Positions 1 through 32,408 of a stretch of DNA of 32,408 bases are shown piece by piece. Below the pieces are notes generated by a model. That model was not told the origin of the DNA. It saw nothing but the letters and a program-made list of their open reading frames with translations, and searched no databases. Made by a program: the position numbers and the translations under genes. The DNA comes from a virus: positions 1 through 32,408 of the IMG/VR virus record IMGVR_UViG_3300037541_000359; one strand, 5' to 3'. Every line of letters starts with the position of its first letter. Position 1 is the first letter of the stretch.

Positions 1-1
1 A

Positions 2-1447
2 GACCTATTTACGCCACAGATGTTTTCGTCAGATGGTCGATACACAGACCGCGTGAACAACGTTACTTCGCTTCTTGAACTTGTTCAGGAAATTCGCACC
101 GTGCTGTTGATCGGCGGCGGATCTGCTGCGTTAGAAACGTACAGCACATCGGGATACACGCCGAACAGCGCGTTGTTACAGCGAATTGCCAATCACGATT
201 GGCCGAACCAAGCGAGCATGGCGTTGTTCCTTGACACCGTTTTGTCGCTGTCGGGTTACGCATTGCTGTGGAATCCACAAGCGACTGCGCTGGAAGAAAA
301 GTACACGCTCAAAAAGATCGACAACGATGGCACGTTGTTGGTTGGTTGGATGGCAGAAAACAAACGTGCGCTTGCATCGGGTCTTGAGCCACCTAGCCAG
401 CCTGCCACGGCAGGAAGCGAACCGCTTTATAACTTGTGGGTTGGTACGGATGCGATGCAGTACAACCGATTCCCTTCGGGTATCGACGTTATCTATCCGT
501 ATCGCGCCTGTGAGGGTCAAACGCACTATCCAAACAACCGTGCGTTGCCACCCGCTACGGGTGTGCGCTTTCCTGAATACGCGGAAATCTCTAATAGTCG
601 CCCTGTCGCAGCGGCTCGCGCTAGGCGTGACGAACTTGTGGGGATTGTCAACGAATCTCGCGCTCTACCAAAGGGCGCGGCTGTACCCCCAAGTTGGTCA
701 ACCACAGCATCAAGCGATCAAATTGCAAACAACGCAAAACTGCGTGTTGAAAGTAATTTCGGCAAGGTAGTTTGGGCTGGCTGGCCGTATCTGCCGCTTG
801 GCGTGTACCGCATTTCCATGTTCCGATTCACCCTTGGTGAGCGAAACAAACAACTCGTTCCTATCACGATTACCGAATGCCGTGAGAACGATTGGTTGCT
901 GGGGCCAAGCGGGTTGCTCCCTAATGACCCGAAGGAAATCATCATGGGTACGGGCATGGTGCAAGCCCGTCGCCTATCAAGCGGAACGGTGCATATCAAT
1001 GTCGCAGAGCCGATGTGCAGGATGTTCCCTGCAAAAATCAATGGAGCAACGCGCTGCGCTGGATCGGGAAATGGGTATTGGCAATGGGAATACGATTGGG
1101 AAGAGGTCGAACCCGATCCAAATACCCCGTGTCCCGCAGGGGTAGATATTCCTCCGTTTGCGCGGTCAACTAGCGCAAGTGGTTTGAAGGCTCGCAATCT
1201 TTGCGAAGCCGCAAACGTGTACGTTTCTCCAGGAAATACCGCAAACGTCATTGCTCCAGGCGTTCGTCAATCGGATTATGACCCTGCGGAAGTTATCGTT
1301 GAAGCGTTGCCGATTATGAATGAAACGATTGTGATGATGTGCGAGCAGTTCCCAACAAACTCGTACCCCGTCAAATTCCCTCCCGATGCACGGGAATACT
1401 GGTTCTCAATGCCTGATGCCGTGAGGACTATTTGCCAACAGGTGTAA
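2..1447 (+). CDS. Tail protein, 3' part (gene continues from window end)
   Basis: The frame is open from base 2 with no upstream stop; the first ATG is at 20 (475 residues from there). The same frame joins the open frame at the window end (32017-32408) if the sequence is circular, giving about 612 residues, so 20 is probably not the true start. I do not recognise a named family. There is no signal peptide or membrane segment, and the protein looks like a mixed, aromatic-rich structural protein. It sits between a large tail protein (30131-32020) and the small fibre-associated genes from 1451, which suggests a distal tail or baseplate role. That role is inferred from order only. Confidence 0.7.
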   Translation, partial: DLFTPQMFSSDGRYTDRVNNVTSLLELVQEIRTVLLIGGGSAALETYSTSGYTPNSALLQRIANHDWPNQASMALFLDTVLSLSGYALLWNPQATALEEKYTLKKIDNDGTLLVGWMAENKRALASGLEPPSQPATAGSEPLYNLWVGTDAMQYNRFPSGIDVIYPYRACEGQTHYPNNRALPPATGVRFPEYAEISNSRPVAAARARRDELVGIVNESRALPKGAAVPPSWSTTASSDQIANNAKLRVESNFGKVVWAGWPYLPLGVYRISMFRFTLGERNKQLVPITITECRENDWLLGPSGLLPNDPKEIIMGTGMVQARRLSSGTVHINVAEPMCRMFPAKINGATRCAGSGNGYWQWEYDWEEVEPDPNTPCPAGVDIPPFARSTSASGLKARNLCEAANVYVSPGNTANVIAPGVRQSDYDPAEVIVEALPIMNETIVMMCEQFPTNSYPVKFPPDAREYWFSMPDAVRTICQQV

Positions 1448-1450
1448 ACA

Positions 1451-1792
1451 ATGCCTACCGATAGATTTAGCATTATCTTCCCTCGCGGCGCAACGTATGA
1501 AGCGACATTCACGGTTGAAAACGTCGCTGACATTGGGTCGGCCACGGTGTGGCGTGTTCGGTGTGCAATGCCAAACGCTGCTCCATTCCTTGAAGCGACA
1601 ACCACAAATGGGTTGATCGTTCCAACGACGAGCGCGAACAGCAAAACGCTGCGCGTTCCACCTACTACGACAGCAGCAATGCCGCTGGGAAATGGGCGAT
1701 ACGATTTTGAGGTTGAGTTTCCTGCTGGCGTGGTTCGCAGATACCTCGCGAATCAACCGCTGCAAGTGATTCCTGAAGTGGGGGATGTCTAA
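1451..1792 (+). CDS. Small tail/baseplate-type protein (113 aa)
   Basis: The protein opens with a beta-rich segment (FSIIFPRGATYEATFTV, residues 6-22). It ends with a second beta pattern in which an RYDFEVEFPAG strand is followed by RRYLANQPLQVIPEV. This resembles small phage proteins with an Ig-like or BppU-type fold, in which a term for a polymer property is followed by 'YD.E...P.G.V.R...G...V.PEV'. It starts 3 bases after the preceding stop and ends in a TAATG overlap with the next gene. Placement just before fibre genes suggests a tail-tip accessory subunit. The family link is from memory of the pattern. Confidence 0.6.
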   Translation: MPTDRFSIIFPRGATYEATFTVENVADIGSATVWRVRCAMPNAAPFLEATTTNGLIVPTTSANSKTLRVPPTTTAAMPLGNGRYDFEVEFPAGVVRRYLANQPLQVIPEVGDV

Positions 1793-2073
1793 TGCCTGAC
1801 ATCAATCTGTATGTTGAACCTACGGTCATCACTGTCAACGTAGGTGTAGGTGGTGGCGGCGGCGGCGGTCTTACTCCGTTGGATCCATCACCCGCTGGTT
1901 CCTACACACTTGCATCTCTTACGGTCGATGTGTTTGGACGAACTACGCAAGCAAGCAATACGACCGACGTAGCATCTGAAGTAACACAGCAACAAATTTT
2001 GAGTGACGTAATTGCGCTGGCGAATGCTTTGGACGCGATTGAGTTTGTCGGCGGTCTGACATTCGGGCCATGA
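1792..2073 (+). CDS. Small fibre-type protein with glycine tract (93 aa)
   Basis: A short beta segment (residues 1-18) is followed by a run of glycines (about 19-26). Next comes a stretch of the type 'PAGSYT..SLTVD.FGRTT.ASN' (about 34-57), a pattern typical of repeat units in phage tail fibres. The C-terminus is probably helical. It overlaps the upstream stop (TAATG) and the next gene begins 2 bases after its stop, so translation is likely coupled. It may be a fibre attachment or trimerisation piece. Only one repeat unit is present, so it is not a full fibre by itself. Confidence 0.6.
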   Translation: MPDINLYVEPTVITVNVGVGGGGGGGLTPLDPSPAGSYTLASLTVDVFGRTTQASNTTDVASEVTQQQILSDVIALANALDAIEFVGGLTFGP

Positions 2074-2074
2074 A

Positions 2075-3151
2075 ATGCTGATCAGCGTTGCATACAACCC
2101 CACCGTGCATGATCTTTGGTTGTACGAGGATCATGTGGTGTCGTGGACAAATCCCACACCAAGCAATTTGACGGTCAAGCGTCCATACGCGTGGAATCCC
2201 AATTCTCCGCTGTACGGCTATCGCAAGAGCATTCAAGCAATGCCAGCGGTGTATCGCATTATGACAACCAATTCGGGGGTGTTGTCCTACGGCGCAAATC
2301 TTGCCAGCAACCCCGTAAACCGTCCTGTTTTCTACAACTCCTACTGTCCGTGGAAGGCGTATTTCGTTTCAGAAACGCTAGGTCTGCAATCGGAGCATTG
2401 GCAAGTTTCAAACGTCTATCGCGATCCATCAGAGACATTCGCAAATCAATACGCGTCCGATGGTGTATTTGCAGCGACAATGCTGATTCGATACATCACG
2501 CATGACAATCAGGTTTTTGATTTGTCTCCAACAGAGATGATTTGGCCGTATAGCAATACCTCAATCGAATTTGGGGGCGTTCCCGTTTTCGGTTCATCAG
2601 GGGTTGGTCAAGCAGCGTTGGAGGATTGCGCGGCTGTGGAATGCCCCAACGGCATTCCTGTTCCGCCAATCAAAATGGCTGACGCTCGCACGGCGATCTA
2701 TGGCAGCACCTGCTATTACCTCGACAGCAATTTCAAGATCGTGCCGATCCAATGGAAGTATTGCGCTCACTACACAAATGATTCAACGCAATACGTTGTA
2801 TCCACGGGTGCTGAAGAACCGCCTGTAAATGCGTTTTTGCACGATTCAGGCAGTTGCATTTTCATTGAATTGCAACCCCCAACGAGTGCAGCAGCAGGGG
2901 ATGGCATTCTTGCGATTGTCACAAGACCCGTGATCAATGCTGCGGATTTCATCAATAATCAGCGAACAACTATTGCGTTTATCCCTCCTGAAGATCACGC
3001 AACTTCGCAAGCGGTTCTATATCAGCAATCACTTGGAAACGAGTTTCCGATTGCCGTTCCGCAAGAGCGTCCTACCGATCAAGCATTAGCCTCGCAGACA
3101 ACTGCGTTGCAAATCCTTTCCCTGATTTCTCCTCTTGTGGAGTCGCCATGA
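2075..3151 (+). CDS. Unrecognised tail-region structural protein (358 aa)
   Basis: I do not recognise a family. There is no signal peptide or membrane helix, and the protein is rich in Tyr, Asn and Pro with many short beta-prone stretches, like other phage tail-tip proteins. A cluster of cysteines lies near residues 185-190 and 208-235. It lies between a small fibre-type protein and a fibre with a clear distal domain, and its stop overlaps the next start (ATGA at 3148). A virion role at the tail tip is inferred from context. Confidence 0.6.
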   Translation: MLISVAYNPTVHDLWLYEDHVVSWTNPTPSNLTVKRPYAWNPNSPLYGYRKSIQAMPAVYRIMTTNSGVLSYGANLASNPVNRPVFYNSYCPWKAYFVSETLGLQSEHWQVSNVYRDPSETFANQYASDGVFAATMLIRYITHDNQVFDLSPTEMIWPYSNTSIEFGGVPVFGSSGVGQAALEDCAAVECPNGIPVPPIKMADARTAIYGSTCYYLDSNFKIVPIQWKYCAHYTNDSTQYVVSTGAEEPPVNAFLHDSGSCIFIELQPPTSAAAGDGILAIVTRPVINAADFINNQRTTIAFIPPEDHATSQAVLYQQSLGNEFPIAVPQERPTDQALASQTTALQILSLISPLVESP

Positions 3152-4476
3152 CGTTACCCAATGTGAAAATTGTTCCAAGACGCTGGTATAGCATCGTCAA
3201 TGCTGCGCCATATCCAAATTCTGCAATGGATGGCTGGGGTACGTTCGAGTCAGGTGAAATCATCACTGATGTCAAAACTGGTCGAATGTGGTTGTACGAC
3301 GGGCGCGTGGAGCAGGTCAATCCAATTGCGTTTCATTTTCAGCACACGAATACAACGCCACTTACGACCGATGCTCATATTCGACCGTTGCTGTTAAATG
3401 AAAGCACACCCGCTTCAACGCAAGCAGCCGTAGAACTCAATGGGAACGTGGTGTTGTCTTCTTTACCAAGCATTTCATTGCTAGGGACTGACCAAGCAGG
3501 AAAACTTATTGAGGGGACACCGCCAACTGTCAACAATGTTTATTTGACAGCGTTAAATCCACATCCACAACCCAACATTCCGAAGGGCGCGGTAGTTCGA
3601 GTGACAGGAGCGCAGGGCGCAAAACCCACTGTGGGTCTTGCTCAAGCCAACGCGTACAACACAACCGATTCTATTGGGCTAGCAGCAGAGGAAATTTTGA
3701 GCGGCGCAGAGGGCTTGGTGCTGCTGCTTGGAACTCTCATTGACCTCGACACAACTGCGTACACCGAAGGTTTGCCTTTGTATCTATCGGCAACAACTGC
3801 TGGTGCTGTCACTAATATCGAGCCGACGAAACCAAACTGGCAAATGCAAATTGGGTTCTGCGTTCGATCGCACCCAAATAAGGGCGAAATTTTGGTGCGT
3901 CCAAATTTGGAATCCACCAAGACTGAATACATCAGCGACATGACCAGCGCAGGGGAGGCGTTGGCAAAACTTGCGCCGATGGCAGAGGGATCTGTGCTGG
4001 CGCGTCCGCAAGGCAGCGGCGCAGGTAATCCGTCAGCATTGAGCCTTGGTTACGCGTTGTTCGGAATAGGCTCATTGAGCGTTGGTTTGAGTCAGTTGAG
4101 CAGCGTGTTGGCATCAACTGTCACGATGACCAATGCAAATCAGTGGTACAACGGGCCATCCGTAACCCTAACCAATGGTACTTGGTTGGTACAGGCCAAT
4201 CTCACTTTGCAAAAAGCAGCGTTGACAGGCACAAACCCGTTCGCAATCCGAATCACCAATACAACGACAACCTACGCGTCAGCGCAGATGGCGTGGACAA
4301 CAACCGCGAGCGTACAGGGATCTTTGGATTGCTCATGTATCATTGTGATTACGGGTGGATCAACCGTCATCCACGCGCAAGCGGCTAGCGCGTACGCTGG
4401 CGGATCAATCGCAACTAGTATCAACCTAATTGCGGTAGGTTCAGCATCACAAATTTCTGCGGTGAGGATCGCATGA
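3148..4476 (+). CDS. Tail fibre / receptor-binding protein (442 aa)
   Basis: Residues about 130-255 form a domain common in phage fibres: 'NIPKGAVVRVTGAQG..PTV..A' runs into a 'GTLIDLDTT.Y..G.PLYLS.T..G' stretch and closes with 'GFCVRSHPNKGEILVRP'. The C-terminal 110 residues have the 'N.WY.GPSVTL..GTWLV.A' beta pattern seen in trimeric fibre heads. A ribosome site GGAG lies 6 bases before the ATG, and the start overlaps the upstream stop (ATGA). Together with its position before the lysis-type genes this supports the host-binding fibre. Receptor specificity cannot be read from the sequence. Confidence 0.75.
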   Translation: MTLPNVKIVPRRWYSIVNAAPYPNSAMDGWGTFESGEIITDVKTGRMWLYDGRVEQVNPIAFHFQHTNTTPLTTDAHIRPLLLNESTPASTQAAVELNGNVVLSSLPSISLLGTDQAGKLIEGTPPTVNNVYLTALNPHPQPNIPKGAVVRVTGAQGAKPTVGLAQANAYNTTDSIGLAAEEILSGAEGLVLLLGTLIDLDTTAYTEGLPLYLSATTAGAVTNIEPTKPNWQMQIGFCVRSHPNKGEILVRPNLESTKTEYISDMTSAGEALAKLAPMAEGSVLARPQGSGAGNPSALSLGYALFGIGSLSVGLSQLSSVLASTVTMTNANQWYNGPSVTLTNGTWLVQANLTLQKAALTGTNPFAIRITNTTTTYASAQMAWTTTASVQGSLDCSCIIVITGGSTVIHAQAASAYAGGSIATSINLIAVGSASQISAVRIA

Positions 4477-4736
4477 CAGAGCAATCAAAGAACTCGCAAC
4501 AACTGGTCGCCACTTGGGCTTCGTTTGTAGCCCTATGCGTTGGTATTAGCACAGTGCTGATTCAAATGGGTCGGCGTGACGCTCAACTGACTGCAACCAC
4601 GGAACAAGTGCGCGAGTTGTCTAGCATCGTCGGAGAACTTGCGAAGGCGCAGATTGCATTCACATTGACCGACAAACAAACCGAAGAGCGTTTGCGCGAA
4701 CTTACGAGCCGCCTAGAGCGGCTAGAAAGGCGTTGA
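4473..4736 (+). CDS. Membrane-anchored coiled-coil protein in lysis cluster
   Basis: This 87-residue protein has one hydrophobic segment near residues 10-30. From about residue 38 to the end it has a long charged heptad-like region with spaced leucines. That is the layout of small phage membrane proteins with a periplasmic coiled coil, and it may be a holin accessory protein or an extra i-spanin-like protein. It overlaps the fibre stop (ATGA), has GAGG 6 bases before the start, and the holin-like gene begins 2 bases after its stop. The assignment rests on topology and neighbours. Confidence 0.6.
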   Translation: MTEQSKNSQQLVATWASFVALCVGISTVLIQMGRRDAQLTATTEQVRELSSIVGELAKAQIAFTLTDKQTEERLRELTSRLERLERR

Positions 4737-4737
4737 A

Positions 4738-4935
4738 ATGAAGTCTTGGAAAACCTCTGCCGCTGGTATCGGTGCAATTCTTGTTGCTGTCGGAAGCGCG
4801 ATGACCGCGCATTTCGACGGCAATGCGCTTACAACCCCTGATTGGGGTGCAGTCATTGCTGCGGTGATTGCTGGCATCGGGTTGCTTGCTGCTCGCGACA
4901 ACGGCGTGAGCAGTGAATCAGCGGGTGCGAAGTGA
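4738..4935 (+). CDS. Holin-like small membrane protein (65 aa)
   Basis: The N-terminus carries two lysines and is followed by a hydrophobic segment (about residues 8-24). A short loop containing TPDWG comes next, then a second hydrophobic segment (about 35-50) ending in LLAARDNGVSS. Two short helices in 65 residues fit a class II-like holin, which would permeabilise the inner membrane at the end of infection. The spanin-like pair starts directly downstream, which supports a lysis role. No experimental or database evidence was available. A membrane protein of unrelated function remains possible. Confidence 0.6.
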   Translation: MKSWKTSAAGIGAILVAVGSAMTAHFDGNALTTPDWGAVIAAVIAGIGLLAARDNGVSSESAGAK

Positions 4936-4939
4936 TTCG

Positions 4940-5203
4940 ATGCTGGGTTTCCTCACGCAGTTCCTTGTTGCGGTTCTCACGTGGATTGAGGAACGTGCGA
5001 AACGCGGCCACGTCGCCATTGACGCTGACCGCGACGATAGCGGGGTTCGCCGCGCTGGCGGTCGCATTAGCGAGTGGATGCGGAAGGACAGTGCTAGTAG
5101 CGCAGGGAAGCCCAATCCGAATCGGGCCGAAAACACAGGCACAGATATACACCCGTATAGACGGGGAGTGGGTTCTGTCACAAAACCAAGTGATGATTCC
5201 TGA
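4940..5203 (+). CDS. Candidate i-spanin (Rz-like) overlapping lipoprotein gene
   Basis: I start this at the ATG 4 bases after the holin-like stop; a longer GTG start at 4913 would lie inside the holin gene. The 87-residue product begins with a hydrophobic segment (residues 1-14). A charged helical stretch follows (ERAKRGHVAIDADRDD, then RISEWMRKD) and then a polar Pro/Asn-rich tail. An N-terminal anchor plus a charged helix, with a lipoprotein frame embedded in the same DNA, is the Rz/Rz1 arrangement. The helix is shorter than in lambda Rz, so the role is probable rather than certain. Confidence 0.5.
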   Translation: MLGFLTQFLVAVLTWIEERAKRGHVAIDADRDDSGVRRAGGRISEWMRKDSASSAGKPNPNRAENTGTDIHPYRRGVGSVTKPSDDS

Positions 5204-5249
5204 AGGCTGGTACGTCGTGCCACCTGATTACGTCGATGAAAGCCCGTAA
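4995..5249 (+). CDS. Candidate o-spanin lipoprotein, out of frame inside the i-spanin gene
   Basis: From the GTG at 4995 (GAGG 3 bases upstream) the product is 84 residues. It has a signal peptide of about 24 residues: MRNAATSPL, a hydrophobic run, and a lipobox ending ALASGC. Lipidation at that cysteine would place it in the outer membrane. The mature part has a compact pattern, GSPIRIGPKT... ...GEWVLS...IPEGWYVVPP, that recurs in phage lipoproteins near holins. The frame is also open upstream to GTG 4932. It lies within 4940-5203 in another frame and runs 46 bases past it. A lipoprotein implies a diderm host. Confidence 0.6.
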   Translation: MRNAATSPLTLTATIAGFAALAVALASGCGRTVLVAQGSPIRIGPKTQAQIYTRIDGEWVLSQNQVMIPEGWYVVPPDYVDESP

Positions 5250-5478
5250 CCAAATCCGTCCTGAACACGAGTACGATGGAGCGAATTGGCTAACGACAGG
5301 CCAAATCGCCACACGGTTAGGTGTCTCGTCGCGACTTGTGGCGAAATGGATAGACACGGGGAAACTCATTGGGTTTCGCTTGCCGTATTCAAAAGATCGT
5401 CGCGTTCACACGGACGTACTCGCAGAGTTTGAGGAAGCGCACGGGTTCAATCGTGCAAGAGGACGCAAGAACAAATGA
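5236..5478 (+). CDS. Small helix-turn-helix protein (excisionase/MerR-like fold)
   Basis: Residues 17-60 read WLTTGQIATRLGVSSRLVAKW.D.GKL.GFRLP.SKDRRVH, followed by a helix ending EEAHGF. This is the HTH_17 pattern in which a winged helix with a recognition helix is followed by a 'RR' hairpin and a short C-terminal helix. It binds DNA by family rule. Its role here could be transcription control or, less likely, excision, since no integrase is seen. It overlaps the end of the lipoprotein gene by 14 bases and the next gene by ATGA, so it belongs to the late-side operon. Confidence 0.7.
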   Translation: MKARNQIRPEHEYDGANWLTTGQIATRLGVSSRLVAKWIDTGKLIGFRLPYSKDRRVHTDVLAEFEEAHGFNRARGRKNK

Positions 5479-7412
5479 GCGGCGTTACGACTGCGGCGTG
5501 TTGCTGTGATGACGGTATTCGGTACTACGCGCTCAAGTGTCCTGATTTGATGCCCGAATGCTGTCCGTACAACGACTGCGAAACCGCTCCCGATCGAATT
5601 GATTTCTGCGAGGCGTACCTAAAGTTTCTTGGTATTCCTACACCGCCTGACTTTGATAAGTGCTACATCTTTTCATACAAGTGTTGTTTCTACAATCTAG
5701 TTGGAACGGACGTTGGACCATGCCCAAACCCTTCTAGTCCGTGGCCTGTGAACGTAGGAACGCTAGTAGCAGTGTTTGATAGAAACGGCGGGTCATGTTG
5801 TCGGCCAAATCCGTATGACACAACGCTGATGCCGCCAGGAACAATGGCGAATGTCATCATTCCTGGATGCGGCCCTGTCGTTGTAAACCCTGATCCCGTT
5901 GAATTTCCGTGCGTCGAATTGATTGCGGATTGCTACACGCTCTGCGATCAGTACGGAACGGTCAAAGGTAGACCCAACAAAATTACCTCACAACTATCGT
6001 TGTGTGTGACCGTTCCAGGTGTCCCGCCGAATGTGCGTTGCGATCACGGGCCACCTGATCGTGTGGTGAAAGTCACGGTGGATTGCGAAACTTTTCTTGG
6101 CTATTGCGAGCCGTGCAAGTTCCTAAACGGCGTACCCGTTCCCGATCCTAGCGGCGGCTACGACTGTCTCCCAAGCCCGTTTTCCTGTGCGAATCAGGTT
6201 GAACAGGAATTCATTGTCAAAGCACAATGCCCTGATTGCTGGGCATTCGTATCCCTTGATTGTTGCGGCGGATCAGATCCATGCGCTGACGATCCATTAG
6301 CGTGTGAGAATGGCAACGTGTTGGATTACCTCAAGTCATACACGGTTACGACGTGCTATTTGGTTCAAAACTGCACTAACGTCGGTACGGAGTATCAGCA
6401 GGAAGATTTGTTGCGGCTGTGGTTCAACAAGTGCATCCCATTGTCTGAAGGCGTTGACCCAACTGATCCCGTCGCACTAGATACATGGGTGCGAACGCAA
6501 TTCGTGACGTTCGGCGCGGGGTCTTACCCAACGTGCTGGGGGCCAATGTCAACGTACGACGTGAACATTTGCGGCCTACAGGTCAGAATGTTGTCAGGTA
6601 ACGCAACGCGACTTGCGGAGAAGGTCAACAACCGTATTGGGGCCAGCGTTCAGGTTGAGGTTCTCAATTCACCGTGGCCTGATCTGTTTTGGTTCGGGAA
6701 TCGGCAGGGCTGTGAGAAATGCGATTGGGAAGTTGCGAATCAGCGACCGCAATATCAAGAAGGAGATGAACTAGAAATTTCCTTTGTGCAATACATTCCT
6801 GCTACTGAACAGATTCAGGTGGTATTGCGCGGCGTAAGCAAGAAGAAATACGTTTGCTTTGAACAGCGTTTAGGGGTCATCACCGATCCGCAATACACGG
6901 TTGCTCCAAACTGCATATACAGTTTGGCTTTTGGTGTTCAGTTTCAAACGACCGTTAGCAAGATTTCAGCGGATCAAATTGGGTTCATTGATTGCTTGTC
7001 GATGCCTGAATACGCAAACGGTTCGCGGTACTCGTTTATGGAAACGGAGCAACCGCAAAGAGATATTGAGATTTGCGTTGCACCGAATGGTGCAATTCAG
7101 TTAGTGGAACAATGCCCTGCGCGTAGCGGATACCCGATGAGCGATGTCATTGTTCACGTCCCTCCTGCGCCGCCATACACCGTTCCAGGGTTTTATACGC
7201 TTTCAAATGGGATGAGCGGCTCGCTTTATGAATGCCGCTGCTTCCCGCTGCTGTATTCAGTCGCGCCGTGTTGCCCACCCGATTATCCCGATTGTTCGTT
7301 GTGGGATTTGGAGCATCCGACACCCATTCCATGCGTGTTGAATGCGTTTCAAAATCCTGCGATCTTCTGCCAAACTACAGCGCGTGACCTACGTTTGGAT
7401 CCATGCGGATGA
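5475..7412 (+). CDS. Cysteine-rich protein of unknown function (645 aa)
   Basis: About 50 of 645 residues are cysteine by hand count, with CCC near the N-terminus and many CC and CxxC pairs (PDCW, EPCK, CEKCD). There is no signal peptide or membrane helix. Pro, Tyr and Trp are also frequent. I do not recognise a family. Such cysteine density would suit metal binding or, if exposed in an oxidising setting, disulphide cross-links in a virion part. It starts by ATGA overlap from the HTH gene and overlaps the next, also CxxC-containing, gene by 10 bases. The pair follows the lysis cluster in the rightward operon. Confidence 0.65.
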   Translation: MSGVTTAACCCDDGIRYYALKCPDLMPECCPYNDCETAPDRIDFCEAYLKFLGIPTPPDFDKCYIFSYKCCFYNLVGTDVGPCPNPSSPWPVNVGTLVAVFDRNGGSCCRPNPYDTTLMPPGTMANVIIPGCGPVVVNPDPVEFPCVELIADCYTLCDQYGTVKGRPNKITSQLSLCVTVPGVPPNVRCDHGPPDRVVKVTVDCETFLGYCEPCKFLNGVPVPDPSGGYDCLPSPFSCANQVEQEFIVKAQCPDCWAFVSLDCCGGSDPCADDPLACENGNVLDYLKSYTVTTCYLVQNCTNVGTEYQQEDLLRLWFNKCIPLSEGVDPTDPVALDTWVRTQFVTFGAGSYPTCWGPMSTYDVNICGLQVRMLSGNATRLAEKVNNRIGASVQVEVLNSPWPDLFWFGNRQGCEKCDWEVANQRPQYQEGDELEISFVQYIPATEQIQVVLRGVSKKKYVCFEQRLGVITDPQYTVAPNCIYSLAFGVQFQTTVSKISADQIGFIDCLSMPEYANGSRYSFMETEQPQRDIEICVAPNGAIQLVEQCPARSGYPMSDVIVHVPPAPPYTVPGFYTLSNGMSGSLYECRCFPLLYSVAPCCPPDYPDCSLWDLEHPTPIPCVLNAFQNPAIFCQTTARDLRLDPCG

Positions 7413-7843
7413 GCCATCTAACGAATGCCAGCATCACCGTTCGCGGTGTTTCCCTGCCTGTTGTCGATTGCCAGCATTGGGCAGTTCGAGTCGGCTCGCC
7501 TATGTGCCGTCAGGATTTAGATGTTGCAGGGTGCGCCGAATGCCCCTCGCGCTTGTCTCGAAACGGCGACTTTGCCAACCCGCCCCTGCTAGACGGCGGC
7601 GTTTCGCAGAAGGCAGGGGAATCCGCACCAAGGCGTAGCAACGCTTCACCCGCCCCTGCGCCCTCCGAACCCGCCAAAGGCGGCTGGCGCGGCCTAGGCG
7701 ACGTTGTAGCGTCTGTGACCAGCGCAGTGGGTATCAAGCCTTGTGGCGGGTGTGGCAAACGCCGCGAAGCCTTGAACAAACTTGTGCCGTTTGGTAAGCC
7801 TGAACCGCCCCCGCAGGAATTGCTAGGCGATCCCAACGAATAA
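7403..7843 (+). CDS. Small CxxC phage protein (146 aa)
   Basis: The N-terminal part has cysteines in a C...C...CAEC pattern (residues about 23-48). A Pro/Ala/Ser-rich linker follows (about 70-90), and then a C-terminal block GLGDVVASVTSAVGIKPCGGC with KRREALNKLVPF after it. The 'G(I)KPCGGC..R...LN...PF' ending is a small block I recall from many phage genomes in late operons; its function is not established to my knowledge. The ATG at 7403 is used; MSHL at 7409 is an equally good start. It is the last rightward gene before the terminator zone. Confidence 0.65.
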   Translation: MRMSHLTNASITVRGVSLPVVDCQHWAVRVGSPMCRQDLDVAGCAECPSRLSRNGDFANPPLLDGGVSQKAGESAPRRSNASPAPAPSEPAKGGWRGLGDVVASVTSAVGIKPCGGCGKRREALNKLVPFGKPEPPPQELLGDPNE

Positions 7844-7857
7844 GCCTATTCCCAATT

Positions 7858-7881
7858 CCCTGCGTCATGGACGATGCAGGG
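7858..7881 (+). terminator. Hairpin after the rightward late operon
   Basis: CCCTGCGTC and GATGCAGGG form a 9-bp stem (one G-U pair) with a 6-base loop, 14 bases after the stop at 7843. The bases that follow (GATTGTCT) are only moderately U-rich, so it could be a weak terminator or an mRNA end-stabilising hairpin. Confidence 0.4.
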
Positions 7882-7889
7882 GATTGTCT

Positions 7890-7921
7890 AAAAAAAACCA
7901 CGCGCCGTTTGCACAGCGCGT
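7890..7921 (-). terminator. Rho-independent terminator of the leftward unit
   Basis: Read on the minus strand, ACGCGC and GCGCGT pair around a 10-base loop, and the stem is followed by GG and eight T residues. This is a classical intrinsic terminator placed downstream of the leftward genes ending at 8008, and it converges with the rightward operon end at 7843. Confidence 0.7.
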
Positions 7922-8007
7922 AGTCGGGGGAAAAGATGCTCTGAAAGCGGCGCAGCGAGGAATGCGGAACTCGCTGCACCGCGAGGAGGTAGTGCAGGAA
8001 GCCTACG

Positions 8008-8094
8008 CTACCACGGTAGGAAAATCAACATCAGAATCACTACGAATCCGACACCAATGGCAAAGAAGAATTCGTTGTCAATTTCGTCGTTCAC
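8008..8094 (-). CDS. Tiny single-pass membrane protein (28 aa)
   Basis: A GTG start overlaps the stop of the upstream leftward gene (GTGA). The product begins with an acidic stretch MNDEIDNE, followed by about 20 hydrophobic residues ending in IFLPW. It is preceded by the same GGGGGTGCAGC cassette that precedes three GTG starts on the other strand, which supports translation. The topology predicts one membrane helix with a short acidic tail. The function is unknown; the small size makes the call tentative. Confidence 0.45.
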   Translation of the reverse strand: MNDEIDNEFFFAIGVGFVVILMLIFLPW

Positions 8095-8105
8095 GCTGCA
8101 CCCCC
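8091..8105 (-). repeat. Stop/start cassette copy 1 (GGGGGTGCAGCGTGA)
   Basis: This 15-base sequence occurs identically at three junctions on the plus strand. It encodes GGAA then stop in the upstream gene, supplies a G-rich ribosome site, and holds the GTG start of the next gene. Confidence 0.8.
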
Positions 8106-8465
8106 TGCTGCTGCTGCGAGTTCCTTGCACACGTCCATGACGAGAGTGTTGACGTTGACAAAGTGTTCCATGTGATGCAGCGGAATGTTGGCATCGGACA
8201 TCATCACGTGCTGCGGCAGGAAGTGCATTTTGATAAACACGTTGCCATTCATGTAGCAACCCATGTTCCAGCGAATGAGTTGCTGTTCTGCACCAATGCG
8301 AGCGGTCACGTTGACGTGCAATGTTGGTGTGCCAACTTGCGACCACACAAGGTCAGTCACAGAGATTGTGACAGCCAGCGCGTCAGCGCGGTCTTGATAG
8401 GTCGCGAGAGCGTTGACAAGATCGGCGTGTGCTTGAGCGAATGACGGGGTGTTTGCGGTAGACAT
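8091..8465 (-). CDS. Unrecognised leftward early protein (124 aa)
   Basis: The minus-strand ATG at 8465 has GAAGGA nine bases upstream; the open frame extends further to 8600 but that part covers the promoter. The product starts MSTANTPSFAQAHADLVNAL, continues with beta-prone segments (TLHVNVTARI, FIKMHFLPQ) and a His/Met-rich stretch (HVMMSD... HHMEHFVN), and ends AAAAGGAA. I do not recognise a family. It is the first gene of the only leftward unit, is coupled to a tiny membrane protein, and is served by a promoter sharing its operator-like motif with two rightward promoters. Confidence 0.65.
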   Translation of the reverse strand: MSTANTPSFAQAHADLVNALATYQDRADALAVTISVTDLVWSQVGTPTLHVNVTARIGAEQQLIRWNMGCYMNGNVFIKMHFLPQHVMMSDANIPLHHMEHFVNVNTLVMDVCKELAAAAGGAA

Positions 8466-8494
8466 GGTTCTGATTCCTTCAGAAGTGCGTGAGC

Positions 8495-8510
8495 GGCAGA
8501 CCGTTCTGCC
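8495..8510 (-). promoter_or_regulatory. 5'-end hairpin of the leftward mRNA
   Basis: GGCAGA and TCTGCC form a perfect 6-bp stem with a 4-base loop, placed 7 bases beyond the predicted -10 hexamer, so about at the first transcribed base. The rightward transcript has an equivalent hairpin at 9191-9208. Confidence 0.5.
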
Positions 8511-8516
8511 ACGCGG

Positions 8517-8545
8517 ACTATACCCTGTATCGGCACAGGGGAATG
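8517..8545 (-). promoter_or_regulatory. Leftward promoter with palindromic operator-like spacer
   Basis: On the minus strand the -10 hexamer is TATAGT. It directly follows CCCTGTGCCGATACAGGG (8523-8540), a perfect 6-bp inverted repeat with a 6-base centre. The -35 position reads CATTCC, which is poor, so an activator or a phage-specific factor may be needed. The same 18-base layout abuts the -10 at 9161 and 11822. Confidence 0.55.
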
Positions 8546-8575
8546 TACATACGCTGCAAAAATCCCAAAATTCCC

Positions 8576-8615
8576 AAAAAAGCAAACGACCCCGTTGCAC
8601 AAGGCTTCGGGGTCG
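8576..8615 (-). terminator. Leftward intrinsic terminator in the gene-free region
   Basis: On the minus strand an 8-bp stem (CGACCCCG with CGGGGTCG, 13-base loop) is followed by TTTGCTTTTTT. It lies upstream of the leftward promoter and no leftward gene precedes it. It may therefore end a noncoding transcript from the structured region to its right, or block read-through. Confidence 0.6.
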
Positions 8616-9118
8616 CTACGCTTCCACCCGCGTCACGCTCTTCCGACAAGAACGGCGTGACGCAGACTCTTCAGGCGTGAGCAGCATACACGCAATACGG
8701 GGAAATTCAACGCGGTCAGGCCGCAATGCTGCACCCTCGCTACAGGGTCAGTATGTAGGCTTGGATGGGCGCGGCGGAAACGCCGCAGAAGTCGCGGGGA
8801 TTGACCCTACCCCGTGCCAGCGTTCGCGCTGCGCTCTTGCATCGTAGAAGCGGTTGCCCAACGAAATGGTGAAAACGATGCCTATGGGAAACCTCGCTGC
8901 GGCTCCGTGCGGCTGACTTCTCAAAGATGGAACTTAAACTTCCACTTCCATGACCTTAAAAACTGGGGTCATGGTCTTCCTGCATTTCACCATGCAACTG
9001 GTTTGAAGCCCCGAAGGGGCAGCGAGTGCGCGGAGCGCAACTGTCTGAAATGAACGTCGCTGGACGATACCCCGCCCCCGCTGGGGCCATCAAAAGAGCC
9101 CAAAGCGGGGGGCGGGAA
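8616..9118 (-). other. Gene-free structured region; candidate noncoding RNA or origin
   Basis: No convincing gene lies between 8466 and 9230. The region holds many hairpins. Stems of 9 bp (8630-8638 with 8655-8663), 6 bp with a four-base loop (8771-8786) and 8 bp (8948-8955 with 8967-8974) are perfect. GCCCC-GAA-GGGGC lies near 9008. A GC-rich stem pairs 9071-9081 with 9105-9116 around an inner stem. A leftward terminator sits at its left edge. A structured RNA of about 500 bases read leftward fits best, but a replication origin or packaging region is also possible. No promoter for such an RNA was identified with confidence. Confidence 0.35.
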
Positions 9119-9155
9119 GTAATTGACAAACTTTCCAAAATGTTGCCAAACGTAC

Positions 9156-9184
9156 TTGAACCCTGCACCGATAAAGGGTAAGGT
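9156..9184 (+). promoter_or_regulatory. Rightward early promoter
   Basis: TTGAAC, a 17-base spacer and TAAGGT form a sigma-70-like promoter. The spacer region contains CCCTGCACCGATAAAGGG (9161-9178), which abuts the -10 hexamer exactly as at the leftward promoter and at 11817-11845. It drives the block starting at 9231. Confidence 0.55.
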
Positions 9185-9190
9185 GTCTTC

Positions 9191-9208
9191 GTTGGGAATG
9201 ATCCCAAC
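9191..9208 (+). promoter_or_regulatory. 5'-end hairpin of the rightward early mRNA
   Basis: GTTGGGA and TCCCAAC form a perfect 7-bp stem with loop ATGA, starting 7 bases past the -10 hexamer. The ribosome site GAAGGAG follows at 9218-9224. Such end hairpins commonly protect mRNA. Confidence 0.5.
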
Positions 9209-9230
9209 CACAATTCTGAAGGAGTCAGAC

Positions 9231-9722
9231 ATGGACAAGCACGAAATCGCGCAGTTGACCGACGAGCAAATTGAAACGCGTATTGATAATGAGTTGTATC
9301 AAGTTTGGTGTTTGGACAACGAACGCCCAACACAGCGAAACGTCGGGGAAACGTCGCAAGCAATGAATCGTTTGTCTCTTCTGCTTGATGAGTCAAACGC
9401 TCGCCGCAATCAAACAGAAATTGCTGGCAAGGCATTCGCGAAGTTGCTGGTAGAAATCAACCGTTCTATCTATCAGGTACAGAATTTGGGGACTACGGAT
9501 AACTTCGTGACATCTCTTTCCGTTGAGAGTGCGTACAGCATTATCAACAGTCACTTCAACGTCACGTTCGGAAAGATTCACGCGCTGGCCGTGTTGCAGG
9601 GCTACCGTTGCAGCAAGCGTTCCGAATTGCTTCTTGAGCGTTTGTACGAAGCGCGGAATTCTGCGTTGAAGGCGCAAGCAGAAATTCGCGAAGCGCAAGC
9701 AACGGAAGGGGGTGCAGCGTGA
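9231..9722 (+). CDS. Unrecognised early protein (163 aa)
   Basis: The ATG at 9231 is chosen because GAAGGAG lies 6 bases upstream; the open frame to 9123 would run through the promoter and leader. The product starts MDKHEIAQLTDEQIETRI and is mainly helical and charged, with a central region (LLVEINRSIYQVQNL) and an alanine- and glutamate-rich helical C-terminus ending GGAA. I do not recognise a family. It is the first gene of a four-gene set linked by identical stop/start cassettes, so the set is probably expressed at fixed ratios from the 9156 promoter. Confidence 0.7.
   Translation: MDKHEIAQLTDEQIETRIDNELYQVWCLDNERPTQRNVGETSQAMNRLSLLLDESNARRNQTEIAGKAFAKLLVEINRSIYQVQNLGTTDNFVTSLSVESAYSIINSHFNVTFGKIHALAVLQGYRCSKRSELLLERLYEARNSALKAQAEIREAQATEGGAA
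9708..9722 (+). repeat. Stop/start cassette copy 2 (GGGGGTGCAGCGTGA)
   Basis: Identical to the copies at 8091, 10031 and 10246. The TGA ends the 9231 gene and the overlapping GTG at 9719 begins the next. Confidence 0.8.
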
Positions 9723-10045
9723 TTGATCACGAAGCCACCCAATTTGCTCTTGAAGCAAGCGACAAACTTGATCGGAAAATGTTCGTGCAAAACGCCATTG
9801 GCGCGGTGTGGGAGGACGTTGCAGAAGCCGATTGGTCAGGTTGGTATCCGCTTCTTTCCGTGCGCCGTGCAGAATTGCGCGTGATCGGTTTGATTGAGGC
9901 AGATCGCGAAAACCTCGCGGATCTCGTGCCTGTCGTGTACACCGATGGCATGGTTCTTGAATGCGCGGCTGGTGAGCAGATCGGGTTCATGCTTGCGAGC
10001 GACTACGCAAGGCTTTGCGCGGATCAAGAAGGGGGTGCAGCGTGA
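9719..10045 (+). CDS. Unrecognised early protein (108 aa)
   Basis: The GTG start is part of the shared stop/start cassette. The product is acidic (MIDHEATQFALEASDKLDRK, then DVAEADWSGWYPLLS and a run of short helices) and ends GGAA through the next cassette. There is no membrane segment or metal motif. I do not recognise a family. The acidic charge and early location would suit a host-takeover protein, but nothing specific shows this. Confidence 0.65.
   Translation: MIDHEATQFALEASDKLDRKMFVQNAIGAVWEDVAEADWSGWYPLLSVRRAELRVIGLIEADRENLADLVPVVYTDGMVLECAAGEQIGFMLASDYARLCADQEGGAA
10031..10045 (+). repeat. Stop/start cassette copy 3 (GGGGGTGCAGCGTGA)
   Basis: Identical 15 bases; the GTG at 10042 starts the next gene. 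Confidence 0.8.
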
Positions 10046-10260
10046 AAAGTAAACTTCGCCGCGAATACGTTGCCCGTCACATGATCGCGGGGCAATGCCG
10101 CCACAGCGTTGTACGCTCCACAATCAAGCAAGCGATTGAGGCTTTAGGGGAAGTCTCAAACGGAACGGTTGAGGTCTTCTATGTGGAATTTCAGTTGCAT
10201 TCCGCTGGGAAATGGTGGACAGAAACCAAGCGCGTACGCGTGGAAGGGGGTGCAGCGTGA
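10042..10260 (+). CDS. Unrecognised basic early protein (72 aa)
   Basis: The GTG at 10042 overlaps the upstream stop within the cassette; an earlier in-frame ATG at 10015 would lie inside the previous gene. The product begins MKSKLRREYVARHMIAGQ, is basic, and ends with an alternating hydrophobic stretch (TVEVFYVEFQLH) and RVEGGAA. No known family is visible. A nucleic-acid-binding role would fit the charge but is a guess. Confidence 0.6.
   Translation: MKSKLRREYVARHMIAGQCRHSVVRSTIKQAIEALGEVSNGTVEVFYVEFQLHSAGKWWTETKRVRVEGGAA
10246..10260 (+). repeat. Stop/start cassette copy 4 (GGGGGTGCAGCGTGA)
   Basis: Identical 15 bases; the GTG at 10257 starts the next gene. Confidence 0.8.
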
Positions 10261-10571
10261 AACACGCCGATATTGACACCCTCTATCACAAAGCACTCAT
10301 GCGTCTGTTTCGGTGCAAGAGTCGCGACGTATCCCGAAACGCTCTCCGAATTGCAGGATGGCATGGGAGGAGCGCAAAGCACCTGCGCTTCTGTGTTACG
10401 GCGAAAATCGCTGACATCGAAGCATTCGTGCGCCAGCACATTCAAATGTGGCGTTGTGAGGAATGCGGAATTCTCAAGCACGAATGCAACATGATTTCGG
10501 CTAGCGAAATCAGTTTGTGCAAGACCTGTGCGAATCAACGGATGGAGGAACGACAAATTGAATGCGAATGA
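10257..10571 (+). CDS. Small zinc-ribbon-like protein (104 aa)
   Basis: The GTG in the cassette gives MKHADIDTLYHKALMRLFRC. Near residues 67-92 there is CEECG followed about 19 residues later by CKTC, a CxxC...CxxC arrangement typical of zinc ribbons or treble clefs. The N-terminal half is basic. It may bind DNA, RNA or a host protein; no specific family is recognised. The gene is followed by an overlapping TTG-start gene with GGAGG placed inside this frame. Confidence 0.65.
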   Translation: MKHADIDTLYHKALMRLFRCKSRDVSRNALRIAGWHGRSAKHLRFCVTAKIADIEAFVRQHIQMWRCEECGILKHECNMISASEISLCKTCANQRMEERQIECE

Positions 10572-10755
10572 TCAAACGTGTGTCGTGGTGACGGTCAACG
10601 AAAACCGCGAACGGTTGGAATTCAAAACAACCGATGGCCCAATCACCGTAACCCTGACCCGCCGAACAAGTCACAAAACGCTCGCCGTGATTCACGCGCC
10701 GCGTTGCGTACGCATCGAACGCAGACCGCTGGAGGTAAAGCAAAATGATGCCTGA
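10558..10755 (+). CDS. CsrA-like small protein (65 aa)
   Basis: The start is taken as TTG at 10558, nine bases after GGAGG (10544-10548). The core reads RERLEFKTTDGPITVTLTRR followed by LAVIHAPRCVRIERRPLE. This matches the strand order of CsrA, where a TDG/GDDI-type turn precedes a strand and the hallmark 'L.I.AP..V.I.R.E' ends the fold. CsrA proteins bind GGA motifs in mRNA leaders and change translation. A phage copy could act on host or phage mRNA. The length fits the family, but the N-terminal MLVLTR motif is absent, so divergence or convergence is possible. Confidence 0.45.
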   Translation: MNANDQTCVVVTVNENRERLEFKTTDGPITVTLTRRTSHKTLAVIHAPRCVRIERRPLEVKQNDA

Positions 10756-10864
10756 AACAAACCACGATTACGAGCGCACCATGTACCACGCTATCGCGTG
10801 GGCTTGCGCTGGCTGGTGTCTGTTTATCTTCGCTGTCGGATTCATCATCGGGAGGCTTGCGTAA
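10745..10864 (+). CDS. Tiny single-pass membrane protein (39 aa)
   Basis: Start ATG has GGAGG nine bases upstream (10731-10735). The product has a polar N-terminus (MMPETNHDYERTM) and a hydrophobic helix of about 20 residues ending FIIGRLA. It overlaps the CsrA-like gene by 11 bases and hands over to the next gene by a TAATG overlap. The topology predicts one membrane span; the function is unknown. Confidence 0.6.
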   Translation: MMPETNHDYERTMYHAIAWACAGWCLFIFAVGFIIGRLA

Positions 10865-11229
10865 TGCAACACAGCATTCAACCTGTCACATTGTTCGATC
10901 TTGCTACGGCACAGGCAGAGCGGGATAAAGGCAAGGCAATCGCGGCAAACGCACGGCGCATTGTGCTTGAGCGAGCCAAGCAAATCGCCAGCACCCTCGC
11001 AGACCTGCACGGCAGCATCCACATCGACATGGTGATGCAGAAACTAGTGGAAGAGGGGTACACCCCTGAAACGCTAGGAAACGCAGCAGGGTCAGTGTTT
11101 AGGCCATCCAAGAATTCTGAATGGGTATGGACAGGCGAGGTGATTCAAAGCACCCGCGTTAGCCGTCACGCTGGCTGGGTACGCGTTTGGCGGAAGAAAC
11201 AGAATTGCCAAACGGTGAAAGGCGAATAA
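10864..11229 (+). CDS. Winged-helix-like early phage protein (121 aa)
   Basis: The ATG overlaps the stop of the membrane gene (TAATG). The first half is a long charged helix (ERDKGKAIAANARRIVLERA). The second half has the pattern GYTPETLGNAAGSVF, then WVWTGEVIQSTRVSRH and WVRVWR. The 'LGNAAGS.F....W..TG...S.R..H......VWR' block is one I recall from phage and prophage early regions next to recombination genes. It looks like a small winged-helix domain, without an assigned function. The neighbouring HTH and RusA genes agree with a DNA-transaction role. Confidence 0.65.
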   Translation: MQHSIQPVTLFDLATAQAERDKGKAIAANARRIVLERAKQIASTLADLHGSIHIDMVMQKLVEEGYTPETLGNAAGSVFRPSKNSEWVWTGEVIQSTRVSRHAGWVRVWRKKQNCQTVKGE

Positions 11230-11238
11230 CAATACGCC

Positions 11239-11412
11239 ATGCCAAATGACACCCCAAAACCACATCGAAAAAAAATCGCGCAGGAAATCGTCATGCAAAT
11301 CCGACAGTTGCACAGCGAAGGAGTCAAGCAGCGCGAAATCGCTGCAAGGGTGCAGGTCAGTACCGCCGCTGTCTGTCGAATCCTCAAAAATCAACGGCAC
11401 AAAACGCAATGA
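11239..11412 (+). CDS. 57-aa helix-turn-helix protein
   Basis: The ATG is 9 bases after the previous stop. The product is basic: MPNDTPKPHRKKIAQ is followed by a clear helix-turn-helix (HSEGVKQREIAARVQVSTAA, then VCRIL) of the homeodomain-like/resolvase type, and ends NQRHKTQ. It is small enough to act as a dimeric repressor or cofactor, and is a candidate ligand for the shared 18-base palindrome at the early promoters. Its stop overlaps an ATG at 11409 (ATGA) that would be the natural start for RusA. Confidence 0.65.
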   Translation: MPNDTPKPHRKKIAQEIVMQIRQLHSEGVKQREIAARVQVSTAAVCRILKNQRHKTQ

Positions 11413-11842
11413 GTTTTTCGCGTTCGGCCACCCCCGCCCACAGGGCAGCAAGCGTCTAGTCAGACTGCGAAACGGGCGTACGGCAATGATTGATGCCAGC
11501 AAGGGGTTGAAAGAATGGCGAAATGCTGTGACTCGCGAAGCGCGGAAACATTGCGACCTACAGCCCGATGCAGATATCTACCTACGATTGATGTTCCTGT
11601 TTGCACGTCCGAAAAATCATTTCAACAAACGCGGAGTCAAACCAAACGCTCCGCTGCGACCAAGAAACGTGGACGTTGACAAACTTGCCCGTGCAGTCTG
11701 TGACGCTCTGACAGGCGTGGCATACAAGGATGACAGACAAATTTGCGTGTTGCTGGCGGAACGGCAATACACAGAAACAATGTGCGAAGAAGGCGTTTTC
11801 GTCGATGTTGTAAGCCTTGCGCCCTGCATGGACGTAGGGTAA
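11246..11842 (+). CDS. rusA: RusA-like Holliday junction resolvase, start unresolved
   Basis: From about base 11414 the product matches RusA: FFAFGHPRPQGSKR at the N-terminus, then basic residues, and the acidic core RNVDVDKLARAVCDAL with GVAYKDDRQI. RusA dimers cut four-way DNA junctions using these aspartates and Mg2+. The only in-frame ATG is 11246, which would add about 55 residues read out of frame through the HTH gene. The natural ATG at 11409 is one base out of frame and is followed by five T residues. One extra T, or a -1 slip on TTTTT, would give MSFFAFGHPRPQGSKR. The true start is therefore probably 11409. Confidence 0.75.
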   Translation: MTPQNHIEKKSRRKSSCKSDSCTAKESSSAKSLQGCRSVPPLSVESSKINGTKRNEFFAFGHPRPQGSKRLVRLRNGRTAMIDASKGLKEWRNAVTREARKHCDLQPDADIYLRLMFLFARPKNHFNKRGVKPNAPLRPRNVDVDKLARAVCDALTGVAYKDDRQICVLLAERQYTETMCEEGVFVDVVSLAPCMDVG

Positions 11843-11845
11843 GAT
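11817..11845 (+). promoter_or_regulatory. Promoter for the ERF operon
   Basis: TTGCGC, a 17-base spacer and TAAGAT. CCCTGCATGGACGTAGGG (11822-11839) abuts the -10 hexamer as at 9161. About 22 of 29 bases match the 9156 promoter by eye. The ribosome site AGGAGGT begins only 7 bases past the -10, so the leader is very short. Confidence 0.55.
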
Positions 11846-11862
11846 TTACCTAGGAGGTCAGT

Positions 11863-12657
11863 ATGCAAACGAGTCAAACTATCGGTGCGCTGGTGGCAGC
11901 GATTGCCAAAGCGCAGTTGGAAATTCGCAACCCAACGCTCGACAAGGTTCACCCGCATTTCAAGGGTTTCCGCTACGCGTCGTTGGGTTCACACATTGAC
12001 GCGATCCGCGAAGCATTTGCCAAGCATGGGCTAATCGTTTCGCAGGGCATTGACAGCGACGATATGCGCGTCAGCGTCACAACCATGATTTCGCACACCA
12101 GCGGAGAATGGATGTCGAGCGCGGTAGGCATGACGCTGGCAGAGAAAGCGACAGCGCAAAACCTTGGTGCGTGTGTGACGTATCTCCGTCGCTACGCGCT
12201 CGCGTCTATGTGTCTCTTGACAGGCGACGATGACACCGATGCCGAAGAAGATCGGCAGTCCAAGGAACCGCCCCGTGCCACACCCGTCCGACGCGAAACG
12301 CGAGATGTGTTTGACCCCACACCCGTCAACGCGCCAGCGGGAACGTACGAAAAGCCCAAGCCAGCGTCACAACCCAAGCACAAGTGGCCGAAGGAAGGGT
12401 TGGACATCGTGCGACCCGTCAAGGTGGTCGAGCGCGAAAACAATCAATTTGCGGTGCTGTGCGCTCACGCTACCGCAGGGCAAGCATGGGTGTGCATCGA
12501 CGCATCACGAATGAAGCCTGTGAGCGAAGGCGACAACGTGGAAATCGGTTGGTCAACGAACGCGGCTGGCGTGATCGTTGCTAATTCGGTTCGCGAGCCT
12601 GAAGCGTTTAGGGACGAATTCGGAAACCTTGAATTGCCAATCGGGAGAGTGCTATGA
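11863..12657 (+). CDS. erf: ERF-family single-strand annealing protein (264 aa)
   Basis: The N-terminal 130 residues carry the ERF pattern: IGALVAAIAKAQLEI, then FRYASLGSHIDAIREAFAKH, GL.VSQ, a strand with TTMISHTSGEWMSS, and AQNLGACVTYLRRYALASM followed by an acidic GDDDTDAEED. ERF proteins anneal complementary strands and help circularise or recombine phage DNA. Residues about 150-190 form a Pro/Lys linker, and the C-terminal 75 residues look like a small OB-like beta domain that I cannot assign. AGGAGGT lies five bases before the ATG. The gene overlaps the next by ATGA, placing it first in a recombination operon. Confidence 0.85.
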   Translation: MQTSQTIGALVAAIAKAQLEIRNPTLDKVHPHFKGFRYASLGSHIDAIREAFAKHGLIVSQGIDSDDMRVSVTTMISHTSGEWMSSAVGMTLAEKATAQNLGACVTYLRRYALASMCLLTGDDDTDAEEDRQSKEPPRATPVRRETRDVFDPTPVNAPAGTYEKPKPASQPKHKWPKEGLDIVRPVKVVERENNQFAVLCAHATAGQAWVCIDASRMKPVSEGDNVEIGWSTNAAGVIVANSVREPEAFRDEFGNLELPIGRVL

Positions 12658-13010
12658 CCGAACACGACATGGAAAGAAAGTTCTTTCTGTTGCGAAACTG
12701 GTTGCTGGATGTTCAAGACGCAGACAAAGACGCTGACCGCGAAGACGAACACGATTCGCACAACATTGGGTTGGCCGATCTCCATGCGATCAAGTATGTC
12801 TATTTCAATGTTCTCAAAGAACGCAACGCGCTTCGCGAGCAACTGAAACTTGCAAATGAGAACGTAAAAACCGTCACAGAAGAACGCGATGTGTACGTTC
12901 GGAAACTGCAAGCATTGGAAGCGCAATGCGCCGATTTGCACGTCAAATGTGCGGAGTTGACCGCCAACCAAGACGAGGCAAAACGCAACTGTTGCAGGGG
13001 GCAACAATGA
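12654..13010 (+). CDS. Coiled-coil early protein (118 aa)
   Basis: Residues 25-40 are very acidic. From residue 45 to about 110 the sequence is a long helix with regular hydrophobic spacing (RNALREQLKLANENVKTV, then ERDVYVRKLQALEAQC). It has three cysteines near the end plus CC. It starts by ATGA overlap with erf and ends by ATGA overlap with another coiled-coil gene. It may be a scaffold or partner for the annealing protein. No family is recognised. Confidence 0.65.
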   Translation: MTEHDMERKFFLLRNWLLDVQDADKDADREDEHDSHNIGLADLHAIKYVYFNVLKERNALREQLKLANENVKTVTEERDVYVRKLQALEAQCADLHVKCAELTANQDEAKRNCCRGQQ

Positions 13011-13345
13011 AGATTGACATCCTTGATCGCCTACGCATTAGTTGGACATCGTTGACCAACGAGCAGAACGCGGAACGCGCAGAAGCCGCTGACGAGATTG
13101 AACGGCTCCGCACTCAATTAGAGATGTGGCAAGACGGGAACATCATGGCGGAATCACACCGCGACGAACTTGAAAAAAACACTGATGAGTTCCGCAAAAC
13201 GCTTACCGAACTGCAAGAGCGCGTCAAAACGCTTACGGTCGAGCGCGACGATGCGCGGCGGTATATCTGCGGTTTGTCGTGGCAGGATTCGCGAGACATG
13301 GCAAAGCAACTTGGCTGGGACTGCTTCAAGGATCAGAACGAATGA
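13007..13345 (+). CDS. Coiled-coil early protein (112 aa)
   Basis: The ATG at 13007 overlaps the previous stop. It starts MKIDILDRLRISW, has AADEIERLRTQLE and a long coiled coil (residues 25-85), and ends with CGLSWQDSRDMAKQLGWDCF. The 'DRLR....A..EAADEIERLR' start and 'GWDCF' end recur in small phage proteins of unknown function. It shares the heptad-rich helix style of both neighbours, so the three may form a complex. Confidence 0.65.
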   Translation: MKIDILDRLRISWTSLTNEQNAERAEAADEIERLRTQLEMWQDGNIMAESHRDELEKNTDEFRKTLTELQERVKTLTVERDDARRYICGLSWQDSRDMAKQLGWDCFKDQNE

Positions 13346-13515
13346 CCGTAGTTAAACCGAAGTTGGGACATCCGTGGAACGCAAGCATTTCGCGTGATGT
13401 TCATGTGACAAAACTCAATGCGGAGATTGCAAAGTTGCGCGAGCAACTGAAACACAAAAACGCAGAAGTCAAACGGCTTCGCACTGAACTTGAAAATCAA
13501 CGGAGGCAATCGTGA
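13342..13515 (+). CDS. Small coiled-coil protein (57 aa)
   Basis: The ATG overlaps the previous stop (ATGA). The N-terminal 20 residues are polar (TVVKPKLGHPWNASI). The rest is one basic coiled coil (LNAEIAKLREQLKHKN, then EVKRLRTELENQ). It may pair with the neighbouring coiled-coil proteins. The function is unknown. Confidence 0.6.
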   Translation: MTVVKPKLGHPWNASISRDVHVTKLNAEIAKLREQLKHKNAEVKRLRTELENQRRQS

Positions 13516-13655
13516 TCGAATTTTTTGGATGTATGGTGTTCTTGTGGGCATTGGCGATGCTTATAGGGGTTGTGATGGTCGAGTACCGATTGAGCAAAAT
13601 GCAGCGCATGATGGAACGTCGCGAAAAACGCGACGATGCAAGGGGCTATCTGTGA
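13512..13655 (+). CDS. Tiny membrane protein with basic tail (47 aa)
   Basis: The GTG at 13512 overlaps the previous stop, with GGAGG five bases upstream. The N-terminal 23 residues are hydrophobic (FFGCMVFLWALAMLIGVVMV) and the tail is strongly basic (RMMERREKRDD), so the tail should face the cytoplasm. The next gene starts by GTGA overlap. The function is unknown. Confidence 0.6.
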   Translation: MIEFFGCMVFLWALAMLIGVVMVEYRLSKMQRMMERREKRDDARGYL

Positions 13656-13912
13656 GCAATCTGCAACGGCTACGCGAATCGCTTACGCATGGGTACGACA
13701 TCTCACAAACACACGGGTTCATCGTCAACACTTACACGCTCTCACGCATCCAGCGCGATAGAATGTTGACCATACGAACGCTGTCTATCTGCGAACAAGC
13801 ATTGCGGCAAATCGCAGAGATGAATGACGAACCCTATTCTCGCGATACAGCACGGGAAGCCATCCAACAAATTGAGAGAGGTACGAATGAGCCTGTACGA
13901 GATTCAGCATGA
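13652..13912 (+). CDS. Unrecognised early protein (86 aa)
   Basis: The GTG at 13652 overlaps the previous stop. The product starts MSNLQRLRESLTHGYDISQT, has a central polar region and a helical C-terminal part (SICEQALRQIAEMN, DTAREAIQQIE). There is no membrane segment or metal motif. It overlaps the Gp157-like gene by 26 bases. No family is recognised. Confidence 0.55.
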   Translation: MSNLQRLRESLTHGYDISQTHGFIVNTYTLSRIQRDRMLTIRTLSICEQALRQIAEMNDEPYSRDTAREAIQQIERGTNEPVRDSA

Positions 13913-14393
13913 ATTGATGGCGTTGCTAGATATGGCAACGGAAACCGACAAGAGCGCAGAACTTGAAGCGGCAATGCAAGAACACACAAACGCTCTCATT
14001 GAGGCGTTTGATGCCAAAGTCGATGACTACGCCGCGCTCATCCGAATGTGCGAAACCCGCGCTGAAAACCGTATGGCAGAAGTCGAGCGCATGAAAAAAC
14101 TCGCAGAAGCCGACGATGCGCTGGCAACCAAACTGCGGCAAAACCTCATTGCAGCAATGCAACAAACCAAGCGCACCAAGGTTCAAACACCACGATTCGC
14201 GCTTTCCGTCGTTGCCAATGGGGGAAAAACGCCCGTCCAAATCACAGACGAAGACGCACTACCCGAAGAATTCAAGATCCCTGTCTACTCTGTCAAAATT
14301 GACAAAGAGGCAATCCGCACCGCGCTTGAAAACGGGGAACCCATCGACGGAGCAACCCTCCTACCACGCGGCGTTCGTCTGTCTCTCAAATAA
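13887..14393 (+). CDS. Siphovirus Gp157-like protein (168 aa)
   Basis: The ATG at 13887 follows GAGAGAGG. Residues 1-95 are a long helical region with ALIEAFDAKVDDYAALIRMC and RAENRMAEVERMKKLAEADD. The C-terminal 70 residues are beta-rich with TPRFALSVVANGGKTPVQI, DALPEEF and a KIDKEAIRTAL helix. This layout fits the Gp157 family (Pfam Sipho_Gp157), which is often found beside single-strand annealing proteins and whose role is not settled. It ends the erf operon and is followed by a 60-base gap. Confidence 0.8.
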   Translation: MSLYEIQHELMALLDMATETDKSAELEAAMQEHTNALIEAFDAKVDDYAALIRMCETRAENRMAEVERMKKLAEADDALATKLRQNLIAAMQQTKRTKVQTPRFALSVVANGGKTPVQITDEDALPEEFKIPVYSVKIDKEAIRTALENGEPIDGATLLPRGVRLSLK

Positions 14394-14453
14394 TAGGGAC
14401 GCACCCTTTCCCTACTCTCCCGCTACGGTTGACGCTGTAGCAGGGGTTTCCGA

Positions 14454-14720
14454 ATGAAAAACGTACGAATCAATACCCCGTCAGATTGGAAACGCGCAGT
14501 CAAATCAAGGCTGGTGGTAGAGGGAATTTCCCGATACCGATTTGTCCGCGATTGCGTAGATTCAGGAATTTGCGACCAGCACACCGCAGAATGTCTGCTG
14601 GCAGACGAAAACACCGTGACAGGCAAGCGATACCCTACGTTTGCTCGCGCCATTGACATGGCTAAACTTGCAGGGTACGACGTTGTGCTGGTTCCTAGAA
14701 CGGGTCGCGCTAAACTCTAG
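14454..14720 (+). CDS. Small putative regulator (88 aa)
   Basis: AGGGG lies 7 bases before the ATG. The product is basic and helical: DWKRAVKSRLVVEGISRYRF, then CDQHTAECLLADENTVTGKR, and TFARAIDMAKLAGYDVVLVP. The second half resembles the 'T..R.....A..LGYDL.L..R' end of phage XRE-like DNA-binding proteins. It lies just before the small terminase gene and could control the late operon. DNA binding is likely but not shown by a textbook motif. Confidence 0.6.
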   Translation: MKNVRINTPSDWKRAVKSRLVVEGISRYRFVRDCVDSGICDQHTAECLLADENTVTGKRYPTFARAIDMAKLAGYDVVLVPRTGRAKL

Positions 14721-14722
14721 CC

Positions 14723-15145
14723 ATGAATGACATTACCCCACAGTCTGATCAGGGGGATATGGGGGAGTTGCCACTCGCACGGCAACGCTGGTATCAACGG
14801 CAGCACCTACGAGTGCTAGAAGCCGCTGTGTATCAGGGGTGGCAAGTTCCCGAAGCCGCATTTGCCACAATCCCGATTGACCTGCTGAACATCGTGCAAG
14901 ATGACACAGCAAGCCATCGTGACCGCATACGCGCTATGGAAGCACTCGCACACCTTGCACAGCAACGCATGGACGCTGTGGTGTCCTATGACCGAATCAA
15001 GCGTTTAGACGCAGGAATGGCAACGGACAGACACGAAGTGTTGAACTCGTTGACAGACCAGCAGATTGCAGCGGTTGCCAAGTCGATTGACACACAATGC
15101 CAAAGCAAACCAGCAAAGCGTCAACCAGCAAAGCGCAAGCGTTGA
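14723..15145 (+). CDS. terS: Putative small terminase subunit (140 aa)
   Basis: It lies directly before, and overlaps by 49 bases, the large terminase gene, the usual place for the small subunit that recognises phage DNA. The product is helical: a basic N-terminal half with RQHLRVLEAAVYQGWQVPEA, a central RDRIRAMEALAHLAQQRMD and a Lys/Arg-rich tail. I see no canonical HTH motif, so the call depends on position, size and charge. Confidence 0.6.
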   Translation: MNDITPQSDQGDMGELPLARQRWYQRQHLRVLEAAVYQGWQVPEAAFATIPIDLLNIVQDDTASHRDRIRAMEALAHLAQQRMDAVVSYDRIKRLDAGMATDRHEVLNSLTDQQIAAVAKSIDTQCQSKPAKRQPAKRKR

Positions 15146-16581
15146 CAGCGGAAGCCGCTGTGCGCGAAGCGCAGCAAAACCCTGTTGCGTTTCTCGCGCT
15201 CGCGCTGGGGTTCGCTCCCTCCGATCTACAACGCGAACTGCTTCTACACGCTTTGCAACACGAAGAGTGGTACGCCGAACTACCCCGTGGTCACGCGAAA
15301 ACGTCAACCCTCTGCTACCTGACTGCATGGTGGCTAGGCGTACGCCCTGACACCCGATTCAAGATTGTGAGTCAGAATGACGAGGCCGCTGGAGCGACCA
15401 CGCGTTTCATCCGCGACATCGTGCGCGGCGCAGCGTTCAAGGCCACGTTTCCGCACGTTCAACTCAAGGCAGGGGAAGACACGATCACGTCGTGGAGCGT
15501 CAACGCCAAGGGATTGCTACCCCGTAGCAAGGATCCGTCTGTGCAGGGGTCAGGCGTGTTTGGCCGTACGGGTGGCCGTGCCGATGTGATTTGGTTCGAT
15601 GACATATGCGACCTACGGAACTCCGTGCTGCAACCCACGCTACGCGGTCAGGTCAAGGAAGCCATTGCCAACATTTGGCTTCCGATGCTAGATCCAGCGG
15701 CGCAACACGCGAGCCGCGTTTGGAAGACGGCTACCCCGTTCCATACAGACGATGCCACAGCCGATTGGCGGCGGTTGCACGGTGGCAACGGGTCATTGCT
15801 GCGGCGACCGTGCCAAGGCGACTATAGCCCGTGGCCTGACGTGTTTACGCCTGAAATCCTTGCCGCACGGCGCAACGAAATGGGCGCAATGGCGTACGCC
15901 CGTGCGTACGAACTTGTTCCGCTCTCCAGCGACCTGCTGGTGTTCCGTCCTGAATGGTTCCAATACTACAAGCCCGACACCATTCCAGTGTCAACGCGCA
16001 CGGTTGCGGCGGTGGATTGGGGATACGGGAAGAAGGCACAGGATCGCGACGATCCTGACTACAGCGTGTGCATCGTTGGAGAAATTGACAGCCAGCGGCG
16101 GTTGTATCTCACAGACATCCTGCGGGTACGCGAATCGTTCCCGACGTTCGCAAACATGGCAGCGGCGTTGCTGCACAGGCGTGGCGCGTCCGTGGTGCTG
16201 GCAGAGGCCAACGGGCCGCAGCGGGGTATCTTTGATCAATTCGCGCAGTTGACAAAACAACCAATGGTTGCTGTCGAGCGCACGACCGACAAGCACATGA
16301 GAGCGGCGGGTGTGCAACCGTTCGTGCAGGGTCTGAAACTGCATTTCCCCTGTGATTACGAAGGGCGCGTTACAGGTGCGTTCTCCCCTGTCGTTGACGA
16401 ACTGCTCTCATTCCCTGCTGGCGCACACGATGACACCGTTGATTGCATTGTGGATTTGTGCGGCGAGGCCGTACGGGGTTCACTCTCGTCAGCAGATTTG
16501 AAAGTCAATCGAATTGACAAACCTGACGCTATCACCAAGATGTTTGGTGCAACAAAAGCGAAACGTCCGTTCTTCTCTTGA
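15097..16581 (+). CDS. terL: Large terminase subunit (494 aa)
   Basis: This ATP-driven motor with nuclease packages DNA into proheads. The Walker A-like motif is PRGHAKTS (residues 63-70). Walker B is VIWFDDI with acidic residues at 168-169. The nuclease domain begins near AVDWGYGKK (Asp307) and includes a DPDYS loop, LAEANGPQ, and AGAHDDTVDC with Asp445/446. The length is typical. It starts inside the small-subunit gene in another frame. Twelve bases after its stop begins the modular SRAGAK protein, an unusual gene to find between terminase and portal. Confidence 0.92.
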   Translation: MPKQTSKASTSKAQALTAEAAVREAQQNPVAFLALALGFAPSDLQRELLLHALQHEEWYAELPRGHAKTSTLCYLTAWWLGVRPDTRFKIVSQNDEAAGATTRFIRDIVRGAAFKATFPHVQLKAGEDTITSWSVNAKGLLPRSKDPSVQGSGVFGRTGGRADVIWFDDICDLRNSVLQPTLRGQVKEAIANIWLPMLDPAAQHASRVWKTATPFHTDDATADWRRLHGGNGSLLRRPCQGDYSPWPDVFTPEILAARRNEMGAMAYARAYELVPLSSDLLVFRPEWFQYYKPDTIPVSTRTVAAVDWGYGKKAQDRDDPDYSVCIVGEIDSQRRLYLTDILRVRESFPTFANMAAALLHRRGASVVLAEANGPQRGIFDQFAQLTKQPMVAVERTTDKHMRAAGVQPFVQGLKLHFPCDYEGRVTGAFSPVVDELLSFPAGAHDDTVDCIVDLCGEAVRGSLSSADLKVNRIDKPDAITKMFGATKAKRPFFS

Positions 16582-16593
16582 TACGATGCACTC

Positions 16594-19500
16594 ATGTGCA
16601 GCGGCAACCACACGCGATTTGGGCGCACCGAAACCAAGTACTTCGTGGGCGCAACGGAGATTCCGCAGAATCAACTGCGAGAAGTCTATAGCGTTGCTTT
16701 TGCACGTCTGTTCCCAAACAAGACTGAAGGATTTACCTTTCAGTCGGGCGCGAAAAAGGAAAAACTAGATGACCGCGCTTTTCAAACAGACGCGGAACTG
16801 CGAGCAATCTACACCGCACAGGCGAAGGATTATTTAGAATCGCCATCGTCGTTGGCAAAAAAACCACGCGAGGCAATCGCAGCAGCAGGTGGTGTAGATG
16901 CGTGGGTGAAACTCCAACTTGAAGAGTGGAAAACGTATTTGGATCGGGGGCAACCAAGATGGTTGGTGACATCGGCAAACCCACCACAAGCGATTGACCG
17001 CGTTATCAAGTGGGAGCAAAAAGAAAAGCAAACCATGTGCGGCGCAAAGTGTCGCGGGGCGCGTGGCCCAAACTGTGATTGCGTTTGCGAAGGCAAATTT
17101 CACGGCGTAGGTTCGGCTATGTCCCGCGCACGGTTTGCAAACTCATTTGTCGTGGAAAATTTGAAGGTGAAGAGCGGAGAAGACGAAGACAGCCGCAATT
17201 TTACGATGCGGTACAACGGCATTGAGTATTCAGGAAAACTGCGAAAGGGTTGGTCAAACCTTGGTGGATGGGGTTGGTACGCAAGCATTGAGGGACAACC
17301 TTCACCGCCGCAAATGATGGAAAAAACCATGCAAAAGGCGGTGCAATCTGCCGCATGGAGAATCAAGGCGCAAAGCAGCCGCGCACGGTTTGCTTCTTCT
17401 GATATCGACCTGCAACCTACCGCAGAGATGGCGGCAAACGCTGAACGCGGTCTGCGACTGCGCGAAGAACACGGGCGCGGCGGAACTGCCGTTGGCGTGG
17501 CTCGCGCTCGCGACATCAAGAACCGCGCAAACCTATCGCCTGAAACGGTGAAACGAATGCACTCGTTCTTCTCGCGTCACGAAGGAAACCAAGCGGGTGG
17601 TGAGGAAGACGCTGGGTATATCGCGTGGCTTCTGTGGGGTGGTGACGCTGGCAAGTCATGGTCAGCGCGGAAGGTCGAGCAAATCAACAAAACCGAATCT
17701 GCCCGTCAGGGCGTTGGGACATCTATGAACAAACACAACTTCGCGTTTGATCCATTCAATGCACCTGCGTTGCCAGCGAACTGGGACGGCAAGCGCATCA
17801 CACTGAATGGCAAGCAATACAAAGTCATGCAAGGTGCGAGCGGATTTGATCTCTACCGCTTGGACACAGGAACAAAGGTCAAAACCATGAGCGAATCCGA
17901 ACTCAAGGCAGCGTGGTCTAGCGGCAAGATCCGCGACATTTTCGCAAAGATTGACGGGTCTTTTAGTTCCATCAAGTTGAACGATCCTTACACCACGTCA
18001 GTCCCTCTGATTCTGAAGGACGGAACGCGAGTAAATGCCGTGCGCGTTGATGGCCGATGGTCAATCCCTTCGATTCCTGAAATCGCGCCGCGCCGCACCA
18101 GCATCTTCAATTTCGTTGAACGCATCAACAATGAAGGCTTTCGTCGCGCTGGCGCAAAGTCGGCGTTTGGACACGCATTGATTGGTTCCAAAGGAAACAA
18201 GCGCGTCTACCTTGGTGGCCCTGATGGAAACGGCAAGTTCAACGTCTTCTTGGTGCAAGTTGTCAACACAGGTGTTCCAAATGAGCAACCACAAGAGGAT
18301 TTGATTGAATTGAAGTCATTCGCAACGGAATCGCGAGCGCGAAGTGCAGCACAAAAAATGTTGTCTTCCCGCGCTGGCGCAAAGTCGGCGTTTGGCACAG
18401 ACACGCGCAGCGTCAACGCAACCGCGAAGCGATGGGTTGACATCCTTGGCCGTACGAAACCCGAAGCAGGATTTGAACAGTTTCACAATCGGTTGCGGAC
18501 GGAATTGCAACAGGTTGTACGCGATACCCAAGAACTCATCAGCAACCCAAAGTTGGAAGACGATTTGGGAGGGTGGACGTTCCAAGACTTGAGCAAGATT
18601 GTTCGTCAGGTCATTGGCGGCGGGTCATCAACCCTACGCTACGCACAAACCCTGCTGGGAGATATGAACTTCTCCCGCGCTGGCGCGAAGGGGCGTTTCG
18701 CGCTCATTCCTCTTTCCAAGATGCGTGAAATCAAGAAGAAGTACGAAGAATACCTGCGTTGGGTTGCGCGTGATCCCGAAGCGAATGACTATGGAAAGCC
18801 TATGTCATTCAATCAGTTTGTAGACAACTGGACTGATTCACACGATCTAGGAAAGGCTGACCCGATGCACTACTCTCGCGCTGCAAAGAAGGCAAACATG
18901 GCAAAGTGGGAAACAAACCTCACCAAGAAAAACGGTCAATCCATTGAGGAACACACCGCAAAGATCGGGAGCAATCAATGGATGATTGAAGTTGCCGAAT
19001 ACGACAGCGGAGTGAACGCAAAACTCTATCTGTGGGATGACCTGCGTGGAATGCGCTACATCAAGTCGGGCAACCTGCAACAGTTGCGAAACCTTGCAGA
19101 AAGTAGTTCCCGCAGCGATGCAAAGGGCATGGCGAATCTTGAGCGACTTGCCAATTACTCCCGCGCTGGAGGAAAGGCAAAGTTTGGAATGAGCGTTTCG
19201 CTTGAAAGTCTAAATTGGCCTACCGACGAAGGAAAGATTCGTGTAACGAGCCGCATTGATGGCCGCACTGTCAAATTTTTTGAAGGCGACAATGGTGATG
19301 AACACCGTCTTGTGCGTTTGGCAATCGCTAGCCTTGGAGGAGATGAGCAAAACATTGAATTCAATCCTGCCGCGAAACGAGCCTTGAAGATGTCCCGCGC
19401 TGGCGCAAAGTCAGAGTTTGCTGCATGGAAGAAAACACACTCTGAAGGGTGGGGTGATCTTTCCGAAGGTTGGGAAGCAACGATCAACAACAATCATTGG

Positions 19501-20367
19501 TCAATCGTTGTCAATGCACAACAGCCAAACCAATCGGACTTGTTGCTTCGTGGTCGCGATGGATCACCGCGAATCGTCAAACAAGGCTCCGTTGACAGCC
19601 TGAAGCGATACGCAGAAACCGTAAAGATGTCTCGCGCTGGCGGCAAGTCCAAGTTCGCTGCGAACTTTGAACAAAACTTGATGTCGCTCACGCGGCGTTT
19701 CGGGTTCAAGCCTAGCAAGGTAGAAGTCAATACCCGTTTCGGCGTGGCAACGATTTACTTCAACAACCAAAAGGGAGAGGCCACAAGGCTGGTAAGCAAA
19801 CTTGCTCCCGCAATGGCGCAAATGGGAATTCCCGCATCTGCAATCAAGGCGCGAGAGGTGCATTATCCTGCCGATGCCGATTTGGGCGACGATCAACCAA
19901 TGGATTTGAGCATCGTCACGATTGATTTCAATGTGTTGGACAAGCACAACCCCAAGGCTTTTTCCCGCGCTGGCGAAGCGGAAGCGTTCGCAATCGGCGC
20001 AGATTCCCGTGAGAGCAACCCGCAGAACGACGAGCGGCTGATGGAACTTGCAACCAAGGTTGGCAAGGAACACACCGTCAACCTGTTTGCACGTTGGGCT
20101 GAAGGAAAGGCCACGATGGGAGTGTCGCGTGTAATTCCTACTTCCAAGGAATCCAGCGGTGGCGGAACTTGGACAACCAAATCGCAGCGATACGGAGCGA
20201 AAAAGGCAACTGTTTCCTTCTACAACAAGGGAGGATTGATCGGTTCTGTTTATCAGGATCCCGACAACCCATCCATGTTCAAGGCATTCGAGGAGCCAGC
20301 AGGGCGCGAAATCGCAAGCGGATCAGAAGCATTGTGCAAGAGTGCGGTTGAGCAACTTGCTAACTGA
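16594..20367 (+). CDS. Large modular protein with repeated SRAGAK-type linkers (1257 aa)
   Basis: Eleven short motifs of the type SRAG(A/G)K-x-x-F-(A/G) split the chain into small domains: SRARFA at residues 177 and 262, then longer forms at 517, 592, 694, 856, 934, 1013 and 1124, with degenerate copies at 761 and 839. An N-terminal block has a cysteine cluster (MCGAKCRGARGPNCDCVC, 148-165, then KFHG). Residues 322-360 read MHSFFSRHEG... ...IAWLLWGGDAGKSW, a block seen in other phage proteins. The modules near 770-835 and 940-1010 are similar to each other. The order terminase, this gene, portal suggests a virion or ejected polyprotein; cleavage at the linkers is a hypothesis. There are no transmembrane segments. 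Confidence 0.8.
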   Translation: MCSGNHTRFGRTETKYFVGATEIPQNQLREVYSVAFARLFPNKTEGFTFQSGAKKEKLDDRAFQTDAELRAIYTAQAKDYLESPSSLAKKPREAIAAAGGVDAWVKLQLEEWKTYLDRGQPRWLVTSANPPQAIDRVIKWEQKEKQTMCGAKCRGARGPNCDCVCEGKFHGVGSAMSRARFANSFVVENLKVKSGEDEDSRNFTMRYNGIEYSGKLRKGWSNLGGWGWYASIEGQPSPPQMMEKTMQKAVQSAAWRIKAQSSRARFASSDIDLQPTAEMAANAERGLRLREEHGRGGTAVGVARARDIKNRANLSPETVKRMHSFFSRHEGNQAGGEEDAGYIAWLLWGGDAGKSWSARKVEQINKTESARQGVGTSMNKHNFAFDPFNAPALPANWDGKRITLNGKQYKVMQGASGFDLYRLDTGTKVKTMSESELKAAWSSGKIRDIFAKIDGSFSSIKLNDPYTTSVPLILKDGTRVNAVRVDGRWSIPSIPEIAPRRTSIFNFVERINNEGFRRAGAKSAFGHALIGSKGNKRVYLGGPDGNGKFNVFLVQVVNTGVPNEQPQEDLIELKSFATESRARSAAQKMLSSRAGAKSAFGTDTRSVNATAKRWVDILGRTKPEAGFEQFHNRLRTELQQVVRDTQELISNPKLEDDLGGWTFQDLSKIVRQVIGGGSSTLRYAQTLLGDMNFSRAGAKGRFALIPLSKMREIKKKYEEYLRWVARDPEANDYGKPMSFNQFVDNWTDSHDLGKADPMHYSRAAKKANMAKWETNLTKKNGQSIEEHTAKIGSNQWMIEVAEYDSGVNAKLYLWDDLRGMRYIKSGNLQQLRNLAESSSRSDAKGMANLERLANYSRAGGKAKFGMSVSLESLNWPTDEGKIRVTSRIDGRTVKFFEGDNGDEHRLVRLAIASLGGDEQNIEFNPAAKRALKMSRAGAKSEFAAWKKTHSEGWGDLSEGWEATINNNHWSIVVNAQQPNQSDLLLRGRDGSPRIVKQGSVDSLKRYAETVKMSRAGGKSKFAANFEQNLMSLTRRFGFKPSKVEVNTRFGVATIYFNNQKGEATRLVSKLAPAMAQMGIPASAIKAREVHYPADADLGDDQPMDLSIVTIDFNVLDKHNPKAFSRAGEAEAFAIGADSRESNPQNDERLMELATKVGKEHTVNLFARWAEGKATMGVSRVIPTSKESSGGGTWTTKSQRYGAKKATVSFYNKGGLIGSVYQDPDNPSMFKAFEEPAGREIASGSEALCKSAVEQLAN
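18145..18170 (+). repeat. Linker repeat in modular protein, copy with exact DNA match
   Basis: These 26 bases are identical to 18370-18395 and encode the RAGAKSAF core of the linker. The other linkers differ at synonymous and third positions, so this pair looks like a recent duplication or conversion. Confidence 0.8.
18370..18395 (+). repeat. Linker repeat in modular protein, second exact copy
   Basis: Identical to 18145-18170. The two copies bracket a module of about 66 residues, which could be lost by recombination between them. Confidence 0.8.
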
Positions 20368-20636
20368 TGCAATGTGCAATGGAAAGCAATCTGCACATGA
20401 ACGAATATCCACCAACGCAATTTGTTGTGACGGGATATAGCACAGACGGGAAGCGTGTTTCGCAAGTGTTTGAAAAGCACAACATCGCGGACACCACAAA
20501 CGCTTACGTCAATGCTTTGGATGCGTTCGGCAAGTTGCAGTACGGCACAATGTGGTTGGTGTCTACTTACAACGGCAAGCAACAAAAAAGCATTGTGCGA
20601 CAAAAAACGCAAGATGGCAGGGTGAAAGTCAGGTAA
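20367..20636 (+). CDS. Small protein resembling a free-standing module (89 aa)
   Basis: The ATG overlaps the stop of the modular protein by one base; MNEYPPT at 20400 is an alternative start. The product has FVVTGYSTDGKRVSQVFEKH, a helix (NAYVNALDAFGKL) and MWLVSTYNGKQQKSIVR. This beta-helix-beta order and size resemble the modules of the upstream protein. It has no SRAGAK linker. It may be an independently made member of the same module family; the function is unknown. Confidence 0.55.
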   Translation: MQCAMESNLHMNEYPPTQFVVTGYSTDGKRVSQVFEKHNIADTTNAYVNALDAFGKLQYGTMWLVSTYNGKQQKSIVRQKTQDGRVKVR

Positions 20637-20662
20637 CGATAGCCATTGTTCATTGATGCAAT

Positions 20663-21070
20663 GTGGATTGGGAAGCGTATCAATCACTGCTTGCGACTAC
20701 TGCGAGACAATTCCGCAGATGGGGCCGCACCCAAATTGACGCTTGCGAACCGCATGACATTGCGATGGATTGCCTACTGCGAAGCAGCGGGTACGAGCAT
20801 CGGGAAATCAAGTTTCGCATCGTCGATGCGCTGCGAGCGGAAACGAGCGAAGATAGGCGTAGGCGGCGAAAGCCGCCTACGCGCTTTTCAGAGGATTGGC
20901 CGTCTGCGAATTGGATTTTGGACGCGTGTGAAAACGAAACGCAGACACAAATCGTGACGCTGCTCCTACGCGGGTGGACGCGCAAGCAGGTCGCGACTGA
21001 ATTAGGATTGACCAGCGTCGTGTTGTGTCGAGAGTTGCAACGCTTGCGAACGAGACTAGAAAATGGATGA
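20663..21070 (+). CDS. Sigma-factor-like protein (135 aa)
   Basis: The GTG start gives MDWEAYQSLLATTARQFRRW. The N-terminal half (DIAMDCLLR, then EIKFRIVDALR) resembles sigma-70 region 2. The C-terminal 35 residues (LLLRGWTRKQVATELGLTSV, then CRELQRLRTRL) read like the region 4 HTH. The linker is a run of arginines encoded by a strong DNA hairpin at 20857-20882. It could direct host RNA polymerase to late promoters or act as a related HTH regulator. It is short for a full sigma factor. It overlaps the portal gene by 8 bases. Confidence 0.5.
   Translation: MDWEAYQSLLATTARQFRRWGRTQIDACEPHDIAMDCLLRSSGYEHREIKFRIVDALRAETSEDRRRRRKPPTRFSEDWPSANWILDACENETQTQIVTLLLRGWTRKQVATELGLTSVVLCRELQRLRTRLENG
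20857..20882 (+). promoter_or_regulatory. Strong intragenic hairpin with GAAA loop
   Basis: GCGTAGGCGGC and GCCGCCTACGC form a perfect 11-bp stem with a GAAA loop, followed by GCTTTTC. It lies inside the linker of the sigma-like gene. It could act as an attenuator or partial terminator before the portal gene. Confidence 0.5.
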
Positions 21071-22541
21071 ACTACCCTCCAACAACCCGCTGACCAATGG
21101 CCTTCCAGTTGCAAAGCGACCCCGCAAGCCGCTGAAAGCACCCATTGATCGTGGCATAACGCAACCGCTTGCAACGGCGGTTGAGGTGCAGCGTTCGTTC
21201 TTCACGACCGCTGACAAACTGCTTCGGAACAGCAGTATCGCGTACCGCCTGAACCCGCAGTATCAGCAGATGATGCGAGCGGACGCAGACATTGAAGGCG
21301 TGTTGCGTTCTCTTCAGGTCACGCTTGCATCGTTGGAATGGGCAGTCACCTGCACTGATGAACAAGACGCTGCTGGGCAGGAATTAGCCACACAGATTTC
21401 CAAAATTTTCGAGGCAATGCCACGGCGGTCAGATTTCGTGCGTTCCATGCACGAAGCGGTGTGGTATGGCAACTCCGCTTGCAACATCGTCTACCAGCGT
21501 GACGAGCGCACCAAGATCGGTGTGAAAGAGTGGTATCCGTTCCACCCTGACACGCTCGCCTACGATCAGCGTGGGAATCTCGCCATTCGCGTCGGATCGC
21601 AGTACAGCGCGGACGGGCCATCATCCCAAAACATCGGATTCGACAGCCGCGTACACATCTTCAACGATATGGAGCGCAAAGCCGTCGTTCTGCATCGGGT
21701 GTTTATCAACGCGCCTGACTTCAACGACCCGAACGCAACCGAAAGCATCTATCGCGGCGTAGGAGCGCGAGATGTCTGTTGGTTCATGTGGCTGGCGAAG
21801 CAGGAAATCCTGCAAGATGCCATCACCTACGCAGAGCGGTACGCGATGGGTATCCGCGTAGGCTACTACCCGCTGGGTCAGGATGAAGGCCGCACGATGA
21901 TGGAGAACGTGCTTGCCAATCTGACCAACGACAACAGCGTGTTGCTCCCTCAAAGCGGAACGGAGAAACTGTACGACATTGACATCAAGGAGCCGAACGC
22001 TGGCCGCGCACAAGTGTTCATGGAACTTGTCAACTGGTTCAGTGGCAAGATCAAGGAAGCAATCTTGGGTCAAAGCCTGTCATCCGAAACAGGTTCTACA
22101 GGCTTGGGATCGGGCGTTGCAAGCCTTCACGCTGATACGCTCTCGCGCATCATTAGGTATCACGCGGATGCGCTCGCAGACAGCCTGACGTGTGATTTCG
22201 TGCGCGTCGTTGCCAAAATGCTTGGCGCGTCAGACAAGCAATGCGGAATCCTGCGCTTTGAGTTTGCGCCCGAACGCCCTGATCCGAAAGAACGGCTAGA
22301 TGCCATCAAAGCGTTCATTGAGATTGGTGGCAAGGTCGCAGAGCGCGAAGTCCGCGAGTTGCTTGGATTGTCTCAACCAAAGGAAGGCGAGCCTGTGCTG
22401 GGAGGCCAAGCGGCGCAACCCGCTGGTATGGCCGACACGGTTGCAGGATGGCTACAGGAAGGCAACGCCAGCGTTCCAGCGGAAGCCACGCCGCCAAGCG
22501 AGGGCGCACCAAAGGCATTCAGTAGGCGCACATGGTGGTAA
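21063..22541 (+). CDS. Portal protein, DUF935 (Mu gp29-like) type (492 aa)
   Basis: The portal forms the dodecameric channel at the prohead vertex. Signs are the core MMRADADIEGVLRSLQVTL with LEWAV, then YGNSACNIVYQRDE, a long central region with WFMWLAKQEILQDAITYAER, and the late block IKEAILGQSLSSETGSTGLG followed by SRIIRYHADALADSL, which matches DUF935 portals. The tail is Pro/Ala-rich and ends KAFSRRTWW. That ending shares KAFSR with a linker of the modular protein. The MuF-like gene overlaps its 3' end by 10 bases. Confidence 0.85.
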   Translation: MDELPSNNPLTNGLPVAKRPRKPLKAPIDRGITQPLATAVEVQRSFFTTADKLLRNSSIAYRLNPQYQQMMRADADIEGVLRSLQVTLASLEWAVTCTDEQDAAGQELATQISKIFEAMPRRSDFVRSMHEAVWYGNSACNIVYQRDERTKIGVKEWYPFHPDTLAYDQRGNLAIRVGSQYSADGPSSQNIGFDSRVHIFNDMERKAVVLHRVFINAPDFNDPNATESIYRGVGARDVCWFMWLAKQEILQDAITYAERYAMGIRVGYYPLGQDEGRTMMENVLANLTNDNSVLLPQSGTEKLYDIDIKEPNAGRAQVFMELVNWFSGKIKEAILGQSLSSETGSTGLGSGVASLHADTLSRIIRYHADALADSLTCDFVRVVAKMLGASDKQCGILRFEFAPERPDPKERLDAIKAFIEIGGKVAEREVRELLGLSQPKEGEPVLGGQAAQPAGMADTVAGWLQEGNASVPAEATPPSEGAPKAFSRRTWW

Positions 22542-23653
22542 ACACCCCACAGACCGTCAGCAGGATCGTGTCCGATGGGCAACAGGCTTATCGGGATGCT
22601 GTCGCTGCACAGATTGAGGGAAAAAACCCCACAGAGTTTTGGGATCGTTGGGAAATTGACACCGCCGCGCTTCTGCTCATTTCATGGGCAGAGGGAGCAA
22701 CCAACACGCTGCGACAAGCGGGTGTGCCGATGTCGGCCCCTGAACAGGTTCGGGTATCGCAGTTTGCCAAACTCGACTCTACCGTTCGCGTCGGAAACGT
22801 CGCACAAGAGGTAGCGTTTCGTTTCAAAGGTGGGCCAGCGCGGGAAGTAGTGGAACGCTATGTCAATCTGTTACCCCTGACCCGTGAACGCTGGGATGCG
22901 TTGGTGTCCTACGCGTTTCAGGCAGCGGGGGAAATGCGTGATGACGAATCTGCGAACGCGCTCGAACGGATTTTAGAACGCAGCCCGAAACTACGTGCTG
23001 TCGTGCAATCGACTCCGCAACCCGTCAAGCCTGACGCGCCTGACATGGTGAAAATCCGCCGTACCCCTGAAGTACAGGCAGCAGTACAGGGGTCATTCTT
23101 CGTAACGGGGATGACGCAGGAACAGGTTGAGGAAACCCGCGACTTGCTTGCCAAGACGGTTCGCGGCGACGTGACCATGAGCGTTGCGGGGAAGAAACTG
23201 GAAACGCTGGGGGTTGGCGATTTCGTTGAACAGGCCACGCTGCAAACAGGCACAGATTTGACACAGGCAAGGCTGGAAACGGTCTACCGCACGAATCTCA
23301 ACCGCGCACAGACGCAAGGCCGTCTAGACATTTGCAGAGATTCGACCGTCAAAAAGTTCGTTCCGTTGCTCATGTTCCGTGCGACACGCGATAAGAGAAC
23401 GAGAGAAACGCACAAGGCTATGGATGGCTTCGTGGCTACGACCGAACAAATTGACAGCATGGGTATCCCCGCTCCGCTGGGGTTCAACTGCCGTTGTTCG
23501 TGGTCGCCCGTTTCGATTGCCAAGGCATTCGCGAAGGGCTGGTGCGATGAAGACGGTAATCCAAACTATGACGCAATTCGCAGTCATAACGGCAACCGCC
23601 AACAACTGATTGACAAAGGCTTGGTTCCTGACAACGGATTTATTTCAGGCTGA
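22532..23653 (+). CDS. Mu F-like head morphogenesis protein (373 aa)
   Basis: The C-terminal half has the Phage_Mu_F pattern: LTQARLETVYRTNLNRAQTQ, then FRATRDKRTRETHKAMDGFV (about 280-300), and PAPLGFNCRCSWSPVS (about 313-328). These proteins sit inside or at the portal vertex and help head assembly. No toxin domain is attached at the C-terminus. The N-terminal half is helical without named motifs. It overlaps portal by 10 bases, and the protease gene starts 16 bases after its stop. Confidence 0.88.
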   Translation: MVVNTPQTVSRIVSDGQQAYRDAVAAQIEGKNPTEFWDRWEIDTAALLLISWAEGATNTLRQAGVPMSAPEQVRVSQFAKLDSTVRVGNVAQEVAFRFKGGPAREVVERYVNLLPLTRERWDALVSYAFQAAGEMRDDESANALERILERSPKLRAVVQSTPQPVKPDAPDMVKIRRTPEVQAAVQGSFFVTGMTQEQVEETRDLLAKTVRGDVTMSVAGKKLETLGVGDFVEQATLQTGTDLTQARLETVYRTNLNRAQTQGRLDICRDSTVKKFVPLLMFRATRDKRTRETHKAMDGFVATTEQIDSMGIPAPLGFNCRCSWSPVSIAKAFAKGWCDEDGNPNYDAIRSHNGNRQQLIDKGLVPDNGFISG

Positions 23654-23669
23654 TAAGATGGAGACACAA

Positions 23670-24896
23670 ATGGCACAGCCATCACACAAAATTTCAGAGA
23701 ATGGCGACAAGGTTGTGATTCACGATCTTGAGGTGTTTTCTGCATATGACCCTGCGATTGACGGCGATCACGATGACGAATTGAAGACTTTCGACAACGA
23801 TCGCGTTCAGGACATCGTGAACAGCACACAGCGGTATATGCAAAAGGGATCATTGCCGCGTCTTGTCGTGATGCACGAACGTGACGGTAATGAGCCGAAA
23901 GCGTCCGTTGGTCGATTCACGAAAATCAACTATCAGGAACGCAATGGTGTCGGATACATCGTTGGTGATTGCGAGGTTGAGCGCAGCGCGTTCGACAAAT
24001 TGCTTGCAACCAACGCCTTCCCTCGACGTAGCGCAGAGATTTGGCAGGATCACAACCATCTGTCTGAAGTCGCGTTGCTAGGTCGCGAAACGCCACGCCG
24101 CCCATTACCTGATACACATTTCACCCGAAAAGGTGAGCGAGTCACGTTTTCCCGTCCACTCCGCTTCGATATGGGGACAGTCGGCGGCGGTCTTTCCACG
24201 TTTGTCCCTAGTACGAAGGACACTCACATGGCAGGTGATCAATCTGATCTGCGAGATGAGATGTCATCCCTGAAAGCGGCGATGGATGAACTCCGTGGTG
24301 AGTTCAAAAAGCGTTTCGCAGAAGATGATGACGATGAAATCGACATGGGCGCATACGAGCGCGATGACGATGACAAGGAAACGATGGAAGCCGATGACAT
24401 GATTCAGCAGCAGTTCGCTGAAGAAATGCCTGAAGAAATTCACATCGACATCGGTTCACACGACAACGAAGGCGAAGAAGAAGACGAGGAAGAGGACGCG
24501 ATGTTCCCTGCTTCGCGTAGGGGAACTCCCGATGTCTTTGCGATGCGTCGTGAAAACGCTCGCATGGCGCGTGAACTCTCGTCGCTTCGTCGCGAACTCT
24601 CCCGCGAAAAGTTCTCGCGTGAACTTGATTCGATGGAACAAGAGGGCTACCGCATTCCAGCGGAACGCCGCGATGCGTTGCTTGGCGAGTTGATTGCTTC
24701 GCGCAATCCCTCGCAGTTGATCGACACTTGGCGCGATTTGTTTGCGCGTGACCCTATGGGTGTTCGCATCGACATGAGCCGCGCCGCGCTCCCATCTTCG
24801 CCAATCGACAACCGTGAAATTACTGATCTTGTGCGCGAATTCGCTGGCAAGCCCGAAGAATTCCGCAAGGCAATCAATTCCCGCATCAAGCGGTAA
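23670..24896 (+). CDS. Mu I-like prohead protease fused to scaffold (408 aa)
   Basis: The ATG at 23670 is chosen over 23610 and 23658 because GGAG lies 6 bases upstream. The N-terminal 160 residues resemble the Mu I-type protease: VVIHDLEVFSA, LVVMHERDG (His69), ASVGRF, and FPRRSAEIW (Ser121) followed by VALLG.ETPRRP. His69 and Ser121 are the likely catalytic pair. After residue 185 comes a very acidic, coiled-coil scaffold. Between them is GTVGGGLSTFVPSTKD, nearly repeated at the start of the major capsid protein. The scaffold probably also starts separately at 24228. Confidence 0.78.
   Translation: MAQPSHKISENGDKVVIHDLEVFSAYDPAIDGDHDDELKTFDNDRVQDIVNSTQRYMQKGSLPRLVVMHERDGNEPKASVGRFTKINYQERNGVGYIVGDCEVERSAFDKLLATNAFPRRSAEIWQDHNHLSEVALLGRETPRRPLPDTHFTRKGERVTFSRPLRFDMGTVGGGLSTFVPSTKDTHMAGDQSDLRDEMSSLKAAMDELRGEFKKRFAEDDDDEIDMGAYERDDDDKETMEADDMIQQQFAEEMPEEIHIDIGSHDNEGEEEDEEEDAMFPASRRGTPDVFAMRRENARMARELSSLRRELSREKFSRELDSMEQEGYRIPAERRDALLGELIASRNPSQLIDTWRDLFARDPMGVRIDMSRAALPSSPIDNREITDLVREFAGKPEEFRKAINSRIKR
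24228..24896 (+). CDS. Nested scaffold protein from internal start (222 aa)
   Basis: An in-frame ATG at 24228 has AAGGA seven bases upstream, a good ribosome site inside the protease gene. The product would be MAGDQSDLRDEM plus the acidic and coiled-coil region (SSLRRELSREKFSRELDSME). This matches the lambda C/Nu3 and Mu I/Z design, where extra scaffold is made from inside the protease gene. Direct evidence is the ribosome site and the domain boundary; separate synthesis is inferred. Confidence 0.6.
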   Translation: MAGDQSDLRDEMSSLKAAMDELRGEFKKRFAEDDDDEIDMGAYERDDDDKETMEADDMIQQQFAEEMPEEIHIDIGSHDNEGEEEDEEEDAMFPASRRGTPDVFAMRRENARMARELSSLRRELSREKFSRELDSMEQEGYRIPAERRDALLGELIASRNPSQLIDTWRDLFARDPMGVRIDMSRAALPSSPIDNREITDLVREFAGKPEEFRKAINSRIKR

Positions 24897-24914
24897 ACGA
24901 AAGAGAGCAATCAA

Positions 24915-25301
24915 ATGTCAGACATGGGATTTACTCCAAACCTCACTGCGACCGACGCTGTTTATCCGTTTCGTTTTGTTGAAATCAGCGGGATTTTTGC
25001 GGGCGCACACTGCCAAGAACCCGACGCGTTTCCTGTAGGGGTAAGTGATGGATCGGTGTACCAATTCAATCAAGTCGTACACGCTCCGATTGGTTATCAA
25101 ATTACACTGCAACCAAGCAACACCGTGCAAATTCAAATTGGTGCGGGTGGCATTAACGTAGGGCAATTCATTATGTCCGACGGTGAGGGACGGGGAATTG
25201 CACAAACTGGTGCAAACTCTTTGTCCACCTATCAAGCACTTGAATCAGGTACGGAGGGTTCAATCATCCGTGCATTCCGTATCGGCTCGAAGAAACTCTA
25301 A
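24915..25301 (+). CDS. Head decoration-like protein (128 aa)
   Basis: It lies between scaffold and major capsid gene, the usual place for a decoration protein. The product is beta-rich, with VSDGSVYQFNQVVHAPIGYQ, QIGAGGINVGQFIMSD and a Gly/Ser-rich second half ending IIRAFRIGSKKL. The layout resembles DUF2190-type head proteins that cap capsid faces. GAGAG lies before the ATG, and 33 bases separate it from the capsid gene. Confidence 0.65.
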   Translation: MSDMGFTPNLTATDAVYPFRFVEISGIFAGAHCQEPDAFPVGVSDGSVYQFNQVVHAPIGYQITLQPSNTVQIQIGAGGINVGQFIMSDGEGRGIAQTGANSLSTYQALESGTEGSIIRAFRIGSKKL

Positions 25302-25334
25302 ACCGAAACCAACAAACAGAAAGAGGGTTTTCAC

Positions 25335-26387
25335 ATGGCATTCACAGTTGTTGGTGGCGGTCTTTCCACCTACATCCCTTCAACGAATGATCTCGCAACT
25401 GGCGCGTTGCAAGTTGAATTTACGCGCAGCGTCAATTCGTTTGCTCTAACGCGTTACGCGCAAATTGTTCCTACGACCAAGATGACGGGTTTCTACCTGC
25501 GTCAAGATGTTGCGGACAACGTGCGTTTGACGAATGACAGGGAATTCGCTTGGCCGCTGGGTAACGACCGCCCAACAGGTAAGCAGAATTCATTCGACTT
25601 CATTCAGTACGTTACGCAACGATACGCGTTCCCGTTCTACATTCCGCAGGAAACGACACAGCAAGCCGCGTGGGATGTTGTTGCACAACACGCTCGCAGC
25701 AAGGCGCAGTTGGCGATGACAGCACGAACGAATCGCGCTGCATCTGTTCTGACGGATTCAACCGTGTGGGGCAACAATTACGCTGCATTCTTGGCTTCTG
25801 CGCCGTTGTCGCTGCCTCCAGGTTCATCTTGGACGGATTCCACTGCGGGGAACGCCTACATTCAGAAGACCATTCAAAAGGTCATGCGTCTCGTCTCGTT
25901 GTCGAGCGGCGGCGCGGTTGCTCCAAATCAACTGATGATGGTGATCAGTCCTGACGTTGCCAACGTCATTTCGCAAGCACCTGAAGTCAAGGAATACGTC
26001 AAGAACTACCCACAAGCGTTGTCATTCCTTCAAGGAAGCGACACGTTTAGCCGCTGGGGAATCCCATCGACGCTGTTCGGTCTTGGCGATGTCATCGTCG
26101 ATGACTCCGTGAAGGTCACATCGAAGAAGGGTGCTGCAACGCAAACTTCCGCTTATGTGTACGGAAACGGCGCGTACTTTGTCAGCCGCCCTGGTGGTCT
26201 TGTTGGCGTTGAAGGCGCAACTTCGTTCTCTACGGTGCAAATCTTTGCATACGAAGACATGACCGTTGAACAGTTTAACGATCCGATGAACCGCCGCATT
26301 GAAGGCCGCGTCATTGACAACAGCGTTGCTGCTGTTGTTGCGCCTGTCGGCGGATTCGCAATCGGTAACGTTGTCAGCGGTTCCTAA
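25335..26387 (+). CDS. Major capsid protein (350 aa)
   Basis: It has a strong ribosome site (GAGGG) and lies after protease/scaffold and decoration genes. Features fit an HK97-fold shell protein: an N-terminal arm, a region with ETTQQAAWDVVAQHARSKAQ (long spine-type helix), MMVISPDVANVISQAPEVKE, and a C-terminal domain with SAYVYGNGAYFVSRPGGLVG and FAYEDMTVEQFNDP. No large N-terminal delta domain is present because the scaffold is encoded separately. The first 20 residues contain VVGGGLSTYIPSTND, shared with the scaffold. No family name can be given without a search. Confidence 0.82.
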   Translation: MAFTVVGGGLSTYIPSTNDLATGALQVEFTRSVNSFALTRYAQIVPTTKMTGFYLRQDVADNVRLTNDREFAWPLGNDRPTGKQNSFDFIQYVTQRYAFPFYIPQETTQQAAWDVVAQHARSKAQLAMTARTNRAASVLTDSTVWGNNYAAFLASAPLSLPPGSSWTDSTAGNAYIQKTIQKVMRLVSLSSGGAVAPNQLMMVISPDVANVISQAPEVKEYVKNYPQALSFLQGSDTFSRWGIPSTLFGLGDVIVDDSVKVTSKKGAATQTSAYVYGNGAYFVSRPGGLVGVEGATSFSTVQIFAYEDMTVEQFNDPMNRRIEGRVIDNSVAAVVAPVGGFAIGNVVSGS

Positions 26388-26410
26388 TAGGACGCGAAAT
26401 TAGGAAAAGC

Positions 26411-26438
26411 GAGGGGCGGGGCAATCGCCCCGCCCCTC
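26411..26438. terminator. Strong hairpin after the capsid gene
   Basis: GAGGGGCGGGGC and GCCCCGCCCCTC form a perfect 12-bp stem with loop AATC, 23 bases after the capsid stop. No U-tract follows on the plus strand; on the minus strand GCTTTTCC follows. It may lower read-through into connector genes or stabilise capsid mRNA. Confidence 0.5.
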
Positions 26439-26455
26439 TGCATTGAAAGGCTCAC

Positions 26456-26944
26456 ATGACCGCATACGCAACTTACGCTGATCTTGAACACGCGCTAGAT
26501 CAAACAATCCTCGCGCAGTTGTGCGGTGATGGCGGAACAGCCATGCCAGGGCCGAACCCAATGACCGATGCCGCGCTTGAACGCGGCACTTCGTCAGTTC
26601 GTGCTTACATACGCGTCGGCGGGATCTACAGCGAGGATGAAATTACCACGCTCGCCAACAACCACGATCCGCTCTTGGTCGCGCTGGTGGTTGATTTGGC
26701 AACGGAGTTTCTGTTTCAACGTCGTGGTGTGAAACTGACCCCTGCCATTGAACAGCGTGTCAAACAAGCCTACTCGTACCTTGAAGGTCTGCGAGATGGC
26801 AAGATGCTGTTTGGATCTGTTGCAGCAAACGTGGCGGCGGGTACACCAATCGTCGTTGCCGTACCCCCATCCAACCTTGCTTGGTACAACAGCGTTGCGA
26901 ATTCGCAGTTCTTCCCGTTCCGTAGGGGTACGGTGTACCCATGA
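26456..26944 (+). CDS. Head-tail connector, DUF1320 (Mu gp36-like) (162 aa)
   Basis: The product starts TAYATYADLEHALDQTILAQ and continues with DAALERGTSSVRAYIRVGGI, then NHDPLLVALVVDLATEFLFQ and VKQAYSYLEGLRDG. This helical pattern, with an early aspartate-rich turn and a conserved 'L..G....' end, fits DUF1320/gp36-like adaptors that bind under the portal. AAAGG lies 6 bases before the ATG, and the next gene starts with ATGA overlap. Confidence 0.75.
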   Translation: MTAYATYADLEHALDQTILAQLCGDGGTAMPGPNPMTDAALERGTSSVRAYIRVGGIYSEDEITTLANNHDPLLVALVVDLATEFLFQRRGVKLTPAIEQRVKQAYSYLEGLRDGKMLFGSVAANVAAGTPIVVAVPPSNLAWYNSVANSQFFPFRRGTVYP

Positions 26945-27600
26945 CTCCGTGGCGTGACAAAGTTCGCGCTGCGCTCAAAAAACCCGAAGTGCTGCAAGGC
27001 ATTGCCGCTATCGCGGCGGAATGGATGGAAGAGCATATTGCCGACAATCAAGGACGCGGTGCAAACGGGTTGCCCGTGCTGCACAAGCCTCTAAAAACGG
27101 TTGTTGGAGGAATGTGGGTCAACCGAAAGCCCAAAATGGGGTATTCGGCCACGCGGTTGCGGCGATACTTTGCCAAGCGCAAGGGAAAGACAGTAGCCCG
27201 TTACCGTACGCAATACCTGATTCAAAACGCCTCATACCGCGCTGGCGGTCAGCCGCTACGCGATACGGGTTCACTTGCGAGAAGCCTTGGCGCGTCTGCG
27301 ACGAATAGCGGCGGCAAAATCAAACTTGCCATGCACGGCAACAAGTACGGGCTGTATCAGGATCGCGGATTCAAGACCAAAGGCCCGAACTACATACCGC
27401 TGACGAAGAAAGGCAAGCGTGGTCACGGAACAGGTCAGAACCCCAACAAGGAGGGGTTGACACGCGGTAAGGATTTCACGATGGCGTGGAAAGGCGTGAC
27501 CGTTCCCGCTCGCCCATTCATTCTGCCAACGAAGGCGGATATGATCTCATTCGGCAAAAGCATCTACCTCGGCCTAAAGGCCGTTCTGAAAGGCACATGA
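26941..27600 (+). CDS. Virion morphogenesis / tail completion protein (219 aa)
   Basis: The C-terminal half has the signature of the phage virion morphogenesis (Mu gpG/HK97 gp10-like) family: QPLRDTGSLARSLGAS, then MHGNKYGLYQDRGFKTKGPN and VPARPFILPT. Residues 1-40 are helical (PEVLQGIAAIAAEWMEEHIA). Such proteins finish the head-tail joint or start the tail. The gene overlaps the connector stop and is followed by the tail protein gene 1 base after its stop. Confidence 0.78.
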   Translation: MTPWRDKVRAALKKPEVLQGIAAIAAEWMEEHIADNQGRGANGLPVLHKPLKTVVGGMWVNRKPKMGYSATRLRRYFAKRKGKTVARYRTQYLIQNASYRAGGQPLRDTGSLARSLGASATNSGGKIKLAMHGNKYGLYQDRGFKTKGPNYIPLTKKGKRGHGTGQNPNKEGLTRGKDFTMAWKGVTVPARPFILPTKADMISFGKSIYLGLKAVLKGT

Positions 27601-27601
27601 A

Positions 27602-28141
27602 ATGCCACAAACGATTCAAGTTCCAGGCCCAACAACTGTGCAGTACATCCTTGCCAACACTGGCACAAGTTGGATCACGCTTGGGTATTCCGACAACGAC
27701 AATCTTCCAAGCGTTCAATTCACAGATCATCAGCACGAAATCAAGACGAGCATTTCGGGTGCTGTGCCTGAAGAAATTGTGATGCAAGGCGCAGAAGCAC
27801 GAATTGCTTGCGCGTTGGTGAAGTGGGACGAAACCAATTTTGCAAGTCTTACAAATTTCGTGCGCGGTGGGCAAGCGTATTCCATTCCAGGAACTCGCGT
27901 TGTCGGAACAGGCGCAAGTTCTGTTTCCCTTATTTCATTGCGGTTGTTGGGATCCGACACTAGTAGTTGGACGTTCCGAAACGTCTATATCACTCAAGAT
28001 TCCATCAGTGATTCGCAATGGGGTAATCGTGAACGCGTCCTGACGTTGGGCTTCCGTACCATTTGGCGGCAAGCACCTGAATCCGCAGTGACACCGCCTT
28101 GGGAATATAGTCCTGGCCAACAAACTACGATTGAAACATGA
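27602..28141 (+). CDS. Probable major tail (tube) protein (179 aa)
   Basis: It lies after the tail completion gene and directly before the tail chaperones, the usual place of the tube protein. The product is beta-rich, with ITLGYSDNDNLPSVQFTDHQ, GAVPEEIVMQGAEARIACAL and RNVYITQDSISDSQWGNRER, typical of tube or tube-like subunits. The stop overlaps the chaperone start (ATGA). No signature motif allows a firm family name; a tail terminator is the main alternative. Confidence 0.65.
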   Translation: MPQTIQVPGPTTVQYILANTGTSWITLGYSDNDNLPSVQFTDHQHEIKTSISGAVPEEIVMQGAEARIACALVKWDETNFASLTNFVRGGQAYSIPGTRVVGTGASSVSLISLRLLGSDTSSWTFRNVYITQDSISDSQWGNRERVLTLGFRTIWRQAPESAVTPPWEYSPGQQTTIET

Positions 28142-28401
28142 TTGATCTCAACGACGAAAATGACCCGTTCCTGTTTTCTGTCACTCTCCCTGCGGGGAAA
28201 CTCGTAGTGCAGTACATGGAAACGCTTTCTGCATTGCAGGAATCGTTGCCACAGAATGCACAACCAACGATGGCAAACATCATTGAGGCAGTGCGGCGAA
28301 CCTCGCGAAGCAAAGAGGTTGCCGCAAACGCGCAGGATTGGGAAATCACCGCAGCGTGGTTGCGGATGACAAAGGCGATGGAAACAGCGGGAAACGCGTA
28401 A
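28138..28401 (+). CDS. Tail assembly chaperone G-like (87 aa)
   Basis: This small, mostly helical protein with an acidic start (MIDLNDENDPF) ends NA just after a slippery heptamer. Its position between tube and tape-measure genes and the frameshift identify it as the short chaperone that coats the tape measure during tail assembly. It has no special sequence motif. Confidence 0.78.
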   Translation: MIDLNDENDPFLFSVTLPAGKLVVQYMETLSALQESLPQNAQPTMANIIEAVRRTSRSKEVAANAQDWEITAAWLRMTKAMETAGNA

Positions 28402-28661
28402 AGGCATCCGCTCGCTTCCTAGCGTGTTACGGGCGGATGCCAAACGAATTCGATCCTGACACAGCAATGGGGCTAGCCGCAAACATCCCCGCGATTGAAG
28501 CGCATCAAACACTAGCGATGGCTCGCGCTGTCGCTATTGTTTTTGGTGATGCAAAATCTCTTGCTCGCGCTGTGTACGAATCAACGGGTAGTGCGAAACT
28601 CGCACAGCGCGTAGAAATCCAAGCGCAAATGCAGAAGGCGATGGATGCCCAACGTACCTGA
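28138..28661 (+). CDS. Frameshifted tail chaperone GT-like (174 aa)
   Basis: A -1 shift at GGGAAAC (28389-28395) changes GCG GGA AAC to GGG AAA CGC and joins the G frame to the open frame ending at 28661. The fused product continues with RVKASARFLACYGRMPNEFD, MGLAANIPAIEAH and a helical tail. The G/GT ratio set by the shift is a conserved feature of siphovirus tail assembly. The fused length is computed from the coordinates. Confidence 0.75.
28389..28395 (+). promoter_or_regulatory. Programmed -1 frameshift site GGGAAAC
   Basis: The heptamer sits as G GGA AAC in the zero frame, so both tRNAs can re-pair after slipping back one base. The zero-frame stop TAA comes one codon later, and the -1 frame is open to 28661. 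Confidence 0.78.
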
Positions 28662-29100
28662 CATCATCTATTCGATGCGGAATGACCTTTCTGCGTGGAT
28701 GCAGCAGCGCGGATACGGCGATGCCGTGTACATCACCGAAGCGCAAATTGACGAGGTTGTTGGTCAAGCGGCAATACAACTGATTCCAGGATCAGATACC
28801 GCTGTGCATCCAAACAGCGGCGTGGGATTGATCCGAAGTCAACTTGAGGTTGTCGTGTGGTGGCGTGGCTTGCTTGACCCAATGCAGCGTGGAACAGAGC
28901 GCATTTCAGGGGAAACAGGCATCCAGCCGTTTGTGGCACAACTCCGCGAATACCTCACGCAGCGCAAGTTTACGGGAATGACAATCCCTTGCTTGTTCCG
29001 TTCAGGCGGAAACGTCGAAGCGATTCCTGAATTGGATGGCTGGTTGATCTTGAAAGACAGTTACGACTTCGCATTTGAAATGAATTGGACGGTGAAGTGA
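28645..29100 (+). CDS. Probable tail terminator-like protein (151 aa)
   Basis: The start lies inside the end of the GT frame (17-base overlap). The product opens MPNVPDIIYSMRNDLSAWMQ, has SQLEVVVWWRGLLDPMQRGT, GIQPFVAQLREYLTQ and a beta-rich end (GWLILKDSYDFAFEMNWTVK). An N-terminal helix followed by strands and a helix is the tail terminator/minor tail fold. Its place before the tape measure is a little unusual for a terminator, so another tail role is possible. Confidence 0.55.
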   Translation: MPNVPDIIYSMRNDLSAWMQQRGYGDAVYITEAQIDEVVGQAAIQLIPGSDTAVHPNSGVGLIRSQLEVVVWWRGLLDPMQRGTERISGETGIQPFVAQLREYLTQRKFTGMTIPCLFRSGGNVEAIPELDGWLILKDSYDFAFEMNWTVK

Positions 29101-30131
29101 TGGAGGATCTAGGAAACATCAACATCACAATCCGCGATGGTGTTTCAGGCGGCGGGGGCGGCGGGGGAGGCGGTCAAGCGGGTATGGGGCCAGCCCCTAG
29201 CGCGTGGCGGCAGATGATCGGGATGGGTACACGCTTGCCTACAGGCGGCGGTGCAGGATCAACCGCTGCATCGGTTAGCAATGTTGCTACGCGCACGGCA
29301 GGGCTATTTCAGAAGTTGCAAAACGCTCTGAATATCACGGGAGAGGTTAGTAGCGCGGTGCGCTCGCCATCTCTGTCGGGGTTGGTGAGCCTTGGTACGG
29401 CATCGTCGCAAACAGGCGCAGCGTTGGCTGGCCTAACAGGCACGTTGGCTATTGCGGCTCCCATTGTTCTTGGCGTAATCGCGGCGGTAATGGCCGCAAA
29501 GGTCGCTCTTGATCTTTTGCGGCAAGCAAGCGAATACACCGCAGAGCGCATTCGCGACACAACGCGGTATAGCGGCGCGTTGCAGATTGCAACAGCAACC
29601 GAACGGCTCGCAGAGTTTCAACGTCAACTGAACGATGCTACCGTCAACGGCAAGGCATACGCAGCGGTACAGAACGCTGCAACCATTGCAAACAACGCTC
29701 AAGCGGCGGCAATGACCAAACTCAACGGTTTGATTGCTGATGCTGCGCTTATCTTTGAGCGCATTCGTTTGACAATGTGGCGCGTCATTGATGTGTTCGC
29801 GCAACTCGCGGTTCGTATTCCTTGGCGGCAAGTCGGCAACGTCGCGCTAAATCTCAATCCGATCATTGTGTATACGCGCTTGTGGGCGCAAGCAATGGCA
29901 GCCTTACTGTCTGCGTTTCAATCGGTGACGCAATATCTATCAGGTATTCCAATTATTGGTTCATTGCCAGGGGTTCAGAACGCAGCAATGTTCTCAAATT
30001 GGCTTCAGTCAATCCTGCAATACCTTCAGGGCATTTGGAACAACACCGCGCCACAGCCAACTCCAACAACAGGCAACTTGAATCAGTGGTTTATGGGTGA
30101 CGTGCTTGCAATTACGGGTAGGAGATACTGA
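29100..30131 (+). CDS. Short tape-measure-like protein (343 aa)
   Basis: The ATG at 29100 overlaps the previous stop (TGATG); longer in-frame starts lie inside that gene. It follows the frameshifted chaperones, where the tape measure always lies. It has a glycine-rich stretch (about 17-32), a central hydrophobic segment (LAIAAPIVLGVIAAVMAAKV, about 120-140) and long Ala-rich helices. At 343 residues it would specify a short tail by the usual length rule. Hydrophobic segments of tape measures help pass DNA through the host membrane. Confidence 0.7.
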   Translation: MEDLGNINITIRDGVSGGGGGGGGGQAGMGPAPSAWRQMIGMGTRLPTGGGAGSTAASVSNVATRTAGLFQKLQNALNITGEVSSAVRSPSLSGLVSLGTASSQTGAALAGLTGTLAIAAPIVLGVIAAVMAAKVALDLLRQASEYTAERIRDTTRYSGALQIATATERLAEFQRQLNDATVNGKAYAAVQNAATIANNAQAAAMTKLNGLIADAALIFERIRLTMWRVIDVFAQLAVRIPWRQVGNVALNLNPIIVYTRLWAQAMAALLSAFQSVTQYLSGIPIIGSLPGVQNAAMFSNWLQSILQYLQGIWNNTAPQPTPTTGNLNQWFMGDVLAITGRRY

Positions 30132-32020
30132 TGAGCGCAAACATTGACTTGCTAACTGTCGATGGTGCTTCACAAACGCTGTACAACGCGGATTTGGAGT
30201 CATACACGTCTACTGCTGTGATGGCCGAAGATCAGTTGACACCTGTGGCAGAAAAGGTCAGCGCAAAGGTGTCATGCGTACTTGACAAAATCCTTTGGGA
30301 GAGATTCCGCGAGTTTCTCAACCAGTTCGGGAATCGCATGGCGGCGGTTTCCATGTATCGCACAGACAACCCTTCAGACGCGTTGATTTACCTAACGCGA
30401 GATGGTTGCAGCGACGGTGGGCCATATGTAACTGCGACGGCTACAGAGGTCATGGGTACGCAAGTGATGTTGGTGAACATCGACATCAATGCGGAACGAC
30501 CGCTGTGCATAGACCGTCCTCTTTTGTCGCACGTTTGGCGACAGTCCATGCAAGTTGAGGAGAACGGGAAACTAACTCGCATAATTGAGGGAAGTATCCG
30601 TGCGTTTCGATACGCACCTGGCACGACAACGAGTATTGCTCCATACAGTCTTCCGTTTGCGAATCTAAACAATTACGCAGGTCTTGCTGATCTTTTTCGC
30701 AATGCTTTGTTGCCCAATGTTCCAGGGCCAGGATGGCGACGTACAAGCCAATCGTTTGTGTACGACCCAACTGAATACGTTCTGCAATACACCGTCACAG
30801 ATAAGCAGTTCATGCACGATTTGCCGAACTACGTTCGCGTCGGTGACATGGAGTTTACTTACGAGCGCAGCGCGGAAACGGCTGGCGTTGCGAATTGTTA
30901 CTTCTCTTGCGATCTAGAGGCAGAAAACAACGCACGTCGCATAGGTAAATGGGGAACAGGCAATAGAACTCTTGTCGAGGCCGCTATCGCGTTGTCAAAA
31001 GCCCGTATCAACGCTTCATTCTCAAACGTGTTGATTACGAGAATGCGCGTTACCGAACGTGGCATTTTGAGTGGACAAGCGATTCGTTTTGAACTCGACG
31101 CGCAGATGTTCCCGTCTGCTAATTCGAGTTCGGGGCAACAGAACGCAATCGCTCCGCTCGCATACATGATCGGACAAGAGTTTATTGTTCAAAGAACACA
31201 CTCAAGAGCACCATCGGCCTACGGTACAGCAACAAGAGTTGTTTCAGGAGGCAATGACACATACTACTGGCACGTCATGCAGCCCCATTGGGTGCAAGAC
31301 ATGATCAATGGCATGGAGAATTGCGGTAGTACCCCATCAGGCAATTTGCCGTACGCCGTGTTGTTGAACAACTCGGTTGATGACACTTGGACAGGCGATA
31401 TCGTTGTCAATACAGGTGAACTCACTACGAATGAAATGAATACTTCGTTTGAAGGCAAGTATTCAACCTCACAGTTTCAATACCCCAAGGATACTGACGG
31501 GTATACCAACATAGTCGCGCACAACGTGAGCGTTACAAACGCTTCGTATCAGGCAGGAGTTGTTCGTCTGTCACCGATGTACACAACAGGCGCGGATGTC
31601 GTGTTTCAAACACAGAAGCCATCTGTGCTAGTCAAGGAACGCGTTGAAGTTGCGCGAGCAAATCAAGCACCTAGCAAAGTGTTTCGTCCGCTTCCTACTG
31701 GTGCGCTTGTTATGGGTGAAGATTGGAACGTCTCCTACGGAAAGTTCGACGCGCAGGGGCAACGTATGTTTATTGGCACATACGAACGCACCTATCAGTT
31801 GTGGGATCAAGGCGATACAGGACGCGGTTTCGTTACGCAGGCATCCTTGGCGGCGGGTAATGTCCGTGCATGGGGTGCGCCGAATCAAACCGTGCTTCCA
31901 ACCATTGCCGCTATCGCGACTACCGCATCACAGTCAACGACAACGCCAACATTTGGCACGGGCGGAGTAGGCGCAGATCAGCGATATAGCACAGGGCCAG
32001 CGGAGACGTTTGTTACATGA
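30131..32020 (+). CDS. Large tail protein, distal tail or hub candidate (629 aa)
   Basis: It follows the tape-measure-like gene, where siphoviruses encode distal tail and hub proteins. It is beta-rich throughout without membrane segments. Early blocks are NIDLLTVDGASQTLYNADLE and LWERFREFLNQFGNR. Later ones are RMRVTERGILSGQAIRFELD and SYGKFDAQGQRMFIGTYERT. No family is recognised. It overlaps the upstream stop by one base and the next tail gene by ATGA. The role is inferred from order. Confidence 0.6.
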   Translation: MSANIDLLTVDGASQTLYNADLESYTSTAVMAEDQLTPVAEKVSAKVSCVLDKILWERFREFLNQFGNRMAAVSMYRTDNPSDALIYLTRDGCSDGGPYVTATATEVMGTQVMLVNIDINAERPLCIDRPLLSHVWRQSMQVEENGKLTRIIEGSIRAFRYAPGTTTSIAPYSLPFANLNNYAGLADLFRNALLPNVPGPGWRRTSQSFVYDPTEYVLQYTVTDKQFMHDLPNYVRVGDMEFTYERSAETAGVANCYFSCDLEAENNARRIGKWGTGNRTLVEAAIALSKARINASFSNVLITRMRVTERGILSGQAIRFELDAQMFPSANSSSGQQNAIAPLAYMIGQEFIVQRTHSRAPSAYGTATRVVSGGNDTYYWHVMQPHWVQDMINGMENCGSTPSGNLPYAVLLNNSVDDTWTGDIVVNTGELTTNEMNTSFEGKYSTSQFQYPKDTDGYTNIVAHNVSVTNASYQAGVVRLSPMYTTGADVVFQTQKPSVLVKERVEVARANQAPSKVFRPLPTGALVMGEDWNVSYGKFDAQGQRMFIGTYERTYQLWDQGDTGRGFVTQASLAAGNVRAWGAPNQTVLPTIAAIATTASQSTTTPTFGTGGVGADQRYSTGPAETFVT

Positions 32021-32408
32021 TTGAAGCGTGGTTTGAAAAGCCTGACACGACAATCATTCCCGCGCTGGTTCCGAATGAAGAGATTCGTGAACTTGCGAGG
32101 ATGAGTGATATCCCGCTGTCGGATCTGTTTTGCATCGACATTCCAGGCGGTGCAACAAACCGCGCTCGCATTTGCGTCTTGATCCCACAAAAATCGCTGC
32201 AATCGCTCTATGCAAGCAGCGGGTGGTTCGGTCAAGCGACTTGCGTTTTCAAGTGGAGAGAAAGCAGCAGCGCACCGACGTTTTCAATGAACGTCTTGTT
32301 GTTGCCCCCTCGCCCGTTGTTTATGGTTGACGGCGGAAACGGTGTAGCCGTCGTAGAGGCGACAGACATTCGGTATATGTGGCAACGCCGTAGCACCCTT
32401 CCCGCAGG
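32017..32408 (+). CDS. Tail protein, 5' part (runs off window end)
   Basis: The ATG overlaps the stop of the 629-residue tail protein (ATGA). The open frame covers 130 codons plus two bases and has no stop before the window ends: MIEAWFEKPDTTIIPALVPN, then LARMSDIPLSDLF, and MNVLLLPPRPLFMVDG. Adding base 1 completes a glycine codon and leads into the frame open at base 2, joining it to the 2-1447 gene. It is the N-terminal 130 residues of that unrecognised tail protein. Confidence 0.7.
   Translation, partial: MIEAWFEKPDTTIIPALVPNEEIRELARMSDIPLSDLFCIDIPGGATNRARICVLIPQKSLQSLYASSGWFGQATCVFKWRESSSAPTFSMNVLLLPPRPLFMVDGGNGVAVVEATDIRYMWQRRSTLPA

What the first reader, a model, noticed from the sequence alone, without database searches (positions are those of the whole stretch)
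16594..20367. Beads-on-a-string protein with eleven SRAGAK-type linkers between terminase and portal
The 1257-residue protein is divided by a repeated short motif (SRAG-A/G-K-x-x-F-A/G, with two SRARFA forms and two degenerate ones) into modules of roughly 60-130 residues, with one longer stretch. The linkers are far more alike than the modules. This looks like a polyprotein with repeated processing or docking sites, perhaps cut by the Mu I-like protease encoded downstream to release internal head or ejected proteins. I know of no described phage system with exactly this layout. The cleavage idea is inference.
Basis: partly seen in the sequence, partly recalled or inferred. Interest (0 to 1): 0.8.

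Follow-up and report, generated by a model that had tools for sequence, protein, structure and literature searches.

The report
In-frame cassette array in phage heads
In a large group of uncultured phages, one head-region gene is a string of small swappable protein domains joined by a short tag that resembles the junctions inside the phage's own probable head protease, so the phages may carry a fast-changing set of delivered proteins made as one polyprotein.

Summary
In detail: 11 SRAG-type linkers divide a 1257-aa ORF between terminase and portal. Pulling about 80 related IMG/VR contigs shows what it is. The gene is an in-frame cassette array. Complete arrays run from 91 to 1297 aa with 1-12 linkers. 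I found 419 modules in 179 families, most without any database match. The end modules are fixed and the interior is promiscuous: phages with identical portals carry almost wholly different interiors. Single modules enter or leave exactly at a 15-21-nt seam (TCCCGCCCCGGCGCGAAGGCG and variants), which is fixed at synonymous sites and occurs only in these arrays (237 of 237 hits in 1.0 Mb). Independently, the linker's protein motif RxGxxxxF[A/G/S] is otherwise found only in the probable head protease-scaffold. There it marks two predicted-disordered domain junctions (84 hits; 2 hits in about 186,000 aa of all other genes), with ordinary synonymous drift. Best reading: a cargo polyprotein cut at each linker by the phage's own head protease, as T4 internal proteins are, whose linker DNA doubles as the shuffling seam. 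The array structure is shown. Cleavage, packaging and ejection are inferred. The 'protease' has no significant match to any known protease family.

The parts
16594..20367 (+). cassette-array polyprotein gene (1257 aa, 11 linkers)
   Evidence: same position in relatives
16594..17121 (+). fixed N-terminal module (family 3) with Cys-rich motif MCGAKCRGARGPNCDCVCEG
   Evidence: family 3 always first in its arrays; weak PHROG 6842 match at residues 138-171
17122..17139 (+). linker 1, SRARFA
17377..17394 (+). linker 2, SRARFA (15 nt identical to linker 1)
17401..17700 (+). conserved RGGTxVGVARARD domain (PHROG 2859), first or near-first module in most arrays
18142..18171 (+). linker 3, RRAGAKSAFG
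18367..18396 (+). linker 4, SRAGAKSAFG
18673..18702 (+). linker 5, SRAGAKGRFA
18865..19190 (+). module of family 2, the commonest interior module (16 copies), with flanking linkers; predicted five-strand plus helix domain
18874..18903 (+). linker 6, degenerate SRAAKKANMA
19108..19137 (+). linker 7, degenerate SRSDAKGMAN
19159..19188 (+). linker 8, SRAGGKAKFG
19393..19422 (+). linker 9, SRAGAKSEFA
19630..19659 (+). linker 10, SRAGGKSKFA
19963..19992 (+). linker 11, SRAGEAEAFA; the following module is shared with L020, the relative with the closest portal
23661..24896 (+). probable head protease-scaffold fusion
   Evidence: gene order as in Mu (portal, MuF, protease-scaffold, capsid); domain layout in model; no significant family match
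24120..24155 (+). linker-like junction 1, FTRKGERVTFSR, just after the ordered N-terminal domain
24513..24542 (+). linker-like junction 2, SRRGTPDVFA, just before the scaffold helix
11863..12657 (+). ERF single-strand annealing recombinase (PF04404), candidate agent of seam recombination
   Evidence: E 5e-19
11246..11842 (+). RusA-type resolvase (PF05866)
   Evidence: E 1e-14

Best explanation
The gene is an in-frame cassette array. Small, separately folded modules (median 72 aa) are strung on one reading frame between fixed end modules and joined by a roughly 10-residue linker with two overlapping jobs. At the protein level the linker (S-R-x-G-x4-F/M) is a recognition site of the phage's own head protease, the same motif the protease-scaffold carries at its own two domain junctions; inside the prohead the chain would be cut into a set of small internal proteins. 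At the DNA level the first seven codons are a nucleotide-fixed seam along which homologous annealing (probably by the phage's ERF recombinase) adds, removes and swaps modules without breaking frame. The released modules most likely enter the host with the DNA and act early, for example against host defences, in the way T4 internal proteins do. Shown: the array, the fixed ends, the turnover, the seam and the shared motif. Inferred: cleavage, packaging, ejection, and the functions of the modules.
For: Array and turnover: 76 array proteins with over 300 linkers against 0.3 expected in shuffles; 419 modules in 179 families; fixed ends and up to 12 different neighbours on each side for one interior family. 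Portal-identical pairs have different interiors (L082/L105, L053/L055), and modules 93-100% identical occur between phages whose portals are only 77-84% identical. Clean one-module indels of 192 nt (L071/L072) and 237 nt (L059/L086) have both breakpoints in the seam. Seam: codon identity 0.94 within and 0.92 between genomes against 0.40 expected; the core 15-mer lies only in arrays, 237 of 237 hits in 1.01 Mb; 131 of 133 loci found by linker DNA pattern or seam alone encode in-frame linkers. Protein site: RxGxxxxF[AGS] gives 125 hits in array homologues, 84 in the protease-scaffold and 2 in about 186,000 aa of all other genes. The protease junctions use freely varying synonymous codons, and in the linkers the F codon lies outside the seam and varies (TTT 59, TTC 48), so protein and DNA constraints have different extents. 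The model puts both junctions at domain borders, in or at the edge of disorder. Modules are under purifying selection: median dN/dS 0.18 over 119 pairs in 41 families. A distant clade has separate short genes with a KHGQPERF leader, and its junction 1 reads KHGSKVVF. ERF and RusA are present; ERF-family annealing of diverged sequences is documented (PMC3945230).
Against: No cleavage, virion or ejection data exist. The two protease junctions are two independent events inherited by all relatives, not 84. The protease assignment is by position and layout only. In the distant clade junction 2 no longer fits the motif. Some linkers are degenerate, and some leaders keep the seam DNA but have lost the arginine (AHPGAK). 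No module reaches a curated cut-off in Pfam, and PADLOC gave one weak match, so an anti-defence role has no direct support.
Confidence: 0.6

Rival explanations
1. The linker is a docking or packaging tag, not a cleavage site: each copy binds the scaffold or shell so that a long uncut chain is loaded into the prohead.
For: The motif lies in the protease-scaffold as well as in the array; repeated docking peptides are a known cargo-loading design (own knowledge); nothing here shows cutting.
Against: A docking tag has no evident reason to sit at two domain borders of the protease-scaffold itself, one of them directly behind the putative protease domain; arrays with a single linker exist (L066, L067).
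Confidence: 0.2
2. The linker is only a recombination seam or a selfish DNA repeat; its protein sequence has no function.
For: The seam is nucleotide-fixed and exclusive to arrays; a leader keeps the seam after losing the arginine.
Against: The F/M residue is conserved outside the fixed DNA stretch; the same motif with unconstrained codons is kept in the protease-scaffold; window-type linkers keep the motif with a different DNA core (CGCGCTGGCGC).
Confidence: 0.1
3. It is a structural scaffold or internal-matrix protein built of repeats, with no delivered cargo.
For: Position between terminase and portal; RGGT-domain relatives are fused to capsid, portal or protease proteins in other phages.
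Against: Length varies from 91 to 1297 aa among relatives, and interiors of portal-identical phages differ almost completely, which an essential scaffold would hardly tolerate.
Confidence: 0.08
4. Assembly artefact: metagenomic contigs joined wrongly at the short repeats.
For: All relatives with linkers are metagenomic contigs; the repeat is shared by many genomes.
Against: The window's array is identical over 980 and 1216 residues in contigs from two other metagenomes; a 21-nt repeat is shorter than a sequencing read (own knowledge); the arrays stay open in one frame, and their modules are under purifying selection.
Confidence: 0.02

Closest known systems
T4/T-even internal proteins (IPI, IPII, IPIII) with capsid targeting sequence
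   Same: A highly diverse set of small head-encapsidated proteins with only a short conserved sequence in common; IPI is proteolysed to a mature form and injected; thought to track host defences (PMC3012670).
   Different: Separate genes with an N-terminal tag. Here up to 13 modules share one ORF and the tag lies between modules; no sequence relationship was tested or claimed.
Polyvalent proteins of phages and conjugative elements (Iyer et al. 2017, PMC5512222), including P1 DarB and DdrB
   Same: Multidomain proteins of variable architecture encoded near head genes; the authors liken them to polyproteins released by peptidases.
   Different: Those are joined effector domains, some with an embedded peptidase. 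Here the modules are small, match no Pfam family, carry no detectable peptidase, and a uniform linker joins them.
Head protease-scaffold fusions (Mu gpI/Z type)
   Same: Same gene order, portal-MuF-protease/scaffold-capsid; N-terminal domain, disordered stretch and helical scaffold.
   Different: No significant sequence or profile match; no second substrate polyprotein is known to me in Mu.
Phage mosaicism at short conserved boundary sequences with Rad52-like (Red-beta, ERF, Sak) annealing
   Same: Short shared DNA at module borders; relaxed recombination by phage annealases (PMC3945230).
   Different: There whole genes or larger segments are exchanged. Here the seam lies inside one ORF, is repeated up to a dozen times, and is part of the coding sequence.
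Integron gene-cassette arrays
   Same: Open-ended arrays of exchangeable units, each bearing a common short sequence (own knowledge).
   Different: Units here are in-frame protein domains in one gene, not separate genes; no integrase was looked for specifically and none was noticed in the window.

Membership tests
T4-type internal (ejected) head proteins | small diverse proteins sharing only a short conserved tag | tested here: met
   179 module families, one linker
T4-type internal (ejected) head proteins | separate genes, each with an N-terminal targeting sequence | tested here: not met
   one ORF with internal linkers in the main clade; separate leader genes only in a distant clade
T4-type internal (ejected) head proteins | cut by the head protease, packaged and injected | not testable with these tools
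   only the shared junction motif bears on it
Polyvalent proteins | many domains in one polypeptide with variable architecture, encoded with head genes | tested here: met
Polyvalent proteins | known effector-type or large-polyvalent-associated domains | tested here: not met
   no Pfam match that reaches a curated cut-off in 19 array proteins
Polyvalent proteins | embedded peptidase domain | tested here: not met
   no Pfam peptidase match
Mu gpI/Z-type head protease-scaffold (window 23661-24896) | position between MuF and major capsid genes | tested here: met
Mu gpI/Z-type head protease-scaffold (window 23661-24896) | significant sequence or profile similarity to a known head protease | tested here: not met
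   Pfam, NCBIfam, PDB profile, hhalign against Mu gpI; Foldseek on a model of mean pLDDT 58 was uninformative
Mu gpI/Z-type head protease-scaffold (window 23661-24896) | catalytic Ser and His in a protease fold | tested here: inconclusive
   H72, S124 and H133 invariant in 25 relatives, but many other residues are invariant as well and no fold match was found

The most novel reading that the evidence does not exclude
A previously undescribed genetic device: a single reading frame that works as an open-ended, frame-safe cassette array, in which one short sequence is at once the recombination seam for swapping modules and the cleavage site by which the phage's own head protease releases them as a changeable payload of ejected proteins.
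Probability: 0.5. Interest if true: 0.95.

Novelty: categorically new. Interest (0 to 1): 0.86.

Why it matters
Phages must change their early-acting proteins quickly, and most such proteins are orphans that are hard to find. If this reading is right, each array is a labelled list of such proteins, delimited by a motif that can be searched for, with 179 families found here, most without a known relative. It would also be a natural system for frame-safe protein shuffling, and would suggest that a phage head protease can serve as a general polyprotein processor. The array and its turnover stand on sequence evidence alone, whatever the linker turns out to do.

Tried and rejected
Pfam, PHROGs, PADLOC and NCBIfam on the whole protein and on relatives: only PHROG 2859 (RGGT domain), PHROG 9437 (one module, resembling hypothetical proteins in Rhizobium and other phages) and weak hits. 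The single-protein query in viral contigs found only near-identical copies, and genome contigs found no relative with either query, so no host is known. Apart from the identical copies, the other hits of the first linker DNA scan lay in unrelated-looking frames of other genomes; only L017 was a real relative. First module clustering by single linkage chained through composite segments and was redone with two-sided coverage. A multi-module alignment for folding misaligned at the linkers and was replaced by one module. Foldseek with the protease model and with the module gave nothing significant. Literature searches found no description of such an array; the library lacks most subscription papers. 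A first reading of L020 as lacking linkers was wrong: it has degenerate ones.
Full report
1. The observation. The ORF at 16594-20367 encodes 1257 aa. Eleven linkers are present at residues 177, 262, 517, 592, 694, 761, 839, 856, 934, 1013 and 1124. Eight fit one strict pattern; composition shuffles give a mean of 0.0012 and never more than one. The linkers are repeated as DNA: TCCCGCGCTGGCGCAAAGTC with up to three mismatches occurs six times in the window, all in this gene, against 0.01 expected, and the R, A and G codons of the SRAG core are nearly always CGC, GCT and GGC.

2. Finding relatives. The protein as a single query finds only identical copies in two other metagenomes. In cultured phages it finds essentially only the RGGTxVGVARARD domain (residues 270-369), a head-region domain that occurs alone or in proteins annotated as capsid or portal-MuF. 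A scan of viral contigs with the linker's DNA pattern found L017, with terminase 69% and portal 83% identical and two array genes between them that use SRPGAKAKFA linkers and mostly other modules. Alignments of terminase and portal then brought in over 80 related contigs, but none from prokaryote genomes. The host is unknown.

3. It is a cassette array. The gene between terminase and portal varies from about 90 to 1297 aa. A linker profile finds over 300 linkers in 76 array proteins, against 0.3 in shuffles. Cutting at linkers gives 419 modules (median 72 aa) in 179 families, 95 seen once. Families 3 and 0 stand first and families 1, 12 and 11 mostly last; interior families have many different neighbours, for example 12 upstream and 12 downstream for family 2. 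Some relatives carry a second array between MuF and the protease-scaffold, drawing on the same module families.

4. Turnover is fast and exact. Phages with 100% identical portals (L082/L105, L053/L055) have different interiors, and modules 93-100% identical occur between phages with portals 77-84% identical. The phage whose portal is closest to the window's (L020, 94%) shares a module with it after linker 11, but its other modules look different by eye. L059/L086 differ by one 237-nt unit and L071/L072 by one 192-nt unit, with both breakpoints in the shared core CGCCCCGGCGCGAAG. An almost empty locus with one linker (L066, L067) and versions with more modules (L099, L049, L064, L098) have near-identical ends. 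Modules are real proteins: median dN/dS 0.18 over 119 pairs from 41 families, every pair below 1.

5. Two constraints of different extent. In the linkers, same-residue codons are identical in 94% of within-genome pairs and 92% of between-genome pairs; codon usage of the same genes predicts 40%, and the largest of 200 simulations was 45%. The fixed stretch is TCC CGC CCC GGC GCG AAG GCG; the conserved F or M that comes after one more codon is outside it, and the F codons vary. The 15-nt core, with up to one mismatch, occurs 237 times in 1.01 Mb of family contigs. The script counted 226 inside catalogued arrays; I read the other 11 by eye as further array genes or duplicate contigs that had not been catalogued. 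Scans of the viral collection with linker DNA patterns return 133 new loci, of which 131 encode in-frame linkers and 131 carry genes of this head module, including relatives with terminase and portal near 40% identity.

6. The link to the protease-scaffold. The gene at 23661-24896 holds the motif twice with the same spacing (R, G two later, F seven later): FTRKGERVTFSR and SRRGTPDVFA. Counted over homologues of every window gene in about 70 contigs, RxGxxxxF[AGS] gives 125 hits in arrays, 84 in the protease-scaffold and 2 in about 186,000 aa of everything else (the sum is mine). The 84 are two sites inherited by descent, so the independent evidence is two sites in one protein of about 410 aa, where the background rate predicts about 0.004. 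Their codons drift normally, so they were not recently copied from an array. In the AlphaFold2 model (25 sequences, mean pLDDT 58, N-terminal domain mostly 70-83) site 1 lies in the low-confidence stretch 140-195 right after the N-terminal domain, and site 2 (285-294) spans the border between low confidence (220-289) and the scaffold helix from 290. In a distant clade junction 1 reads KHGSKVVF and separate short genes begin with a KHGQPERF leader; junction 2 there no longer fits. The parallel change at junction 1 is suggestive; it is one lineage.

7. What the modules are. The family 2 module is predicted as a compact five-strand plus helix domain with disordered linker ends (mean pLDDT 73; core blocks 80-90, ends below 50); Foldseek finds no significant relative. 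No array protein tested has a Pfam match at the curated cut-off, and PADLOC gives one weak match. One module matches the whole of PHROG 9437 and resembles hypothetical proteins of other phages.

8. Mechanism. The evidence fits a cargo polyprotein processed by the head protease, whose linker DNA serves as a shuffling seam. The phage encodes an ERF annealase and a RusA resolvase, and an ERF-family recombinase is known to act efficiently on diverged DNA (PMC3945230). T4 internal proteins are the nearest functional model: a diverse set with only a short targeting sequence in common, of which IPI is injected (PMC3012670). Confidence by step (my estimates): cassette array 0.97; seam recombination 0.75; linker as protease site 0.65-0.7; packaging and ejection 0.5; anti-defence role 0.35.

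9. Limits. The protease label rests on gene order, as in Mu, and on layout; family and profile searches were negative. All relatives with linkers are metagenomic contigs, though identical arrays in three metagenomes argue against misassembly. The literature searched is open-access only, so an earlier description cannot be excluded. 'Categorically new' is chosen because each known kind compared fails at least one defining feature; if polyvalent proteins are defined loosely, 'new variant' would be the alternative.

Noticed in passing
L064:6348-7790, L065:12610-13974, L048:12604-13746, L046:9224-11206, L061:8455-9693: A second array gene between MuF and the protease-scaffold in several relatives, using the same linker and sharing module families with the first array; absent from the window.
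   Followed up: partly
window 24177-24224 and 25335-25400: The protease-scaffold contains TVGGGLSTFVPSTKDT, closely resembling the N-terminus of the downstream probable major capsid protein (TVVGGGLSTYIPSTND); conserved in relatives. Possibly a scaffold segment that mimics the capsid arm.
   Followed up: no
L242:8816-9766 (reverse-complement coordinates) and L222:6194-6982: A distant clade has short head-region genes that start with a leader such as MNTEDKFYFGKHGQPERFG, like few-module genes with an N-terminal tag.
   Followed up: partly
L105, L083, L090, L081, L111, first linker: The leader reads AHPGAKA: the seam DNA CCCCGGCGCGAAGGCG is kept although the motif arginine is lost.
   Followed up: no
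L066, L067, L082 and others, C-terminus of the array: The commonest last module (family 1) ends in GKPQKQAVAIALDLERRGEL; a similar last module in L024 weakly matches PHROG 2423. Role unknown.
   Followed up: no
window 5475-7412: A 645-aa very cysteine-rich ORF without a homologue in the fetched relatives.
   Followed up: no
L034 and L039: Portals 99.3% identical but terminases only 74% identical, so larger recombination boundaries also fall in or near the array locus.
   Followed up: no
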